Source: Verrucomicrobiaceae bacterium
GTDB lineage: Bacteria > Verrucomicrobiota > Verrucomicrobiia > Verrucomicrobiales > Akkermansiaceae
DNA: 64,000 bases
Assembly: GCA_027487435.1 (NCBI GenBank)
Contig: JAIYDP010000024.1
Span: 1 to 64,000 of the forward strand
Direction: 5' to 3'
A model generated the notes under the pieces. It had not been told where the DNA came from, made no database searches, and was given only the letters and a program-made list of their open reading frames with translations. Within the stretch, counting starts at the first letter, position 1. Each line of letters starts with the position of its first letter. The position numbers and the translations under genes were made by a program. This document shows, piece by piece, positions 1-64,000 of this stretch.

Positions 1-1
1 A

Positions 2-145
2 ACTGATTTACTGATTTTTATGTTGGATTTACAATGGATACAACTCAGGAAGTTGAAAAATAAAACACACTACATCTTCACCTATTGGGTGAAACAGCAA
101 ATTTCAAAATCCCCTCTTCAAATCAGTAAAATCAGCGTAATCAGT
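2..145. repeat. imperfect inverted repeat built from ATCAGT units
   Basis: The left end reads ACTGATTTACTGATTTTT (2-19). The right side reads AAATCAGTAAAATCAGCG followed by TAATCAGT (120-145), so the two sides are roughly reverse complements made of repeated TCAGT/ACTGA words. The stretch before the obg stop codon holds no plausible gene. It may be a REP-like interspersed element or the downstream end of the obg transcript. Nothing links it to a named family from this sequence alone. Confidence 0.4.
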
Positions 146-168
146 GGTTATAACTGCGGATTCTAGGA

Positions 169-1221
169 TCAAACGGTGACATTTTTCGCCACGCGCTCGC
201 ACAGCACTTCTCGCAAGGGGTCTAACCCAAGCTCGAGTTCCGCAGAAATCGGCAAAATCTCGATCTTAGGAAAGCGCTGGCGGAAACGTTTTAAATTTTC
301 CTCAGCCAGTTCGCTGTCCATTTTGTTTGCCACCACCAACCATGGGAAACGAGCCAAGTCTTCATCGTACTCTTTGACCTCCATCCGTAGGACTTCTAGG
401 TCATCCACTGGATCACGCCCATCGGTGCCTGCCATGTCGATGACAAAAAGCAGCATGTGACAACGAGTGATGTGGCGCAAAAATTCGTGACCCAGACCGC
501 GATTCAAATGCGCTCCTTCGATCAAGCCGGGAATGTCGGCGATGGTGCAACGCTTGAAGCCATCGAATTCTGCTACCCCGACAACGGGCTGAAGCGTGGT
601 GAAGGGATACGATGCCACCTTCGGTTGCGCGTGGGAGAGCTTGCCAATCAGCGTCGATTTTCCTGCGTTAGGAAAGCCCACCAAGCCGACATCAGCGATG
701 CGTCGTAATTCTAAATAAAACACTCCAAAATCCCCATCCGTACCTAATGTATGCTCCACGGGAGTGCGATTCGTCGGCGTCTTATAGCGCCAGTTTCCTT
801 TGCCACCTTTGCCGCCGTTGCAGAGTACAAATTCTTGACCCGCTTCTGTGAGGTCGGCAATCGGCTCCATGTCGATTCCTTCTTCACTGCGTTCCATTTC
901 CACCGCTTCTTGCACGTGTGTGGCAGGAGTGCGATACACCACCGTGCCTGGTGGCACCAAGGCGATGAATGGCTTGCCGCCGCGGCCGGTTTTGCGCCCA
1001 CCAGCACCGTTATTGCCTGAGTCGGCAATCATTTTTGGGTCATAATGAAATTGCCGCAGGTTGTCGGTGTGGGGCGATACCCGAAGGATCACATCACCAC
1101 CGTTGCCGCCATCGCCGCCGTCTGGGCCGCCACGCGGTACGTATTTTTCACGCCGAAAGCTAACGACTCCGTGGCCGCCGTTTCCTGCTCTGGCAAATAT
1201 GCGAATGTGATCGATGAACAT
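169..1221 (-). CDS. obg: Obg-family GTPase (ribosome assembly)
   Basis: Obg is a large P-loop GTPase that acts in late 50S ribosomal subunit assembly and stress control in the cytoplasm. The 350-aa product has the glycine-rich Obg fold at residues 1-170 (GGPDGGDGGNGGDV). The G domain follows with G1 GFPNAGKST (about 182-190), DIPGLIEGAH as G3, NKMD as G4 and SAE as G5. I start at MFIDHIRIF because the 26 residues the ORF track adds upstream do not resemble the family. An acidic insertion of roughly 15 residues (near 103-120, EAVEMERSEEGIDMEP) sits inside the Obg fold. There is no C-terminal OCT domain. It diverges from tlyA across about 120 bp, and rpmA/rplU, often its neighbours, are not next to it. 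Confidence 0.96.
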   Translation of the reverse strand: MFIDHIRIFARAGNGGHGVVSFRREKYVPRGGPDGGDGGNGGDVILRVSPHTDNLRQFHYDPKMIADSGNNGAGGRKTGRGGKPFIALVPPGTVVYRTPATHVQEAVEMERSEEGIDMEPIADLTEAGQEFVLCNGGKGGKGNWRYKTPTNRTPVEHTLGTDGDFGVFYLELRRIADVGLVGFPNAGKSTLIGKLSHAQPKVASYPFTTLQPVVGVAEFDGFKRCTIADIPGLIEGAHLNRGLGHEFLRHITRCHMLLFVIDMAGTDGRDPVDDLEVLRMEVKEYDEDLARFPWLVVANKMDSELAEENLKRFRQRFPKIEILPISAELELGLDPLREVLCERVAKNVTV

Positions 1222-1342
1222 AACAATTTCTTTCTGTGGGGCAGCACATGATGAGGGGAAGACACACTTTGTCAACGTGATTCGGCTTTTCACCATCAAG
1301 GCAATCTGCTTGAGTCCACTGCATGCAAGAAATCACTCCACT

Positions 1343-2065
1343 ATGAAAGAACGTGCGGATGCCTTACTGATGAGCCGCGGGCTCTGTGAATCGCGAGAAC
1401 AGGCCAAGCGCCTCATCCTTGCCGGGGAAGTGCGTAGCGGTGACCGACTGATCGAAAAGCCAAGCACCATGTTGCCGATCGATGCTCCCCTCGAGGTCAA
1501 AGAAAAACTCAAGTATGTCGGACGTGGAGGGCTGAAAATGGAAGGTGCGCTAGAGCAATTTCAGATCGATGTCAGTGGTTGGGTCTGCGCCGACATTGGC
1601 GCTTCAACCGGAGGTTTCACCGATTGCTTGTTGCAACGCGGTGCTGCCCATGTCCATGCTGTTGACGTTGGTACCAATCAACTGGCATGGAAAATCCGCT
1701 CCGATCCACGTGTCACTGTCAAAGAGAAATTTAATGCGCGCTACATGACACCTGCTGACATTGGTGAAGCGATCGACCTCGCTGTGATGGATCTCTCATT
1801 TATTAGCCTAACGAAAGTACTACCCGCAGTGTTTGGCATTCTGCGCCCGGGCGGCATGGTCGTCTGCCTCATCAAGCCGCAATTCGAACTCGCACGAGAG
1901 GACATCAGCAAGGGAGGCATTGTTCGCGACCCCGCTCTGCACCATCAAGCCGTGGAAAAAATCCGGGAATTCGTTCTGGAGCACGGTCGTGAATGGAAGG
2001 CCTGCATGGAATCCCCGATCACAGGCACCGATGGCAACCGTGAGTTCCTTGCACAGATTTCTTGA
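1343..2065 (+). CDS. tlyA: TlyA-family rRNA 2'-O-methyltransferase (hemolysin A-like)
   Basis: TlyA proteins methylate the 2'-O of cytidines in rRNA, although many are annotated as hemolysin A. The 240-aa product begins with an S4 RNA-binding domain (residues 1-60: RADALLMSRGL..EQAKRLILAGEV) and continues with an FtsJ/RrmJ-type Rossmann methyltransferase. The SAM-binding motif is DIGASTGGFTDCLLQRGA, followed by AVDVG. The catalytic region has VMDLSFISL and a later IKPQFE. I use the internal ATG at MKERADALL because the track's first 43 residues overlap obg's start region and are not S4-like. No strong ribosome binding site is visible. Confidence 0.93.
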   Translation: MKERADALLMSRGLCESREQAKRLILAGEVRSGDRLIEKPSTMLPIDAPLEVKEKLKYVGRGGLKMEGALEQFQIDVSGWVCADIGASTGGFTDCLLQRGAAHVHAVDVGTNQLAWKIRSDPRVTVKEKFNARYMTPADIGEAIDLAVMDLSFISLTKVLPAVFGILRPGGMVVCLIKPQFELAREDISKGGIVRDPALHHQAVEKIREFVLEHGREWKACMESPITGTDGNREFLAQIS

Positions 2066-2138
2066 CGAAAGCAATTTTCTCCTTATCGTCGCTTCACACC
2101 GTATCGGTGGAAAAACAGTAATAACATCGATTGCTTTC

Positions 2139-3809
2139 ATGAAAAAAACTATCGCGTTCCTCTCATCATTTGGCATCCTCGCTTGCGCCTTAGCGCAACC
2201 TGCAAAAATTCCGAAGCACGATCACTTCAATGTTGAGACCCTCGTCACTGGGCTTGTTGATGCCATGGAAATGGCGGTGCTACCCACAGGCGATGTATTA
2301 ATCGCAGAACGCACAGGCTCCCTGAAGTGGTTCTCAGCAACCACCAAGCAGGTCAAAGAGCTGAAAAAATTTGCCGTGTCAGTCAAGACGGGTAACAATT
2401 CCCGCGAGACCGGACTCTTGGGTGTCGCGGCTGATCCGAACTTTCTCAAAACCCCTTGGATCTACGTTTGCTATTCTCCCCCAAAACCGGAGGAACATCG
2501 TCTGTCTCGTTTTACGTTGCAAAAAGGCGAACTGACCGATGAAAAAATACTCCTCACCGTCCCACAAAGCCGCGCAGATGGGGTTTGCCATGAAGGCGGA
2601 TCTATCGCCTTTGACAAACAAGGTCACCTCTTTCTCTCTTTTGGCGACAACACCAACCCTTTCGCTGCGGATGGATCTGCGCCGATTAACGAGATCGAAG
2701 GCGTGGAGCATCAAAATGCCCAACGCTCCGCTGGTAACACCAACGACCTTCGCGGCAAAATCATCCGCATCAAACCAACTGCTGATGGCCGCTATACGAT
2801 CCCCAAAGGCAATCTCTTTCCCCCTGGCACGCCGAAAACTCGTCCAGAAATCTTCGTCATGGGCAACCGCAACCCATGGCGCATTGGCGTTGATCAACGC
2901 ACCTCCTTTCTCTACTGGGGTGAAGTAGGCCCGGATGCTCGCAAAGAGTCGCCTCGCGGCCCAGGCGGCTACGATGAGATCAATCAAGCCAAAACCGCTG
3001 GTTACTACGGTTGGCCCTACTTCATTGCGGATAACAAAGCCTACACGGCCTATGACTTTAAAGAGAAAAAGCTCGGAAAACCATTCAACGTCTCTGCTCC
3101 GACGAACGAATCGCGCCTCAACACTGGCCTCAAACAACTCCCGCCGCCACGCCCAGCTCTCTGGTTCGTTCAACATTCCTGCCACTGCGCGGCCACTGTT
3201 TACTACTACGATGACTATCCCGCTTCTGCTACCAAACTTCCCAAAGAACTGGATCAATGTCTCATCACCTACGATTGGAATAACGGCCACATGCAGTTGA
3301 CCAAGCTCAACAAAAACAGCGATATGGAGTGGAAAGAGAACTGGCTGTTCGAGAAAAAATTCATCCACCCCTCGGATGTGGAAATGGGCAAAGATGGTTC
3401 GATGTACGTTCTCGAATACGGTTCCTCATGGTACGATAGCAAAGACGGCAAACTCAAAAAAATCACTTACAGCACCACTCCGATTTCCGTGGAAAAACAA
3501 AAAGTCATCGACCCACGGCTTGCCGGCCTGAAAGAAAACCACCCAGGAACCCTTTTGCTTGCGGAGTCGAACTGCATTTCCTGCCACCAAACGAAGGTGA
3601 AATCTGTCGGACCAAGTTACGTCGAAGTCGCAGACCGCTATCGTAAAACAAAAGATGCTGACACCGCATTGATCAAAAAAGTCATGCAAGGCGGTGGCGG
3701 AGTATGGGGTGCTGTCCCCATGCCGCCAAATCCGCAATACAATGAAGAGCAAGTCAATCAAATGATCGATGCCATTCTCGCTCTCGAACCGATCGAACAT
3801 AAAGAATAA
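2139..3809 (+). CDS. secreted PQQ-type glucose/sorbosone dehydrogenase fused to cytochrome c
   Basis: The 556-aa protein starts with a signal peptide (MKKTIAFLSSFGILACALAQ). A six-bladed GSDH-type beta-propeller fills most of the chain (GLLGVAADPNF, NTNDLRGKIIRI, NRNPWRIGVD, GYYGWPYF). A class I cytochrome c domain closes it, with heme motif CISCH at about 479-483 and a likely axial Met near 528 (VPMPPNP). Family knowledge suggests periplasmic oxidation of a sugar or aldose, with electrons passed to the attached heme. The substrate cannot be read from sequence. The longer ORF start at 1833 overlaps tlyA and lacks a signal peptide, so I use the ATG at 2139. Confidence 0.9.
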   Translation: MKKTIAFLSSFGILACALAQPAKIPKHDHFNVETLVTGLVDAMEMAVLPTGDVLIAERTGSLKWFSATTKQVKELKKFAVSVKTGNNSRETGLLGVAADPNFLKTPWIYVCYSPPKPEEHRLSRFTLQKGELTDEKILLTVPQSRADGVCHEGGSIAFDKQGHLFLSFGDNTNPFAADGSAPINEIEGVEHQNAQRSAGNTNDLRGKIIRIKPTADGRYTIPKGNLFPPGTPKTRPEIFVMGNRNPWRIGVDQRTSFLYWGEVGPDARKESPRGPGGYDEINQAKTAGYYGWPYFIADNKAYTAYDFKEKKLGKPFNVSAPTNESRLNTGLKQLPPPRPALWFVQHSCHCAATVYYYDDYPASATKLPKELDQCLITYDWNNGHMQLTKLNKNSDMEWKENWLFEKKFIHPSDVEMGKDGSMYVLEYGSSWYDSKDGKLKKITYSTTPISVEKQKVIDPRLAGLKENHPGTLLLAESNCISCHQTKVKSVGPSYVEVADRYRKTKDADTALIKKVMQGGGGVWGAVPMPPNPQYNEEQVNQMIDAILALEPIEHKE

Positions 3810-3896
3810 ACCATCGTTCCTGACCCCTCAGTGACGCACCGACTTTCCTCCAGATTTGTCCTTGGATTTTTGTGACACGCCGCTAGCCTCCAGCCC

Positions 3897-4235
3897 ATGA
3901 ACCCGTTTGAAGAAGAAAGAGACTTCGGTCCTCAGCCCTTGGATACCCTCATGGAGAAATGGAATTTGGGGAACCACGATCTGGTGTCCGCTTCGCCGGA
4001 GCAGCTCAATCACAAGCAAGTGCAAAAAGCCCGAAAAGGCCGCAAGCTTACCTTGCACATGATGCAAAAAGTCACCCGGGCCCTGAACATTGCGGTCTGG
4101 CAACGATTGAAACAAAGCGAGCGAGAAGTCTACTTTGAATACCCGCATGCATGGCTTTTTGCCTACGCTAAAGGCTATGAGCAAGGTCGCCAGGATCCGA
4201 ACGAGTCGCTCCAAGAGTGCCTCAGTCAGCGATGA
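3897..4235 (+). CDS. conserved small protein of unknown function, possibly helix-turn-helix
   Basis: This 112-aa cytoplasmic-looking protein has no signal peptide or membrane segment. It starts at the ATG of MNPFEEERDFG. The middle (LVSASPEQLNHKQVQKARKGRKLTLHMMQKVTRALN) is predicted helical and reads like an XRE-type helix-turn-helix with a basic loop. That suggests a DNA- or RNA-binding role, but the match is only by eye. Its stop codon overlaps the start of the following FAD oxidoreductase (ATGA), so the two are probably translationally coupled. Confidence 0.75.
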   Translation: MNPFEEERDFGPQPLDTLMEKWNLGNHDLVSASPEQLNHKQVQKARKGRKLTLHMMQKVTRALNIAVWQRLKQSEREVYFEYPHAWLFAYAKGYEQGRQDPNESLQECLSQR

Positions 4236-5215
4236 GCCGCTATCGCATCCATGGTCTCGGACTCGCCGGATGCACCGTTGCTTGGCACCTATGGCAACGC
4301 GGGGTGACGTTTTCTATCGCCGATGATGACCAGCCAGGTAGTTCCCATGTCGCCGCCGGTATTGTTCAGCCTGTCACCGGAAAGAATGCCACCATTTCTT
4401 GGGAATATGATCATTATTTTTCTCAGGCTGATGCCTTTTACCGACAGGTCGAAGTGCAACTCCAAACCTCGTTTTGGCACCCCCTCGAATCCCTCCGCCT
4501 CGTTTCGCTTGCCGACGAAAAAAAAATCTTACCCAAGCTCACCCGTGGCCCTGCCTCCGCTTACTTCCTGGGTGAGCTCCATGATCATCCATGGCCTGGC
4601 ATGCGCGCCATCCGCTTGCGTGGTGCCGCACGGCTCGATGTTGCCGCATTTGTCGATGCCACCAAGAATTTCTTCGCCTCCTCCCGCAACGATGAGGATG
4701 CAACGGGTGCGGAAAACATCCATTGCGGCGGTGCCAAAGGCCTGATCGCCCATCATCCCCGCGTTTGGCCGCATCGCTGTGCCAAAGGAGAAATCCTCAC
4801 CGTTCATGCACCCACATGGCAGCAATCCCGTCTCGTTTCCGCTGGAGCTTGGCTCGTTCCCATTGGTCGCGATTGCTACAAAATTGGAGCCACCTACGAA
4901 TGGGATCATCTCGATCAACACCCCACAGATGAAGGGCGTGCTTGGCTCGAAAATGCCGCCGCTCGCTTGGGCGGCAGCGAGTTTTCTGTTCTCCGGCACG
5001 ATGCTGGCATCCGCCCCATCGTCCGCAAGAGCCAACCGATCATTGGCCGGGAGCCGCTGAGCCAATCGATCGTCTTCAATGGCCTAGGCTCCAAGGGTTC
5101 GCTCTACGCCCCGGCCTGCGCACGCAGCCTTGTCGCCCACTTGCTTGACAGTGATGCTCTCGACCCCTCCATCAGCGCAGCCGACTACTTTGCCAGAAAA
5201 ATCCCACTCGATTGA
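4232..5215 (+). CDS. FAD-dependent oxidoreductase of the DAO (D-amino-acid oxidase-like) family
   Basis: The 327-aa protein opens with a dinucleotide-binding fold (YRIHGLGLAGCTVAWHLWQRG, then IADD), which binds FAD. Its C-terminal portion (DAGIRPIVRKSQPIIGREP, then FNGLGSKGSLYAPACARSLV) matches the closing FAD-contact region of DAO-type amine and amino-acid oxidases. The substrate is unknown. I start at the ATG that overlaps the upstream stop (ATGA) rather than 15 bp earlier, because the coupled start gives the usual short lead-in to the Rossmann strand. Confidence 0.85.
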   Translation: MSRYRIHGLGLAGCTVAWHLWQRGVTFSIADDDQPGSSHVAAGIVQPVTGKNATISWEYDHYFSQADAFYRQVEVQLQTSFWHPLESLRLVSLADEKKILPKLTRGPASAYFLGELHDHPWPGMRAIRLRGAARLDVAAFVDATKNFFASSRNDEDATGAENIHCGGAKGLIAHHPRVWPHRCAKGEILTVHAPTWQQSRLVSAGAWLVPIGRDCYKIGATYEWDHLDQHPTDEGRAWLENAAARLGGSEFSVLRHDAGIRPIVRKSQPIIGREPLSQSIVFNGLGSKGSLYAPACARSLVAHLLDSDALDPSISAADYFARKIPLD

Positions 5216-5359
5216 TCATCGTAGTTTCGTGAAATCATTGAGTTCCCATGTTCTTTTGAGAGGCAAATCTTTGGCGCGCCGCTCTCTCAAATTGCGTATT
5301 CGTTGAAAAAATCTTTTTTTATGTTTGCTTTTTCCGGTCGAAAAATTCAAATCGCTTCC

Positions 5360-8300
5360 ATGAAAAAGATCAATTGCGCTTTGATTTCGATGATTTCACT
5401 CGCTCCAACGGCTTCTTACGCGTGGCAGCCTGGCCCTTCTGCAGGTGCTCCGCTTACGGGTTTCACGGTCGATACATCCAATCGTGCGGATGTGCTTTCT
5501 TTTTACCACCACATTTACCAAGCATCCGAAAATCATGAGCATTTGATGCAATGGACGGGAAATCATGGTTCCTGCGCCGCGGGATCGGTCTCCGACGTTT
5601 TCGTTCAGGCCATCCAACGTCGAGTCAATTATTATCGCGCCATGGCAGGCGTTCCCGCAAACGTTATGCTGAATACGGCTAGTACCATTGTGCAGGGGGC
5701 TCCAGGATATGATGCGCCAAGTGATACCACCAAGACAACGGCTGCGCAGCGATCCGCGTTATTGATCAGTCGCAACAATCAACTCACGCACACTCCGTCA
5801 GCCAGTTCGCTATGTTTTGATGTGAGTGGGGGAAATGGAAGCTACATGGGCAACATCGCACTAGGTGTTTACGGCATGACTGCGATGAATTATTACATGG
5901 CTGAAGATGAATTCAATTTGGATGTAGGACACCGTCGTTGGCTGCTTCAGGATCGCGCCACAAACTTTGCAACTGGTGATATCCCGCCTGTAGGAGATCG
6001 CTTTGCAGCGAATTCGCTATACATGCGCCAACGCCCTGCGGAAAACGCTGTGGTTACCCCAAAATTTGTGCCATGGCCCGTTGGGTACACTCCGTGGCCA
6101 CATACCACACCTTATTGGTCCTTGAGTTATGCTGGAGCAGATTTTTCCAGCGCTTCGGTTAGCGTCACTCGCAATGGCTCGCCGGTCAGCTTGTCCATCG
6201 TCAGTCGCAAAACGGGCTTTGGTAACAACAGCATCGCTTGGAAAATGCTTGACTTTCCTCAAGTGAAAACAGACTCGTCGTATTCGGTGATTGTCTCCGG
6301 CATTGGCGGAAGCGGGGTTCCTACATCGCATAGCTATGATGTTACCTTTTTTGATCCTGCCTCCATTCCCGACGGTCCTGTGATCACGGGGGCGGCTCAA
6401 GCCACGTTCCCCGAAGAGATCTATCAATTTTCTCCTACCGCATCGGCTGATGAATATCGCTTGGAAATTGGCCAGCTTGCCAGTGCTACTTTTGAAGAAG
6501 GCGCGGAAGATGCAACCGCATCCTTGATCATCAATGGTCCAGTGACGGGATATGCCCTACGGCAAACAGACCTCAAACAAGCGGGTGCTAAGGCGTTTCG
6601 TTTGGCCTTTACCGATTCTCTGCAAACGGAGCAATGGTTTGCGATGGATCGCGTCATTGTTCCCAATTCAGCTTCTACGATCAATTATCGAATCAGAAGG
6701 GGATACATGCATACACAAACGACATTTGACGTGGATTACTCCACGGACGATGGCGCGAATTGGACAGTGTTACCCGGCTCTACACTCGTTGGGCTGAAAG
6801 ATGATTTTCCTTCCGATTCTTCCTTCTCGGCGCGTTCGATTTCGTTGCCCTCAAATTTGCTCAATCATCCTGTAAGATTCCGCTTCCGTTACTCAAAAGC
6901 GAAAAACGGATTAACATTCTTAGCGAGTCAGTTGCCGGAAGTTGGCGTTTTCGTCGATTCGATATCCTTCACCAATTGCAATACTCTATCGCAGAGAACC
7001 CAGACTCTCCTTCCTAGCTCGGCAACACAATTTCCTTTCAATGCCACAACCGCAGGTGGAACTTTGGTCAATAACGCCAACTATTTGCTGCGTGTGCAGC
7101 CACGTTTTGCTTCATCATGGTTGGGCGCTGGAAATTCGATGGTTGTATCGGCTAGCGATGGCGGTATCACGCCAAACGTGCCTCCGACTCTCAACGCCAT
7201 TGCAAATCCGCCTGCGATCAATGAAGATGCTCCTGAACAATCGATCGCATTGTCAGGGATTTCTGCAGGTGCAGGCGATGTCCAACAACTCGCTATTTCG
7301 GCAAGCAGCAGCAACAGCAGCCTGATAGCCAATCCCGTAGTGGATTATAATCCCGAGACTTCCGTGGCATCCGTGCGTTATACGCCGGTTCCTAATGCTT
7401 CTGGCACGGCGACGATCACCGTCACGGTGAATGACGGGCAATCGGAAAACAATACGGCCGCTCGCAGCTTCCTCGTTACTGTTCGTCCGGTGGACGACGC
7501 CTCGACAGTGGATGGCATAGCCAATGTGGAAATGGATGAAGACACGTTTTTCACCATGCCATTTTCGATTTCTGATATCGATAGCCCAGTCACTTCCGCA
7601 AGCTTCAAATTCGTATCGAGCAATACGGTTCTTTTGGGAAGTAGGGCGTTTTTGGTTACGGGCACCGGGGCGGACCGCACATTGCGCATCACTCCTACCC
7701 TCAATCGAAGTGGCACAGCGACTGTGACGATGACAGTCACCGTCAATCGACTTCACGTGATCCGTCAGTTCCAAGTAACCGTAGCATCAGTGAACGATGC
7801 GCCATTCATTGCAAGGCCGCCCAAACTTAGCACAATGAAAGAAGACGCGAAACTCACAGTGCTACGTATTTCCGGGATAAGCCCAGGTCTGTTAGAAACC
7901 CAGCACTTGACGATCACTGCGGAGTCTTCTGACCCAAACATTGTACCTCATCCCCAAATTACGCACGTTCCTGGAACCGCCATCGCGACAATGAGCTACA
8001 TGCCTGCTGCGAATGCCCACGGCACGGTAAATATCATGCTCAAGCTGGAAGATGGCGCATCTCTGAACAATCAGACGACCTACACCATGCCATTGGTGAT
8101 CACGCCCGTCGATGATGCTCCTATCATTTCTGCAATCGCTCCGATCAGTGTGGTAAAAGACGCTGCAATTCCCCAGGTTTCCTTTTCGGCCACCGATGTC
8201 GAGACTGCTGCGGAATCGTTGGTTTATACCCTCGCGAGCTCGAACGTTAAACTACTGCCGCTCGCAAATATCGTCCGCCAAGCAGCAGGTGGCGACAATA

Positions 8301-8413
8301 CACTGACACTGACTCCATTGCCGAACGTCACTGGCAAAGCGACAATCAGCATCAAAGTATTTGATGGAAAACATACCACGACCAGAACCTTCGTTGTTAC
8401 GGTAACTCCGTAG
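5360..8413 (+). CDS. large secreted CAP-domain protein with tandem cadherin/Ig-like repeats
   Basis: The mature protein follows a signal peptide (MKKINCALISMISLAPTASYA), so I start at residue 20 of the track ORF; total 1017 aa. Residues of about 45-230 look like an SCP/CAP domain: RRVNYYRAMAGVP, then AAQRSALLISRNNQLTH, and EDEFNLDVGHRRWLL near its end. A middle beta-rich region (about 350-600) has jelly-roll character. The last 400 residues hold three to four repeats of the tandem cadherin-like type (NEDAPEQSIALSGISAG, MDEDTFFTMPFSISDID, VTVNDGQS). It probably sits at or beyond the cell surface in adhesion or matrix binding. No catalytic role is visible and there is no C-terminal sorting tag that I recognise. 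Confidence 0.85.
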   Translation: MKKINCALISMISLAPTASYAWQPGPSAGAPLTGFTVDTSNRADVLSFYHHIYQASENHEHLMQWTGNHGSCAAGSVSDVFVQAIQRRVNYYRAMAGVPANVMLNTASTIVQGAPGYDAPSDTTKTTAAQRSALLISRNNQLTHTPSASSLCFDVSGGNGSYMGNIALGVYGMTAMNYYMAEDEFNLDVGHRRWLLQDRATNFATGDIPPVGDRFAANSLYMRQRPAENAVVTPKFVPWPVGYTPWPHTTPYWSLSYAGADFSSASVSVTRNGSPVSLSIVSRKTGFGNNSIAWKMLDFPQVKTDSSYSVIVSGIGGSGVPTSHSYDVTFFDPASIPDGPVITGAAQATFPEEIYQFSPTASADEYRLEIGQLASATFEEGAEDATASLIINGPVTGYALRQTDLKQAGAKAFRLAFTDSLQTEQWFAMDRVIVPNSASTINYRIRRGYMHTQTTFDVDYSTDDGANWTVLPGSTLVGLKDDFPSDSSFSARSISLPSNLLNHPVRFRFRYSKAKNGLTFLASQLPEVGVFVDSISFTNCNTLSQRTQTLLPSSATQFPFNATTAGGTLVNNANYLLRVQPRFASSWLGAGNSMVVSASDGGITPNVPPTLNAIANPPAINEDAPEQSIALSGISAGAGDVQQLAISASSSNSSLIANPVVDYNPETSVASVRYTPVPNASGTATITVTVNDGQSENNTAARSFLVTVRPVDDASTVDGIANVEMDEDTFFTMPFSISDIDSPVTSASFKFVSSNTVLLGSRAFLVTGTGADRTLRITPTLNRSGTATVTMTVTVNRLHVIRQFQVTVASVNDAPFIARPPKLSTMKEDAKLTVLRISGISPGLLETQHLTITAESSDPNIVPHPQITHVPGTAIATMSYMPAANAHGTVNIMLKLEDGASLNNQTTYTMPLVITPVDDAPIISAIAPISVVKDAAIPQVSFSATDVETAAESLVYTLASSNVKLLPLANIVRQAAGGDNTLTLTPLPNVTGKATISIKVFDGKHTTTRTFVVTVTP

Positions 8414-8471
8414 CCTATTGATTTTCGATTCGCTTTGACATTTGCCAAGGATCGGTATCACTTCAGCGGAG

Positions 8472-9272
8472 ATGATTCGCCCGATTTCATGGTTAGGAGT
8501 GACCACCCTGTGCTTCATTCGCTATATGGGGCAGCTCTCGCTGCTCGCACGCGACGTTGCTGAGTCGTTAGCGAAAGGCAAAATCCGTATGCGTATGGTG
8601 GTGCATCAAATCGCAGAGATCGGTTATCGATCCCAACCCGTGGTGCTGGTGACAGGGGCGTTCACGGGTGCGGTTTTGACGGCGCAATCGATGTTTCAAT
8701 TTGAAAAATTTGGCATGCAGACCATGGGCGGTGCTCTCGTGAGCGTGGCGATGTTGCGTGAGCTTGGCCCTGTCGTGACGGGATTGATGCTAGCGGGGCG
8801 CGTGGGTGCATCCATGGCCGCTGAAATCGGCACGATGAAAGTAACCGAGCAGATTGATGCGCTGCGGGTGATGAATGTGCATCCCGTCGATTACTTGGTC
8901 ACTCCCCGAATGCTGGCCATGCTGCTCGCCATTCCGTTGCTCATCGGCGAAAGCGCGGCATTGGGCATCGTGGCATCCAATCTGGTAGGAATCGAAGTTT
9001 TCGGCGTAGGCGAAGCCTATTGGAAATTTCAGATGGAAAAATATACCGACCTTACCGATGTGAGCTTCGCGTTGATCAAAGGCCTAGTTTTTGGCACCAT
9101 CATCATCGTGGTATCTTGTCATCAGGGACTCGTCGCTAGCCAAGGTGCTGCGGGTGTCGGTCGTGGAACCACTCGGGCGATGGTGTATTCCTCGTTGTTG
9201 ATTTTGATCGCCAACTTTATTTTGACCTTATTGCTGAACCAAATTTTCCCTGCGGGTCAGCAACTGGGATGA
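8472..9272 (+). CDS. mlaE: MlaE-family ABC transporter permease
   Basis: MlaE permeases form the inner-membrane part of ABC systems that move phospholipids between the membranes. The 266-aa product carries the family hallmarks: GAFTGAVLTAQS, RELGPVVTGLMLAGRVGASMAAEIGTMKVTEQIDAL and the PRMLAMLLAIPLL segment, with about five membrane helices. I prefer ATG 8472 (MIRPISW); the track's TTG at 8442 adds ten residues and neither start has a good ribosome binding site. No ATPase (mlaF), MCE protein (mlaD) or mlaC follows; prs converges from the other side 69 bp downstream. The partners must lie elsewhere in the genome or have been lost. Confidence 0.93.
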   Translation: MIRPISWLGVTTLCFIRYMGQLSLLARDVAESLAKGKIRMRMVVHQIAEIGYRSQPVVLVTGAFTGAVLTAQSMFQFEKFGMQTMGGALVSVAMLRELGPVVTGLMLAGRVGASMAAEIGTMKVTEQIDALRVMNVHPVDYLVTPRMLAMLLAIPLLIGESAALGIVASNLVGIEVFGVGEAYWKFQMEKYTDLTDVSFALIKGLVFGTIIIVVSCHQGLVASQGAAGVGRGTTRAMVYSSLLILIANFILTLLLNQIFPAGQQLG

Positions 9273-9325
9273 GTAAACCCGAGATCCGAAGTAGCGTGCG
9301 AGGCAGGCTTTGGATTTCGGGGTAA
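9269..9325 (+). pseudogene. possible 5' remnant of an mlaF-type ATPase gene
   Basis: An ATG overlapping the mlaE stop (ATGA) opens an 18-codon frame, MSKPEIRSSVRGRLWISG. ABC ATPase genes often follow mlaE with exactly this kind of overlap. The frame ends before any ATPase motif. This is only a suggestion: the frame may be chance. Confidence 0.2.
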
Positions 9326-9341
9326 AAAGAAAAGGCCTGGA

Positions 9342-10271
9342 TCAAACTTCAAACAATGAGGTGACGGACTGCCCGCCATGGATACGGCGTATGGCTTCCG
9401 CTAAGAGTGGTGCGACATCAACGGCGTGAACTTTATCGCCGTGCGCCATCGGCACGGAATTCGTTGTGATGACTTGGTCGATGACAGATTTGCTGATTCG
9501 TTCGCGTCCTAGGTCGCCGAGAACGGCATGCGAAACCCCAGCGAAGATGCGTTTCGCTCCATGACGTTGCAAAATTTCCGCCGCAGCACATAAGGTGCCT
9601 GCTGTTTCGGTCATGTCGTCACAAATCATCACGTCTTTGCCATGGACATCACCAATGACGTTCATGGCTTCCACACGAGTGGCGCTAACGCGGTGCTTGG
9701 CAACGATGGCAAGATCCGCCTTGAGGGCATCGGCATACGCGCGCGCAAGCTTTACGCCGCCGACATCGGGCGATACCACTGTGAGATTTCCATCGTCGCC
9801 TACTCCTTGCTGACGCAAGTAGTGAATGAGTGCAGGTTTGGCGTAGAGGTGATCTACCGGTATGTCAAAAAACCCTTGAATTTGCGGGGCATGCAGATCC
9901 ATGGTGATGACGCGATCAACGCCGGCCTCGGTGAGGATGTTGGCGACAAGTTTTGCGGTAATCGGCACGCGAGGCTGATCTTTGCGATCTTGGCGAGCGT
10001 AACCAAAAAAAGGCATGACAGCATTGATGCGTCCCGCGCTTGCGCGCCGTGCAGCATCCACCATGATGAGCAATTCCATGATGTTGTGATTGGTGGGCGG
10101 ACAAGTGGGCTGAATGATGTAAACATCGTCACCGCGGATGTTTTCATTGATTTTGACAAAAGTCTCACCATCGGGGAAGGCGGTGACATGAACATCGGCG
10201 AGTTCCGTTCCCAGATTGGAAGCTATATTTTTTGCCAATGTCGAATGTGCTGTCCCGGTGATAAGTTTCAT
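9342..10271 (-). CDS. prs: ribose-phosphate pyrophosphokinase (PRPP synthetase)
   Basis: Prs makes 5-phosphoribosyl diphosphate from ribose 5-phosphate and ATP, feeding purine, pyrimidine, His, Trp and NAD synthesis. The 309-aa product, the usual family length, has the ATP-binding FPDGET near the N-terminus, YARQDRKDQPR, MDLHAPQIQGFFDIPVDHL, the catalytic-loop KHR and the PRPP-binding loop CDDMTETAGTL. That loop usually reads DDMIDTAGT, so the substitutions here are mild. I start at MKLITGTAHSTL, the normal N-terminus; the track extension of 62 residues is not homologous-looking. An ATG five codons upstream (MLPQR) is also possible. Confidence 0.95.
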   Translation of the reverse strand: MKLITGTAHSTLAKNIASNLGTELADVHVTAFPDGETFVKINENIRGDDVYIIQPTCPPTNHNIMELLIMVDAARRASAGRINAVMPFFGYARQDRKDQPRVPITAKLVANILTEAGVDRVITMDLHAPQIQGFFDIPVDHLYAKPALIHYLRQQGVGDDGNLTVVSPDVGGVKLARAYADALKADLAIVAKHRVSATRVEAMNVIGDVHGKDVMICDDMTETAGTLCAAAEILQRHGAKRIFAGVSHAVLGDLGRERISKSVIDQVITTNSVPMAHGDKVHAVDVAPLLAEAIRRIHGGQSVTSLFEV

Positions 10272-10869
10272 GCGCTGGGGCAGCATGAACCGATACAAGG
10301 AAGACTGCAATGCTAGGTAACAAAAAATGTGACACGATTTGTAGCGATGGCAGATGCCTTGTTTTTCGACGTGGTTACCGCTCCAAGCCAAGCCCCCTAG
10401 AAAACATTTCACGCTGCCACGATGCGCGTCAGAAGACAGTCTTTTTCGCGACTTCATGAGGCAGGCAGGTAGTTTTTGCCGACGTCGACATCTCTAGCTG
10501 TAGTCTTCAGGGAGGTGGTGAAGAGGGGGCAATGCAAAGTGACTTACACTTTGTGTTTGTAGGGAAAGTGATGAATAAGGGAGCAAGAGAGAAGGCAGGG
10601 GGAGAGAGATTTCTGGGGGATGTTGTAATGAATGGTTGGGAAAAAGGTGGTGTTGGGGAATACAAATGCCTATTTGGGACAAAATGTCGCGGTTTTTGGG
10701 TATTTTCGCGGAAAATGGGCTTCCGCATAGCGGGAGTAGGTTTGCAGGACTGAAACACCCCAGAATTTTGTGACTCGTTATGCGCTGAGGGTGTTTATGG
10801 AATAATGAGGCAGGCAAGATGCCTGCCCTACGGAGGAGATTGGCATGGCGCTTGGAAAGTGCCGCCACG
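10272..10869. other. 598-bp intergenic stretch between prs and mutS
   Basis: The short ORFs here (for example 10532-10753 plus and 10494-10868 minus) have purine- or pyrimidine-biased, low-complexity translations and no domain, so I do not call them. The stretch presumably holds the prs promoter and the mutS 3' end. The only structured element I see is the small hairpin at 10809-10827. Confidence 0.6.
10809..10827. repeat. perfect 8-bp hairpin, REP-like
   Basis: GGCAGGCA and TGCCTGCC flank a 3-base AGA loop. The motif is followed by CTACGGAGG and no T-run, so it does not look like an intrinsic terminator on either strand. A partial cousin (GAGGCAGGCAGG) occurs near 10456. It is probably a small interspersed palindromic repeat. 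Confidence 0.45.
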
Positions 10870-13362
10870 TTAGAAAGATTCGAAGAGATCCATTTGGGGG
10901 GAGGGGGAGTGGGGCATGGCTTCTTGGGGGCGGGTGTTTTTGGGGCGGGGGCCTTGTTTTTTGGACTCGGGGCGGGTGGAGTGGAGTTCTAGGTGGCTGA
11001 GAATCGCTTTGGCGCGATCGATGACGGGCTGGGGTAGGCCAGCGAGTCGGGCGACTTGGATGCCGTAGGATTTATCGGCAGTGCCGGGGAGGATTTTGCG
11101 GAGGAAGATGATTTCTTCGTTCCATTCGCGGACGGCGACGTTGAAGTTAGCGACGGCGGCGCGGGTCTCGGTGAGGTCGGTGAGCTCGTGGTAGTGCGTG
11201 GCGAAGAGCGTGCGGCAGCGGGTGATGTCGTGGAGGTGCTCGGCGACAGCCCAGGCAATGGAGAGGCCATCGAAGGTGGCGGTGCCGCGACCGATTTCAT
11301 CGAGGATGACGAGGGAATTTTCGCTGGCGTTGTTGAGGATGAGCGCGGTTTCGTTCATTTCCACCATGAAGGTGGATTGGCCGCGCGAGAGGTCATCGGA
11401 GGCACCGACGCGGCAGAAAATGCGGTCGGTGATGCCGATGGTGGCGCTTTCGGCGGGGACGAAAGCTCCAATTTGTGCCATCAGGGTGATGAGTGCGACT
11501 TGGCGAATGTAGGTGGATTTTCCGGCCATGTTGGGGCCAGTGATGATGTGGATGAGCGCGTCTTCGGGGTGGAGCGCGGTGTCGTTTGGCACAAAGGTTT
11601 CGCTGACGAGGGTTTGTTCGAGCACAGGGTGGCGGCCATTGATGATTTCGAGGCGGCGGGAGATTTCGAGGGTGGGGCGAGTGTGGCGGAATTTTTGCGC
11701 GGTTTCGGCGAGGGAGGTGAGGGCATCGAGCGTGGCGATGGCGGCGGCGGTGCGCTGGAGCGCATCGAGGTGGTCGGCGACGTGGCGGCGGAGTTGCAGG
11801 AAGAGTTCGAGTTCGAGCTGGCGGGAGCGTTCCTCGGAGCCGAGGACTTTGTTTTCCATTTCCTTGAGGGCGGGGGTGACGTAGCGCTCGCAGTTGGCCA
11901 TGGTTTGCTTGCGGGTGTAATCGTCAGGGACCTTGGCGAGGTTGGCACTGGTGATCTCGATGAAGTAGCCGAAGACGTTGTTAAACTTGATTTTTAGGGA
12001 GTCGATGCCGCTGCGTTGGCGTTCGGTTTCTTGGAGTTTGGCGATCCAGCCTTTGCCGTCGCGGGAGATGGAGCGCAGTTCGTCGAGTTCGGGGGAGTAG
12101 CCATCGCGGATAATGCCGCCGTCTTTGAGGTTGGCGGGGACTTCCTCGGCGAGGGCATCGCGGCAGAGGGTGCAGAGCGAGGAAAAATCCTCCATGCCCT
12201 CGGTAAGGAAGGTGAGATTTTTTTCTGCGAGAGGTAGGGCGGCTAGGTGCTGGCGAAGTGCGGGTATGAGTTCGAGCGAATGCGTTAGAGCCTGGAGGTC
12301 GCGAGCATTGCCGCTGCCTTGGGCGAGGCGGCTGGTGGTGCGCTCGATATCGCGAATGCCGCGCAGGGTATCGCGCGATTGTGAGAGGAGAAATGGCTCG
12401 GCGAGCAGGGCGGCAATGATGTCTTGGCGTTGGTGGAGGAGGTCGATGTCGCGTGAGGGGTGGAGCACCCATTCGCGGAGCATGCGGGCGCCCATGGGCG
12501 TGAGGGTGCGGTCGAGCACGCCGAGCAGGGTGTGATCTTTACCCGAGCGCGAGTCGATGAGGTCAAGGTTGCGCTGCGAGGCGGCATCGATGAGCATGGT
12601 GTGAAGCGACTCGCGGACACGCAGGGCGCGGAGGTGGGAGCAATTTCTGCGAAGTTGGTGGATCAGGTAGTGGAGCGCCGCGCCAGCCGCGCCGATGGCA
12701 GCGGGGAGGTCGGCACAGCCGAAACCGTGGAGGGATTTCACGGCGAAATGGTCTTCGAGGAGTGGGCGCGCTTGGCCGGGGAGGAAGGTGTAGCCATCGT
12801 AGGCGAGGGAGTTTTTGAGTGCGCCGAAGGTAGCGGTTTGGTCTTCGGGGATGAGCAGCTCGGAGGGAAGGAGGCGAGCAAGTTCGTCTTGCAGCAGGGT
12901 CATGTCGCTGAACTCGGCGACGGTGAACTCGCCGGTGGAGTGATCGATGCAGGCGAGGCCGAGCATTTTCGACTGGAGGCAGACAGCGGCGAGGTAGTTC
13001 GGGCGTTGTTGATCGAGCAGGTTGGCGTCATCGATGGAGCCAGCGGTGAGGATGCGAGTGATTTCGCGTTCGACGAGTTTTCCTGGCTTGGGGTCGGACG
13101 TTTGTTCGGCGATGGCGACGCGCAGACCTGCTTTGAGGAGTCGGGCGATGTACGATTCTGCCGCATGCCACGGGATGCCGCACATGGGGGTGAGGTGTCG
13201 CTTGGTGAGAGCAACGTTGAGGATGGGCGCGGCGGTTTTCGCGTCCTCGAAGAACATCTCGTAAAAATCACCGAGCCGGTAGAGCAGGATGATGTCTGAG
13301 GGCAGAGTGCGACGGATGGCCTGGTATTGGGCCATCATCGGGGTTGTTTCGCTGCCGCTCAT
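10870..13362 (-). CDS. mutS: DNA mismatch repair protein MutS
   Basis: MutS recognises mispaired and unpaired bases and starts methyl-independent or MutL-dependent repair. The 830-aa product carries the mismatch-contact motif in domain I (LGDFYEMFFEDA, residues about 31-42), then the connector, lever and clamp domains. The ABC-type ATPase has Walker A GPNMAGKST (about 609-617), Walker B LVILDEIGRGT and the ATHYHEL switch histidines. The last residues, SPQMDLFESF, contain a QMDLF pentapeptide that fits the consensus for beta sliding-clamp binding. A poorly conserved basic linker (about 795-820) precedes it. It lies 59 bp downstream of fabF on the same strand. Confidence 0.97.
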   Translation of the reverse strand: MSGSETTPMMAQYQAIRRTLPSDIILLYRLGDFYEMFFEDAKTAAPILNVALTKRHLTPMCGIPWHAAESYIARLLKAGLRVAIAEQTSDPKPGKLVEREITRILTAGSIDDANLLDQQRPNYLAAVCLQSKMLGLACIDHSTGEFTVAEFSDMTLLQDELARLLPSELLIPEDQTATFGALKNSLAYDGYTFLPGQARPLLEDHFAVKSLHGFGCADLPAAIGAAGAALHYLIHQLRRNCSHLRALRVRESLHTMLIDAASQRNLDLIDSRSGKDHTLLGVLDRTLTPMGARMLREWVLHPSRDIDLLHQRQDIIAALLAEPFLLSQSRDTLRGIRDIERTTSRLAQGSGNARDLQALTHSLELIPALRQHLAALPLAEKNLTFLTEGMEDFSSLCTLCRDALAEEVPANLKDGGIIRDGYSPELDELRSISRDGKGWIAKLQETERQRSGIDSLKIKFNNVFGYFIEITSANLAKVPDDYTRKQTMANCERYVTPALKEMENKVLGSEERSRQLELELFLQLRRHVADHLDALQRTAAAIATLDALTSLAETAQKFRHTRPTLEISRRLEIINGRHPVLEQTLVSETFVPNDTALHPEDALIHIITGPNMAGKSTYIRQVALITLMAQIGAFVPAESATIGITDRIFCRVGASDDLSRGQSTFMVEMNETALILNNASENSLVILDEIGRGTATFDGLSIAWAVAEHLHDITRCRTLFATHYHELTDLTETRAAVANFNVAVREWNEEIIFLRKILPGTADKSYGIQVARLAGLPQPVIDRAKAILSHLELHSTRPESKKQGPRPKNTRPQEAMPHSPSPQMDLFESF

Positions 13363-13421
13363 GTGTCTGGGAAATGTTTAAGGAATAGAGTGAAATACAC
13401 GCAAGCAAGGGCTTCGTGAAA

Positions 13422-14669
13422 TCAGACGAAGCGACGAATCAACAAAGAAGAATTGTGCCCGCCAAAGCCAAAGCTATTCGACAGAGCGATGTCCACTTTG
13501 GCTTCGCGAGCGGTGTGGGGAACGTAGTCGAGATCGCACTCGGGGTCGGGTTGATCAAGGTTGATGGTGGGCGGGATGATATTTTCCTGCATGGCCATGA
13601 GGCAGGCCGCGATCTCGATACCGCCAGCGGCACCGAGCATGTGTCCGGTCATGGATTTTGTGGAGCTAACGATCAGCCCTTCCTTAGCATGCGAGCCGAA
13701 AGTTTTTTTGATGGCTTTTGTTTCGCAGACATCGCCAAGACCTGTGGAAGTGCCGTGTGCGTTGACGTAGTTGACTTGCTCGGGATTGATGCCGCCGTGG
13801 CGGAGGGCCATATCCATGCAACGGGCAGCGCCTTCTCCTTCCGGGTGCGGGGAGGTCATGTGATAGGCATCGGCACTGAGACCGTAGCCGATGAGCTCGG
13901 CGTAAATGCGTGCGCCGCGTTTTTTGGCGTGTTCGAGTTCTTCGATCATCAGCACGCCAGCGCCCTCGCCCATGACGAAGCCATCGCGCCCGACATCAAA
14001 GGGACGTGAAGCTTTTTCTGGTTCGTCATTGCGGGTGCTGAGAGCCTTCATGTTGCCGAAACCCGCGAGGCCGCAGGGGAGGATGGAGGCCTCGCCGCCG
14101 CCGCAAAGGAAGGCATCGGCATCGCCAAACTTGATGATGCGCCAGGCTTCGCCAATCGAATGATTGGAAGTAGCGCATGCCGTTACGATGGCCATATTTG
14201 GGCCGCCGAATCCATACTCCATGGAAACGATGCCGCTGGCGATATTGGCGATCATCATCGGGATCAGAAACGGCGAAACGCGGCCAGGCCCGCGACTGAC
14301 GAGCTTGCTGTGCTCTTCTTCCAGCGTGCCAAGGCCGCCGATGCCACTGCTGACCATCACGCCAACGCGATGCTTGTCCACGGCTTCTGGATCCAACCCA
14401 CTATCGACCAATGCCATGCGCGCCGCGGATACGGCAAATTGCACATAGCGATCAGCGCGGCGACAATCTTTCGGATTGTTGAAAAATGGCGTCGCATCGA
14501 AGTTCTTCACCTCGCCGGCGATGTGTGTGGTATAGCCAGTCGTATCCATGGAAGTGATGCGGGAAATGCCACTGCGGCCCTGTTTAAGGCCCTCCCACGT
14601 CGTGGAGAGATCGTTTCCTACGGGGCTAATGCAGCCGATGCCGGTGATGACTACGCGTCGTTCGTTCAT
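13422..14669 (-). CDS. fabF: 3-oxoacyl-ACP synthase II
   Basis: FabF condenses malonyl-ACP with a growing acyl-ACP in type II fatty acid synthesis. The 415-aa product has the full thiolase fold and catalytic triad: Cys in VTACATSNHSIGEA (about C165), His in NAHGTSTGLGD and His in SNSFGFGGHNSS. The start MNERRVVITGIG is the standard family N-terminus. acpP, which usually precedes fabF, is absent; a tRNA-Arg gene lies 31 bp upstream. No ribosome binding site is apparent. Confidence 0.96.
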   Translation of the reverse strand: MNERRVVITGIGCISPVGNDLSTTWEGLKQGRSGISRITSMDTTGYTTHIAGEVKNFDATPFFNNPKDCRRADRYVQFAVSAARMALVDSGLDPEAVDKHRVGVMVSSGIGGLGTLEEEHSKLVSRGPGRVSPFLIPMMIANIASGIVSMEYGFGGPNMAIVTACATSNHSIGEAWRIIKFGDADAFLCGGGEASILPCGLAGFGNMKALSTRNDEPEKASRPFDVGRDGFVMGEGAGVLMIEELEHAKKRGARIYAELIGYGLSADAYHMTSPHPEGEGAARCMDMALRHGGINPEQVNYVNAHGTSTGLGDVCETKAIKKTFGSHAKEGLIVSSTKSMTGHMLGAAGGIEIAACLMAMQENIIPPTINLDQPDPECDLDYVPHTAREAKVDIALSNSFGFGGHNSSLLIRRFV

Positions 14670-14700
14670 AGTAAATAGCGGTGAATGAAAGGTGAAAAAG

Positions 14701-14772
14701 TGGGCCCGACAGGAATCGAACCTGTACCTACGGCTTCGGAGACCATCGTCCTATCCATTGGACTACGGGCCC
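14701..14772 (-). tRNA. tRNA-Arg(CCG)
   Basis: The minus strand reads GGGCCCGTAGTCCAATGGA.. and folds into a cloverleaf. The acceptor pairs GGGCCCG with CGGGCCC. The D stem is GTCC/GGAC and the T arm is ACAGG-TTCGATT-CCTGT. The anticodon loop CTCCGAA gives anticodon CCG, decoding CGG as Arg. The anticodon stem uses two G-U pairs. CCA is not encoded (the 3' end continues ACTTTTT). Confidence 0.93.
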
Positions 14773-14795
14773 ATCTTTTCATGTGGCGGGCGGGC

Positions 14796-14825
14796 ACTAT
14801 AGGCTCTCTCGCGTAATGCTGGCAA
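14796..14825 (-). promoter_or_regulatory. sigma70-like promoter for tRNA-Arg(CCG)
   Basis: On the minus strand TTGCCA and TATAGT are separated by 18 bp, close to the TTGACA/TATAAT consensus. The -10 box lies about 24 bp before the first tRNA base, which leaves a short leader. This is one of the few near-consensus promoters visible in the window. Confidence 0.55.
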
Positions 14826-14936
14826 GTGCGGAGTGAGAAATTTGCGCTTCTGCGCAACACGTCTGTCGACGGAGATACGTTTTTTTCGTAAAAACATTCG
14901 ACACCTTCGCCGCCGTGGGTGCATAGTTCCAGCAGT

Positions 14937-15809
14937 ATGGGCAAATTATGGTTGATAGCAGCAAGGCCGAAAACACTACCCGCAGCCATCGTGCCGGTTT
15001 GGTGTGGCTGCGTTTTGGCATGGAAACTTGAAGGAAATTGGTCGGCTTGGTTGGCATTTTGTACGGTAGTCGGTGCCGTTTGTATCCAAATTGCGACGAA
15101 CTTTTTCAATGATGCTATCGATGCCGAAAAAGGCGCGGATACGGTTGCTCGGATCGGCCCCACGCGGGTGACAGCGAGTGGCTTGATCTCGCGCAAGGCG
15201 GTATTTGTCGCGGCGGGAGCGTTCTTATTGCTGGCCATCGCTTGCGGGGTGGTGCTGTTTCGTGCAGCGGGCTGGCCGATATTGTGGATTGGCCTGCCAT
15301 CGCTGTATTTGGCCTATGGCTACACCGGCGGGCCGTTTCCGCTTGCGTATCGAGGCATGGGCGAGTTGTTTGTGGTCGCATTTTTCGGCATCATCGCGGT
15401 GATGGGCACCGTGTTCGTGCAGACCGGTGAATGGCGCGAAGAAGCTGCTTTGCTCGGATTCCAAATCGGCCTGCTCTCCGCCGTGTTGATCTCGATCAAT
15501 AATCTGCGCGACCGAGAAGAAGATGCAACGACAGGAAAAAACACCCTCGCCGTGCGCCTCGGCGATCTGCCAGCGCGCTTGGTGATCTGGGCGGAGATTA
15601 AGGTGGCAGCCTTGAGTGGAATTTTTTGGTTCAAACATGCCATTCCCAGCTTGGTGCTGGCGACCTTACCGATCTGGACCTTAGGAACCTACTTGGCATG
15701 GCGTGTTTTGCGCGAGCCAGCAGGAAAACGCATGAACCAACTGCTCGCGATGGGTGGACTGCTCTTGGTGCTTTTCGCCATGGCCTTTCAGATCGCGGCA
15801 TTGGTATGA
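14937..15809 (+). CDS. menA: 1,4-dihydroxy-2-naphthoate prenyltransferase (UbiA superfamily)
   Basis: MenA attaches the polyprenyl chain to 1,4-dihydroxy-2-naphthoate in menaquinone synthesis, inside the membrane. The 290-aa product starts ARPKTLPAAIVPVWCG, the typical MenA lead-in. It has the Mg-diphosphate motif NFFNDAIDAEKGADT and a second Asp-rich loop INNLRDREEDATTGKNTLAVRLG, with about eight hydrophobic helices. I take the ATG at 14937 rather than the GTG at 14919. Other UbiA enzymes are possible, but the motif spelling and length favour MenA. No other men genes lie nearby. Confidence 0.88.
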   Translation: MGKLWLIAARPKTLPAAIVPVWCGCVLAWKLEGNWSAWLAFCTVVGAVCIQIATNFFNDAIDAEKGADTVARIGPTRVTASGLISRKAVFVAAGAFLLLAIACGVVLFRAAGWPILWIGLPSLYLAYGYTGGPFPLAYRGMGELFVVAFFGIIAVMGTVFVQTGEWREEAALLGFQIGLLSAVLISINNLRDREEDATTGKNTLAVRLGDLPARLVIWAEIKVAALSGIFWFKHAIPSLVLATLPIWTLGTYLAWRVLREPAGKRMNQLLAMGGLLLVLFAMAFQIAALV

Positions 15810-15837
15810 GGGACGGGAAATGAATTACGCTTTGGGC

Positions 15838-16140
15838 CCAAACTCCATTCAGGATGGAAAAGTCGCTAGCTTTTCGTCCCTAAATGGATTTAGGTAGGAA
15901 AAGGCACGGGGTTTGGCTCCCTAAATCGATTTAGGACGGAAAAGGCACGGGGTTTGGTTCCCTAAATGGATTTAGGAAGGAAAAGGCACGAGGTTTTGGC
16001 TCCTAAATCGATTTAGGACGGAAAAGACACGGGGTTTTGGCTCCTAAATCGATTTAGGGCGCAAAAGCCAGAAGGTTTTGCCTCCTAAAACGCGTCAGGA
16101 CGCAAAAGGACGACCCTTTTGGCTCCTAAAACGATTTTTG
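15838..16140. repeat. 41-bp tandem array with palindromic core (about 7.5 copies)
   Basis: Cores start at 15838 (degenerate), 15879, 15920, 15961, 16002, 16043, 16084 and 16125 (truncated). Every spacing is exactly 41 bp. The best core, CCTAAATCGATTTAGG, is a perfect 16-bp palindrome; two copies read CCTAAATGGATTTAGG. The linker is close to ACGGAAAAGGCACGGGGTTTGG and is also conserved, so there are no unique spacers as in CRISPR. Copies decay toward both ends. It lies between menA and the ankyrin gene with no ORF across it, and 41 bp is not a codon multiple. Together with the hairpin at 16169 it fills the 671-bp gap. Confidence 0.9.
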
Positions 16141-16168
16141 CTCGTGCCATGAAGTCTTGTGAAAATCT

Positions 16169-16241
16169 CCGTGGCGGAGGAGTCCCGCCTCCCAGCCTTT
16201 CTGTTGCCTGTTTGGCTGGGAGGCGGACACCTCCGCCACGG
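16169..16241. repeat. long near-perfect inverted repeat (stem about 28 bp)
   Basis: CCGTGGCGGAGGAGTCCCGC.. (16169-16197) pairs with ..GCGGACACCTCCGCCACGG (16214-16241), with one mismatch and one bulged base around a 16-base loop. The arms are very GC-rich. The right arm is followed by TCTCGCTTTTTTCC, so on the plus strand it could act as a terminator. The bulk of the structure resembles a repeated intergenic element more than a standard terminator. Confidence 0.7.
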
Positions 16242-16480
16242 TCTCGCTTTTTTCCACCTGCGGAAAACCATAAGACTTGATGCGCGGCAGAATCGTTACG
16301 TTTGGCAGCCTGCCTTCCTCCATGGCTCATTGCGACTTGGCTTGATGCGGGCGAGTTTACCATGATGCAGACCTTCCGCACTCTTTGCTTTACTGAGGTT
16401 GGCAAATCTGGAATCTTGCCTTTGCTGATGTGGATACATTCGGCAGCACCTTGAGAAAGATCATTGAAAAGAAACGATAT

Positions 16481-17506
16481 ATGAATACTGACGAATGCTT
16501 CCATGTTTTAGAAAAGACCGGCTGGTTCGCTGGCTGGTCTGCCGCCGCTCTCGAATCCGCGAGGATGACCATCGAGGAAAATCAACAATTTCGAGACGAA
16601 AATTGTTTCCCAGGCAATGCGATGATTTCCGCATGGGGTGACAGCGAGTGCGTATATGATGATGATGCCTACACGCAGGTTGTGAAGGAATTTAGCGACA
16701 GTTCCCATGGCTTCTTTCAGCCCGAGAACATCACGGAGGTCTGGAAAGATCTGGGAGATGATGATTACGAGATCGAAGTCTCCTTTGAATGCAATTCCAA
16801 AACCTACAGCCGCACGCTAGATTACAAAGGTGACTGGCTTGATCTCGCGATATGCGACCTCATCAACCTTGCCATGGCGGATGGAGAACTACCGCTTTGC
16901 TTTTACATGCCCAATGTCGGCTTTGGGCAAGAATTTGGTTTCATGCTTGTCCCTGAAAGCCTCATTTCAGCCTTGATCGAACAAGAGATTCTGCGTCCTG
17001 CGGAGGAAACGAACGACCAAGATTTTGATGCCAGCGACATAGATTTCGATATGACATTTCTCGAAATATTGGAACTGGCAGATCAATTGGAAGATCCGAC
17101 AATTTTTGAAGATGACTTCGGAAAACTGCCCGAGCATTTGGAGATCCTTATCCGAGGTGATCTAGGAAAATTTATCGCAGCAGTGGCTGCGGGTGCAGAC
17201 ATCAATGCCACGTCCAGCACTGGAGCACTGACACCGTTGCGAATCGTCACCCACGAAGATTCCGCTCTTGGCATGGAATGGCTTCTGGCGCAGCCGCAGC
17301 TGGACATCAACCAAGCGGACCCGGAAGGAGACACCGCTCTGAGCTGGGCCATTCAAGACGGCCGCAATGACCGAGCAATGCAGCTCATCAATGCCGGTGC
17401 CGATGTCCATTTCCTCAACAAAGCTGGCAAGAACCTCGTACAATTCGCGACGGAATACGGAAATACCGAAATGGCGGGAGTTCTCAAAGGAATGGGAGTG
17501 GGCTAA
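16481..17506 (+). CDS. ankyrin-repeat protein with unknown N-terminal domain
   Basis: The 341-aa protein has no signal peptide or membrane segment. The first 230 residues are an acidic, unrecognised globular region (WFAGWSAAALESARM.., then DDDYEIEVSFECNSKTYSRTLDYKGDWLD). The C-terminal 110 residues hold about three ankyrin repeats (LGKFIAAVAAGADINATSSTGALTPL.., DPEGDTALSWAIQDGRNDRAMQLINAGADVHFLNKAGKNL). Ankyrin repeats mediate protein contacts; the partner is unknown. I use ATG 16481 (preceded by AAAAGAAACG) over the GTG at 16430. Confidence 0.8.
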   Translation: MNTDECFHVLEKTGWFAGWSAAALESARMTIEENQQFRDENCFPGNAMISAWGDSECVYDDDAYTQVVKEFSDSSHGFFQPENITEVWKDLGDDDYEIEVSFECNSKTYSRTLDYKGDWLDLAICDLINLAMADGELPLCFYMPNVGFGQEFGFMLVPESLISALIEQEILRPAEETNDQDFDASDIDFDMTFLEILELADQLEDPTIFEDDFGKLPEHLEILIRGDLGKFIAAVAAGADINATSSTGALTPLRIVTHEDSALGMEWLLAQPQLDINQADPEGDTALSWAIQDGRNDRAMQLINAGADVHFLNKAGKNLVQFATEYGNTEMAGVLKGMGVG

Positions 17507-17632
17507 ATGCGCCGAGCTTAGGGTAGCCCCGCGTGCAGCGTGGTTACATAACTAGCAGCACGAGCTGGACTTCCCTCTCGGTGATGGCGAGCGCAGGACA
17601 CCTTGGCTTCTGGTTTCTCAAGTGGAAACTAC

Positions 17633-19165
17633 TCACTTGGGAAGTTTCTCGTAGAGCGCGTAGCCGCCGGCGACGAAGAGTCCGGCGATGCTCAGCCAGA
17701 GGCCGATGTCCCACAGTCGGGACGGGGTGAGGCGCTGATCACAGCGGCGATAGCGGAAAAATAGTGCGGCGACTCCCAGCAGCGGCAGCATCAGCGCTCC
17801 CATGAAACCACCAGCTAGCACGAGTTGCTTGGGGGCTTTGAAATAAGCGAAGCTCGCGAGGAATAATAGTGGCAGCCCGATGTTGAAGCAGCGCACCCAG
17901 AAGCGTCGGGATTTTTCTGTGCCATCGGAGATGCCGAAAACGCGCAACGCATCCGCACAGACGAGGGCATGGCTGGCGGTGGCGACGAAAAATGTGGAAT
18001 ACAAGACGGCAAAGGCACCGAGCAAAAACACCGCCTCAGCAGCGGATCCGAAGACTGGCACGTACATTTGCCCCAAGGTGCGAACCATTTGCTCGTCATC
18101 GGGATCTAGGCCGGTGCGGCCAAGGATCGCAGCGCCAAGCAAATAGAAGGCAATGGTAGCGACGGTGTAAACGATCATCGAGCACCATGCATCCCACTTC
18201 AAGACACGGATCCAGCCGCGGGCGCGTTGCTCCCACTCCGGCGAGTCATCGCGCGGGCCAGTCCATTTTGCGTAGCCTTTTTCCATGCACCAATAAGGAT
18301 ATTGGATCAGTTCGGTAGCTCCCACGCCGATGATGCCAAAGGCGGCGAGCGCGAAGGCGAGGCCTTTTCCTTCGGGAATTTTGAAGCTCAGGCCGCTGAC
18401 AAAATCGTCCCATGAAACTCGCCACTCGGGTAACATTTGCAGGTAACACAAATTGAACACGGTGACCAAGGTGAAGGTGGCGACAAGGGCGGTGGAAACA
18501 TTTTGAATCATGCTGTAGCGACCGATCACTAACAAAACAATGGAGATGACAGTGACGATGGTAGCCCAAAGCAAAGGATCATTCGAGCTCGCAGGCTCCT
18601 TGCCTTGCCATTTTGCTAGTTCGGCGGTGGTGTTTTTTTTGGTTTCTTCTAATGCGGCCAGTTGTGGAGCCATGCTATCGTTGCCAGCGAAGCGGGCGCT
18701 GATGCTCTCGGCGACTTGCAAGCGAATCTCGGCATCTTGGCGTATGTTCGCTTCTTTTCCTGCGGCGGTGAGGGGCGTGCGGATGGAAAGAGCTTGGCCG
18801 ACGCCGCCGATGATGCCGCCGAGTTGGATCAGGGCGACGACGGTAAAAATCATCCAAAACCAGCATATCCAGTTCACCCGCTTGCGGGGGCCGGGGACTT
18901 CATTTAGTCCTTCGAGAGTGGTTTTGCCGTTGGTGATGGTGTAGCGTCCGAACTCGATCTGTACGAAAACTTTGATCAAGCAGCCAATGATGATCAGCCA
19001 AAGCAGAACGAAGCCCGCTTCGGCACCTACGGCGGTGGTGGCGATCAATTCACCAGATCCCACGATGGAGCCAGCGATGATCAATCCGGGCCCAAGTTGT
19101 CGAAGAATGCCAGAAAGCGTGGTGGGTGGATTTTGACAAGCCGATGTCTCATTGGGTTCGCTCAT
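17633..19165 (-). CDS. Nramp-related membrane transporter with atypical metal-site motifs
   Basis: This 510-aa integral membrane protein has about eleven helices in the Nramp order. It starts with GPGLIIAGSIVGSGELIATTAVGAEAGF for helix 1. The canonical metal-site motif DPGN in helix 1 is replaced by GSGE, and the helix 6 MPH motif is replaced by GATELIQYPYWCMEKG. Substrate therefore may not be Mn or Fe. A hydrophilic coiled-coil-like insertion (about residues 130-185, AAGKEANIRQDAEIRLQVAESISARFAG) interrupts the fold. It lies 50 bp downstream of the Bat operon on the same strand and could be read through from it. Confidence 0.8.
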   Translation of the reverse strand: MSEPNETSACQNPPTTLSGILRQLGPGLIIAGSIVGSGELIATTAVGAEAGFVLLWLIIIGCLIKVFVQIEFGRYTITNGKTTLEGLNEVPGPRKRVNWICWFWMIFTVVALIQLGGIIGGVGQALSIRTPLTAAGKEANIRQDAEIRLQVAESISARFAGNDSMAPQLAALEETKKNTTAELAKWQGKEPASSNDPLLWATIVTVISIVLLVIGRYSMIQNVSTALVATFTLVTVFNLCYLQMLPEWRVSWDDFVSGLSFKIPEGKGLAFALAAFGIIGVGATELIQYPYWCMEKGYAKWTGPRDDSPEWEQRARGWIRVLKWDAWCSMIVYTVATIAFYLLGAAILGRTGLDPDDEQMVRTLGQMYVPVFGSAAEAVFLLGAFAVLYSTFFVATASHALVCADALRVFGISDGTEKSRRFWVRCFNIGLPLLFLASFAYFKAPKQLVLAGGFMGALMLPLLGVAALFFRYRRCDQRLTPSRLWDIGLWLSIAGLFVAGGYALYEKLPK

Positions 19166-19215
19166 GCGTGCGATGCTGTGCGCAGGAGCGAATCAGGTCA
19201 ATGCGGATTTGTGGC

Positions 19216-21672
19216 TTACGCGCTTGGATCATCGTCATCAGCTTTTGCCGAGGACTTGAGCTTGGGAACGGTGGGTGGTTTTTCGGGAATGAGCGTCTCG
19301 ACTTGATCGGATTCAACCCAGCCACTGCTTTGGGTCGCGAAAGAAACGTAACACCATTTGCCCGTGCGGCGGATGATGCGGCAGAGGCTGCCTGGGGGCA
19401 CTGCGTTCTCCATGACTTCGCCTGAGGTGCGGCTGGCATCGGTGCGAAGCACGGCATTTTCTCCGGTAATGACGGCTTGCTGCTCGAAGGGGGCAAAGAT
19501 GGCATCGTTCGGATAGTAGCGCCACGCAAGGATCGAGGCTGCGAGCAGGAACGGAGCAAAGATCAGGGTGATGAGGGAAAGAATGCGGAATTTGCTGCCA
19601 AAGTTGGTGGCGAAAATCAGCGTGATGGCGAGGACGATAGCCCAAAGTGCGCCCCAAGTAGCGTTCTTGATCCACGCGAGGGGGAGTTTGCCGAGTGTGA
19701 GTTGGTAATCGGGACGTTTGATGGTGATGGAGCCGAATTTTCGCTCCAAAAATCGGAGATTTTGATTCGCTTCAATCAGAGTAGGGTCGCTCATCAAAGC
19801 ACGGCGATAGTAAAGAGCGGCATGCCCCGGTAATCCCATGCGGTAGCAAGCATTGCCGATGTTGTATCGGGTCTGAGGACTAAGGGATTCGTAAGAGCCG
19901 GCGGCGAGCCAAGCTTCGATGGCCTCTTTGTTTTGCCCTTTTTTGTAAAGTTCCTCGGCGTTTTGCGGGACGGGTGGTGGTGGGGTGGATGAAGAAGTTT
20001 CCTGAGCATCGGCATGAGGGAGGAACAAGAAAAGCAGAAGCAGCGGTAGCAGCTTGCGGAGCGTTGCGAGGATTTGTGATTTCCGCGATTGAGGAATGGG
20101 AACTTGGGATGGTTCGGGGAGGAAGCATTGGAGGTCACGTTCTTCGATGACCTTAGCAAGATCGGGGTTTTGGTTGTGGTGATGCCAGCGTTCGATGAAG
20201 CGCGCGGCGTCGCGAAGGAAGTTTTCGTTGCTTGATTTGGTGAGGTTTTTCCAATCGTTGCGTTGCTGTTGGACGTGGGTGGCAGGTTGCAAGCGATTGA
20301 GCCACTGGCGCTTAGCGATGACGATCAATAGGGCAAGGAAAAGAGCTGCGGGGATGAAGTGCCAGAAATCGGCAGAGAGAGAAGATGGGTGCGGATTGAG
20401 AATGGGCGCGTTCGATATCAGGCCAAGAATGTCGGACATGCGTTCTACTGGCACATCTGCCGCGGGTGGAGCGGATGGGCTGATAAACGAAGGGACGTTG
20501 GTGGACGGCAATAGGGTGAGAGCGATGGGGGAGCTGCTGAGGGTCTGGTATTTTTCGAGGATGGGATCAAAGAAGCTGAAGTTAAAAGGAGGAATGACCG
20601 TCTGGCGCTGGGTGGGGCGCATGAATTGAGTAAAGCGGATCATGCCGCGGCCATAGCGGCGTTCCTCACCGAGCTGGCTGCGGGTGGCATCGTAGAGCTT
20701 CCAGCCTTCGGGATCCGAGAGCTTTGGTGCATCGAGCGAATCAAGGTTGCCAGAGCCGGAGATTTCAATATCGACGTTGACGGGGTCACCTTCGCGAACT
20801 TCTTTTTCGCTGACGCCAATGTCCATGGTAAAACTCCCTACGGCATTGGTGAAGGAATCAGGCGCGCCCTCGGGAAGAGGACGAGATTCGATTTCGAGCT
20901 TAGGAGTCGTGATGTTGATAGGAATTAGATCGCTTACCGAACCAAAAGGACCAAAGCTGACAAGATCGGTGATGAGGCGGATTTTCGCAGGGCCGATGGA
21001 AACTTTTCCGGCTTTGATGGCACTGAAGTTGCTAGGGTAGGTGGCGACTTGGCAGTTTTGACCAAGAAGCACGGCGAAGCCAGGCTGTGGCCGGGGTTCG
21101 AAGCGCCAAGCTGTTACGGAATTGCGCTCAAAGTCGGGTATGCCCCATTCTTCGACATCGATGTCGGCGGGAAAATAGACTTTCAGTTCCACAGGGACAA
21201 TCTCACCCTCATAGGGATTGGTTTTTGCCGCGCGGAAAAAGGAGGCATAGCGCACGCGGCGATTGTCAACGATCACTTCTTGCGTGCTAATGTCCTGAGG
21301 ATTGATGACTTCCAGGGTCAAGGCCTTAGTGAAAATTTCCTTGTTCGGGTAGCGCAGGGAGATGGCAGGAATGGTATAAGTGCCTTGGGTGGTAGCACTC
21401 ACGATGAACTGATAGACTTGTGCGATATTGCGAGAGGGCAGGGTGATGGTATTTGGCCCGAAGCCGCGCTTTTGAATATTTAGGCCAAAAATCGGCTCGA
21501 TAGGGAAATTTTCTGGGCCCTGTGCATCGACGAGGATGAACTCAAGGATGGCTTTTTCGCCTGGCAGCAGATAATGGCTTGAAAGGCTCGCTTCAACCGT
21601 TTGCGCGTGACTTGGGAGCAAGCTGGCAATCCAGTAGAGGCAGGGAATGAGGAGTAAGCGAAGATGGCGCAT
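19216..21672 (-). CDS. batD: BatD-BatE fusion: aerotolerance protein with TPR and SH3 domains
   Basis: The 818-aa protein begins with a signal peptide (LLLIPCLYWIASLLPSHAQ). Residues of about 25-400 are the beta-rich BatD/oxygen-tolerance region (LLPGEKAILEFILVD.., EVREGDPVNVDIEISGSGNLDSLDAP). A membrane helix lies near 435-450. The second half is BatE-like: TPR units (YKKGQNKEAIEAWLAAGSYESLSPQTRYNIGNACYRMGLPGHAALYYRRAL), two more membrane helices, and a bacterial SH3 segment at the end (NAVLRTDASRTSGEVMENAVPPGSLCRIIRRTGKWCYV). In many genomes batD and batE are separate. Bat proteins are linked to stress and oxygen tolerance through envelope complexes, though their biochemical role is unsettled. 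Confidence 0.88.
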   Translation of the reverse strand: MRHLRLLLIPCLYWIASLLPSHAQTVEASLSSHYLLPGEKAILEFILVDAQGPENFPIEPIFGLNIQKRGFGPNTITLPSRNIAQVYQFIVSATTQGTYTIPAISLRYPNKEIFTKALTLEVINPQDISTQEVIVDNRRVRYASFFRAAKTNPYEGEIVPVELKVYFPADIDVEEWGIPDFERNSVTAWRFEPRPQPGFAVLLGQNCQVATYPSNFSAIKAGKVSIGPAKIRLITDLVSFGPFGSVSDLIPINITTPKLEIESRPLPEGAPDSFTNAVGSFTMDIGVSEKEVREGDPVNVDIEISGSGNLDSLDAPKLSDPEGWKLYDATRSQLGEERRYGRGMIRFTQFMRPTQRQTVIPPFNFSFFDPILEKYQTLSSSPIALTLLPSTNVPSFISPSAPPAADVPVERMSDILGLISNAPILNPHPSSLSADFWHFIPAALFLALLIVIAKRQWLNRLQPATHVQQQRNDWKNLTKSSNENFLRDAARFIERWHHHNQNPDLAKVIEERDLQCFLPEPSQVPIPQSRKSQILATLRKLLPLLLLFLFLPHADAQETSSSTPPPPVPQNAEELYKKGQNKEAIEAWLAAGSYESLSPQTRYNIGNACYRMGLPGHAALYYRRALMSDPTLIEANQNLRFLERKFGSITIKRPDYQLTLGKLPLAWIKNATWGALWAIVLAITLIFATNFGSKFRILSLITLIFAPFLLAASILAWRYYPNDAIFAPFEQQAVITGENAVLRTDASRTSGEVMENAVPPGSLCRIIRRTGKWCYVSFATQSSGWVESDQVETLIPEKPPTVPKLKSSAKADDDDPSA

Positions 21673-21738
21673 GGAGTGAGGTTGCGAGGTTAGGAGGAAA
21701 TGGTGCTTCGTTTTTACGAATGAGGATGGGATGTAGTG

Positions 21739-23715
21739 TTACCAATTTTTTTCGGGTTCTCGCTGGCGGTATTCGCCGGGGGCAGTGAGTCCACGTTGAA
21801 GGTCGGCATTTTCATTGAGCTTGCGGAGAGCTTGTTCTTTCGGCGTTTCGCCTGGTTTACGATCTTTGCCGTATTCGTTTTTCGGATCGGGCTTTTTGTC
21901 CTTGGGCGGGCCATTTTTGCCGTCCTTAGGTTCTTTGCCTTTTTGGTCACCTTTGCCGTCTTTTTTGTCATCTCCTTCTTCGCCATCACCCTCGCCGTCT
22001 CCAGGCTCTTCACCATCGCCTTCTTCGCCCTCTTCTCCTTCTTCTCCTCCAGCTTGCATTTGCATTTGCATTTGTGACTGCGCTTCTTCCGCTTTTTGTC
22101 GAAGTTTTTTCAGATAGATGCGAGCGAGTTCGCCATTGTTGGAGGCATTGGCTGAAGGGTCCAGTGTATCGGCGGACTGGGCATGGCGCACAGCATCTGC
22201 CCAGTCGAGCATGATGGATTTGAGTTTGAGGAATCCGTTGGAAACATCTTCTGGCGAAGATTCCGTATCTGTCAGTAACTCCATGATGCGCTCTTGAAAT
22301 GCGGCATCAAAGTCTTTTGGCGCAGTTTCTTTACCAGGAAAGTCTTTGCCATCGGTGAGGTTCTGCCAGCCAAGTTGGAATAGGCTATTTCCAAGACCTT
22401 GGTGAGCATTGGCGCGGATGCGAGAGTTTTCTGTTTGGAGAGCGAGAGAGTAGGCTTCGCGAGCTTTTGCGTATTCCTTGAGGCGATAATGAGCCGTTGC
22501 TTTGCCGAGCATGATTCCGGCATGGGATTTGCTGGCAGGTGTTTCTTTCGCGGCGAGCTGCTCGAATAAAGTGATGGCTTTTTGATATTCCTTGGCTGCG
22601 AATGCCTTGCGTGCCGTGGCGAGATCTGCGTCAAGCTCATCGGCACGGGCGGTGGATGTGGATGTCAAGAATGTAGCGACGGTGAAAAGGATCATCCACG
22701 TAGCGAGGGAGTTCGTGGGGCGCAGTGAGCGCCAACGCGTGCCAGCAACAATCGAGATGAACAAAAGAATCATGGCTGGTAGAACAAACCACGAAAAGAG
22801 CTCCTTGACCACCAATTTTTTGCCGCCTTGGAGTTCGAAGACATCTAGGTCGGCTACGGCTGTTTTGACCATAGCGGGAATGCTAGCGGCGGACGTAGCT
22901 TCGGCAAAGCGGCCATTGGTTTTCTGGGCAAAGGCTTGTAGAGTGGAGGTCTCTAGCCTGCTTAGCACGGGATTGCCACGTGAGTCGCGGAATTTGCCAT
23001 CGCGGACATTCGTGTCGGGAATGAATCCACCTTGCTTCGTGCCGACGCCAATCGTGAAGGTATAGGTATTTGACTTTGCAATATCTTCGGCAGTTTTCAG
23101 GAACTCTGGCTCGTGCTCTTCGCCATCGGTGAGGATGATCATACCATTGTTGGTTTGGGCCGTTTCTTTCAGGGTTTGAATGCCGAGTTGGACGGCATCT
23201 GCGAGTGCGGAGCCTCCAGTAGCGACAGATTCACAATCGAGCTGCTCGACGACGGTTCTCACGGCGTCATGGTCAGGGGTGAGCGGCGCGAAGAGAAAGG
23301 GAACTCCTGCGAAGCCGACGACGGCGATGCGCTCATTGGGGAGAGTTTCAAGAAGTTCGTAGATAAGAACTTTGGCTTGATCTAGGCGCGAGGGTTTGAG
23401 GTCTTTGGTGGACATCGAGCGGGAAAGATCCAGCACGATGACGATGTTTCGTCCCTTGGTGGTTTCTGTTTCCAGTTGGCTGGTGAGTTGAAAGCGAGCA
23501 AGTCCAATGATCAGAGCGACGCACGCGAGCAACAAGGAAGCGAAGGAGATCCAGCGGGGAAGCGAAGAAGATCGGCGAATCAGGTTCTTCCGCAAGCGGG
23601 AGGCGACAAACTCTGACCAGATCGAAGAACGGCGAGAGGAGAAAACGACTGCGATGATCAGCAGCAGAGGCGGTATGATGAGGAGAAAAAAGAGATAGGG
23701 CTGCTCGAACTTCAT
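21739..23715 (-). CDS. batB: BatB-BatC fusion: VWA domain plus TPR and acidic tail
   Basis: The 658-aa protein starts at MKFEQPYLFFLL, 21 codons inside the track ORF. Two N-terminal membrane helices precede a von Willebrand A domain with MIDAS DLSRSMS and a later TDGEEHE. A third helix follows near 310. The rest is BatC-like: TPR segments (ARKAFAAKEYQKAITLFEQLAAKE.., GKATAHYRLKEYAKAREAYSLAL). A highly charged low-complexity tail (MQMQMQAGGEEGEEGEEGDGEEPGDGEG, then DKKDGKGDQKGKEPKDG) closes it. The VWA probably faces the periplasm and pairs with BatA. Confidence 0.88.
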   Translation of the reverse strand: MKFEQPYLFFLLIIPPLLLIIAVVFSSRRSSIWSEFVASRLRKNLIRRSSSLPRWISFASLLLACVALIIGLARFQLTSQLETETTKGRNIVIVLDLSRSMSTKDLKPSRLDQAKVLIYELLETLPNERIAVVGFAGVPFLFAPLTPDHDAVRTVVEQLDCESVATGGSALADAVQLGIQTLKETAQTNNGMIILTDGEEHEPEFLKTAEDIAKSNTYTFTIGVGTKQGGFIPDTNVRDGKFRDSRGNPVLSRLETSTLQAFAQKTNGRFAEATSAASIPAMVKTAVADLDVFELQGGKKLVVKELFSWFVLPAMILLFISIVAGTRWRSLRPTNSLATWMILFTVATFLTSTSTARADELDADLATARKAFAAKEYQKAITLFEQLAAKETPASKSHAGIMLGKATAHYRLKEYAKAREAYSLALQTENSRIRANAHQGLGNSLFQLGWQNLTDGKDFPGKETAPKDFDAAFQERIMELLTDTESSPEDVSNGFLKLKSIMLDWADAVRHAQSADTLDPSANASNNGELARIYLKKLRQKAEEAQSQMQMQMQAGGEEGEEGEEGDGEEPGDGEGDGEEGDDKKDGKGDQKGKEPKDGKNGPPKDKKPDPKNEYGKDRKPGETPKEQALRKLNENADLQRGLTAPGEYRQREPEKNW

Positions 23716-23722
23716 GGCGCGA

Positions 23723-24754
23723 TTATTTGGGGGCTGGCGGTGGAGTGAGAGTGTGGAGGAGCGCTGCGGCCAAGGCACAGATCAGCGATGGCCATAAGAA
23801 CCAAGGGAAAAGCTCGCGATCCTCGGAAACTGTGTAGCTTTTGCTCTCAGATTTTTCGAGGCTATCGATGGTTTGGAAGGTGTTTTTTAACTCGGCATTG
23901 GTCTGCGCCCAGTAGCTTTCGCCTTTGGTGAGGCGCGATACTTCTTGCAAGGTTGGGAGGTCGAATTCCTGGCGCGGGAAGCGTTGGATATTGCTACTCA
24001 CGCGTCCGTCTTTGGTGCCGATGGCGACAGTATAGATTTTGATGCCAAGGTCGGCGCAGTACTTTGCGGCATCGATCGGGGCGATTTTTCCAGAGTTGCT
24101 GGCACCGTCGGTAATCAGAACGATGATCTTAGATTTCGCGTCGCGGGCAGTGAGTCTGGCGCCTGCAGCAGCGATGGCGGAGCCGATGGCAGTGCCTTGT
24201 TCACGGATCGTCCCCTCGACTTCGCCGTAATTTTTACGCTGGAGTCTGACACGCTCGAGTGCCGAGAGTAGAAAATTGCGGTCGAGCGCGACGGGGCACA
24301 GGTTGTAAGGCTGGCCAGAGAAAATGACGAGACCAATGCGGTCTTCTGGACGGTTCATAACGAAGCTATTCACAACGCTTTTTGCGGCTTTGAAGCGCTG
24401 CAAAGGGCGTCCGTCTGGAGTAAGGAAGTCGTCAATTTCCATGGAAAGTGAAACGTCAAAGGCGATCATGATGTCGATGCCAGAGGCGGTGCGATTTTGA
24501 TATTCCATGCGCCAGACGGGGCGAGCGAGTGCAAAGCAGGCGAAAATTAGGGCGAGCAGGGTAAGCGGGAAACTAAAAGATCCGGGGCCTTGGCGGAGTT
24601 TTTGTCCGAGAGATACGAGGTATTGGAGAGAGGAAAATATGAGAGTCGCTTCCGCGCCACGACCACGGCGGAGGAACAGCATGACGATTGCTGGCAACAG
24701 AAGGAAGAACCAGTAGGGCGAGACAAAACGGAAATGGTCCAAAAATGAATTCAT
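23723..24754 (-). CDS. batA: BatA-type VWA membrane protein
   Basis: The 343-aa protein has an N-terminal membrane pair (YWFFLLLPAIVMLFLRR, then FPLTLLALIFACFALARPVW). The VWA domain has MIDAS AFDVSLSMEIDD, the conserved RPEDRIGLVIFSG and ITDGASNSGKIAP, and there is a C-terminal helix (FLWPSLICALAAALLHTL). It shares one base with the DUF4381 stop (TGATG) and ends 7 bp before batB, consistent with a single transcript. Its role, by family, is as an envelope scaffold matured or controlled by the MoxR ATPase upstream. Confidence 0.9.
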   Translation of the reverse strand: MNSFLDHFRFVSPYWFFLLLPAIVMLFLRRGRGAEATLIFSSLQYLVSLGQKLRQGPGSFSFPLTLLALIFACFALARPVWRMEYQNRTASGIDIMIAFDVSLSMEIDDFLTPDGRPLQRFKAAKSVVNSFVMNRPEDRIGLVIFSGQPYNLCPVALDRNFLLSALERVRLQRKNYGEVEGTIREQGTAIGSAIAAAGARLTARDAKSKIIVLITDGASNSGKIAPIDAAKYCADLGIKIYTVAIGTKDGRVSSNIQRFPRQEFDLPTLQEVSRLTKGESYWAQTNAELKNTFQTIDSLEKSESKSYTVSEDRELFPWFLWPSLICALAAALLHTLTPPPAPK

Positions 24755-25266
24755 CAGGCGGGTGCGCTAGCGGGCGGAAGTGCGTGGAGGCGATCAAGAA
24801 GTCCGCGTATCTCAGGGACAAGGGTGGCGGCAGCATCCGACTCGGGGTGAGGAGCATACTTGAGGCGGGCGATACGGGCGAAGTGTTGAGAGATTTCTGC
24901 GCGTAGATTTTCGGGCAACGTTTGAAGTGCGCTGTGGCGAGCAAGAAATTCCTCGTGGGTTTCAAAAAGTGAGGGGTCCGCGAGGGTTGATGCGAGGTAG
25001 CGACGAATGATCAGCGAAACCGTGGTTGCCTGGGTGACGGCAGTTGCAATGGAAGACGCTTGATCGAGTGCGAGACAAGCATCTTTATAGGCATCTTGGG
25101 CTATCGCGGAAGAAGAGGCACCTTTTTTACGGAGCAAAAGCCATGCGAGCAAAAAGAGGAAAATACCGAGCAACAACCAAATCCACCACGGTGGTGCGGG
25201 TGTAGGGAGGAATGAACTGGCATCGGGAATATCGCGCAGATCAAGTTCTGTTGTGCTTTCTGCCAT
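24754..25266 (-). CDS. DUF4381-family membrane protein
   Basis: The 170-aa product has one N-terminal membrane helix (PPWWIWLLLGIFLFLLAWLLL) and a helical cytoplasmic part (TTVSLIIRRYLASTLADPSLFETHEEFLARH), the DUF4381 pattern. The family is known mainly from MoxR-DUF58-VWA operons and has no assigned biochemistry. Both ends overlap neighbours by one base (TAATG at the start, TGATG at the end), so translation is probably coupled throughout. Confidence 0.85.
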   Translation of the reverse strand: MAESTTELDLRDIPDASSFLPTPAPPWWIWLLLGIFLFLLAWLLLRKKGASSSAIAQDAYKDACLALDQASSIATAVTQATTVSLIIRRYLASTLADPSLFETHEEFLARHSALQTLPENLRAEISQHFARIARLKYAPHPESDAAATLVPEIRGLLDRLHALPPASAPA

Positions 25267-26159
25267 TAGGACGAGCGTTTTCGGGTGCGGCGTTTGAGGA
25301 GCGTGTGGAGTGCGGGTGACGGATCGGCATCGGTAGCGAGTTCGGCGAAGTCGATGCCGTGTTTTTTGAAGGTGGCGACGACTCCTTCGTGCTGGCGGCG
25401 CATGAGTTTTTCATAAGCCATGCGGAGATTCGAGTTGGAGGTGTTGATGGAGGTTTGCCAACCAGTTTCTGGGTCTTCCAGTGTGACACGTCCGGCTTTC
25501 GGGAGCTTGCTTTCTAGGGGGTCAGTGACGCGGAGAGCGAGCGTGTCATGTTTGGCAGCGAGTTTTCCGAGAGGTTTTTCTAGGGTGTCGGTGAGAAAAT
25601 CTGAGATGAGAAAGACGAGAGATTTGCGATCGAGCGCGCGGATGAGCGTGTCTGATGCGGCCTTCAACGAGGTGCCTTGAACCGCAGGTACGGCAGTGAG
25701 AATTTCGCGAATCAGTCGCAGCAGGTGCCGAGTGCCTTTGGCGGGAGGGATGAAGAGCAGGGTGTCCGCTGCGAAGAGGAGCAAGCCGCATTTGTCGCCG
25801 TTTTGTAAGGCAGAGAAGCCAATGATTGCCGCGGCCTCGGCGGCGATTTCGCGCTTCGAATATCTGATGGAGCCATACGAAGAAGATCCGCTGACATCGA
25901 CGGCGAGAACGACATTGAGTTCGCGTTCTTCGCGAAATTTGCGAATGTAAGGCTGCCCCATGCGGGCGGTAACATTCCAGTCGATGAAACGAATTTCATC
26001 GCCGTGTTGGTATTCGCGGAAGTCATCGAAGTCGAGTCCTTGACCTTTGAAGGAAGATTGGTATTCGCCAGAAAATGATTCGCGCACGAGCTTGCGGGCC
26101 TTGAGTTCGAGCTTGCGAACGCGAGCCATCATTTCCTCGATGTGTTCTTCTGTGGTCAT
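25266..26159 (-). CDS. DUF58 domain protein (VWA-like, MoxR partner)
   Basis: The 297-aa soluble protein contains the DUF58 hallmark GLDFDDFREYQHGDEIRFIDWNVTARMGQPYIRKFREERE. A VWA-like fold follows with DVSGSSSYGS in the MIDAS position and FLISDFLTD. Family knowledge places it as a cytoplasmic adaptor working with the MoxR ATPase. I use the ATG at 26159; the track's first three residues start with TTG. Its start lies 14 bp from the moxR stop. Confidence 0.9.
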   Translation of the reverse strand: MTTEEHIEEMMARVRKLELKARKLVRESFSGEYQSSFKGQGLDFDDFREYQHGDEIRFIDWNVTARMGQPYIRKFREERELNVVLAVDVSGSSSYGSIRYSKREIAAEAAAIIGFSALQNGDKCGLLLFAADTLLFIPPAKGTRHLLRLIREILTAVPAVQGTSLKAASDTLIRALDRKSLVFLISDFLTDTLEKPLGKLAAKHDTLALRVTDPLESKLPKAGRVTLEDPETGWQTSINTSNSNLRMAYEKLMRRQHEGVVATFKKHGIDFAELATDADPSPALHTLLKRRTRKRSS

Positions 26160-26173
26160 GAAAAGCAATGCAT

Positions 26174-27157
26174 TTAGGGCACAGGAACTTTCGCCATGAG
26201 GCGTTCGATGATGGTGTCTGTGGTGATGTTTTCGGCTTCAGCTTCGTAGGTTACGAGAATTCGGTGGCGTAGCACATCGGGGATCATATCTTTGACATCT
26301 TGTGGTGTGACAAAGGCGCGACCAGCCATGAAGGCACGAGCCCTTGCGCTGAGCGCGAGGTTGATAGTGCCGCGAGGTGAGGCTCCAGAGCGGATGAGGT
26401 TTTTCAGCGGTGCATCGTACGGCTGGGGATCGCGAGTGGCGTTGATGAAGGTGACGATGTACTGGCGAATCGCGGGGTCGATGTAGATATGATTGACGAG
26501 GTCACGCGCCTTGGCGATTTGCTCGGGTGTGGCAACCGTTTGCGTGTTGTAGGTAGGTGCCGAGGTGGCCATGCGGTCGAGAATCGTCAGTTCCTCTTGT
26601 GGAGTAGGGTATCCTACTGTGACCTTGAGGAGAAATCGGTCGAGCTGCGCTTCAGGTAGTTGGTAGGTTCCTTCTTGGTCGATGGGATTTTGCGTAGCGA
26701 GAACGAGGAAAGGCTGAGGAAGCTTGTAGGTGGTATCGCCAAGGGTGACTTGGCGCTCTTGCATTGCTTCGAGCAGAGCCGACTGAACTTTTGCAGGGGC
26801 GCGGTTGATTTCATCTGCGAGGATCAGATTGTTAAAGATCGGGCCGAGCTTAGGAGCAAAGGTCGCAGTTTGCGGCTGATAAACCATGGTGCCAATGAGG
26901 TCAGCAGGCAGCAGGTCGGGGGTGAACTGAAAGCGGGAAAACGTAGTTTTTAAGCAGCCAGAGAGAGCTTTAACCGCAAGTGTTTTTGCGAGTCCTGGCA
27001 CACCTTCGAGCAGGACGTGGCCATTGCAAAGCATGCTAATGAGTAGGCGATCAACAAGGCGGTCTTGCCCGACGAGCACTTTAGCCATTTCTGTTTTGAC
27101 GTCATGAATCCAGATGCTGGATTCGGCGATGAGTGCTTGCGTTTCTTCGAGAGTCAT
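26174..27157 (-). CDS. moxR: MoxR-family AAA+ ATPase
   Basis: MoxR ATPases act as chaperone-like remodelers that mature VWA-containing complexes. The 327-aa product has Walker A EGVPGLAKT, Walker B LADEINRAPAKVQSALLEAMQERQVT, sensor ATQNPIDQEGTYQLPEAQLDRF and the lid helices with GASPRGTINLALSARARAF. I start at MTLEETQALIAESS; the 52 upstream residues of the track ORF are not family-like. It is the first gene of the six-gene Bat operon that runs to 19216. Confidence 0.93.
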   Translation of the reverse strand: MTLEETQALIAESSIWIHDVKTEMAKVLVGQDRLVDRLLISMLCNGHVLLEGVPGLAKTLAVKALSGCLKTTFSRFQFTPDLLPADLIGTMVYQPQTATFAPKLGPIFNNLILADEINRAPAKVQSALLEAMQERQVTLGDTTYKLPQPFLVLATQNPIDQEGTYQLPEAQLDRFLLKVTVGYPTPQEELTILDRMATSAPTYNTQTVATPEQIAKARDLVNHIYIDPAIRQYIVTFINATRDPQPYDAPLKNLIRSGASPRGTINLALSARARAFMAGRAFVTPQDVKDMIPDVLRHRILVTYEAEAENITTDTIIERLMAKVPVP

Positions 27158-27328
27158 GAGTGGTGTGTTGTGATGTGTAGGAACTATGATGTAGTAACGA
27201 TGCGAGGCAACTGGATTGTGCCAGCTCGGGCGACTTTTTCTGATTTTTATCGGACGTCTTTTGCGGATGCGGAGCAAATGTTCGGCAATGAACACATTGG
27301 CCGCAAAGCGCAACGAGTTAGAGAACGC

Positions 27329-28366
27329 TTAATGCTTGTGATGATGATAGTGGTCACCAAGTGCGTCGCGACCAAAATCAGCTTTGGCATCGCGCCACAC
27401 ACTGTGCATGTGGTTTGCCTGACTTTGAGAATTTGCGGCTTCGATTAGGATGGTCGGTGTTTGAACCCGATAGTAGTAGGCTTCTGCTTCGATAAGGGAG
27501 CCAGCCCAAGCAAAGTGGATGCTTTCACGCGGAATCGCTTCAAATGCTTGAATTTCTTTTGTCGCAATCGCTGGGCGGTGGCGCTCTGCGTACTCTTTCA
27601 CGAGTTCGAGAAGCACTTTCCATTGCAGATCGTCTAGCTGGTTGCCTTTCACGCCCACTGGTTCGAGTTGGGTGATCTTTCGTGTTTCTGCCGTGAGGAT
27701 TTCTTGCGGTGCTTTTTTTGTGTAAATGACGGGCTTGCCTGCTTTTTCGAGAGAGCTTGCTAAGGAGCGAGCAATGGACTCTTCTTTTTCTAACACATGC
27801 GTTCCTTTCATGCGCCCTTCTTTGACTTTGGCGGGGCTCGCTCCCATGAATGTGGGTGAGGCGGAAATGGACTTGCCGTCAATGATGGTCATGTTCACGG
27901 AGATGTGATGACCTTCAAATCGCCAAGCCCATGTTGCGCCAGCGGTGGGTTTTCCGAAAATGGATGTGTAATAGGCCTTTGAGTTGCGGAAGGTGGGATT
28001 ATTCTCCATCTCTGCGAGCAACTGTTCCAGTTGCATAATGGTCGAGGCTTTCATCATGCCACGTTGACTTAGTGCTGTAGCGAGGAGCTGCTTTGCCGCC
28101 GTTTTTTGTTCTTCATCAAGGTCTTCTAACGGAACGCCTTTGCGTGGACCTGGAGTAAACTTGAATGCTTCGCGATTTTCGTCCTTCATCTCCATGAGCG
28201 CTTTTTGCTTTTGCTCGTCGCGAAGGCCCTCCGTGAAATGATTCGCCGCACGGATCATGTCCGCAATTGCGGCATTCGTTGTGTCAGTGATTACTGGCGG
28301 GGAAGTTGGATCCGCATAAGTTGTGATGCAGGAATAACCTAGAAAAATGCAAATGATAGCTTTCAT
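27329..28366 (-). CDS. DUF3500-family secreted protein
   Basis: The 345-aa product begins with a signal peptide (MKAIICIFLGYSCITTYA). A reasonable ribosome binding site (CAGGGATCA before the ATG) supports this start over the track's. The body matches DUF3500 by eye: NHFTEGLRDEQKQKALMEMKDENREAFKFTPGPRKGVPLEDLDEEQKTAAKQLLATALSQRG, then WAWRFEGHHISVNMTIIDGKSISASPTFMGASPA and FAWAGSLIEAEAYYYRVQTP. The His-rich end (DHYHHHKH) could bind metal. Function is unassigned. It lies 19 bp after tmk on the same strand. Confidence 0.85.
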   Translation of the reverse strand: MKAIICIFLGYSCITTYADPTSPPVITDTTNAAIADMIRAANHFTEGLRDEQKQKALMEMKDENREAFKFTPGPRKGVPLEDLDEEQKTAAKQLLATALSQRGMMKASTIMQLEQLLAEMENNPTFRNSKAYYTSIFGKPTAGATWAWRFEGHHISVNMTIIDGKSISASPTFMGASPAKVKEGRMKGTHVLEKEESIARSLASSLEKAGKPVIYTKKAPQEILTAETRKITQLEPVGVKGNQLDDLQWKVLLELVKEYAERHRPAIATKEIQAFEAIPRESIHFAWAGSLIEAEAYYYRVQTPTILIEAANSQSQANHMHSVWRDAKADFGRDALGDHYHHHKH

Positions 28367-28385
28367 TGATCCCTGCATAACGAAG

Positions 28386-29006
28386 CTAAGAGCGGTATTC
28401 TTTCGGTGAATCGAGATGCTTGATGATATTTTTTGCAACAGTATCGACATCATCAGCAGCAGAAATAATATGTGCGAAAGGCTCATTAGCGAGACGAAGA
28501 AAAAAATCACGACAAAGCTGCAAAGAGTCCTTCCGCTCAAAATGGTTCGCCATATCTCCGCGCCCACCGATGCGGGTCAATGCCGTATCGACATCCAAAT
28601 CGAGAATCACAAGATGATCAGGAATGGGGGCAAATTCTTCATTCATTTGCCGAATCATTGCAGGATCGATTCCACGTGTGCCCTGATAGGCCATGGTGGA
28701 AAAATAATACCGATCTAAAATCACCACTTTCCCCTCATCAAGAGCTGGCTGAATCAATTCCTCTACGTGAGAACGCCGATCGCGCAACAAACAATCCAAC
28801 TCCTCCTCCACAGACATTCTTCCGGTAGCCGCACTCTCGCGCAGCTTGCGTCCCCATGGCCCATTTGTCGGTTCATGGCTTACAACCACCTCGCGACCTA
28901 ATGAAGAAAAATACGATGCCAGACGCTGTGCGAATGTTGTCTTCCCTGTGCCGTCAATCCCTTCAATGACAATCAACATTCCGCGATGAGGCTCCATATT
29001 CTTCAT
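28386..29006 (-). CDS. tmk: thymidylate kinase
   Basis: Tmk phosphorylates dTMP to dTDP in the cytosol. The 206-aa product has P-loop EGIDGTGKTTFAQRLA, the dTMP-site DRYYFSTMAYQG (DRY motif), the HEPTNGPWG segment and LVILDLDVDTALTRIGGRG. Length is normal. ATG 28997 (MEPHRG) is an alternative start that would lose three residues. Confidence 0.95.
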   Translation of the reverse strand: MKNMEPHRGMLIVIEGIDGTGKTTFAQRLASYFSSLGREVVVSHEPTNGPWGRKLRESAATGRMSVEEELDCLLRDRRSHVEELIQPALDEGKVVILDRYYFSTMAYQGTRGIDPAMIRQMNEEFAPIPDHLVILDLDVDTALTRIGGRGDMANHFERKDSLQLCRDFFLRLANEPFAHIISAADDVDTVAKNIIKHLDSPKEYRS

Positions 29007-29022
29007 AATGAATCAACAAATT

Positions 29023-29099
29023 TGGCGTGCCCGGTAGGATTCGAACCTACGACCATCCGCTTAGAAGGCGGATGCTCTATCCAGCTGAGCTACGGGCAC
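29023..29099 (-). tRNA. tRNA-Arg(TCT)
   Basis: The minus strand begins GTGCCCGTAGCTCAGCTGGA and closes with GGTTCGAATCCTACCGGGCAC. Anticodon stem TCCGC/GCGGA encloses loop CTTCTAA, giving anticodon TCT, which decodes AGA as Arg. The acceptor pairs GTGCCCG with CGGGCAC, followed by discriminator G. The genomic bases immediately after are CCA, so the 3' CCA is encoded, unlike the tRNA at 14701. A weak promoter-like TTGCGC/TACTCT pair (16-bp spacing) precedes it. Confidence 0.95.
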
Positions 29100-29289
29100 A
29101 TCCGCAGGCAGAGTAAAAACATTCAGCCTTCGCGCAAGAAAAAACACTTCGACCGATGAGCAAAAGAATCACATGCCTGCATCCACAAAGCCAACATCCA
29201 CTAAAACCTCCGCTTGCCACAGAAGGAAAAAGCTGTCACGTTCGCCTCACCACTTACTTCATTCCTCAACCCCTTGTACAGAAAATCTC

Positions 29290-29721
29290 ATGAATTCGCA
29301 TAACCCTTCAGAAACCAACTTGGATTCTCCCTTCGCTGGCCACACATCGAGTGCCTCCGTCAGTCAAGCAGCTCAAGACTTGCGCTCCGCAGCGGGCCTT
29401 GAAATTACCGAACTCACAGAGCAAGCTCTCAAAATGAAAGAAAAAGCCGTCGAGTCTGCAGCGCAATTTCGTGCAATTACCGTGGAAAAAGCTCGGGAAG
29501 TCGGCACAGCCGCATTGGAGCGCGCTCAAGCCCTGAAGTCTGCCGCTTCGGAAAAAGCTCTTCAATTCAAAGAAGTTGCCGGAGAGCAGTGGAGCGATAC
29601 CCGAGACAAAGCTCGCGAAGCACACTCCGCCGCGGAAGATTACATTCGTGAACATCCCACAAAATGCGTGCTGGGTGCCCTAGGCATCGGCTTCCTCGTT
29701 GGCTTAATCGTACGTCGCTAA
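29290..29721 (+). CDS. YqjD/ElaB (DUF883)-like tail-anchored protein
   Basis: The 143-aa protein is mostly amphipathic, Ala/Glu/Lys-rich helix (LRSAAGLEITELTEQALKMKEKAVESAAQFRAITVEKAREVG). A C-terminal membrane anchor (KCVLGALGIGFLVGLIVRR) preceded by YIREHPTK is the signature end of DUF883 proteins. E. coli YqjD and ElaB of this family bind ribosomes at the inner membrane in stationary phase; whether this one does is inference. The start MNSHNPSET at 29290 skips 39 unconvincing upstream residues. It heads a three-gene set with the next two. Confidence 0.8.
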   Translation: MNSHNPSETNLDSPFAGHTSSASVSQAAQDLRSAAGLEITELTEQALKMKEKAVESAAQFRAITVEKAREVGTAALERAQALKSAASEKALQFKEVAGEQWSDTRDKAREAHSAAEDYIREHPTKCVLGALGIGFLVGLIVRR

Positions 29722-29731
29722 CTAGGATCGC

Positions 29732-30154
29732 ATGGAACCTCGTACACCAGATCAGAAAGCGACTCCTTCGCACACCATGCCGCCTCAAGAAGCTTCCGCA
29801 TGGCAGTCTTCCTTAGCTGAGTTCATCCACACTCGCATCGAACTGATTCGCCTAGAATCCCAAGATGCAGGCACCTTTTTTGCTGGTAAGGCTTGCGCTG
29901 CGATCATTGCCGTGTGCGCTGCGATTATGGCATGGGCGTGTTTGCTCGTAGGGTTCATCGGCGGGGCGGCTCACCTGTTCCACACCCCTTGGTGGATTTG
30001 CACGCTAGTGCTAGGCTTGCTCCACATTATCATTGGCATCGTCGCTGCAAAAAAAATGCGCGCTACGAGTCGGCCACTCTTCCCCGTCACTCGAGGCGAA
30101 TTTGAAAAAGACAAACTATGGCTGCAAACTCTCAAAACGCCGAAAACCAAATAG
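29732..30154 (+). CDS. YqjE/DUF1469-like (phage holin superfamily) membrane protein
   Basis: The 140-aa protein has an N-terminal helix (LAEFIHTRIELIRLESQDAG) typical of the family. Two membrane helices follow (AAIIAVCAAIMAWACLLVGFIGGA and TPWWICTLVLGLLHIIIGIVAAKKM). Despite the holin superfamily name, these chromosomal proteins accompany DUF883 proteins and have no shown lytic role. It sits 10 bp after the DUF883-like gene and overlaps the next gene by 37 bp. Confidence 0.78.
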   Translation: MEPRTPDQKATPSHTMPPQEASAWQSSLAEFIHTRIELIRLESQDAGTFFAGKACAAIIAVCAAIMAWACLLVGFIGGAAHLFHTPWWICTLVLGLLHIIIGIVAAKKMRATSRPLFPVTRGEFEKDKLWLQTLKTPKTK

Positions 30155-30501
30155 AGTCCCTCGTGCTTCGTGCGGATGCCGCCCGTAACGCTCTGGGCGA
30201 TAAGCTACTCACCCTGCGCCAGAAGGCCGATGTCCCATCCCGCATCAAAGAAAAAATCCGTTCGCACCCGATTCTCGTCTTTGGCTCCACCGCTCTTGGC
30301 GGGCTCATCTTGGCACGGCTTTTCTTTCGCAAATCGTCCCGCCCCGCCCCGCCCACACCGCGCCGCAGCATCAAAAACATGCTCTTTCAAGTCCTTTGCG
30401 ACAGCGCAAAACCTGCAATTCAAGCATGGCTCATAGAACAGGTAAAAAAATCCTTGTCGGACAGACTACAAAAAGCTCAAACTCATCCTAGCAACCGTTA
30501 A
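30118..30501 (+). CDS. small membrane protein, third member of the YqjD/YqjE-like set
   Basis: The 127-aa protein starts MAANSQNAENQ inside the end of the previous gene (37-bp overlap). It has a helical N-terminal half (LRADAARNALGDKLLTLRQKADVPSRIKEKIRSHP). One membrane helix follows (PILVFGSTALGGLILARLFF) and then a basic C-terminal part. It occupies the position of yqjK in enteric bacteria, but I do not see clear sequence similarity, so no name is given. Confidence 0.7.
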   Translation: MAANSQNAENQIESLVLRADAARNALGDKLLTLRQKADVPSRIKEKIRSHPILVFGSTALGGLILARLFFRKSSRPAPPTPRRSIKNMLFQVLCDSAKPAIQAWLIEQVKKSLSDRLQKAQTHPSNR

Positions 30502-30545
30502 ACTTTTTTCCTTTCCACTCGTCACTTTTTAGAAAAAATCTACTT

Positions 30546-31631
30546 ATGTCATCCGCTCACACCGTCCTCGATCATGTCGATCAATACCTCCGCCTCGGAC
30601 AGGAATATAGTTGCTCCGACATTCACCTTGCCACGGCTTATCCTCCAGCGTGGCGACGCTTTGGTCAATTGTGCCCCATTTGGGAAGACCACGAACCGCT
30701 CACCCCCGATGAAACGGAGAAGCTCGCTCGATCTTTCCTCACCGAAAAAGAATGGGCACGTCTCATGGATCGCGGCGATGTCGATTTCGCCTACGACAAT
30801 GGCGAAGGCCGATTCCGCGCATCGGTCATTCGCCAGCGTCTCGGGATCGACATGGTCTTCCGCATCATCAGCACCACCATCCGCAGCATTACCGACATCG
30901 GACTTCCTGTCGAACACATCGTCCCTCTCACCCGCTACCATAACGGCCTCGTCCTCGTCACCGGTTCAGTCGGATCAGGAAAATCCACCACCCTCGCCGC
31001 ACTCGTGGACTTCATCAACAAGGACCGCGAAGATCACATCCTCACCCTCGAAGACCCCATCGAATACGTCTTCGAATCCGCAAGTTGCCACGTCAATCAA
31101 CGCGAAGTCCACTCCCACACCGATTCCTTCGCCAAGGCTCTCCGCGGTGCCCTCCGTGAAGACCCCGATGTCATCATGGTCGGAGAAATGCGCGACCTTG
31201 AAACCATTCAGCTCGCCCTCACCGCTGCAGAAACCGGGCACCTTGTCCTTGGCACACTCCACACCGGCAATGCACCTCGAACCCTTGATCGCGTGCTCGA
31301 CGTTTTCCCCACCGACCAACGCGACCAAATCCGCATCATGGTATCCGAATCTCTTCGCGGCGTGCTTTCTCAGCAACTCGTCCCACGCGCCGATGGCAGT
31401 GGACGCGTGCTCGCGCTCGAGCTCCTCGTTAATACCCCCGCCGTGGCCAACTGCATCCGCGAAGGAAAAACCTACATGCTCCCCGGCGTGATGCAAACCG
31501 GCAAAAATGTCGGCATGATTACTATGGACGAATCCCTCCGCACCCTCTACATCAAAGGCCTCATCACCGCGCAAGAATGCCTCTACCGCTCCGAGGACAA
31601 AGTGCAAATGCGCGCCTTCTTTCAATCCTAA
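30546..31631 (+). CDS. PilT-type retraction ATPase paralogue
   Basis: The 361-aa secretion-family ATPase has Walker A GSVGSGKST (about 140-148), the Asp box ILTLEDPIEYVF, Walker B DPDVIMVGEMRDLET and the His box GTLHTGNAPRTLDRVLDVFP. It also carries the PilT-like C-terminal AVANCIREGK. PilT enzymes depolymerise type IV pili at the base of the machine. Compared with its neighbour, the Walker A has SVGSGKS rather than PTGSGKS. The pair resembles PilT plus PilU, but I cannot tell which is which for certain. Confidence 0.9.
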   Translation: MSSAHTVLDHVDQYLRLGQEYSCSDIHLATAYPPAWRRFGQLCPIWEDHEPLTPDETEKLARSFLTEKEWARLMDRGDVDFAYDNGEGRFRASVIRQRLGIDMVFRIISTTIRSITDIGLPVEHIVPLTRYHNGLVLVTGSVGSGKSTTLAALVDFINKDREDHILTLEDPIEYVFESASCHVNQREVHSHTDSFAKALRGALREDPDVIMVGEMRDLETIQLALTAAETGHLVLGTLHTGNAPRTLDRVLDVFPTDQRDQIRIMVSESLRGVLSQQLVPRADGSGRVLALELLVNTPAVANCIREGKTYMLPGVMQTGKNVGMITMDESLRTLYIKGLITAQECLYRSEDKVQMRAFFQS

Positions 31632-31670
31632 TCTCCCCCACCCCGTAACACTCATTCCACCACCTTCACT

Positions 31671-32777
31671 ATGGCACGCATCGACGCCTACTTCCAATAC
31701 CTCGTTGACATCAAAGGCTCCGACCTTCACCTCTCCGAAGGCCAACCTCCCAAAGTCCGCGTCCACGGCGGTATCTCAGCCATCCCCGATCAGCCCGTCC
31801 TGCTCGGTGATGATTTCCGCAGCCTGCTCGCCGAAATCTGCGATCCCAAGGCCTTCGAAAAATACATGCAAACGGGCGACCTCGACTTTGCCTACGCCAT
31901 GGACGAGCAATCCCGCTTCCGCTGCAACTACCTCAAACAAAAAAACGGCCTCGCCGCCGTCTTCCGTTTGATTCCTACCGAAATCGCCAGCATCGAACAA
32001 CTCGGCGTGCCTCAGATTGTCAAAGAATTCGGCCACATGCGCTCCGGCCTCGTCCTCGTCACCGGTCCCACAGGATCTGGTAAATCGACGACCCTTGCCG
32101 CGCTGCTCGACTACATCAACACCAACTTCAATCGTCACATCATCACCATTGAAGAACCCATCGAGTTCGTCCATCGCAACAAAAAATCCATCCTTACCCA
32201 GCGCGAAGTCCCCATCCAGACTCCTTCCTTTGCCGATGGACTACGCGCCGCCCTCCGCGAAGATGCCGACATTGTTCTCGTCGGCGAAATGCGCGACCTC
32301 GAGACCATCTCCCTCGCCCTCACCGCTGCGGAAACCGGACTCCTTGTCTTCGGCACCCTCCACACCAACAACGCCCGCAAAACCGTGGACCGGATCATCG
32401 ACGTATTCCCCGCCGAGCAACAATCCCAAGTCCGCACCATGCTCGCCGCCTCCCTACGCGGCGTACTAGCCCAGCTCCTTTGCCGTCGATGCGATAAACC
32501 AGGCCGAACCGCCGTCCATGAAATCATGTTTGGCAATCCTGCCGTAGCCGCCATCATTCGCGAAGGCGCGACCCAAAAGCTCTCCGATGTGATCACCGGT
32601 GGAAAATCCGAAGGCATGCAATTCATGGATGAATCCATCTGGTCTCGCCTCTGCGAAGGCATCATTTCCCCGCAAGAAGCCTACATGAAAGCCATCGACA
32701 AAAACCGCTTCAAAAAATTCCTCCCGCCCGAGCTAGGCAACCTCGGCAACGCCTCCGGCGGCGAAGCCCCACGCTGA
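31671..32777 (+). CDS. pilT: twitching motility ATPase PilT
   Basis: The 368-aa product has Walker A GPTGSGKST (about 132-140), Asp box IITIEEPIEFVH, Walker B DADIVLVGEMRDLET and His box GTLHTNNARKTVDRIIDVFP. The C-terminal AVAAIIREGATQKL is close to the PilT AIRNLIREGK signature. It is the better match to canonical PilT of the two tandem genes. No pilin, PilB, PilC or PilQ genes lie in the window. It converges with the defence operon 28 bp away. Confidence 0.92.
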   Translation: MARIDAYFQYLVDIKGSDLHLSEGQPPKVRVHGGISAIPDQPVLLGDDFRSLLAEICDPKAFEKYMQTGDLDFAYAMDEQSRFRCNYLKQKNGLAAVFRLIPTEIASIEQLGVPQIVKEFGHMRSGLVLVTGPTGSGKSTTLAALLDYINTNFNRHIITIEEPIEFVHRNKKSILTQREVPIQTPSFADGLRAALREDADIVLVGEMRDLETISLALTAAETGLLVFGTLHTNNARKTVDRIIDVFPAEQQSQVRTMLAASLRGVLAQLLCRRCDKPGRTAVHEIMFGNPAVAAIIREGATQKLSDVITGGKSEGMQFMDESIWSRLCEGIISPQEAYMKAIDKNRFKKFLPPELGNLGNASGGEAPR

Positions 32778-32805
32778 TACGTAGCACTCAATATCGTTGG
32801 AAATA

Positions 32806-33399
32806 CTATCCCGCCCTTTCTAGAAAATCGCGATAGGAGTGATCGTCAAGATTGGTTGCCCCGCCTGCTAAGTAGTTCCGCAGCTCTTTTAGCCGCAGGA
32901 TAGGATGCTTTTCGCAAAGCTTAAAAATCTTGATTGTTTGCTTGGCGCGATGCTGGATTTCTGGAGGAGCCACTTCATTGGGCTTTAGCTCACCATTGGC
33001 GAAGTCCCATTGAAAATACTTGTCAAAAAAGTAGTCAGACGCATCCGGCTTCAAAAGAGCTTCATCAAACTGATCACCTTTCATCTGCTGACAATGGTCA
33101 CAGCAATAGAAAAGATTCGTCCACTCAAGCGCCAAATCGAGACGGCCATGCGGCCCTGACTTCGGGTGGAAATGATCGATCGTCTCCCTGCCCGGTGGGC
33201 TTATTGGAGTCATATCACAGTAGGAGCAATGTTCTTGTGTCTGATCCCTAAGACCTTGATCATTCAGGATTTGATTCAGTTTACGATTTTTGTATTGAGG
33301 CCAGTCCGTCCAGTGACCACGATTCACGAGTGAATCCGTCCAAGCTGCACCTTTGTCCTTCAAAACCTGCGGGCAATCTGCGCGTGTGAATTTTCTCAT
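32806..33399 (-). CDS. ptuB: PtuB-like HNH nuclease of a Septu-type system
   Basis: The 197-aa protein carries a CxxC zinc knuckle and HNH core: HCSYCDMTPISPPGRETIDHFHPKSG, then NLFYCCDHCQQMKGDQF. This is the layout of the HNH nuclease found beside AAA ATPases in Septu and in some retron operons. The N-terminal MRKFTRADCPQVL is also typical of that family. Its start overlaps the ptuA stop by four bases (ATGA). By family it would cut nucleic acid when released by PtuA; that has not been shown for this protein. It is the last gene of the minus-strand operon. Confidence 0.85.
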   Translation of the reverse strand: MRKFTRADCPQVLKDKGAAWTDSLVNRGHWTDWPQYKNRKLNQILNDQGLRDQTQEHCSYCDMTPISPPGRETIDHFHPKSGPHGRLDLALEWTNLFYCCDHCQQMKGDQFDEALLKPDASDYFFDKYFQWDFANGELKPNEVAPPEIQHRAKQTIKIFKLCEKHPILRLKELRNYLAGGATNLDDHSYRDFLERAG

Positions 33400-34628
33400 G
33401 CTTGATTGCGTTTGAATTCTGCCACTTGCTGTTTCTGCCGTTCGTATTGGCGTAGCTCTGCAGTGACGACTTGCTCTAGCTCCATGCCGCGACCAGCGAT
33501 TTTCTGAGCCAGCTTTCGCATCGCTTGTTCTTCATCATCTCCGCCCTTGAGTGCGGAACTCAGAAGCGTGCGGAACTCGGCCAGCAATTTCCGATTCTCT
33601 GGATCATACCAATCGCTCACCTCCAGCACACTGCTCAGTGCTGTCACATAGCTGTCGCCTTGCTCCACCATCCGGGGCTCTTCCACGGTGACCGCCCCTC
33701 CCTCGCCCACTCTTAGTCGATGAATCCAAGCATTCTCATTGAGCGAACTGACGACAAACGGTGAATGCGTGGCAACGAAAATTTGCGCTTTGGGGAAAAG
33801 CCGCTGCACCATAGGCATCACGCGCCATTGCCACTCTGGGTGCAAGTGGGTTTCTGGCTCATCCACGAGAAGGATCACAGGCTGCTCAAGAGGGTCTTCT
33901 GCATCGCGGAAGAAAACATCCATCCAAACCACGCCTTGCACCAACCAGCCAAGGATGCTGCGCAAGCCATCGGGCAAAGTGGTGATGGGAAATGGCTCAG
34001 GTGAACTCCCCCAACGCACACGTAATTCAGGCTTGGGATGAACAGTGGATGCAAAAGAAAATTTGCGTCCTGTCACTTCTTCAATCGCCGTTTCTATGGC
34101 TTTGATCATCCGGCTGTAGCGTCCTGTCAGACCTTGTCGGCTCTCAGTTGCCGCTTGCAAGTCCATCGTGAAGATCCCTTGCAGTAATCGTTGCGATTCA
34201 TCAGCGGGGCGGGAAAATGAAAGGGCTTCATCCGTAGTGGGAAGGCGAATTTCCGCATTGGCTTTTACTTCAGCAGTTTCTAGGTAGGCGCGGGGGCAGA
34301 GGGTCATCGCAAAGCAATTCAAATATTTTCTAGAAACCGGGAATAATGTCATTGGATCCCACACGCTTACGTCTCCATCTTTATCTGTAGTGTCTCCTTT
34401 GAAATACACCATATTATCGGGCTCAATATCTCTCTTCTTCGATTCCCTCCTCCCGCCCAGAGCAGCAGCTATAAGTGCCAGCAATCTCGTCTTGCCACTG
34501 CCATTTGGGCCGGTGAAAACGTGTACTTCTGCTAAATTTGGAACCTCTTCTTCAGCAAGGTGAGGGAACTCGATTTCAAATTCGCCAAACGGTGCAAATG
34601 GTTCGGCGCGCAATGCAGAAATTTTCAT
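33396..34628 (-). CDS. ptuA: PtuA-like AAA/ABC-type ATPase of a Septu-type system
   Basis: The 410-aa protein begins MKISALRAEPFAPFGEFEIEF. It has Walker A TGPNGSGKTRLLALIAAALGG (about 40-47), an inserted middle region, Walker B ILLVDEPETHLHPEWQWRVMP and the switch FVATHSPFVVSSLNENAW, the ABC/SMC-like OLD-family arrangement. PtuA oligomers control PtuB in Septu. Eight extra residues in the track ORF before MKIS are not needed. It sits 52 bp after the ROCO gene and overlaps ptuB. It could instead be the ATPase half of a retron operon, but there is no reverse transcriptase here. Confidence 0.83.
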   Translation of the reverse strand: MKISALRAEPFAPFGEFEIEFPHLAEEEVPNLAEVHVFTGPNGSGKTRLLALIAAALGGRRESKKRDIEPDNMVYFKGDTTDKDGDVSVWDPMTLFPVSRKYLNCFAMTLCPRAYLETAEVKANAEIRLPTTDEALSFSRPADESQRLLQGIFTMDLQAATESRQGLTGRYSRMIKAIETAIEEVTGRKFSFASTVHPKPELRVRWGSSPEPFPITTLPDGLRSILGWLVQGVVWMDVFFRDAEDPLEQPVILLVDEPETHLHPEWQWRVMPMVQRLFPKAQIFVATHSPFVVSSLNENAWIHRLRVGEGGAVTVEEPRMVEQGDSYVTALSSVLEVSDWYDPENRKLLAEFRTLLSSALKGGDDEEQAMRKLAQKIAGRGMELEQVVTAELRQYERQKQQVAEFKRNQA

Positions 34629-34680
34629 ACAGCCATGGCTTACGAAAATCATCGAGCGATGGCAAGGGCGAACCCCTGCA

Positions 34681-37236
34681 TCAACTTTCTTTCAACAAGC
34701 GGCGCAGCTGCTGTTCCACGGCATCGAAGGCTTGGCGGCGGCTGGGCCATTGATCCACGGCTTTGAGGTTGTTGCTGCGGTCTGCTGGCAACATTTGCAG
34801 ATGTGCGAGGGGTGAATCTTTCCATCCGCAATTTTGCCCTAACACGATCGGGATCACTAATGGGGAGCGCCACTTGATGGGTGCTTCTTTGAGACGCTCT
34901 AGAGCGCGTGCCATTTCCACCTTACGAATGTAGGTGGAGCGTAGCGATTCCGTGCTGATGAGGAAAATGATGATGTCCGCTACTTCCAGCTGGCTGCGGA
35001 TTTCTTGATCAAATTCTTGCGACGGCAGGATTTTGCCATCGTGCCATGAGTCGATCAGGCCATCCATTTCCATGACTTCTAGGTTCTGTAAGAAAACATC
35101 ACGGTGAGCAGCATCCTTGTGCGCGTAGCTCAGAAACACTTTCGGGCGCGGTGCGAGAGTAGCTCTGGCATTCTCCTGCCGCTCCTTGCCCTCAGGCGCG
35201 GCGACGCGATTGAGTTCCTGCGTCTGATCGATGCGTATGCTGCCCTGATCCGTGGGGACGGTGCTGATGGCATGATTTTTCTCATCTTTTACGAGGGTGA
35301 TGATTTTCTGATAACTGCCAGGCTGGCTTTCCAGCTCCATGTATTCCTGCGCGTCTGCCACTCCATATTTGGCATGAATGTCGCGGAAATGTGCGCGGAT
35401 CAATTTGGTAAGTCGCAGTCGCGCCGCTGCGGAGCCGATGACACTTACCTCAATGCGCTGGCGCGTGGCTTCTGCCATGACTAAGGCACGCGCCGTGCCA
35501 GAGGACTCGATGTCTTGCATCTCTACGATCACGCCATCGCGCCAGACGATGTTCTCATACACCAGCGGATGCACGCGCACGATGAAACGCGGCAGCAAGC
35601 CCTTTTGCAGCAAGTCATATTGGTAACGCAGGCGCGTGGCTGGCTGGGTGAACCATTCTTGGCCGAGAGCTTTGGGGGCTTGGCGGGACAGTTGTTGCGG
35701 GATCAACCACGTATCATCACTGCCTTCCAGTGCGTAGCAAATCTCAAAGCGTTCCATTAGGCCGATGACATAGCGCACCATGTCGATTGGGCGGCCTTCG
35801 GCATCGAGCTGCACTTTTTCCTCCGGTAGTGCCTTACGTGCTTCCTCCAAGGTCAGCTTGCCATCAAAACGTTCCGTCTGAAATTGCCGCTCCTCCACCG
35901 CACGGATCAGCCGATAGACACTCTCCGTGACCCAGCGCGGATTCAGCACCGTGGTGTCATGAAGCCGCTCATCATCGGCGTAGTGAAGGATGATGCCGAG
36001 GTGGTGCAAGATTTCCGCGAGGGAGTTTTGCTGCCCTTTCTCGCTGATCTTATGCTCCTCGCAGATGCGGCGAAATTCACAGAGCGGCAGATAGTGCTCC
36101 TTCATCCCCGCCATGCGCTCTTTCACGTCAAACCACAGTCGCGGAAACTTTACGGTGACACTCTTCATGCCACGGGCGGTTTCTAGGATCAACCTACCCA
36201 ACTCACTGATGCCAAGTCCCGTGCGGCAATCCGTTGGCAAAAAGGCGCGAATCTGGGGAAAATCCCGGCGAAGGGTGAATTCATTTACGGCAAAGGGCTT
36301 TAAGTCCCACTTATTGAGCAACACGATCACGGGCGAGTCGCCGCCAAAGGAACGGATCATGCGCAGCCAATACTCGGCATCACGATCCTGCGAATCGCTG
36401 CGGCCATCTAAGACTAAGAGATAGAGACTGCGGTGAGTCAGGAAAAATTGGTGCGTGGCATGAGTGATCTCCTGCCCGGCAAAGTCCCAGATGTGCGCCG
36501 TGATCCCGTCCTTGCGCCGCTCCAATTCCCAATCCTGAATCTGGATGCCCTGCGTTTCTTTCTCCGCCTCGTCGAAACGATTTTGGACAAGGCGCTTGCG
36601 CACGGAAGTTTTGCCAGCTTCACCCCAGCCGACGAGGATGATTTTCACTTCGTTCAGTGCCTTGGTGCCGCCAGCTTGGCGGGTAAAGTAGTAATCCAGA
36701 ATCGCACGCGGCGAGGCTGGAGCGACATTACTATTATCAACATCATCTTCCGAAGGCCCCAATACCTCCCCAGGCAAAGCCAGCCCAGAGTTGCCATGGA
36801 GGAAAAGCTTTTCCAACGCCGTTAGCTTGACGATCTCCGGCGGCAGGGTGCTCAGTTGATTTCCCCAGAGGACAAGCTCCTTGAGCGCGGTGAGCTGGCC
36901 GATCTCCGGCGGCAGGGTGCTCAGTTGATTTTCGCTGAGGTCAAGCCATTCGAGCGCGGTGAGCTTGCCGATCTCCGGCGGCAGGGCGCTCAGTTGATTT
37001 ATGCCGAGGTAAAGAGTATCGAGCTTAGTGAGCTGGCCGATTTCCGGCGGCAGGGTGCTCAGTTGATTTCCGTAGAGATCAAGCCGCGTGAGTGCAGTGA
37101 GCTTGCCGATCTCCGGCGGCAGGACGGTAAGACCTAAGGAGTCCAAACGAAGAGTTTCAACCTGCACTGCTTTCTGAGGGTACTCTTCAATCAACCTCAG
37201 TGCCTCGTCATAGGCTTTCTGCTCTCTTGCCGTCAT
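34681..37236 (-). CDS. ROCO protein: LRR-Roc GTPase-COR with C-terminal TIR domain
   Basis: The 851-aa protein has about five 23-residue leucine-rich repeats (residues 27-150, unit LPPEIGKLTALxxLxLxxNQLST). The Roc GTPase follows with P-loop GWGEAGKTS (about 203-211), DFAGQE at about 251-256 and NKWD at about 308-311. A COR region spans roughly 370-620. A TIR domain starts near 700 (KVFLSYAHKD). TIR NADases use a Glu in this helix; VEMARAL supplies one near residue 774 after STYIRK. I infer that ligand sensing by the LRRs and a GTP switch in Roc-COR control TIR activity, such as NAD cleavage. Which ligand and which product are unknown. It follows an unknown gene by 13 bp and precedes ptuA by 52 bp. 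Confidence 0.92.
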   Translation of the reverse strand: MTAREQKAYDEALRLIEEYPQKAVQVETLRLDSLGLTVLPPEIGKLTALTRLDLYGNQLSTLPPEIGQLTKLDTLYLGINQLSALPPEIGKLTALEWLDLSENQLSTLPPEIGQLTALKELVLWGNQLSTLPPEIVKLTALEKLFLHGNSGLALPGEVLGPSEDDVDNSNVAPASPRAILDYYFTRQAGGTKALNEVKIILVGWGEAGKTSVRKRLVQNRFDEAEKETQGIQIQDWELERRKDGITAHIWDFAGQEITHATHQFFLTHRSLYLLVLDGRSDSQDRDAEYWLRMIRSFGGDSPVIVLLNKWDLKPFAVNEFTLRRDFPQIRAFLPTDCRTGLGISELGRLILETARGMKSVTVKFPRLWFDVKERMAGMKEHYLPLCEFRRICEEHKISEKGQQNSLAEILHHLGIILHYADDERLHDTTVLNPRWVTESVYRLIRAVEERQFQTERFDGKLTLEEARKALPEEKVQLDAEGRPIDMVRYVIGLMERFEICYALEGSDDTWLIPQQLSRQAPKALGQEWFTQPATRLRYQYDLLQKGLLPRFIVRVHPLVYENIVWRDGVIVEMQDIESSGTARALVMAEATRQRIEVSVIGSAAARLRLTKLIRAHFRDIHAKYGVADAQEYMELESQPGSYQKIITLVKDEKNHAISTVPTDQGSIRIDQTQELNRVAAPEGKERQENARATLAPRPKVFLSYAHKDAAHRDVFLQNLEVMEMDGLIDSWHDGKILPSQEFDQEIRSQLEVADIIIFLISTESLRSTYIRKVEMARALERLKEAPIKWRSPLVIPIVLGQNCGWKDSPLAHLQMLPADRSNNLKAVDQWPSRRQAFDAVEQQLRRLLKES
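36809..37140. repeat. 69-bp coding repeats encoding the LRRs
   Basis: Within the ROCO gene the word CTCAGTTGATTT recurs at 36851, 36920, 36989 and 37058, with exactly 69-bp spacing. Adjoining GATCTCCGGCGGCAGGGTG is nearly identical between units, including third codon positions. The DNA is conserved beyond what the LRR consensus needs, which points to recent duplication or gene conversion. Confidence 0.85.
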
Positions 37237-37249
37237 CTGCCGATCCCTC

Positions 37250-38002
37250 TTAACCTTGCGGAGTTGGAGCTACAGGTTCCTCTTCGCTGCGGTCGGGGTC
37301 TTCTAGGAGGGATTGGTTGAAGTAGTCTTTGGCGCGTTCGGGGTGGCCGATGTGGTGGGCGGCGATGGTTAGGATGTTTTTGCCGAGCTGTAGTTCTAAG
37401 TCGGTGCGGGCGGCGGCGAGTGTGGCGCGGGCTTGGGCGAGTTCGCCTTTGGCATCGACTTGACCTTCGCGGGCACCATTGTAGGTGGTTTTTAGGGCGG
37501 TGAACTCGGCGAGCAAGTCGGCACCTAGGGCGGCTTGATGTTTGGCGGCGGCGGTGATGAGGCGTTCGAGCAGGGCGGGCACTTGGCCGATGCGGGCTTT
37601 GGTGACCTCGCTGATGCCGCGTGGGAAAAACTCGGCGTAGGCGGCACTTTCTTTGGCGAATTTGTCGCGGATGCGGCCTTCGCGCTGGCGAACGGTGCTG
37701 CGGATGAGTTGAAATGCTTCGCCCCTGGTGATGGTGCCGCCGATCTGCCCTGCCAAGAGCACGGTGCGGGCGGAAAGCGCTGCATCAAAGGCATCGAACG
37801 CCGCTTGGGTGGGCGCGTTCAGTGCGACGAGGTTGGCGGGAAGTGCCGGGATGGCACTGAGCTTGCCGAGGTGGTCTTCCGCAAACTGGCGGAGTTCTTC
37901 GGCACTGATTTCACGGTTGGACAGATGGTTTTCAAAGAGTCGTTCGATGGCAATCATGATTGTAATTAGCACTTCTGATGGGTCTTTGACAAGCGGAAAC
38001 AT
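37250..38002 (-). CDS. unknown 250-aa helical protein, first gene of the defence operon
   Basis: I recognise no family. From MFPLVKDPSEV the protein is alpha-helical: an N-terminal segment (IMIAIERLFENHLSNREISAEELRQFAEDHLGKL), a central helical region (EAFQLIRSTVRQREGRIRDKFAKE), then a long Ala/Leu heptad-like stretch (ALGADLLAEFTALKTTYNGAREGQVDAKGELAQARATLAAARTDLELQLGK). It has no signal peptide. The track ORF extends another 105 residues upstream through the 42-bp array as 14-residue repeats (MAFPIFGQALSRGK); I think that part is untranslated. ATG 37957 is another possible start. Its 13-bp spacing to the ROCO gene suggests it works with it, perhaps as a sensor, adaptor or structural partner. 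Confidence 0.65.
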   Translation of the reverse strand: MFPLVKDPSEVLITIMIAIERLFENHLSNREISAEELRQFAEDHLGKLSAIPALPANLVALNAPTQAAFDAFDAALSARTVLLAGQIGGTITRGEAFQLIRSTVRQREGRIRDKFAKESAAYAEFFPRGISEVTKARIGQVPALLERLITAAAKHQAALGADLLAEFTALKTTYNGAREGQVDAKGELAQARATLAAARTDLELQLGKNILTIAAHHIGHPERAKDYFNQSLLEDPDRSEEEPVAPTPQG

Positions 38003-38547
38003 CACATTTTCTACGAGTAGCTTTGCAGAAATGAAAAATACGATTCCTAAAATCGGGAATGCCATTTTCCCTTGAGAAAGTCCCTGTCCGAAAATTGGGA
38101 ATGCCATTTTCCCTTCGGAAAGTGCCAGTCCGAAAATTGGGAATACCATTTTCCCTTGGGAAAGTGCCTGTCCGAAAATTGGGAATGCCATTTTCCCTCG
38201 GGAAAGTGCCTGTCCTAAAACTGGGAATGCCACTTTCCCTCGGGAAAGTGCCAATCCGAAAATCGGGAGTGCCATTTTCCCTCGGGAAAGTGCCTGTCCT
38301 GAAATCGGGAATGCCATTTTCCCTCAGGAAAGTGCCAGTCCGAAAATTGGGAGTGCCATTTTCCCTTCGGAATGGGCTAGTCCGAAAATCGGGTGTGACT
38401 GGAGCAAACAAACACATCCATGAATTTTCAAAATACGCTGTAAAAATCATGTGATATTGTGGTCGGCGATTTTTTTCCGTTCTTTTTCCAACGATGCGAC
38501 TTTGTGACACGGACATTGTCGAAGTCGTTGCCCTTGCGGGAGATTGA
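38003..38547. other. 545-bp leader region upstream of the defence operon
   Basis: The region holds the 42-bp array and, beyond it (38400-38547), about 150 bp of unique AT-rich DNA that ends at the DUF1501 stop. The defence operon promoter is presumably in this unique part, reading leftward, which would put the array in the transcript leader. I could not find a convincing -35/-10 pair. Confidence 0.5.
38040..38398. repeat. 42-bp tandem array with palindromic core (8 copies)
   Basis: The word GGGAATGCC (or a close variant) begins at 38055, 38097, 38139, 38181, 38223, 38265, 38307 and 38349, with GGGTGTGAC at 38391. All spacings are exactly 42 bp. Each unit has a near-palindrome TTTTCCCTCGGGAAA and a second one, CCGAAAATCGG-like, joined by GTGCCTGT. 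As 42 is a codon multiple, several frames stay open on both strands (14-residue repeats), which explains the long track ORFs here. Its design resembles the 41-bp array at 15838. Confidence 0.9.
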
Positions 38548-39969
38548 TTAGACCAGCATGCCGATGGGTGGTGCGGGGTTGGTGATGCTGTAGAACTCGC
38601 CAATGTTCGGCAAAATCAGCGGTAATTGGCTTTTACTGACGCCGAGCCACAAAGCCAGTTCGGCGAAAAATTCATCGCAACTGGTGGTGGGGATGAAGCG
38701 TCCGCGCCCGGTATCGAGCGGGTTGACTTCGGGACCGCTTTCGGGATTGGTGACGAGAGAGGGGTATTGTCCAAAAATGCGTTTCCCCTGCACGCCACCG
38801 CCAACGACGAGTTGGTTACCACCCCAGGCGTGATCGGAGCCGCGACCATTGCTGGTGAGCGTGCGGCCGAAGTCCGATGCCGTATAAAGGCAGACCTGAT
38901 CCTGCAATCCCATGGCGACCATGGCGGCATGGAAGGCTCCGATGGCGGCGCTGACTTCGGGAAGCATGGTGGCCTGATTGTTGAGGACTTCATCGTGATG
39001 ATCCCAGCCACCGCGTTGGACGAAGAACGTTTGCCGAACGGCACCGAGTGCGTTGCGACCTTGGATGGTACGGGCGATCATGGCGAGACGGTTGCCGATG
39101 TAGGTGTTGGGAAATGTGATGCCCGCAGGCAGTGGCGGCGCGGTGGCGGCGGCAAAGACTTGGTAGGCATCCAGTGCTTGTTTTTTCTTCTGGTTAAAGG
39201 TTTGCGCCAGAAGGTTGTTGTATTGCTGGGCGAGTTGGGAATCGACCGCGGCGGACATAGCGTTTTGCAAGTCCTGGTATTGCTGCCATGAGGAGTTGTA
39301 GCCGCTGAGGGCGATGGCACCAGTGGGGGTGATGCTGTATTCGGCGCTGTTATTTCCGGTTTGCCAGACGTTCGAGCCATCGAGAGAAATTTGCATGGGC
39401 ACGACTTGACTGCTGTTGGTCTGGCGCAGGATGTCCGCCATTCTGCCGCTCCAGCCGATGCCGCTGCGGGCGTGGGGAATGCTGGTCTGCCATTGTTCGA
39501 TCTGGTCACTGTGGGAATAAAGCCCCAGTGGAAGGCGCTTGAGGTTTTGTGCGACCTGGGTGCGGTTGGCGACGGGTTCGATGAGGGTGCCGACATTGGC
39601 GACAAATGAGGCGTGGCCGTTTTCGAATAGCGATGCGACTTCCGGCATTCCACCATGAACGTAGTATCCTGGCTGTGCGATGGGATTGATCGGGATGAGA
39701 TTAGCGGGAGGTAGAGCGAGGTCGGCACGGCTGGCGGTATATTGGGCATAGGCTGTGGCCTCGCGTGGCACGAGCATGTTGAACGAATCGTTGCCGCCGG
39801 AGAGGAAGAGGCAAACGAGGGCGCGGTATTCTCCGGATCCGGGGACAGCGGCATTGGCAATGCCTTGGCTGAGGCGCAGGTTGATCAGGGTATTGAGGAT
39901 GGATACCGAGCTGATGGCGGCGCAACTGCCTTGACCGAGAAAGTGGCGGCGGGAAATGGGTGGGTTCAT
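38548..39969 (-). CDS. DUF1501 protein, Tat-exported
   Basis: The 473-aa product starts MNPPISRRHFLGQGSCAAISSV, a twin-arginine signal. The body matches DUF1501: LVCLFLSGGNDSFNMLVP, NVGTLIEPV, HSDQIEQWQTS, RGGWDHHDE and SDFGRTLTSNGRGSDHAWGGNQLVVGGGVQGKRIFGQYP. The Asp/His pattern recalls sulfatase-type metal sites. The family is abundant in planctomycetes and verrucomicrobia, usually beside DUF1800, with no proven activity. It starts 2 bp after the DUF1800 stop, so the two are co-transcribed. Confidence 0.93.
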   Translation of the reverse strand: MNPPISRRHFLGQGSCAAISSVSILNTLINLRLSQGIANAAVPGSGEYRALVCLFLSGGNDSFNMLVPREATAYAQYTASRADLALPPANLIPINPIAQPGYYVHGGMPEVASLFENGHASFVANVGTLIEPVANRTQVAQNLKRLPLGLYSHSDQIEQWQTSIPHARSGIGWSGRMADILRQTNSSQVVPMQISLDGSNVWQTGNNSAEYSITPTGAIALSGYNSSWQQYQDLQNAMSAAVDSQLAQQYNNLLAQTFNQKKKQALDAYQVFAAATAPPLPAGITFPNTYIGNRLAMIARTIQGRNALGAVRQTFFVQRGGWDHHDEVLNNQATMLPEVSAAIGAFHAAMVAMGLQDQVCLYTASDFGRTLTSNGRGSDHAWGGNQLVVGGGVQGKRIFGQYPSLVTNPESGPEVNPLDTGRGRFIPTTSCDEFFAELALWLGVSKSQLPLILPNIGEFYSITNPAPPIGMLV

Positions 39970-39971
39970 GG

Positions 39972-42590
39972 TTAGCGAAGTACGTTGAATTCTGGAGAGG
40001 TGGTGATGAGATAAACGGCGAGGCGGAAGCGTTGGCGATGCCATTGCCACGTGGGCGGATTGAGGCGCAGCATGGCTTCGCGGATGATTTGGAATTGTTT
40101 CGGCGAGAGGGTGCCGCCGGTGAGCGCAAGGTCGAGACGGCGCAACAAAGGATCGGGATCCAACGCGGGACCGGCTGGCACGTCTTGAGCGATTTGTGCG
40201 GTGGGGACGATGTAGGAGAGTTCCTCGTTGAGGTTGAGGCGAACGGAGTTTGCGGGTGTGCCGGAACCTTGCACATGAAGATCATTGAGTGTGTGTTCCC
40301 AGAAATAGTTTGCCCCCGTGACGGCAGTGGTGGCGTTGAGGATTTGGAATTCTGGAGCGACTTTTCCCGCCTCAGTGAGCGCGCCCTGTGGACTGTGTGT
40401 GGGGAGGAAAAAATTGAAGACGCTTGGTGCGTTAAGGGCATCCTGTCCGTGAGCGAGACTCATTTGTGTGAGCACGTACCAGCCACCGGTGGCGGAGGCA
40501 TTGAAGGCATTGGCGAAGTTGACGACGCGCAGCAATGGCTCGCGCAGCTTGCCCCAAGTGGAGCCGTTCATCATTGCGGGATCACGCGCTTCGGGGTCGA
40601 GCAACACGGCTTTGATGACGGCTTTCAGGTCGCCGCGCACGCCGTTGCCATTGTCGGCGAATTTCTGTGCGACTCGCTCGACGTATTCCTGGCTGGGGTT
40701 AGAAGTGACGAAGCGTTGGATGAGTTGTTTGCCAAGAAAGGGCCCGACGTTAGGATGGTGGAAGAGGATATCGATGGCGGCATTCACATCCGCGAGGCCA
40801 GCGGTGCCGGTGTTTCCAGCACTAGGAGTACGGGCGGGCAGTGCGACGCCGAAGAGGTTTTTGGCATCGCAATCATGCTGGGCGTCCCATATTTTCATGG
40901 GCTGGGTGAAATCGCGCGGCCAAAGCTGGAAGTTGCTATTGTTGCCGAAGGATAGCCCAGTGAAAACGCGAGCGAGTTCGGTGATGTCGCCGTTGTCGTA
41001 GGTGGGGATCGGTTGATCGAGTGGCACGACGTTGCCGGATGGATCGAGGTCTGTGCCGTCTGAGAGGTAGAGCGTGCCGTTCTGGTTCAAGCGCCAGAGG
41101 CCGATAGAAAACAACTGCATGATTTCACGAGCGAAATTTTCATCAGGGAAAATGTTGTTCACTGGATCGGCCTTGACGTTGCCGAGGTGGGAAAGGTAAA
41201 TGCCCATGACGGGATGCATGGCGACGTCGTAGAGCAGATCGCGGTAGTTGCCGAAGGCGTGCGTGACGAGCCTGTCATAGTAGTTAGCGAGGCCGCTGCG
41301 CTCGACGGATAGTGTTTCTGGTCGATCACTAACGACGAGGATCTCGCTGAGGGCGAAGGCGAGACGTTGTCGCAGAGGATCGGGGAGTTGGGATGTCGGT
41401 GCATCGGGGCGGAGTTTTGGCACGCCCATGACGCGGTTCCACCATGCCACTTGGGTGGACGCGCCGTAGATGCCGAGGGCTTGTCCATTGGCCGCTTGCC
41501 ACTCAGTCCAGGGTTGCAAAAGTCCCAGCGGGCGGGTGAACTGATCATCGATCCATGCGTCGTATCCTTGTGCCATAAGAGACTCGATATTTTCGGGGAT
41601 TTCATCGGCATCATTTACGTCCTCATTTGGCCCGAAAGCAGCTTGGATCAGAAAACGGGCGGCAGACTTTGCGGACGGGAGACTGCTAGGCGTTTCATTT
41701 TCCAACTGCACCGTGCCAGTCGTGATTGCGCCCAGCGTGTAGCCTGTGCCGGCAAGTGCGGTGACGGTGATGGTCTCCGTGGATTCGGCATCATCTGAAT
41801 CGGCGATGGCGGATAGCTCGATGGCTACCTCGCGAACACCGGCGGCGAATACCACGGGCGAGGCGATGTTGCTTGTGTAGTCGGCACCCTGAGTGGCGGT
41901 GCCGCTGAAGGTGATGGGAACGGAAAGAGGTTTCAATCCGCCGCTGCGGCGCAATACGATGATGGCGGGATCAGGCCAGCGTTCGGATAGATTCGAGTCG
42001 AGCACGGAAACGCTGATGGTGCTGGTGGCATTCAATCCTGCGGTGACGCGCGCCAGATCGAGGGTGTCCCTGCGATCCGTGCGGTTGGTGAAGGGGGAGA
42101 ATCCTAACCAGCCTTCTTCCGCATCGTTGACGCCGTCGGCATCGGTATCGACGTCATCGACTTTGAGGCGCCAGAATTTTTTTTGTCCATCTGCTGGTAA
42201 AAAAATGGATGTTTGCCCTGCTTGGCGAGCTACCTCCATGCGGTCTGTGAACCAGGCATCCAGGGCGAGGTTGTGCGAAGCTTCGATGCGGTAGCGCTTG
42301 CCCGGGATGCGGTCATAGCCGAACTCGAATTGTCCGGAAACCGATGGAGAAAAGGAAAGGGCGGGATAGGAAGTGGCGAGAAAGGGATGGGTGCCCGCTG
42401 CGCTTTCCTGCGCATTGTTCCAGCCATCACCATCGGCATCGCCGGCTGCGGTGAGTGACTGCGCGTTATGAATGATTTCCCAGATGTCATTGAGGCCATC
42501 GTTGTCGGCATCGATGGCGGACGATGGTGCGGCCACAGTGAGCAAGGATGCGGAGGCGAGGAGGATGATTCTTGTCGATGATGTCTTCAT
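39972..42590 (-). CDS. DUF1800 secreted protein with TSP3 and Calx-beta-like modules
   Basis: The 872-aa product begins with a signal peptide (RIILLASASLLTVAAPSSA). Two to three calcium-binding thrombospondin type-3 motifs follow (DADNDGLNDIWE, DADGDGWNNAQE, DTDADGVNDAEE). A Calx-beta-like segment comes next (FSGTATQGADYTSNIASPVVFAAGVREVAIEL). The DUF1800 domain fills the last 540 residues (AARFLIQAAFGP, RQRLAFALSEILVVSD, NFAREIMQLFSIGLWRLN, ARVFTGLSF, GKLREPLLRVVNF). I start at MKTSSTRI; the track extension lacks a signal. It pairs with the DUF1501 gene downstream. Its biochemical role is not known. Confidence 0.92.
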   Translation of the reverse strand: MKTSSTRIILLASASLLTVAAPSSAIDADNDGLNDIWEIIHNAQSLTAAGDADGDGWNNAQESAAGTHPFLATSYPALSFSPSVSGQFEFGYDRIPGKRYRIEASHNLALDAWFTDRMEVARQAGQTSIFLPADGQKKFWRLKVDDVDTDADGVNDAEEGWLGFSPFTNRTDRRDTLDLARVTAGLNATSTISVSVLDSNLSERWPDPAIIVLRRSGGLKPLSVPITFSGTATQGADYTSNIASPVVFAAGVREVAIELSAIADSDDAESTETITVTALAGTGYTLGAITTGTVQLENETPSSLPSAKSAARFLIQAAFGPNEDVNDADEIPENIESLMAQGYDAWIDDQFTRPLGLLQPWTEWQAANGQALGIYGASTQVAWWNRVMGVPKLRPDAPTSQLPDPLRQRLAFALSEILVVSDRPETLSVERSGLANYYDRLVTHAFGNYRDLLYDVAMHPVMGIYLSHLGNVKADPVNNIFPDENFAREIMQLFSIGLWRLNQNGTLYLSDGTDLDPSGNVVPLDQPIPTYDNGDITELARVFTGLSFGNNSNFQLWPRDFTQPMKIWDAQHDCDAKNLFGVALPARTPSAGNTGTAGLADVNAAIDILFHHPNVGPFLGKQLIQRFVTSNPSQEYVERVAQKFADNGNGVRGDLKAVIKAVLLDPEARDPAMMNGSTWGKLREPLLRVVNFANAFNASATGGWYVLTQMSLAHGQDALNAPSVFNFFLPTHSPQGALTEAGKVAPEFQILNATTAVTGANYFWEHTLNDLHVQGSGTPANSVRLNLNEELSYIVPTAQIAQDVPAGPALDPDPLLRRLDLALTGGTLSPKQFQIIREAMLRLNPPTWQWHRQRFRLAVYLITTSPEFNVLR

Positions 42591-42810
42591 GGAGCGTTGG
42601 GTTTGCGACGTTGCTTTCACAATTTTGTTTAAGGGAATGAAATGAGTGGAATAAGTCAAGGATGCAAATGATGGGCTCAAGGCATGGGAGGCATGACGGC
42701 GATGACGCGGCAATTTTTCGGATTTCTCGGGTAGGTGATGATGGCAATGTGTTGCATACATCCATTTCCTACTGGATTTGCGATTTACGGTTGCAGGAAA
42801 TTTTTCGCAA

Positions 42811-45800
42811 TTACCAATCTAGAGCAAATTCTGCGAGTTTCTTACGCAGTGCCGTGATCGGCCAGATGCGCAAATCTCCGCGCCCTGAGGCAATGACGAG
42901 AGTGTTTCCATCGGCGGAAAATGCCACATCGCTGATGATGCCTTGCGCGTATGCGGGCAGAACGGCGAGAAGTTTTCCCGTGGCGATTTCGACGAGATGC
43001 ACTTCGCGGTCGTGCTGCGTGGCGGCAAGCCAACGACCATCAGGCGAGATAGCGGCTAGTGTTTCGATGCGATTGTTTGCCGCTAATGGCAGTGCTGGCG
43101 CATCAAGCGGCTCGAGGTCGGATGTGCGCCACAAACGAGGTAGTCGTCCGCATGTGAGGAGGCGTGTGCCATCGGCAGAAAAGCTGCAACGCGCTCCAGC
43201 ATGGTGTAAGCGTTTGGGTGAAGGGGAGGGCGATGATAAATCGAGCAGATCGAGGTAATCCGCATGTTTGCGAGAACAGGCGATCCATCGCCCGTTGGCA
43301 TCAGTAGCGATGACTTGTGCGGGTTCGGACAAACGGTAGGCCGAGGTTCTGTTAGGCAAAAGATAGTGAATCACTGGCTGGTGTTGATCAGCGACGATAA
43401 GGGATTTTCCGGGCGTGGCGAGAATTGCAGATGCCGGGCGATCATGGATTTTTTTGAGAGATTCTCCCGTTGCCGAAAAGGACCAAACGCCTTTGTCATC
43501 CGCACAGAAAAATCCGCTACCATCTTTTGCCGCCGCTACGTGACGCGGATGGGGAATTTTTATGGATGCTATCACAGATCCGGTCGCCGTGTTCCAAATG
43601 GTGGGACTCTGTTCATCGACGGTGATCACTTTACTGCCAGTGGCGTTCACTGCCAGCGAAGGCAAGTCCGGCAAAGGCTCGGGGCGCGTCCACGTGTGTC
43701 CCACCAATCCGGGAAGTTGTTCCAAATAAAACATTTCGCCCTGATGGTAATGCGAGCCAAGCCTGCGACCATCGGCGGAAAACACCAAGTGCCACGCCAC
43801 AGGATCGAAACGGGCCAATGGCGAAAATGTAATCGCATTCCACAGCCGCGTGCCCACGGCCTGCCCGCTGGCCGCCAGCAGTGTTCCTTCTGGATTGAAA
43901 CGGGCGGTCGTTGTGCCATCGACGGGCAGAGTAAGGTGATCTAGCAGGTGACCGTTTTTGCCATCGAGAATGACCAATCGTCCTCTGCCGCTTAGCACGC
44001 AGATGCGATCCGCTTCGTTTCGCCACGTCGCTTGCGAAATGCTTTCAGGAAAATCCTGCTGCCAACGGAAGGCACCTGTTTCGGCATCGCAAACACTGAG
44101 GTAGCGACCATCGGCGATAAGTAAAAGCGCTGACTCATCCAGCGACCAATCCATACCACCGCAGGCTTTTCCACTGGGCAATGACCAACGCGCGATGGGG
44201 TTCGCACCTCCTTCGCGTAATTCATAGACCGCTACAAATCCATCCGCTTCCCCGCGTGCGAAACGTGCGCTCTTCGGCGCGAAAGACCCGCTGGAAAATC
44301 CGCGAAAACCCATGCCTGATGACTTGTCCAGCACAACCTTGCCCGTAGTGGTATCCCATACCGACATCGCACTACCATGTCGCAGCGAAAGGTAGCGAGA
44401 GCAGGGGCTAAAGGCACACACCTCGTCCGGCCATGGTGCGGGGAAGTGCGCCAGTGCACTGCCATCAGTCAACGAACGCACCTCCACGACGCGTGGTATT
44501 TCATTCCACAACGCGACCTTTTGAAATGTTTCATCGATGCAAAAAAGCATCTCCGGTGTGGCATCTTGCGGAACGTGCGGCACCTTACATTTTCGCCATT
44601 GGTAGTCTACTTCCGCGAGCGCAGCGACGGCTTCACGGCGCAGGGCGGGGATGAGTTTTTCATCGGTGTTGTTGCGACGCGCCTCGGAAATGTTCGCCAG
44701 CGCTTTCTCCCGCCAGCCCGGTTCATGTGCGAGACGCATCACGCGCACAGAATCCAGTAGAGACTCCGCCAATCGCTCCCTTGCCGCATCGCGCGCCACC
44801 CGCACTTGGTGATCACTGACGATCCATACTACGAACATTGCCAGCAATGCGAGAGCCGCCGCCGTGAGCGATCCTGCCGACAAGGGACGTCGCCGTGCCC
44901 AGAGCCAGACCTTTTCCCATCGGCGAATGGAACGCGCCCGCACTGGCTTTCCATCGAGAAAATTCTGTAAGTCCTGTTCCAAATCGGCTGCCGTCACATA
45001 GCGGCGCGCGGGTTCCTTGCGCAGGCATTTCAGGATGATGTTTTCCAAATCCAGCGGCACGGAAGGATTGAGCGCGCGTGGTGGTAGCGGTTCGTGCTCA
45101 CGCACTTGATCAAGAACCGCTGCGACAGAGCTTCCAAAAAACGGCGGACGTCCGGTGACCAATTCATACAAGACGGCACCGATGCCATACACATCCATTG
45201 CTGGTGCCAGAGTACCCGGCTCCGCATTCGCCTGCTCCGGCGGCATGTATGCGGGCGATCCACACAGTGCCATGGTGTTTGCCATAGCCCAAGCACCATC
45301 CACCACCTTGGCCAGACCAAAGTCCGCTACTCGAGGTTCATCCTGTAGATCTAACAAAATATTCGATGGCTTCATGTCGCGGTGCAGCACGCTCGCCGCA
45401 TGGGCATGCGCCACCGCAGCTGCCACCTTGCGCATCCACAGGGCCGCACGGCGCGCCGGCACCGGGCCTGTTTGTGTGACATCGGCAAGCGTGCGACCTG
45501 GCACCCACTCCATGGTGAAATACGGCTGACCATCCATTTCCCCAGCTTCATACACCGCCACAATGTGCGGGTGGTTCAGCCGAGCCACCGCCCGTGCCTC
45601 ACCCAGCAAACGCTCGCGCGATGCCGCATCCGCAAACGGGCCAGCGCAGAGAACTTTCAAGGCCACCACGCGATCAAGACTACGCTGACGGGCGCGAAAC
45701 ACCACACCCGCGCCGCCGCGTCCAATCTCTTCTAACAATTCATAATCCCCATGCACTTTCCCTAACACATCCACCACCGCATCATCCAGCTCCAATGCCA

Positions 45801-45888
45801 TGCGGAACGAACATGCCGCACACACGCTCCATGCCTCACACGATGGCAAGGCTTCTCCACACTCCGTACATGGCATTGCATTACTCAT
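42811..45888 (-). CDS. membrane Ser/Thr protein kinase with WD40 propeller
   Basis: The 1025-aa protein has an N-terminal zinc-ribbon-like segment (CTECGEALPSCEAWSVCAAC). A Hanks-type kinase follows: glycine loop IGRGGAGVVF, VALKVL Lys, catalytic loop HRDMKPSNILL, DFGLAK and MPPEQAN in the activation segment. A membrane helix near 335-355 (LTAAALALLAMFVVWIV) leads to a long WD40-type beta-propeller (LLAASGQAVGTRLWNAITF, ADGNTLVIASGRGDLRIWPI). The kinase probably faces the cytoplasm and the propeller senses outside or in the periplasm. An ECF sigma gene lies directly upstream. Confidence 0.93.
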   Translation of the reverse strand: MSNAMPCTECGEALPSCEAWSVCAACSFRMALELDDAVVDVLGKVHGDYELLEEIGRGGAGVVFRARQRSLDRVVALKVLCAGPFADAASRERLLGEARAVARLNHPHIVAVYEAGEMDGQPYFTMEWVPGRTLADVTQTGPVPARRAALWMRKVAAAVAHAHAASVLHRDMKPSNILLDLQDEPRVADFGLAKVVDGAWAMANTMALCGSPAYMPPEQANAEPGTLAPAMDVYGIGAVLYELVTGRPPFFGSSVAAVLDQVREHEPLPPRALNPSVPLDLENIILKCLRKEPARRYVTAADLEQDLQNFLDGKPVRARSIRRWEKVWLWARRRPLSAGSLTAAALALLAMFVVWIVSDHQVRVARDAARERLAESLLDSVRVMRLAHEPGWREKALANISEARRNNTDEKLIPALRREAVAALAEVDYQWRKCKVPHVPQDATPEMLFCIDETFQKVALWNEIPRVVEVRSLTDGSALAHFPAPWPDEVCAFSPCSRYLSLRHGSAMSVWDTTTGKVVLDKSSGMGFRGFSSGSFAPKSARFARGEADGFVAVYELREGGANPIARWSLPSGKACGGMDWSLDESALLLIADGRYLSVCDAETGAFRWQQDFPESISQATWRNEADRICVLSGRGRLVILDGKNGHLLDHLTLPVDGTTTARFNPEGTLLAASGQAVGTRLWNAITFSPLARFDPVAWHLVFSADGRRLGSHYHQGEMFYLEQLPGLVGHTWTRPEPLPDLPSLAVNATGSKVITVDEQSPTIWNTATGSVIASIKIPHPRHVAAAKDGSGFFCADDKGVWSFSATGESLKKIHDRPASAILATPGKSLIVADQHQPVIHYLLPNRTSAYRLSEPAQVIATDANGRWIACSRKHADYLDLLDLSSPSPSPKRLHHAGARCSFSADGTRLLTCGRLPRLWRTSDLEPLDAPALPLAANNRIETLAAISPDGRWLAATQHDREVHLVEIATGKLLAVLPAYAQGIISDVAFSADGNTLVIASGRGDLRIWPITALRKKLAEFALDW

Positions 45889-45962
45889 GCGACATCTTGC
45901 TTTGATTCATCATGCTATTACATACGGGAAAAAGGTTTCACGGTTGCCTAGCGGCTCGCCTT

Positions 45963-46703
45963 TCAGTCATGGGAAACAATGGCCAGCAGTTCACGCAATT
46001 CACTCTCCACCTCCGCCGGAGTGGAAACCGTCTCCGCCACTACCTCGCGGATGATTTGTGCATGACGGGCGCGTGATCGATGAAGACGCGACTTCAGCGT
46101 ATTGATCCCCATGCCCAGCCGTGCCGATTCCTCGGCTAGGGACGGCGCGTGCGGGTCAGCTCCCTGTTGCAGAACGCGCAGGATTTCCTCCTGACCCGTC
46201 TCCCCCATTTCCTGCTCCATGCGGCGATTCGCCTCCGCAAGGATTTGCAGCGCCCAGTTCCGGTCAAATGCCTCATCTGGCGTGCAAGTAGACGATGTCG
46301 TCACCCAACGGCGCTCTGCATCTTCATCATCCAGTGCTACGAATTCAATCCCTCCACCGCGCTTGATCGTCTGCGCCTTGTGCCACTCATCCGTGAGAAA
46401 ATGCTTCACCGCCGTGCCGAGAAAATGGCGAAAGCGTCCGCGCTCCGGACATGCCTTCTCGACTATACGCCGCTCGATGAGCTTGACGAAAAAATCTTGC
46501 GTCACATCCTTCGCCTGCTCCGCATGAACACCCCTAGCACGCACAAGTGCATAAACGGGAAACCAATACAACCGGCACAATTCCTGTAGCGCCAGTTCTC
46601 CCGCATCCGATGCCATACCCGCACCCCGCACGATAGACCAGCGTGTGGTGGCAAAAACGCCGTTCGCCTGTGCTTCATTTTCCGGAGCTACTCTGAATTG
46701 CAT
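45963..46703 (-). CDS. ECF-type RNA polymerase sigma factor
   Basis: The 246-aa product has sigma region 2 (ALQELCRLYWFPVYALVRARGVHAEQAKDVTQDFFVKLIE) and region 4 (SLAEESARLGMGINTLKSRLHRSRARHAQIIREVV) with a longer linker (LDDEDAERRWVTTSSTCTPDEAFDR) than classical ECFs. That size and linker fit the ECF group often found beside Ser/Thr kinases in planctomycetes and verrucomicrobia. I infer that the kinase (75 bp downstream) regulates it in place of an anti-sigma factor. Upstream, TTGTCA and TAGGCA at 17-bp spacing could be a promoter giving a very short leader. Confidence 0.9.
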   Translation of the reverse strand: MQFRVAPENEAQANGVFATTRWSIVRGAGMASDAGELALQELCRLYWFPVYALVRARGVHAEQAKDVTQDFFVKLIERRIVEKACPERGRFRHFLGTAVKHFLTDEWHKAQTIKRGGGIEFVALDDEDAERRWVTTSSTCTPDEAFDRNWALQILAEANRRMEQEMGETGQEEILRVLQQGADPHAPSLAEESARLGMGINTLKSRLHRSRARHAQIIREVVAETVSTPAEVESELRELLAIVSHD

Positions 46704-47023
46704 GGTTATTGCCTAGCAGAAATGCTTCGCTCTGACAAGGCGACACCTTTGTTGTAGCGAAATTTCACCTTGCATAACGACGAGCCATTCTTTTTTGGAA
46801 AAATAGATTTTTAAAAAAATCTGTAAATACTACCAGCATCAAGTTTTCTGAAGATGGGTTTTACATCCCAGTAAAACAATGAGCCAAATCGGATTGAATC
46901 AATGTGGGGAACCAGAATTGAAATTTTCTTCTGTAGTGGGACGGAAAAAATGGAAGGTGTTTTTTGGGGTTGAGATTTGTTGAATATCGTCGTTTGCGTT
47001 AGACCCAGGGTTTTCACGAAGAG
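46704..47023. other. 320-bp intergenic stretch between DUF1080 gene and ECF sigma gene
   Basis: The 68-residue ORF at 46811-47017 has no recognisable features and is not called. The stretch contains the likely sigma-gene promoter at its right end and an AT-only hairpin (AGATTTTT/AAAAAAATCT, 46805-46822). I see nothing else. Confidence 0.5.
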
Positions 47024-48706
47024 CTATCGCTCGACGGGGGCGAGGCGGACGTTTTCTAGGAGGAAAAGGGCGTCTTGGTAGTCGCCGTTGGTGGCTTCTT
47101 CGAAGCCGATGATCATGGCATCGGTGACGGGGGCACCTAGGAAGGTGTGGATGGGGAAGACTCGGGCGGGATGGGTGACTTTGGTGGCGCTGTGTTTGGG
47201 GTCGAGCGGAATGGCTCCGTGGCCTGTTTCGGCGACGAGGGAGAAGGGAATCTTGCCAGGATCGAAGGTGGCGGTGGACGTTCCTTCAGTCCAGGGCGGA
47301 AATAGGCATTGATGGGCATCGGATTTTTTCGCGGAGCCTGCGAGGGTGGCGATGGGGTGTCGGGTGGCATCGCCGCTCGCATGCCAGCGCAAAGGGATTT
47401 CTCCGGGCGGGGAAAATCGAGCGATGGGGGTGATGCGCACGGGGCCGTCGGTGGCGCGAACCAACGCAGTGACGGCGATGCCGGTGCCGATGGCGGGAGC
47501 TTTGGTATCGAGGTGAAGATCGGAGCCTCCGACATCGAGCGGGATGCCGAGGGCGTCGATGATGCGTTGGAGGGGTGGCTCGTTGTTTCCTTCTGGGGCG
47601 GCGAGCGAGATGCCTTGCAGCACGACGAAGGTACCGAGATCGGGCGGACCAACTTGCAGGCCTGCGGAATAGCGAGCGGGTGGAGTATCGGCGGCGGGCT
47701 TGAAGTCGATGCGAACGCGGGCTTTGCCGTTAGGGGCGAGAATGGCGGGTGTGCCATCGGCGAGGGATGCCTGAAAAAGTGGGGAATGCGAGCCAGTGAG
47801 TGCGAGATCGAGCGCGACGGCAGCGGGGCCGGGGTTGTGGATTTCGAGTTCTCTGCTGGCGGGGGCGAGTCCGCGGACGTGACTGATTGCGACGTAACGG
47901 GTAGCGGGCGTGAGCGGTGGGGCGAGTTCGCGAATGCGGATGTTGCGATATTTGATTTCTGCGCCTTCAAGCTGAAGAGCGATGTGACCAGAAGAGAGCG
48001 GTTTCATTTCATCGTTCGTGAGGCGAAAGACGCGGCTGCGGACTTTGCCATTGACGAGGTGGACGGCGGAATCGGAGCCGTGAACGATGGCTTCGACGCG
48101 GTTCCAGCCTTCGAGTTGATCCAGCACGGGATAGCGCCCGATGTAGGCGTGATCCTGCTGATTGCAAAACAAAGGAGAGCCACCCGATTCGGGAAGCAGG
48201 CCGGCTTCGCCCTGGCCGGGGGCGTTGTTTGAATCGGGATGCATCCAGGTGAGGCCGCGGACTTTGAGGAAAACTAGGTCGCCGACATCGCCTTCCTGGA
48301 TTTGACATTCCATGGAAACAGGCCAGATGCCCCACGTGCGTTGGTTGGGATCAGCGATGTGATAGAGCAGACCGGCATCGCGAAGTTTTCCTTTGCGTGG
48401 TTCGAAGGTTTTTCGTCCCCAAGCGTATTCAAAATCGAGGTGGAAACGTGAATAGGTGCGATCGCTAACGATGACGCCAAAGTCGCCTTGCTTGTCCTCT
48501 GGGGTATCGGCATACATGTGGATCGCGCCGTCGCGGACGACGATGTGACCTTGAGGATCTTTGCCTGGCTCTGAACCTTGGATGGCGATGCTCCAGCCGT
48601 CGAGATTGCGACCGTTGAAAAGGGAAGTCCAAAGTCGAACTTCGCCGTGGAGCAGGGAAGCACTGAAAAGTGCGAAAATGGAGTTGCGGATCAGGTGAGG
48701 GAACAT
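47024..48706 (-). CDS. DUF1080 (3-keto-glycoside hydrolase-like) secreted protein
   Basis: The 560-aa product starts MFPHLIRNSIFALFSASLLHG, a signal peptide, and carries the DUF1080 fold at residues 25-250. Signature motifs are SLFNGRNLDGWSIAIQG, RDAGLLYHIADPNQRTWGIWPVSMECQIQEGDVGD and the RNIRIREL end. Some members of this family hydrolyse 3-keto-disaccharides. The C-terminal half (about 270-560) is beta-rich and unfamiliar. I use ATG 48706 as the track's first 36 residues hold no signal. Confidence 0.87.
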   Translation of the reverse strand: MFPHLIRNSIFALFSASLLHGEVRLWTSLFNGRNLDGWSIAIQGSEPGKDPQGHIVVRDGAIHMYADTPEDKQGDFGVIVSDRTYSRFHLDFEYAWGRKTFEPRKGKLRDAGLLYHIADPNQRTWGIWPVSMECQIQEGDVGDLVFLKVRGLTWMHPDSNNAPGQGEAGLLPESGGSPLFCNQQDHAYIGRYPVLDQLEGWNRVEAIVHGSDSAVHLVNGKVRSRVFRLTNDEMKPLSSGHIALQLEGAEIKYRNIRIRELAPPLTPATRYVAISHVRGLAPASRELEIHNPGPAAVALDLALTGSHSPLFQASLADGTPAILAPNGKARVRIDFKPAADTPPARYSAGLQVGPPDLGTFVVLQGISLAAPEGNNEPPLQRIIDALGIPLDVGGSDLHLDTKAPAIGTGIAVTALVRATDGPVRITPIARFSPPGEIPLRWHASGDATRHPIATLAGSAKKSDAHQCLFPPWTEGTSTATFDPGKIPFSLVAETGHGAIPLDPKHSATKVTHPARVFPIHTFLGAPVTDAMIIGFEEATNGDYQDALFLLENVRLAPVER

Positions 48707-48947
48707 GGAGGTAGGGGTAAAGGGTTGGATCAATTCTAGGACGCTGGCGGTGGTTGATCTGATACGTGGATCCTTCACATTTGTATCAGGTATCGTGAGC
48801 GTCACTATAGGCATCGCTGCTTCTCACGTTGCAGCTAAACCTCTTGGGACACATACTCTGCGACCATGAAACCCATGTGCGGCAAAGCAAGGCGAACCTT
48901 GTTTCGCTTTGAGCATAGGATGCTACAAAGAATAAATTCCGAACCTG

Positions 48948-49709
48948 TTACCAAGATTTTTCTACTTCTGCGAGTTGGGCATCTGTCATGCCGAAGGCAC
49001 GCAGTACGCCGCGAGCCATCATTTTGTTGCCTTCCGCATTCATGTGGCAGCCGTCGGTAGTGAGTTTGTTTTGCACATCGCCACCGTAGAAAACCTTGCC
49101 AAAGGTTTTGGGTTTGCCGGGAACATCGGGGATTTTTTTCAATGCGGCTTGCATGTCGGCATTGAGGTCGGCGAGCAGGCAGCCTTTTTCTTTGGCAATC
49201 TGGCGAAGGAAATCATTGTAGGGAATCATCATCTGATTGAGCTCCTTGCTCGGGTCTTCGCCTATCATGGTCGAGGTGAGAACCATGAGCTTGATGTTGG
49301 CAGCCTGGCATTTCTCGATGATGGCGGTGATGTTTTTCTTGTAATCATCGATACCCACGCCCTCGAACGTGCGATTGCCCAATACGAGCTTGAAATGCCA
49401 GACATCATTGACCCCGCAGCTCAGCGTCATCCACTGAGGTTTCTTTTCGATGACTGCCTTGTCCAAACGCGCGAGCATGTCGGTGGATTTGTTGCCGCTG
49501 ACACCGGCGGGGATGTGGGTCACGTTCAGGCTTTGGCTGTTGAGGGCGCTCATGACAAGCGTGACGTAGCCGCCTTTTTTGTTGCCGCCTTCGGTGATGG
49601 AGTCGCCCATGAAGGCAATCGTCTCGCCGGGCTTGACGACGATTTGTGCCTGCGCGTTTGATGCAAAGGCAGTCAGTGCCGCGAATAGAGTTACGAGGAT
49701 GGTTTTCAT
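48948..49709 (-). CDS. secreted SGNH/GDSL hydrolase
   Basis: The 253-aa protein has a signal peptide (MKTILVTLFAALTAFASNAQA) and all four SGNH blocks: FMGDSITEGGNKKGGY (nucleophile Ser), PAGVSGNKSTDML (Gly), SCGVNDVW (Asn) and TTDGCHMNAEGNK (Asp-His). The family comprises esterases, including carbohydrate deacetylases. The substrate cannot be given. It is 241 bp from the DUF1080 start, same strand, perhaps independent. Confidence 0.92.
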   Translation of the reverse strand: MKTILVTLFAALTAFASNAQAQIVVKPGETIAFMGDSITEGGNKKGGYVTLVMSALNSQSLNVTHIPAGVSGNKSTDMLARLDKAVIEKKPQWMTLSCGVNDVWHFKLVLGNRTFEGVGIDDYKKNITAIIEKCQAANIKLMVLTSTMIGEDPSKELNQMMIPYNDFLRQIAKEKGCLLADLNADMQAALKKIPDVPGKPKTFGKVFYGGDVQNKLTTDGCHMNAEGNKMMARGVLRAFGMTDAQLAEVEKSW

Positions 49710-49773
49710 AGTTGTGGTGGTCGGAGCATATTCGTGAGTGACTCCTTTGGCAAGGCTGTTGCTGGTCGATGCG

Positions 49774-50613
49774 CTACATCTCTACTTTCCAGACAATCTG
49801 CTTGGGATCGGCGGGTGATTTCACGTATTGCACGCGGATTTTTTCCTCGGCAGTTGCGCCGATGGTGTCGCCTGCGGGAATCGCCTGTCGGCGCGAGGCG
49901 ATGTAGGCCAAAAGATCAAACATCCGTCCCATCGCTTCGCCTGCATCGCGCTCATCGCAAATCAGATAGAGATCGGGCAGGGCGATTTGGTGCATGCCAT
50001 GGCTGAGAAAACTCATTTTTCCATTAGCCTCGGGGGAACGCGATACACCATTCCAGAGCAGGATGCGTGGGCTGACATCGTATTCCTCAGCCATCGTCAG
50101 GAAAAATTCTTTCGTATGAGTGGCCCGGGCGTTGCCGAAATACACTCCCACTGCTTGCGCGGCATCCACAAGTGCTGCGAGCAGGCTCGTGAATGCCATC
50201 ATGCTCTCGACAACATCGATTTCCGCCTCTGGCATTAGGGAGACGACGAGGTGAGCGCGATGATCTTCCAGTCGATTGTTTTCCGCAAAAGACGAGATCG
50301 ACATGGGAAAAGCTGCTTCCGCTTCGCCGTGGGGTATCGGCCTAGGCATCAGCGCGACGAAAGCGGTGCCTATGCCCTCCACCGTCATCATCACCACATC
50401 CTTTTCGGCATCGCTCGCAGGAGCGGCATTCTCATCGGCTGCGATGCTGATGGTATGATGTCCCTGCGCATACTTCGCAAACGCGGCAATGATGGTGTCG
50501 CTCGCAGGAAATTCGTCAAAGCGCAGCAAAACGAAGGCGAGGAAATGATTCGGTTTTTCCAGCAGCGGTGCTTCACATTTGCCGAAGGGGAACAGTTTAC
50601 TAAAGAGGCCCAT
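49774..50613 (-). CDS. DUF4261-family protein
   Basis: The 279-aa soluble protein starts MGLFSKLFPFGKCEAP. The middle resembles DUF4261 (AHLVVSLMPEAEIDVVESMMAFTSLLAALVDAAQAVGVYFGNARATHTKEFFLTMAEE, then ILLWNGVSRSPEANGKMSFLSHGMHQIALPDLYLICDERDA). The function of the family is not established. The 25 upstream track residues are not supported. No operon partner is evident. Confidence 0.75.
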   Translation of the reverse strand: MGLFSKLFPFGKCEAPLLEKPNHFLAFVLLRFDEFPASDTIIAAFAKYAQGHHTISIAADENAAPASDAEKDVVMMTVEGIGTAFVALMPRPIPHGEAEAAFPMSISSFAENNRLEDHRAHLVVSLMPEAEIDVVESMMAFTSLLAALVDAAQAVGVYFGNARATHTKEFFLTMAEEYDVSPRILLWNGVSRSPEANGKMSFLSHGMHQIALPDLYLICDERDAGEAMGRMFDLLAYIASRRQAIPAGDTIGATAEEKIRVQYVKSPADPKQIVWKVEM

Positions 50614-50698
50614 GATGATCGATGTTGCGTTAGTGGAGGCAGGGGGATTGCGATCTCTCGATTTTATAGAAAGCGCGCATACGAGCAAATCGTCTCTT

Positions 50699-51937
50699 TT
50701 ATCGATAGGGATTCAAGAAATTTTCCGAGGAAGAATCGCTTTTGCTTCGGCGAGAAGATTGTTCATGAAACATGGTTCCTGCCATGGAGCGGGTCATGGC
50801 GATGCGGCAGGGGCGGATGTGCTGCATGGTGCGGAAAAGAATCCGACGCGGCAGCGTCAGCCAATCGTGTGATGATTGGAAGAGCGGGGTGAGCCCGCGG
50901 GTGGCGGCGCGATAGTAGCGGATCTGCATGCTGCGCTGGCGGGTGTAGTGTTTCAGCGCGAGTGGTAATGGGTATTGGGCGATGCATTCGGCTAGGCATG
51001 CGGCATCCATGAGGGCGAGGTTGACACCTTGGCCAAGTTGCGGACTCATGGCGTGGGCGGCATCGCCGAGCACAGCGACGCCGGGGGCAGTCCAGCGAGT
51101 GAGGCGGACATCGCCGTAGCGGGCGGTGATGATTTGCTGCCAATCGCTGATTTGCGCCAAGAAACTTTCGGCTTTTGGTTCGTGATGGAGGATGTTGTTT
51201 TTCCACTCTTGCAGGGGCTGTGAGCGGATGGCGGCGTCATCGGTGAGACGCACGCTCCAGAACAGACTGAGAAGTTCTGGGGTGTTTGGCTGGTGCCTAC
51301 CGGTGGGAAGGAATCCGCAAAGGATGCGAGTGTTGTGGACAATTTGATGAAGCTTGTGGGAGTCGAACGAGCCATCATTTTCGCCAATGAACCAGTGCGC
51401 GCCCCAGGGGTAGGAGTGATCGACAGCGGCTGGGGCGACGCAGTGGCGGAGGGTGGAGCGAGCGCCATCGGCGATGATGAGGAGGTCAAATGGGCCATGT
51501 TTTTGTCCGTGAGCGTCGGTGAGTGTCCAGCGAGCGTCATGGGAGCAGGCCTGAGTGATTTCGTGATTCCAATGCATTTGTGCTCCGGCTTGATGCATGG
51601 AATCGAGCATGACATGGAGAAGCGCGGGGCGATGAAGGCCGAGGCCGAAGCTGCCATTTCGCCAATCTGCATAATCGAGCCGCATGAGGGTGCGCTGGTT
51701 TTCCCAGACGTGGAGGGTGTCGATGCGGGAGCCGAGTTGGAGGATGGTTTCGAGGATGCCGATGTCTTGGAGGACTTGCATGCCACTGGGTTGCAGCATG
51801 AAGCCCGCACCAACGGCGCGGCAGGTGGGGGCTTTGTCGAACACTTGCACGTTGTGGCCTTGTCGAGCAAGTAAGATGGCGGAGGCTGGCCCAGCGGTGC
51901 CGCAGCCGACGATGCCGATGTGTTTTGGCGGATTCAT
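50699..51937 (-). CDS. FAD-dependent aromatic-type monooxygenase (group A)
   Basis: The 412-aa product has the group A flavoprotein hydroxylase motifs: GxGxxG as GIVGCGTAGPASAILLARQG, the DG motif LLIIADGARSTLR, and the GD motif VAVLGDAAHAMSPQLGQGVNLALMDA. Such enzymes hydroxylate small aromatic or related substrates using NAD(P)H and oxygen. The substrate is not deducible. The start MNPPKHIGIVGCG gives the normal lead to the Rossmann strand. It ends 85 bp before the DUF4261 start. Confidence 0.9.
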   Translation of the reverse strand: MNPPKHIGIVGCGTAGPASAILLARQGHNVQVFDKAPTCRAVGAGFMLQPSGMQVLQDIGILETILQLGSRIDTLHVWENQRTLMRLDYADWRNGSFGLGLHRPALLHVMLDSMHQAGAQMHWNHEITQACSHDARWTLTDAHGQKHGPFDLLIIADGARSTLRHCVAPAAVDHSYPWGAHWFIGENDGSFDSHKLHQIVHNTRILCGFLPTGRHQPNTPELLSLFWSVRLTDDAAIRSQPLQEWKNNILHHEPKAESFLAQISDWQQIITARYGDVRLTRWTAPGVAVLGDAAHAMSPQLGQGVNLALMDAACLAECIAQYPLPLALKHYTRQRSMQIRYYRAATRGLTPLFQSSHDWLTLPRRILFRTMQHIRPCRIAMTRSMAGTMFHEQSSRRSKSDSSSENFLNPYR

Positions 51938-52065
51938 GACAGGGACTCCTGCGAGCGGGTGAACGGATCAAGCATTTTTTAACGACGGATTGTACGGATT
52001 GTTTTGATCATGGATGGGGAGGAAATCTAAAAAAACGGGTGCTCGTTATTGGAGCATAGGAAGCG

Positions 52066-52106
52066 GAAAAAGAAAAGCACCCGCTGCATGAATTGCGGCG
52101 GGTGCT
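52066..52106 (-). terminator. rho-independent terminator for ppdK
   Basis: On the minus strand AGCACCCGC.. and ..GCGGGTGCT form a 9-bp stem extended by GCA/TGC across one mismatch. The run TTTTCTTTTT follows. It lies 40 bp after the ppdK stop codon, the expected place. The other genes in the window do not show an equally clear terminator. Confidence 0.85.
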
Positions 52107-52145
52107 GGAATTTTTGTGGTTCGGCGAACGAGGTTCGCTTAACGA

Positions 52146-55034
<2,889 letters not shown>

Positions 55035-55242
55035 TGTATTTTGGTGTTGGTGCTTCCGCTTAGGAATAGTCACGGAATGGAATGCAGATTTTGTTGCATC
55101 GATTCTGCGTGAGGGCGCGGAGCTTAGCGGGCAAATCTTGTCTGTCAACTGGTCACTTACAGTTTTTTGACAAAAAAATGCCTCACCAAAAATCAGAGAA
55201 AGATGCAAATGGGGTCAGGCACTTAGTGAAATCATTTGATTT

Positions 55243-56400
55243 CTATGCTCCGAGCGACTCGGGAGAAAATCCGCGAACGAGCTTTTCTAAACCTTGCTCT
55301 AGATAGCTGCGTGGGCAAGCAAAGTTCCAGCGAATGTGTCCTGGGTGTCCGAAGAAAGAGCCATCGGAAACAAAGAGCGCCGATTTTTTTTCGAGATGCA
55401 TGGCGGGGTGCTCGATGCCCAGTGCGCGGCAATCAATCCACGTGAGGTAGGTGGCTTCATTGCGATTGACGATCAAGCGTGGAGCATTTGCGGCGAGGTA
55501 GGAAAGTAAGAATTCTTGATTCGCGGCGAGGTAGGAAATCATCGCGCGCCGCCATGGTTCGCCATGAAGGTAGGCAGCCTCAGCGGCGTAGTAGCCGAAG
55601 GTATTGATCTCCGCCAAAGTGTTTCCCCGTGAACTGGTGAATTTTCTTCGCAATGAGCTATCGGTGATGACGGCATAGGCAATGCCGATGCCTGCGATGT
55701 TGTAGGTTTTCGATGGCGAGAGAAGAGTGATGATACGGTGGTGAAAGTTTTCCGGCAGCTTGTGAGCGCAGAGGTGCGGCGTGGCGATTTCATCCAGAAC
55801 GAGGTCGCAATGGATTTCATCAGAGACGAGGATCAAGTCGTGCCTTTCGCAAAACTCACAAAGGGATGCGAGTTCTTCTTTGGTGAAAACGCGGCCTAAT
55901 GGGTTTTGCGGATTACTCAGAAGGAAGAGGCGAGTGCGTGGGGTCACGGCAGCTTCCATGGCGGCAAAATCGAAAGTCCATTTCCCCTCAATCTGTGTGT
56001 GCGGCAAGCTGATGAGATCGACCTGCTGGCCATCGTGATGGACATTGAGGAACGGTGGATAGGATGGGGAGCAGGTCATAACAGCATCACCTGGATTACA
56101 GAATGCTCGCACTGCTAGCGACAGAGCAGGGACAAGACCGCCGAGCCAGAGGATGTCGCTTTCTCCGACGTTGAGGCCTTTGGTGGTATGCAGGTAGGCG
56201 AGGGTTGCATCGATCAAGCCTGTATGTGCCTGTGCGTAGCCGAAGATGGGGTGCTGGCAGCGGCGGATGAGAGCTTCGCAAATTTCTGGTGCCGATGCAA
56301 AGTCCATGTCTGCGACCCAGAAGGGATCGAGTTCTGGGCGACGGTCGTATTTGATGTTACCGGTGCCGCGGCGCGGGATGATGGTCGAAAAGTCGTACAT
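55243..56400 (-). CDS. MalY/PatB-type PLP-dependent lyase or aminotransferase
   Basis: The 385-aa fold-type I PLP enzyme begins MYDFSTIIPRRGTGNIKYD, the characteristic PatB/MalY opening. It contains DPFWVADMDFASAPEI, LFLLSNPQNPLGRVF, LVSDEIHCDLVLD and the Lys-containing SPSKTYNIAGIG. Members act as cystathionine beta-lyases (C-S lyases), generating homocysteine or thiols. It ends far from ppdK and begins 12 bp after the aldehyde dehydrogenase gene, so the two are co-transcribed. Confidence 0.92.
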   Translation of the reverse strand: MYDFSTIIPRRGTGNIKYDRRPELDPFWVADMDFASAPEICEALIRRCQHPIFGYAQAHTGLIDATLAYLHTTKGLNVGESDILWLGGLVPALSLAVRAFCNPGDAVMTCSPSYPPFLNVHHDGQQVDLISLPHTQIEGKWTFDFAAMEAAVTPRTRLFLLSNPQNPLGRVFTKEELASLCEFCERHDLILVSDEIHCDLVLDEIATPHLCAHKLPENFHHRIITLLSPSKTYNIAGIGIAYAVITDSSLRRKFTSSRGNTLAEINTFGYYAAEAAYLHGEPWRRAMISYLAANQEFLLSYLAANAPRLIVNRNEATYLTWIDCRALGIEHPAMHLEKKSALFVSDGSFFGHPGHIRWNFACPRSYLEQGLEKLVRGFSPESLGA

Positions 56401-56412
56401 GATTTCAGGATG

Positions 56413-57894
56413 TTACAGCAATTCTGCGTAGTCGAGCATGCCTTGCTTGCCGCCTTCGCGACCGAAGCCGGACTCCTTGTAGCCGCCAAAGGGCGATGTT
56501 GGGTCAAAGGCATTGTAGGTGTTTGCCCAGACGACACCGGCCTTGAGTTGGGTGGACATGCGCAAGATGCGTGAACCTTTTTCTGACCAGATTCCTGCGC
56601 TGAGACCGTAGGCGGTGTTGTTGGCTTTTTCGATAGCTTCTTCTGGTGTGCGGAAGGTGAGGATGCTTAGCACGGGGCCAAAAATTTCCTCACGAGCGAT
56701 GCGTTGGCTCAGGGTGACTCCGGAAAAAATGGTGGGGCGGAAATACCAGCCTTGGCTAGGGAGTGCGCATTCGAGTTGATGCATCTGCGCGCCTTCCGCA
56801 CTGCCAGAGGCGACGAGTTCGGTGATCTTGTCGAGTTGCTGCGAAGAGTTGATGGCACCAATGTCGGTATTCTTATCGAGCGGATCGCCGACGCGAAGAG
56901 AGCGCATGCGAATTTTGATTTTTGCCAGAACTTGATCGGCGATGGATTCCTGAACGAGGAGTCGAGATCCCGCGCAGCAGACATGGCCTTGGTTGAAAAA
57001 GATTCCGTTGATGATTCCCTCGACGGCTTGATCGAGCGGGGCGTCTTCCATGATGATATTTGCGGCCTTGCCGCCGAGTTCCAAGGTGAGCCGTTTTCCC
57101 GTGCCGGCTAAAGTGTGCTGAATCCATTTTCCCACTGCGGTAGATCCAGTGAAGGCGATTTTTTTTGCGAGGGGATGTTGCACTACGGCGGCACCCGTTT
57201 CTTTTGCGCCGGTAACGAAGTTGACAACGCCTGGAGGAAGGCCTGCCTCGAGCAACAAGGTGGCGAATTTCATGCAGGTAATGCTGGTCGTCTCGGCAGG
57301 CTTGAGAACGACGGTATTACCGCAGGCTAAAGCGGGTGCCAATTTCCATGCGAGCATCAAAAGCGGGAAATTCCACGGAATGATTTGCCCTACCACGCCG
57401 AGCGGTGCCAGAGTTTTTCCGGGTGCCGCGTAGGAAAGCTTGTCCGCCCATCCTGCATGATAGAAAAAATGCGCTGCTGCCATGGGGACATCGAAGTCAC
57501 GAGCCTCTTTGATGGGCTTGCCGCCGTCGAGAGTTTCCGCAACAGCAAACTCCCTGGCGCGATCCTGCAATAAGCGGGCGATTCGATAAAGGTATTTTCC
57601 TCTTTCGGCACCGGGAAGTTTGCTCCATGCGGGGAATGCCGCTGCTGCGGCTTGGTAGGCAGCATCGACGTCTGCATCATTCGCGTGAGCCATCTCAGCA
57701 AGCGTCGAGCCATCGCGAGGACTAAACGATGGGAAGAATTTTTTCGACCGAGGTGCAGTAAATTTCCCGCCGATAAAAAGCTGATAACGCTCGCTGATGT
57801 GTGGCTCGGCGGTTTCAGGTGCTGGATCGTATTCCCACAAGTTGCCGAAGAGAAGATCGCGCACAGGTTTGGCTTTTTTTGTCTTAGCGGACAT
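56413..57894 (-). CDS. NAD(P)-dependent aldehyde dehydrogenase
   Basis: The 493-aa enzyme has the ALDH core: PWNFPLLMLAWKLAPALACGNTVVLKPAE for cofactor binding, FTGSTAVGKWI, the Glu motif LELGGKAANII and the Cys motif FFNQGHVCCAGSRLLVQ. FGPVLSILTF and NAFDPTSPFGGYKESGFGREGG close it. Substrate aldehyde is unknown. Upstream on its strand TTGTCT and TATAGC lie so near the ATG (8 bases after -10) that the transcript may be nearly leaderless. Confidence 0.94.
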   Translation of the reverse strand: MSAKTKKAKPVRDLLFGNLWEYDPAPETAEPHISERYQLFIGGKFTAPRSKKFFPSFSPRDGSTLAEMAHANDADVDAAYQAAAAAFPAWSKLPGAERGKYLYRIARLLQDRAREFAVAETLDGGKPIKEARDFDVPMAAAHFFYHAGWADKLSYAAPGKTLAPLGVVGQIIPWNFPLLMLAWKLAPALACGNTVVLKPAETTSITCMKFATLLLEAGLPPGVVNFVTGAKETGAAVVQHPLAKKIAFTGSTAVGKWIQHTLAGTGKRLTLELGGKAANIIMEDAPLDQAVEGIINGIFFNQGHVCCAGSRLLVQESIADQVLAKIKIRMRSLRVGDPLDKNTDIGAINSSQQLDKITELVASGSAEGAQMHQLECALPSQGWYFRPTIFSGVTLSQRIAREEIFGPVLSILTFRTPEEAIEKANNTAYGLSAGIWSEKGSRILRMSTQLKAGVVWANTYNAFDPTSPFGGYKESGFGREGGKQGMLDYAELL

Positions 57895-58022
57895 GTGCTA
57901 GTGCTATATCACAACTTACTTTGAGACAAGACGATAGTAGAAAAAAGCTTCGCGACTTGTTGCTTGCCGCAAGGTGTGACAGCAATCTTCCAACGAAAAA
58001 GACTCATCCTACAGCCTTGGAC

Positions 58023-60014
58023 CTACGGTATCGGCTTGAGGATTCCTGTTTTCGTAACGCCGTTTTCCGTTGCTTGAACGAGGATGATCCCATTCGAAGA
58101 AAGGTCAATTGCTTTAGTGATAACAAGAGTGCTACCAATCGGCTTGGTGATCAAATCATTCATGTTGAAGTATCTCCCGTTGCGCCAAAGCTTGGGAGGA
58201 ATAACAACATTTGCGCTAGGATCTCCGCCAGTGATGGCGAGGCCTTGATCGGAAAGACGAATGACAGCTTCTGACATGCTCGCTGGTCCATGCCAACGAT
58301 CAGCACCATTTGCGGAAATGGGTTTTTCTACATAGCATTCCCCTTCGATCGCAACCCATAGTCTTTTGGTTCCGTCAATTTTTGTATTGGGTGTTCTTTG
58401 CAATTCCGCGTTCTCGACGAGTTGATCCGTCATGAAAGAGATATCGGTTTGGGAGGCGCCTTCTTTGAGCCAAACTTTCGATAGGAGATCGTCATTTGCG
58501 GTTTCAACTCTCTCCACACATAGAGAGTGATCCTTGTCGAGAATTGCTGCGGGAAACGTATGGGATATTTGAACATTCGGGCTTAGATCTTTGACCGTAG
58601 TCATACAAAGAGAGTTACCGGAACTATCATAGTTCATCCAAACATCAAAGCCCACTCCGGTGCCAGAGCATATCGCATTGATTGTCCCGTCATTCGCAAT
58701 TCCACCGAGCATCGTAACCCATTCACCTTGATCTCTGGTGTAACGATTTTCTACAATCGAAGTGCTCCAAGTGGCCGGGGGAGCTGGTGCGGGAAAGGGA
58801 TACAGTGGGAAGAAGTATTTGGGTGAAGAATATTCTGTCAGGCTTGCTCCACTTCTCTTCCAGACCATTCCTGGTAAAATGGGGTCAACTTCGGTGTAAT
58901 TCTCACCACGACCCAAGCCGTAGATCACACCATCATCGTTTATGTCAATAAATTCGATGACTGGTTCCGCCATAACACAATCCCTGTTTCCCACTCTTAT
59001 GGTTTGCGAGCCAGACATGGGGAGGTTTACCCACTGTCCCGTACCGCTATTCCATAAGTTTTTTTGCTCTTGAATGTAACCGCCAATCCCGACGTTTCTA
59101 CTGTCGCGAAAGAGGATTTGCTCATGGCAGTTGATCGCGACAGGGCGATGTTTTTCCAAGTCGGAAGAAACTTGATCGACTTGTTCGAACCAAGCATAGC
59201 GAAGTTCTTGGGCTTTGTTCCAATCGATTTCTCGATCTAAGGGAACTGCGTCTAGACCATCGAGTTTTCCATCACCATCGGTATCCGCTTTTAGGGGATC
59301 TGTGCCCAAGGTGGATTCTTGAAATTGGTTCAATCCATCACCGTCAGGGTCTGCACTTGGCAAACTCCCCTGAATTCCTCCTGGATGCATTTCCATGTAA
59401 TGGTTGACCAGGTCCTGATCTGCAATGCCAGGTGTAGTCTGTGATTGCAGGGGATTCATGCCCAGAAGAATTTCATCAGCATTCGAGAGTCCATCGAGGT
59501 CGGTATCGCTATCTGCGACTTTGATGCGCCAATAGACTCGCGCAGGTGCTGGCTTGGTAGGATCCGTAGGATTGCTGGTTTGTAGGCCGATCGAACGCTG
59601 CGTTGCTCCAGTTTGCGCTGTGATCCATGGTCCCACGTAGGCCCAAAATTTCAAATCGGTGCTGGCTTGCAAGCGGTAATTTTTTCCGGCAATCACAGGC
59701 CAACTGACCTCGAAGCTTGCTTGCTGGAGCGCTTGCGTAATGCGGAGTGTGGTTTTGCCGCGGGGAATCGATGAATCAAACGGATTTGTGCCAGCAAGGC
59801 ATTCCTGCGCGTTGGTCCATGCGTCCTTATCAGGGTCACTAGACGGGGCGTGATCCGGATTGCTAGCGGAAAACAGCAAGCCGTTGTTATGCTGCATCTC
59901 CCAGATGTCGGTGAGACCATTGTTGTTGGTATCAACGATGCCCTGAGCCGTCGCAAGGCAAGTGGCGATGATGCAGAGAAATCGATTGAATTGTGATATG
60001 GATGATAATTTCAC
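58023..60014 (-). CDS. secreted protein with thrombospondin type-3 repeats, otherwise unknown
   Basis: The 663-aa protein has a signal peptide (FNRFLCIIATCLATAQG). Calcium-binding-type motifs follow: VDTNNNGLTDIWEMQHNNG, DPDKDAWTNAQE, DTDLDGLSNADEILLGM, DPDGDGLNQFQESTLGTDPLKADTDGDGKLDGLDAVP. The C-terminal 370 residues contain repeated motifs of the RCC1/propeller kind (INDDGVIYGLGRGENY, GIANDGTINAICSG) but I cannot assign a family. Its ATG overlaps the stop of the gene upstream (ATGA), so the two are a pair. Confidence 0.82.
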   Translation of the reverse strand: MKLSSISQFNRFLCIIATCLATAQGIVDTNNNGLTDIWEMQHNNGLLFSASNPDHAPSSDPDKDAWTNAQECLAGTNPFDSSIPRGKTTLRITQALQQASFEVSWPVIAGKNYRLQASTDLKFWAYVGPWITAQTGATQRSIGLQTSNPTDPTKPAPARVYWRIKVADSDTDLDGLSNADEILLGMNPLQSQTTPGIADQDLVNHYMEMHPGGIQGSLPSADPDGDGLNQFQESTLGTDPLKADTDGDGKLDGLDAVPLDREIDWNKAQELRYAWFEQVDQVSSDLEKHRPVAINCHEQILFRDSRNVGIGGYIQEQKNLWNSGTGQWVNLPMSGSQTIRVGNRDCVMAEPVIEFIDINDDGVIYGLGRGENYTEVDPILPGMVWKRSGASLTEYSSPKYFFPLYPFPAPAPPATWSTSIVENRYTRDQGEWVTMLGGIANDGTINAICSGTGVGFDVWMNYDSSGNSLCMTTVKDLSPNVQISHTFPAAILDKDHSLCVERVETANDDLLSKVWLKEGASQTDISFMTDQLVENAELQRTPNTKIDGTKRLWVAIEGECYVEKPISANGADRWHGPASMSEAVIRLSDQGLAITGGDPSANVVIPPKLWRNGRYFNMNDLITKPIGSTLVITKAIDLSSNGIILVQATENGVTKTGILKPIP

Positions 60015-60892
60015 GGCGCACCTCCTTGTGAACTCTGTTGCTGGTTTGTCGCTTCTGTGGCGATTGGTGGACTGATAGGATTTTCTGGGATCCAGTAGCG
60101 TATGAGCACGTCAGGTGTTGGGTCGGGCGGATTGGCTTTGAGTTTCGCTTCAGCGCGAGCATTAACTTTGGCGATTTTCTTACTTTCGGCGATAAAGGCT
60201 CGATGATGTTTTTTGTAGAGTTCGTGCAGTCCGTCGATGACAGCAAGGTCAGATGAGCTAGGATTGCCAAGAGTAACGGCATAGCTTGGGTTCGAATTCG
60301 CGTTGCCGGGTAACGCTGGAATGGTAGGAGGAGTATATGTCCTTCCAAAGCGGCGAGCCATTTCTGCAGCTTTGGCACTAGACTCGAAGCTGATAGCGAA
60401 CATCACATTGTGCCTGACGCCTTGCTTCTCAAACGTAGTCACTTGGGACAAATTACGAAAATCAACGTTCGACCACGCCTCGTAAAACTCCACGGGTGTT
60501 TTTCCTTGGCTCGTCCACCTCAGATGGGTGCGCGTTACCGATGCCGCATCATCGCGATGTACTGTGCATGAAATCATGCTCAAACGGTGAGGAATTGCAC
60601 GATTCGCGGCATACGCGCTGGCTTGCGCTGATTCTTGAGGAATCGGAGCTGGGAGAGGTGTGATCTCCTGTGGAGTAAGCTCTTGAATGATGATTTTTTG
60701 ATCAGGACGGACGACTACCCGAGATTGAATGATCTCCTCTTCGGATACCTGCAAGGTTGGTGCTTCAGGTGTAGCAGGAGATGTATTCTGCGGTACGGGC
60801 AAAAGAAATGCTGTCGAATCTTCATTGCTTTGTCCGAAAGCGAGAAACGATGAAATGAAATAAACAAATACCAGAAAATAGCTTTTTTTCAT
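60011..60892 (-). CDS. secreted protein of unknown function, partner of the TSP3 gene
   Basis: The 293-aa product starts MKKSYFLVFVYFISSFLAFGQ, a signal peptide; the track's extra 44 residues are dropped. It has a Pro/Glu-rich stretch (about 30-95), then a mixed alpha/beta domain with HRLSMISCTVHRDDAASVTRTHLRWTSQGKTPVEFYEAWSNVDFRNL. A helical part (DGLHELYKKHHRAFIAESKKIAKVNARAEAKLKANPP) and a low-complexity Gln/Ser end follow. I recognise no family. Overlap with the downstream gene suggests a shared task in the envelope. Confidence 0.75.
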   Translation of the reverse strand: MKKSYFLVFVYFISSFLAFGQSNEDSTAFLLPVPQNTSPATPEAPTLQVSEEEIIQSRVVVRPDQKIIIQELTPQEITPLPAPIPQESAQASAYAANRAIPHRLSMISCTVHRDDAASVTRTHLRWTSQGKTPVEFYEAWSNVDFRNLSQVTTFEKQGVRHNVMFAISFESSAKAAEMARRFGRTYTPPTIPALPGNANSNPSYAVTLGNPSSSDLAVIDGLHELYKKHHRAFIAESKKIAKVNARAEAKLKANPPDPTPDVLIRYWIPENPISPPIATEATNQQQSSQGGAP

Positions 60893-61379
60893 ATAGAGTC
60901 TTTGAGAGTTTGATTGGTGGTATGAAATTTTCTTTGAACGGGAACTCAAAACAGCAAACAAAATTCCTTGGGAGATCGAGATTGTTTTGAATCTTTTACT
61001 TAGTCTTTTCGATAGATGTTCCAAATGAGAATATGTCGAAACATTTTCGAAAAATCAAACACAAAAATCATTTTTTGCAACGTTTACTCTCTTGTCGTTA
61101 CAATGTATTTCGCGGAAAAAGTTTCTCGGCAATGACGACAAGAGCAGATCTGCCGGACTCCGTGATGCGTCCGCAATCACGTAATTGCTCTGAGGAGGCA
61201 CCAAAGAATCAATGGGTAGCGCCTTTTTTATCCAATGCACTGCGGTCCTGAAATGCTTTGCACATCAAAGCTCATCCCTGGATGACTGGCGTTCTACTTC
61301 AGATTTCGACTCGAAACCAACGGGAAACGTTGTTCCGAGGTTTTCTTTGGGGCATGGAATTGACGAGGTCGAACCGAAT
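60893..61379. other. 487-bp AT-rich intergenic stretch
   Basis: The short ORFs here look like shadows. The part nearest 60892 should hold the promoter of the 60892-58023 pair; TTGATT and CATATT at 17-bp spacing (minus strand) overlap the palindrome at 61036. The rest, toward the lipoprotein stop, shows nothing I can name. Confidence 0.45.
61036..61050. promoter_or_regulatory. candidate operator palindrome
   Basis: TCGAAA-CAT-TTTCGA is a perfect 6-bp inverted repeat inside the possible spacer of the minus-strand promoter for the secreted pair. It is short enough to be chance. Confidence 0.25.
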
Positions 61380-61808
61380 TCAGGGCCGACGCGTGAAATT
61401 GACAGGTAACACATTGCCATCCGTGTTGTGCATGGTTCCAGTCCATTCAATGAGTTCTTTCTGATGGGATTTTTTCAATGTCAGAATCGCCGACTGACTA
61501 CCGTGGGTGTATTCGGTTAGCACCAATTCACCACTGCTGGTGTTTTTGCCTTTAAGTTCGTAAAGCTTGGAAGAGTTGTAAGGCGGATGATAGTAGAAGC
61601 CGGTGACATTGCCGTTTTCTTGCCAGGTGAGTTGAAACATCGTGAATTGTTTGCCTACGTTGCCGCCATAGAAATGGGCTTTGCCAAACACTTCTTCATC
61701 AATGGGATTCGTTTGCGCTGGCGTGTCAGTCGTTTCATTGCTGTTGCGATTCGCACAGGAAAACAAGAAGAAGCTAGCGATCAGGCCGGAGAAGATGAAT
61801 TTCAACAT
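61380..61808 (-). CDS. small lipoprotein of unknown function
   Basis: The 142-aa product starts MLKFIFSGLIASFFLFSCANRN, with a lipobox ending at LFSC, so it is probably lipid-anchored. The body is predicted beta-rich (KAHFYGGNVGKQFTMFQLTWQENGNVTGFYYHPPYNSSKLYELKGKNTSSGELVLTEY) with WTGTMHNTDG near the end, reminiscent of small cell-envelope beta-sandwich proteins. No family name is justified. It is alone, with 220 bp to the next gene. Confidence 0.75.
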   Translation of the reverse strand: MLKFIFSGLIASFFLFSCANRNSNETTDTPAQTNPIDEEVFGKAHFYGGNVGKQFTMFQLTWQENGNVTGFYYHPPYNSSKLYELKGKNTSSGELVLTEYTHGSQSAILTLKKSHQKELIEWTGTMHNTDGNVLPVNFTRRP

Positions 61809-62031
61809 AATGGATTGTGGTCGCGGTGTATGTAGCAGTACGAATGGATATTTCAACCCGAAATCCGAAGGATCACGTCGTCATTCGCTGCCATCATTTG
61901 CCGCGCAAGCCATTTCCGACCTTCGGGTAGCGTCGTTGGATTCATCCCACTGCGGCCAGAAACGCTAAGCACATCCATGCCTGACACCGACTTTCTGGCA
62001 GTCTCCAGCGGATCTCGTTCTTAGATGCGAA

Positions 62032-62832
62032 TCAGAATCGCATGGTGATACCAAAAAGTCCGGTGGTTTCGGCGGAGGTGGCGCCGATGCCTTGGGCTAG
62101 ACCGAGGCGGAGGCTGATGTCGTGGCGGGGGGTGTGGATGATGCTGGCGATGGCTTGGTGGTAGCCGCTGGCGCGGAAATCACCGATGGCTTCGATGCCT
62201 GCAGCCCATTGTTCGTGAAAGGAGTGGCGCAGGGCGATGGCGTAGCCGAGGGCGTTGTCGCTTCCCTCTGTGCCAGCGAGAATGATGTTGCTGACGAGGC
62301 GAGTGTTTTCGTGGAGTTCGCATTCGAGGATGAAGCGGCTGAGGTAGTAGTCTTCCTCATGGAGGTGAATGGTAGCGGGTGAGTCGCCGATGATGACGGG
62401 AACGGGCGGCGGTGGGGCATCGGGATTGAAGCGTGGGCGCAGAGATTTGCCATGAGTGTGACCGCCGTGGGAATGGCCCGCGTGGCTGCCATCGAGCTGG
62501 GAGGAGTCGAAGAAATGATAGGAGAGAGTAGCACCGAGGCGAAAGCGATCGTTGATCGGAAGTGCCCATTGCAAGGTGGGAGCAATGGCGTTGGCTTGGA
62601 GGTCGTCAATGGCGTTGCCGTCGAGAGTGAGTCCGAAGGCGAGGTGAGAGCCGAGGCCGGCGATGAGGCCGACTTCCAGCGAGGGTTCAGAATTTCCCGC
62701 AGCGATGGTGGCGAAGGTGAAGTAGGCATTTTTCTGCGGCACGCGGGCATCGATGGTGACAAAGAAGTCTTGGCCATGATGGGCGTGGCAAATGGCGCTG
62801 GTGAGGAGAAAGGTGAGGGTGAAATGTTTCAT
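62032..62832 (-). CDS. outer-membrane-like protein with a His-rich loop
   Basis: The 266-aa product has a signal peptide (MKHFTLTFLLTSAICHAHHG). Alternating-hydrophobicity strands suggest a beta-barrel (EPSLEVGLIAGLGSHLAFGLTLDG, ALPINDRFRLGATLSYHFFD). It ends in GLFGITMRF, an aromatic C-terminus typical of outer-membrane proteins. The segment DGSHAGHSHGGHTHGKS (about residues 118-135) is strongly His-rich and could bind metals. It starts 5 bp after the cytochrome gene stop, so it is likely in an operon with it. Confidence 0.7.
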   Translation of the reverse strand: MKHFTLTFLLTSAICHAHHGQDFFVTIDARVPQKNAYFTFATIAAGNSEPSLEVGLIAGLGSHLAFGLTLDGNAIDDLQANAIAPTLQWALPINDRFRLGATLSYHFFDSSQLDGSHAGHSHGGHTHGKSLRPRFNPDAPPPPVPVIIGDSPATIHLHEEDYYLSRFILECELHENTRLVSNIILAGTEGSDNALGYAIALRHSFHEQWAAGIEAIGDFRASGYHQAIASIIHTPRHDISLRLGLAQGIGATSAETTGLFGITMRF

Positions 62833-62837
62833 GGGAG

Positions 62838-64000
62838 TTACCAATTTCGCCGCATACGGAAAAAGCGAGTGGGCGCTTGGGTGGGGTCAATTTCTAGGGT
62901 GAGGGGGTCGCCAAGATGCGTGTCGCCGTGGGCGGGGAGCCATGGGCCGCTAAGGCTGGTGGAGCTTTCGGGATACCAGTCGGGGACGTTCCATTGGAGG
63001 CGGAGTTTGGGGTGGGCGGGGAGCAGCAAGGCTTGGGGCACGGGCTGCAGGGTATCGGGTATGCCGTTGCCGTTGCGGTCGTCGGAGCGGCGGCGAGTTT
63101 CCGTGGCGGGGACGCCTGAGAAGGTGAGGGCATCGTTGGTGGTGAGGAGGTTGAGTAGGGCGCTGCGGGTGAGGGATTTTGTGGCATCGATGTAGCGAGA
63201 GGTGGCCGAGTCCCAGCGCAGGCGGAGGGTTTCGCCGTTGGCGCGGCCCCAGACGACGAGGCCGTTCCAGCCGAGGTTGGCTTGGGTTTCTAGGAGGGTG
63301 ATGCGGGAGAGCAGGTCGCTGCTGGTGCGATTCGCGGTTGTGGTGGTGAGGTCGTGACCTACGACAGGGGCGGTGCTGGTGTCGAAGGAGAGGATGAAGG
63401 CTTTGAGGTCAGCGAGGTTGGTGCGTTTGGTGGAGGTGAGGGGTGGTTTATCGAGCAGGTCGAGGTCGTAGGGATGGACGATGGGCAGGAGGTGGCCGGA
63501 ACCATCTGCGGCGAGGCCGAAGCCGGAGAGGGAGTCCGCGCCGGGGGTGGGATCAAAGATGCCATCGCGTTGGTAGATGAGGCGGAGTGGGGGATTTTTG
63601 AAGGGCTGGAAGCGATCGACGTTGGAGGCGAAGTCGATATTTTGATCTGTGCCAGCATTGAAGTCGTGGCAGACGATGCAGTGGCTGAGGAGGTGGTCAT
63701 TGAAGATGGTGAGACCGCGAGAAGCATTTCCTGCGGGGTGGTTGGTGCGGAGGGTGCGGTCGAGATTGCGATGGGGATTGGGGTGTAGGGCGATGGTGTT
63801 CAGGTAGGCGGCGAGGTGATCCATGTCATCGGTGGGCTGGAGGGTGCCGCCCATGAGGTTGGGGAAGGTGGTATTGAAGGACTGGATGGAAGGTTTATCG
63901 CCGCGCCAGTGGAACTTGGTGGTGATGGCGGCGGCGGGGCGAGGCGAGCCATCGGTAGGGTCATTAGGGCGAGCATCGTTGGTGGAGAGGCCGTGGAGAG
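62838..64000 (-). CDS. c-type cytochrome-like secreted protein, 5' end outside the window
   Basis: The frame stays open from the stop at 62838 to the right edge with no stop, so the 5' part lies beyond it; the track's ATG at 63854 is internal. The visible part has NLMGGTLQPTDDMDHLAAYLNTIALHPNPHRN. One heme motif, HCIVCHDFNAG, lies near the start. NIDFASNVDRFQPFKNPPLRLIYQRDGIFD resembles the usual layout of dihaem/YncE-type secreted cytochromes. A C-terminal region shares the beta-rich ending of verrucomicrobial secreted proteins (SDDRNGNGIPDTLQPVPQ). Substrate is not known. Confidence 0.75.
   Translation of the reverse strand, partial: LHGLSTNDARPNDPTDGSPRPAAAITTKFHWRGDKPSIQSFNTTFPNLMGGTLQPTDDMDHLAAYLNTIALHPNPHRNLDRTLRTNHPAGNASRGLTIFNDHLLSHCIVCHDFNAGTDQNIDFASNVDRFQPFKNPPLRLIYQRDGIFDPTPGADSLSGFGLAADGSGHLLPIVHPYDLDLLDKPPLTSTKRTNLADLKAFILSFDTSTAPVVGHDLTTTTANRTSSDLLSRITLLETQANLGWNGLVVWGRANGETLRLRWDSATSRYIDATKSLTRSALLNLLTTNDALTFSGVPATETRRRSDDRNGNGIPDTLQPVPQALLLPAHPKLRLQWNVPDWYPESSTSLSGPWLPAHGDTHLGDPLTLEIDPTQAPTRFFRMRRNW

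Follow-up and report, generated by a model that had tools for sequence, protein, structure and literature searches.

Three adjoining minus-strand genes, encoding a ROCO-TIR protein, a PtuA-type ATPase and a PtuB-type HNH nuclease, were found in one order and on one strand (ROCO-TIR > ptuA > ptuB) at four loci. The first of these lies in the window (the whole 64,000-nucleotide stretch of DNA analyzed here), and the others are L004 (contig JAFLEH010000022.1 of a verrucomicrobial MAG), L028 (genome G124) and L064 (genome G636). That these three genes alone recur in three other genomes suggests that ROCO-TIR, PtuA and PtuB probably form one antiviral unit. The features of the window locus are as follows.

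37250-38002, minus strand: UNK1, 250-aa all-helical protein, judged to lie outside the system
34681-37236, minus strand: ROCO-TIR, LRR-Roc-COR-TIR protein of 851 aa
34629-34680, minus strand: intergenic region from the ROCO stop to the PtuA start, 52 bp
33396-34628, minus strand: PtuA, PtuA-type ATPase, 410 aa from the ATG at 34628
32806-33399, minus strand: PtuB, PtuB-type HNH nuclease, 197 aa
38045-38393, no strand assigned: tandem array, 42-bp unit in 8.3 copies, located upstream of UNK1

The initial annotation had reported four closely packed minus-strand genes, and its coordinates, strand and spacing were all correct: UNK1 and the ROCO gene are separated by 13 bp, the ROCO gene and ptuA by 52 bp, and ptuA runs 4 bp into ptuB. 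The mechanically called ptuA reading frame has an upstream start at 34652. Relatives align from the methionine at 34628, however, and the ATG at that position is most likely the true start, so that the 52-bp gap is retained as annotated. A scan of this gap on the minus strand, using consensus sequences only, detected no terminator-like or promoter-like site.

The proposal of a composite four-gene operon stood for ROCO-TIR, PtuA and PtuB, which do adjoin one another, and fell for UNK1. UNK1 was ruled out as a component because it belongs to a multi-copy family found at other loci of this genome and has decayed in L004, where a 37-residue C-terminal remnant remains directly in front of the ROCO gene. 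No UNK1 match was obtained from the genomes that carry L028 and L064. Members of the family are all-helical proteins of about 235-250 aa, with several copies in the window genome, and no structure matched UNK1 at E <= 0.001 in a fold search. Tandem arrays of 42-bp units, differing in unit sequence, precede UNK1-family genes in the window (37250-38393) and at L124 (1188-2211) and L127 (1384-2042). The 42-bp array of the window belongs with the UNK1 family and not with the defence genes, and the UNK1 gene together with its array resembles an independent repeated element. A second array of about 6-7 copies of a 41-bp unit is present at 15831-16137 of the window; it has the palindromic core AAATCGATTT, and no UNK1 gene was seen adjoining it.

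Domain composition and active sites

Pfam analysis of the 851-aa ROCO protein returned LRR, Roc (3e-29), COR-A (8e-32), COR-B (3e-18) and TIR_2 (3e-11) domains, with the LRR at residues about 25-160, Roc at 198-311, COR-A/COR-B at 365-662 and TIR at 698-850. The protein has the Roc GTPase domain followed by COR that defines the Roco family, with Roc, COR-A and COR-B all exceeding the Pfam cut-offs. Its Roc P-loop reads GWGEAGKT, the Roc motifs are conserved across relatives, and among solved Roco proteins CtRoco is its best match. These results bear out the LRR-Roc-COR-TIR architecture that had been read from the sequence, together with its candidate catalytic glutamate: Glu774 is invariant in 27 of 27 related TIR domains in our alignment. 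The AlphaFold model of the TIR domain has a pLDDT of 94, and its nearest solved structures are TIR domains, the first being the NAD-consuming AbTir, with the SPARTA TIRs lower down. Possessing both a TIR fold and the catalytic glutamate, the TIR end of the ROCO protein is probably an NAD-destroying domain, as predicted from the alignment and the model.

Other arrangements of these domains were observed among the relatives. At L113 (4491-7411) and L120 (5441-8166), a TIR-less Roco gene is followed or overlapped by a separate TIR gene, which represents a split version of the protein. At L114 (5101-10024), the gene after ROCO-TIR encodes a pentapeptide-repeat protein that has a TIR domain as well, and at L103 (5812-11452) two ROCO-TIR genes stand back to back in divergent orientation.

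The genes behind ROCO-TIR had been annotated as the ATPase and HNH nuclease of a Septu-like system, and PtuA (4.5e-74) and PtuB (5e-49) were indeed the best PADLOC models for them. PtuA contains Walker A (GPNGSGKT) and Walker B (ILLVDEPE) motifs, both conserved in the alignment of relatives. PtuB contains CxxC pairs, and its DHF motif (His76) and Asn95 are invariant in the alignment. The locus consequently displays the Septu combination of a PtuA ATPase with Walker A/B motifs and an adjoining HNH nuclease, PtuB, that has the catalytic His and Asn. In profile comparisons with solved structures, PtuA matched the PtuA proteins of retron I-A and Septu, and the best PDB matches of PtuA and PtuB were retron I-A PtuA and retron I-A PtuB, respectively. 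E. coli Septu requires the equivalent PtuA and PtuB motifs (PMC13096335). The nuclease target varies among Septu systems: retron-Eco7 and Septu EcB88 cut tRNA-Tyr (PMC11555353, PMC13096335), and DNA is the target given for the E. coli ATCC 25922 Septu (cited in a passage of PMC11555353).

Recurrence, spacing and history of the pairing

Searches for ROCO-TIR and PtuA covered whole genomes of the class, the order, the phylum and one family, plus one contig scan, and the gene neighbourhoods of the matches were read from the locus DNA. The pairing had been noted in this genome, and its presence at L004, L028 and L064 rules out that it is unique to the window genome, one of the outcomes by which the initial annotation would have been refuted. 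All four paired loci come from sampled genomes of Verrucomicrobiota, and they fall into two pairs. The three genes of the window match those of L004 at 57-60, 74 and 77% protein identity, and those of L028 match those of L064 at 74, 73 and 67%. Comparison of the flanks revealed no flanking gene match within either pair, and the DNA similarity between the window and L004 ceases where ptuB ends. Because only the three genes are common within each pair, they have remained a unit through the changes in their surroundings.

The order sample comprised 289 genomes, of which 13 carry the PtuA subfamily and 26 carry ROCO relatives. Chance adjacency would be expected about 2e-4 times in this sample, compared with three paired loci observed, and the expectation rises to 0.01 if both families are confined to islands making up 2% of genes. 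PtuAB accompanies 4 of about 25 ROCO-TIR genes. Within the family of G124 (68 genomes), five genomes carry the PtuA subfamily, and ROCO-TIR precedes it in two of the five. An IMG/VR scan with the PtuA profile for a phage-borne form gave seven distant matches only, and for a plasmid-borne form distant PtuA and Roco alone were detected. Around the Roco genes of two plasmids, one from Calothrix and one from Spirosoma, no gene is named PtuA or PtuB, although most of the surrounding genes are hypothetical.

Close packing had also been taken as a sign of one system. The spacing is correct, but its weight is reduced by relatives of ptuAB that lie equally close (33-95 bp) behind unrelated genes, several of them housekeeping genes. 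These comprise isocitrate dehydrogenase (L074 7313-11511), polyketide synthase (L075 1959-11493), PQQ-propeller (L067 8602-11871) and P5C reductase (L065 766-3616) genes. Another ptuAB relative follows a 471-aa protein without assigned identity, and the subfamily may settle behind any gene. Short gaps behind such unrelated genes indicate that close spacing is a habit of ptuAB and is alone no evidence of joint function. The view that the other upstream partners of this subfamily act as general sensors was rejected, as they are a mixed set that includes these housekeeping genes. At L071 (7366-13103), ptuAB lies about 45 bp behind a gene for a 1278-aa FtsK/HerA-like protein, which is possibly a further sensor or motor partner of PtuAB. 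At L068 (3502-7029), it lies behind the gene for a WD40-repeat protein that is truncated at the contig edge and is a possible sensor partner.

The ROCO tree places the two pairs in different clades amid relatives without PtuAB, and a tree constrained to group all four genes was rejected (AU p = 6.9e-5). The PtuA tree groups the four loci weakly (71/56), while the PtuB tree does not group them. As the four ROCO-TIR genes do not form one clade, either the genes were paired on two or more occasions or a single pairing was followed by several losses. Three changes on the ROCO tree suffice if the genes joined twice and the pairing was later lost in the L108/L112 branch; one old joining, which is also possible, requires more losses. 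The ROCO-TIR genes of L108 and L112 are 73-81% identical to those of L028 and L064 and lack PtuAB; conversely, PtuAB occurs without ROCO at L029, L045, L065 and L069. The L045 locus (6573-14410; G000:C424) is a second, divergent PtuAB of the window genome and stands directly behind gyrB/gyrA. Third-position GC in the window is 0.50-0.51 for ptuAB versus 0.66 for the ROCO gene; the two also differ in L028 and are alike in L004.

Eight further genomes of the genus have other genes than the window in the region behind pilT2 (in the window, downstream of 32777; L166-L173 elsewhere) and share none of them with it. A fixed insertion site was rejected given this variability, and with the downstream genes differing among the eight genomes no empty site is definable. 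The window genome (G000) is 82% complete and its 506 contigs total 9.39 Mb, compared with 2.9-4.4 Mb for its genus mates, and the assembly may be a composite MAG.

Proposed mechanism and relation to known systems

On balance we lean towards a three-gene antiviral cassette in which two abortive-infection modules are stacked in one operon. The genes would be transcribed together, the LRR part of the ROCO protein would recognise a phage or an infection signal, and the Roc-COR GTPase would switch or oligomerise the protein. The TIR domain would then destroy NAD+, and PtuAB, as an ATPase-gated HNH nuclease, would strike a second time, at tRNA or DNA. Because each module is found alone elsewhere, the two most likely act here in parallel or with loose coupling, as co-expressed effectors and not as an obligate complex.

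Direct control of PtuAB by ROCO-TIR is, by analogy, the strongest rival to stacked modules. In retron I-A, the reverse transcriptase (RT) and msDNA restrain PtuAB and gate its release (PMC11555353, PMC12887533), and the order RT > ptuA > ptuB (PMC8565338) is paralleled here by sensor > ptuA > ptuB. ROCO-TIR might accordingly replace RT-msDNA as the PtuAB inhibitor and trigger in an obligate complex, with LRR/GTPase sensing releasing PtuAB, and the retention of the three-gene unit across pairs would fit such a complex. We nevertheless consider it unlikely: the close ROCO-TIR kin at L108 and L112 lack PtuAB, the PtuAB subfamily occurs without ROCO at L029, L065 and L069, and ROCO-TIR already has an effector domain of its own. 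A Roco GTPase that senses infection, has direct control of PtuAB and triggers an NADase of its own would constitute a third Septu type, in which one infection signal releases two different killing activities; we put this forward tentatively.

Energy coupling would require no contact between the effectors, as NAD+ loss through the TIR domain would lower ATP, lift the ATP inhibition of PtuA and cause the two to fire sequentially. The intact TIR glutamate and a TIR fold near NADases are consistent with this, and Li and colleagues reportedly observed in 2024 that ATP inhibits E. coli PtuA. However, the sequence demands nothing of the sort and ATP inhibition in this PtuA subfamily is only presumed, which leaves the scheme doubtful. 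Least probable is that a mobile ptuAB pair landed behind ROCO-TIR genes by accident and is merely read through, as the short gaps behind the isocitrate dehydrogenase, polyketide synthase, P5C reductase and PQQ genes and the unlike GC of ptuAB and ROCO in the window and L028 would allow, since both pairs keep the three-gene unit though all flanks changed and the chance expectation is far below one.

The stacked cassette that we favour resembles several known systems in part. Its LRR-Roc-COR body is that of CtRoco from Chlorobaculum tepidum (PDB 3dpu, 6hlu, 8r4b). The CtRoco match stops before the TIR domain of the window protein. We know of no link between CtRoco and Septu. Human LRRK2 is also a member of the Roco family. 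Very little is known of bacterial and archaeal Roco function (2019 review, PMC6337361), and the compactness of the three-gene cassette, together with a nuclease readout that is well studied, would open it to direct testing. LRR-Roc-COR (AP-GTPase) proteins with a C-terminal TIR, the same architecture as the window protein, have been predicted to be counter-invader conflict proteins (Kaur et al. 2021, PMC8195603). The portions of that article available to us name no PtuAB partner for them, whereas the window ROCO-TIR has one. The window TIR scores against a ThsB model; Thoeris was rejected, as Pfam and PADLOC found no ThsA or other TIR-product receptor among the scanned neighbours.

Hachiman and AVAST have recurrently acquired nuclease-protease pairs (PMC12799240), which are likewise effector pairs repeatedly joined to unrelated immune systems, although the window proteins differ and proteolytic activation is inapplicable. 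The initial annotation had suggested that a pairing of ROCO with Septu may be undescribed, and in agreement our literature search gave no paper with both 'Septu' and 'Roco'; most subscription papers lay outside its scope, hence novelty is unproven. The LRR-Roc-COR-TIR protein is thus already known as a predicted conflict protein, and its pairing with PtuAB would be the new variant.

The Septu classes in the PADLOC paper are PtuAB alone and RT with PtuAB (PMC8565338). Like Septu type I (PtuA + PtuB), the window pairs an ATPase bearing Walker motifs with a nuclease bearing HNH motifs; it differs in the ROCO-TIR gene before ptuAB, kept with ptuAB across relocated loci. Membership in retron I-A was rejected, as Pfam and PADLOC scans of flanking proteins detected no reverse transcriptase. 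Rfam matched two tRNAs only in the window and no msr-msd RNA, although it lacks some msr-msd forms. Septu type II/retron I-A (RT + PtuA + PtuB) is likewise a three-gene unit of PtuAB and an extra upstream gene, but the window has in that position a GTPase that itself carries a TIR effector. The cassette would therefore add a GTPase sensor to the PtuAB-associated modules, of which the retron reverse transcriptase is described.
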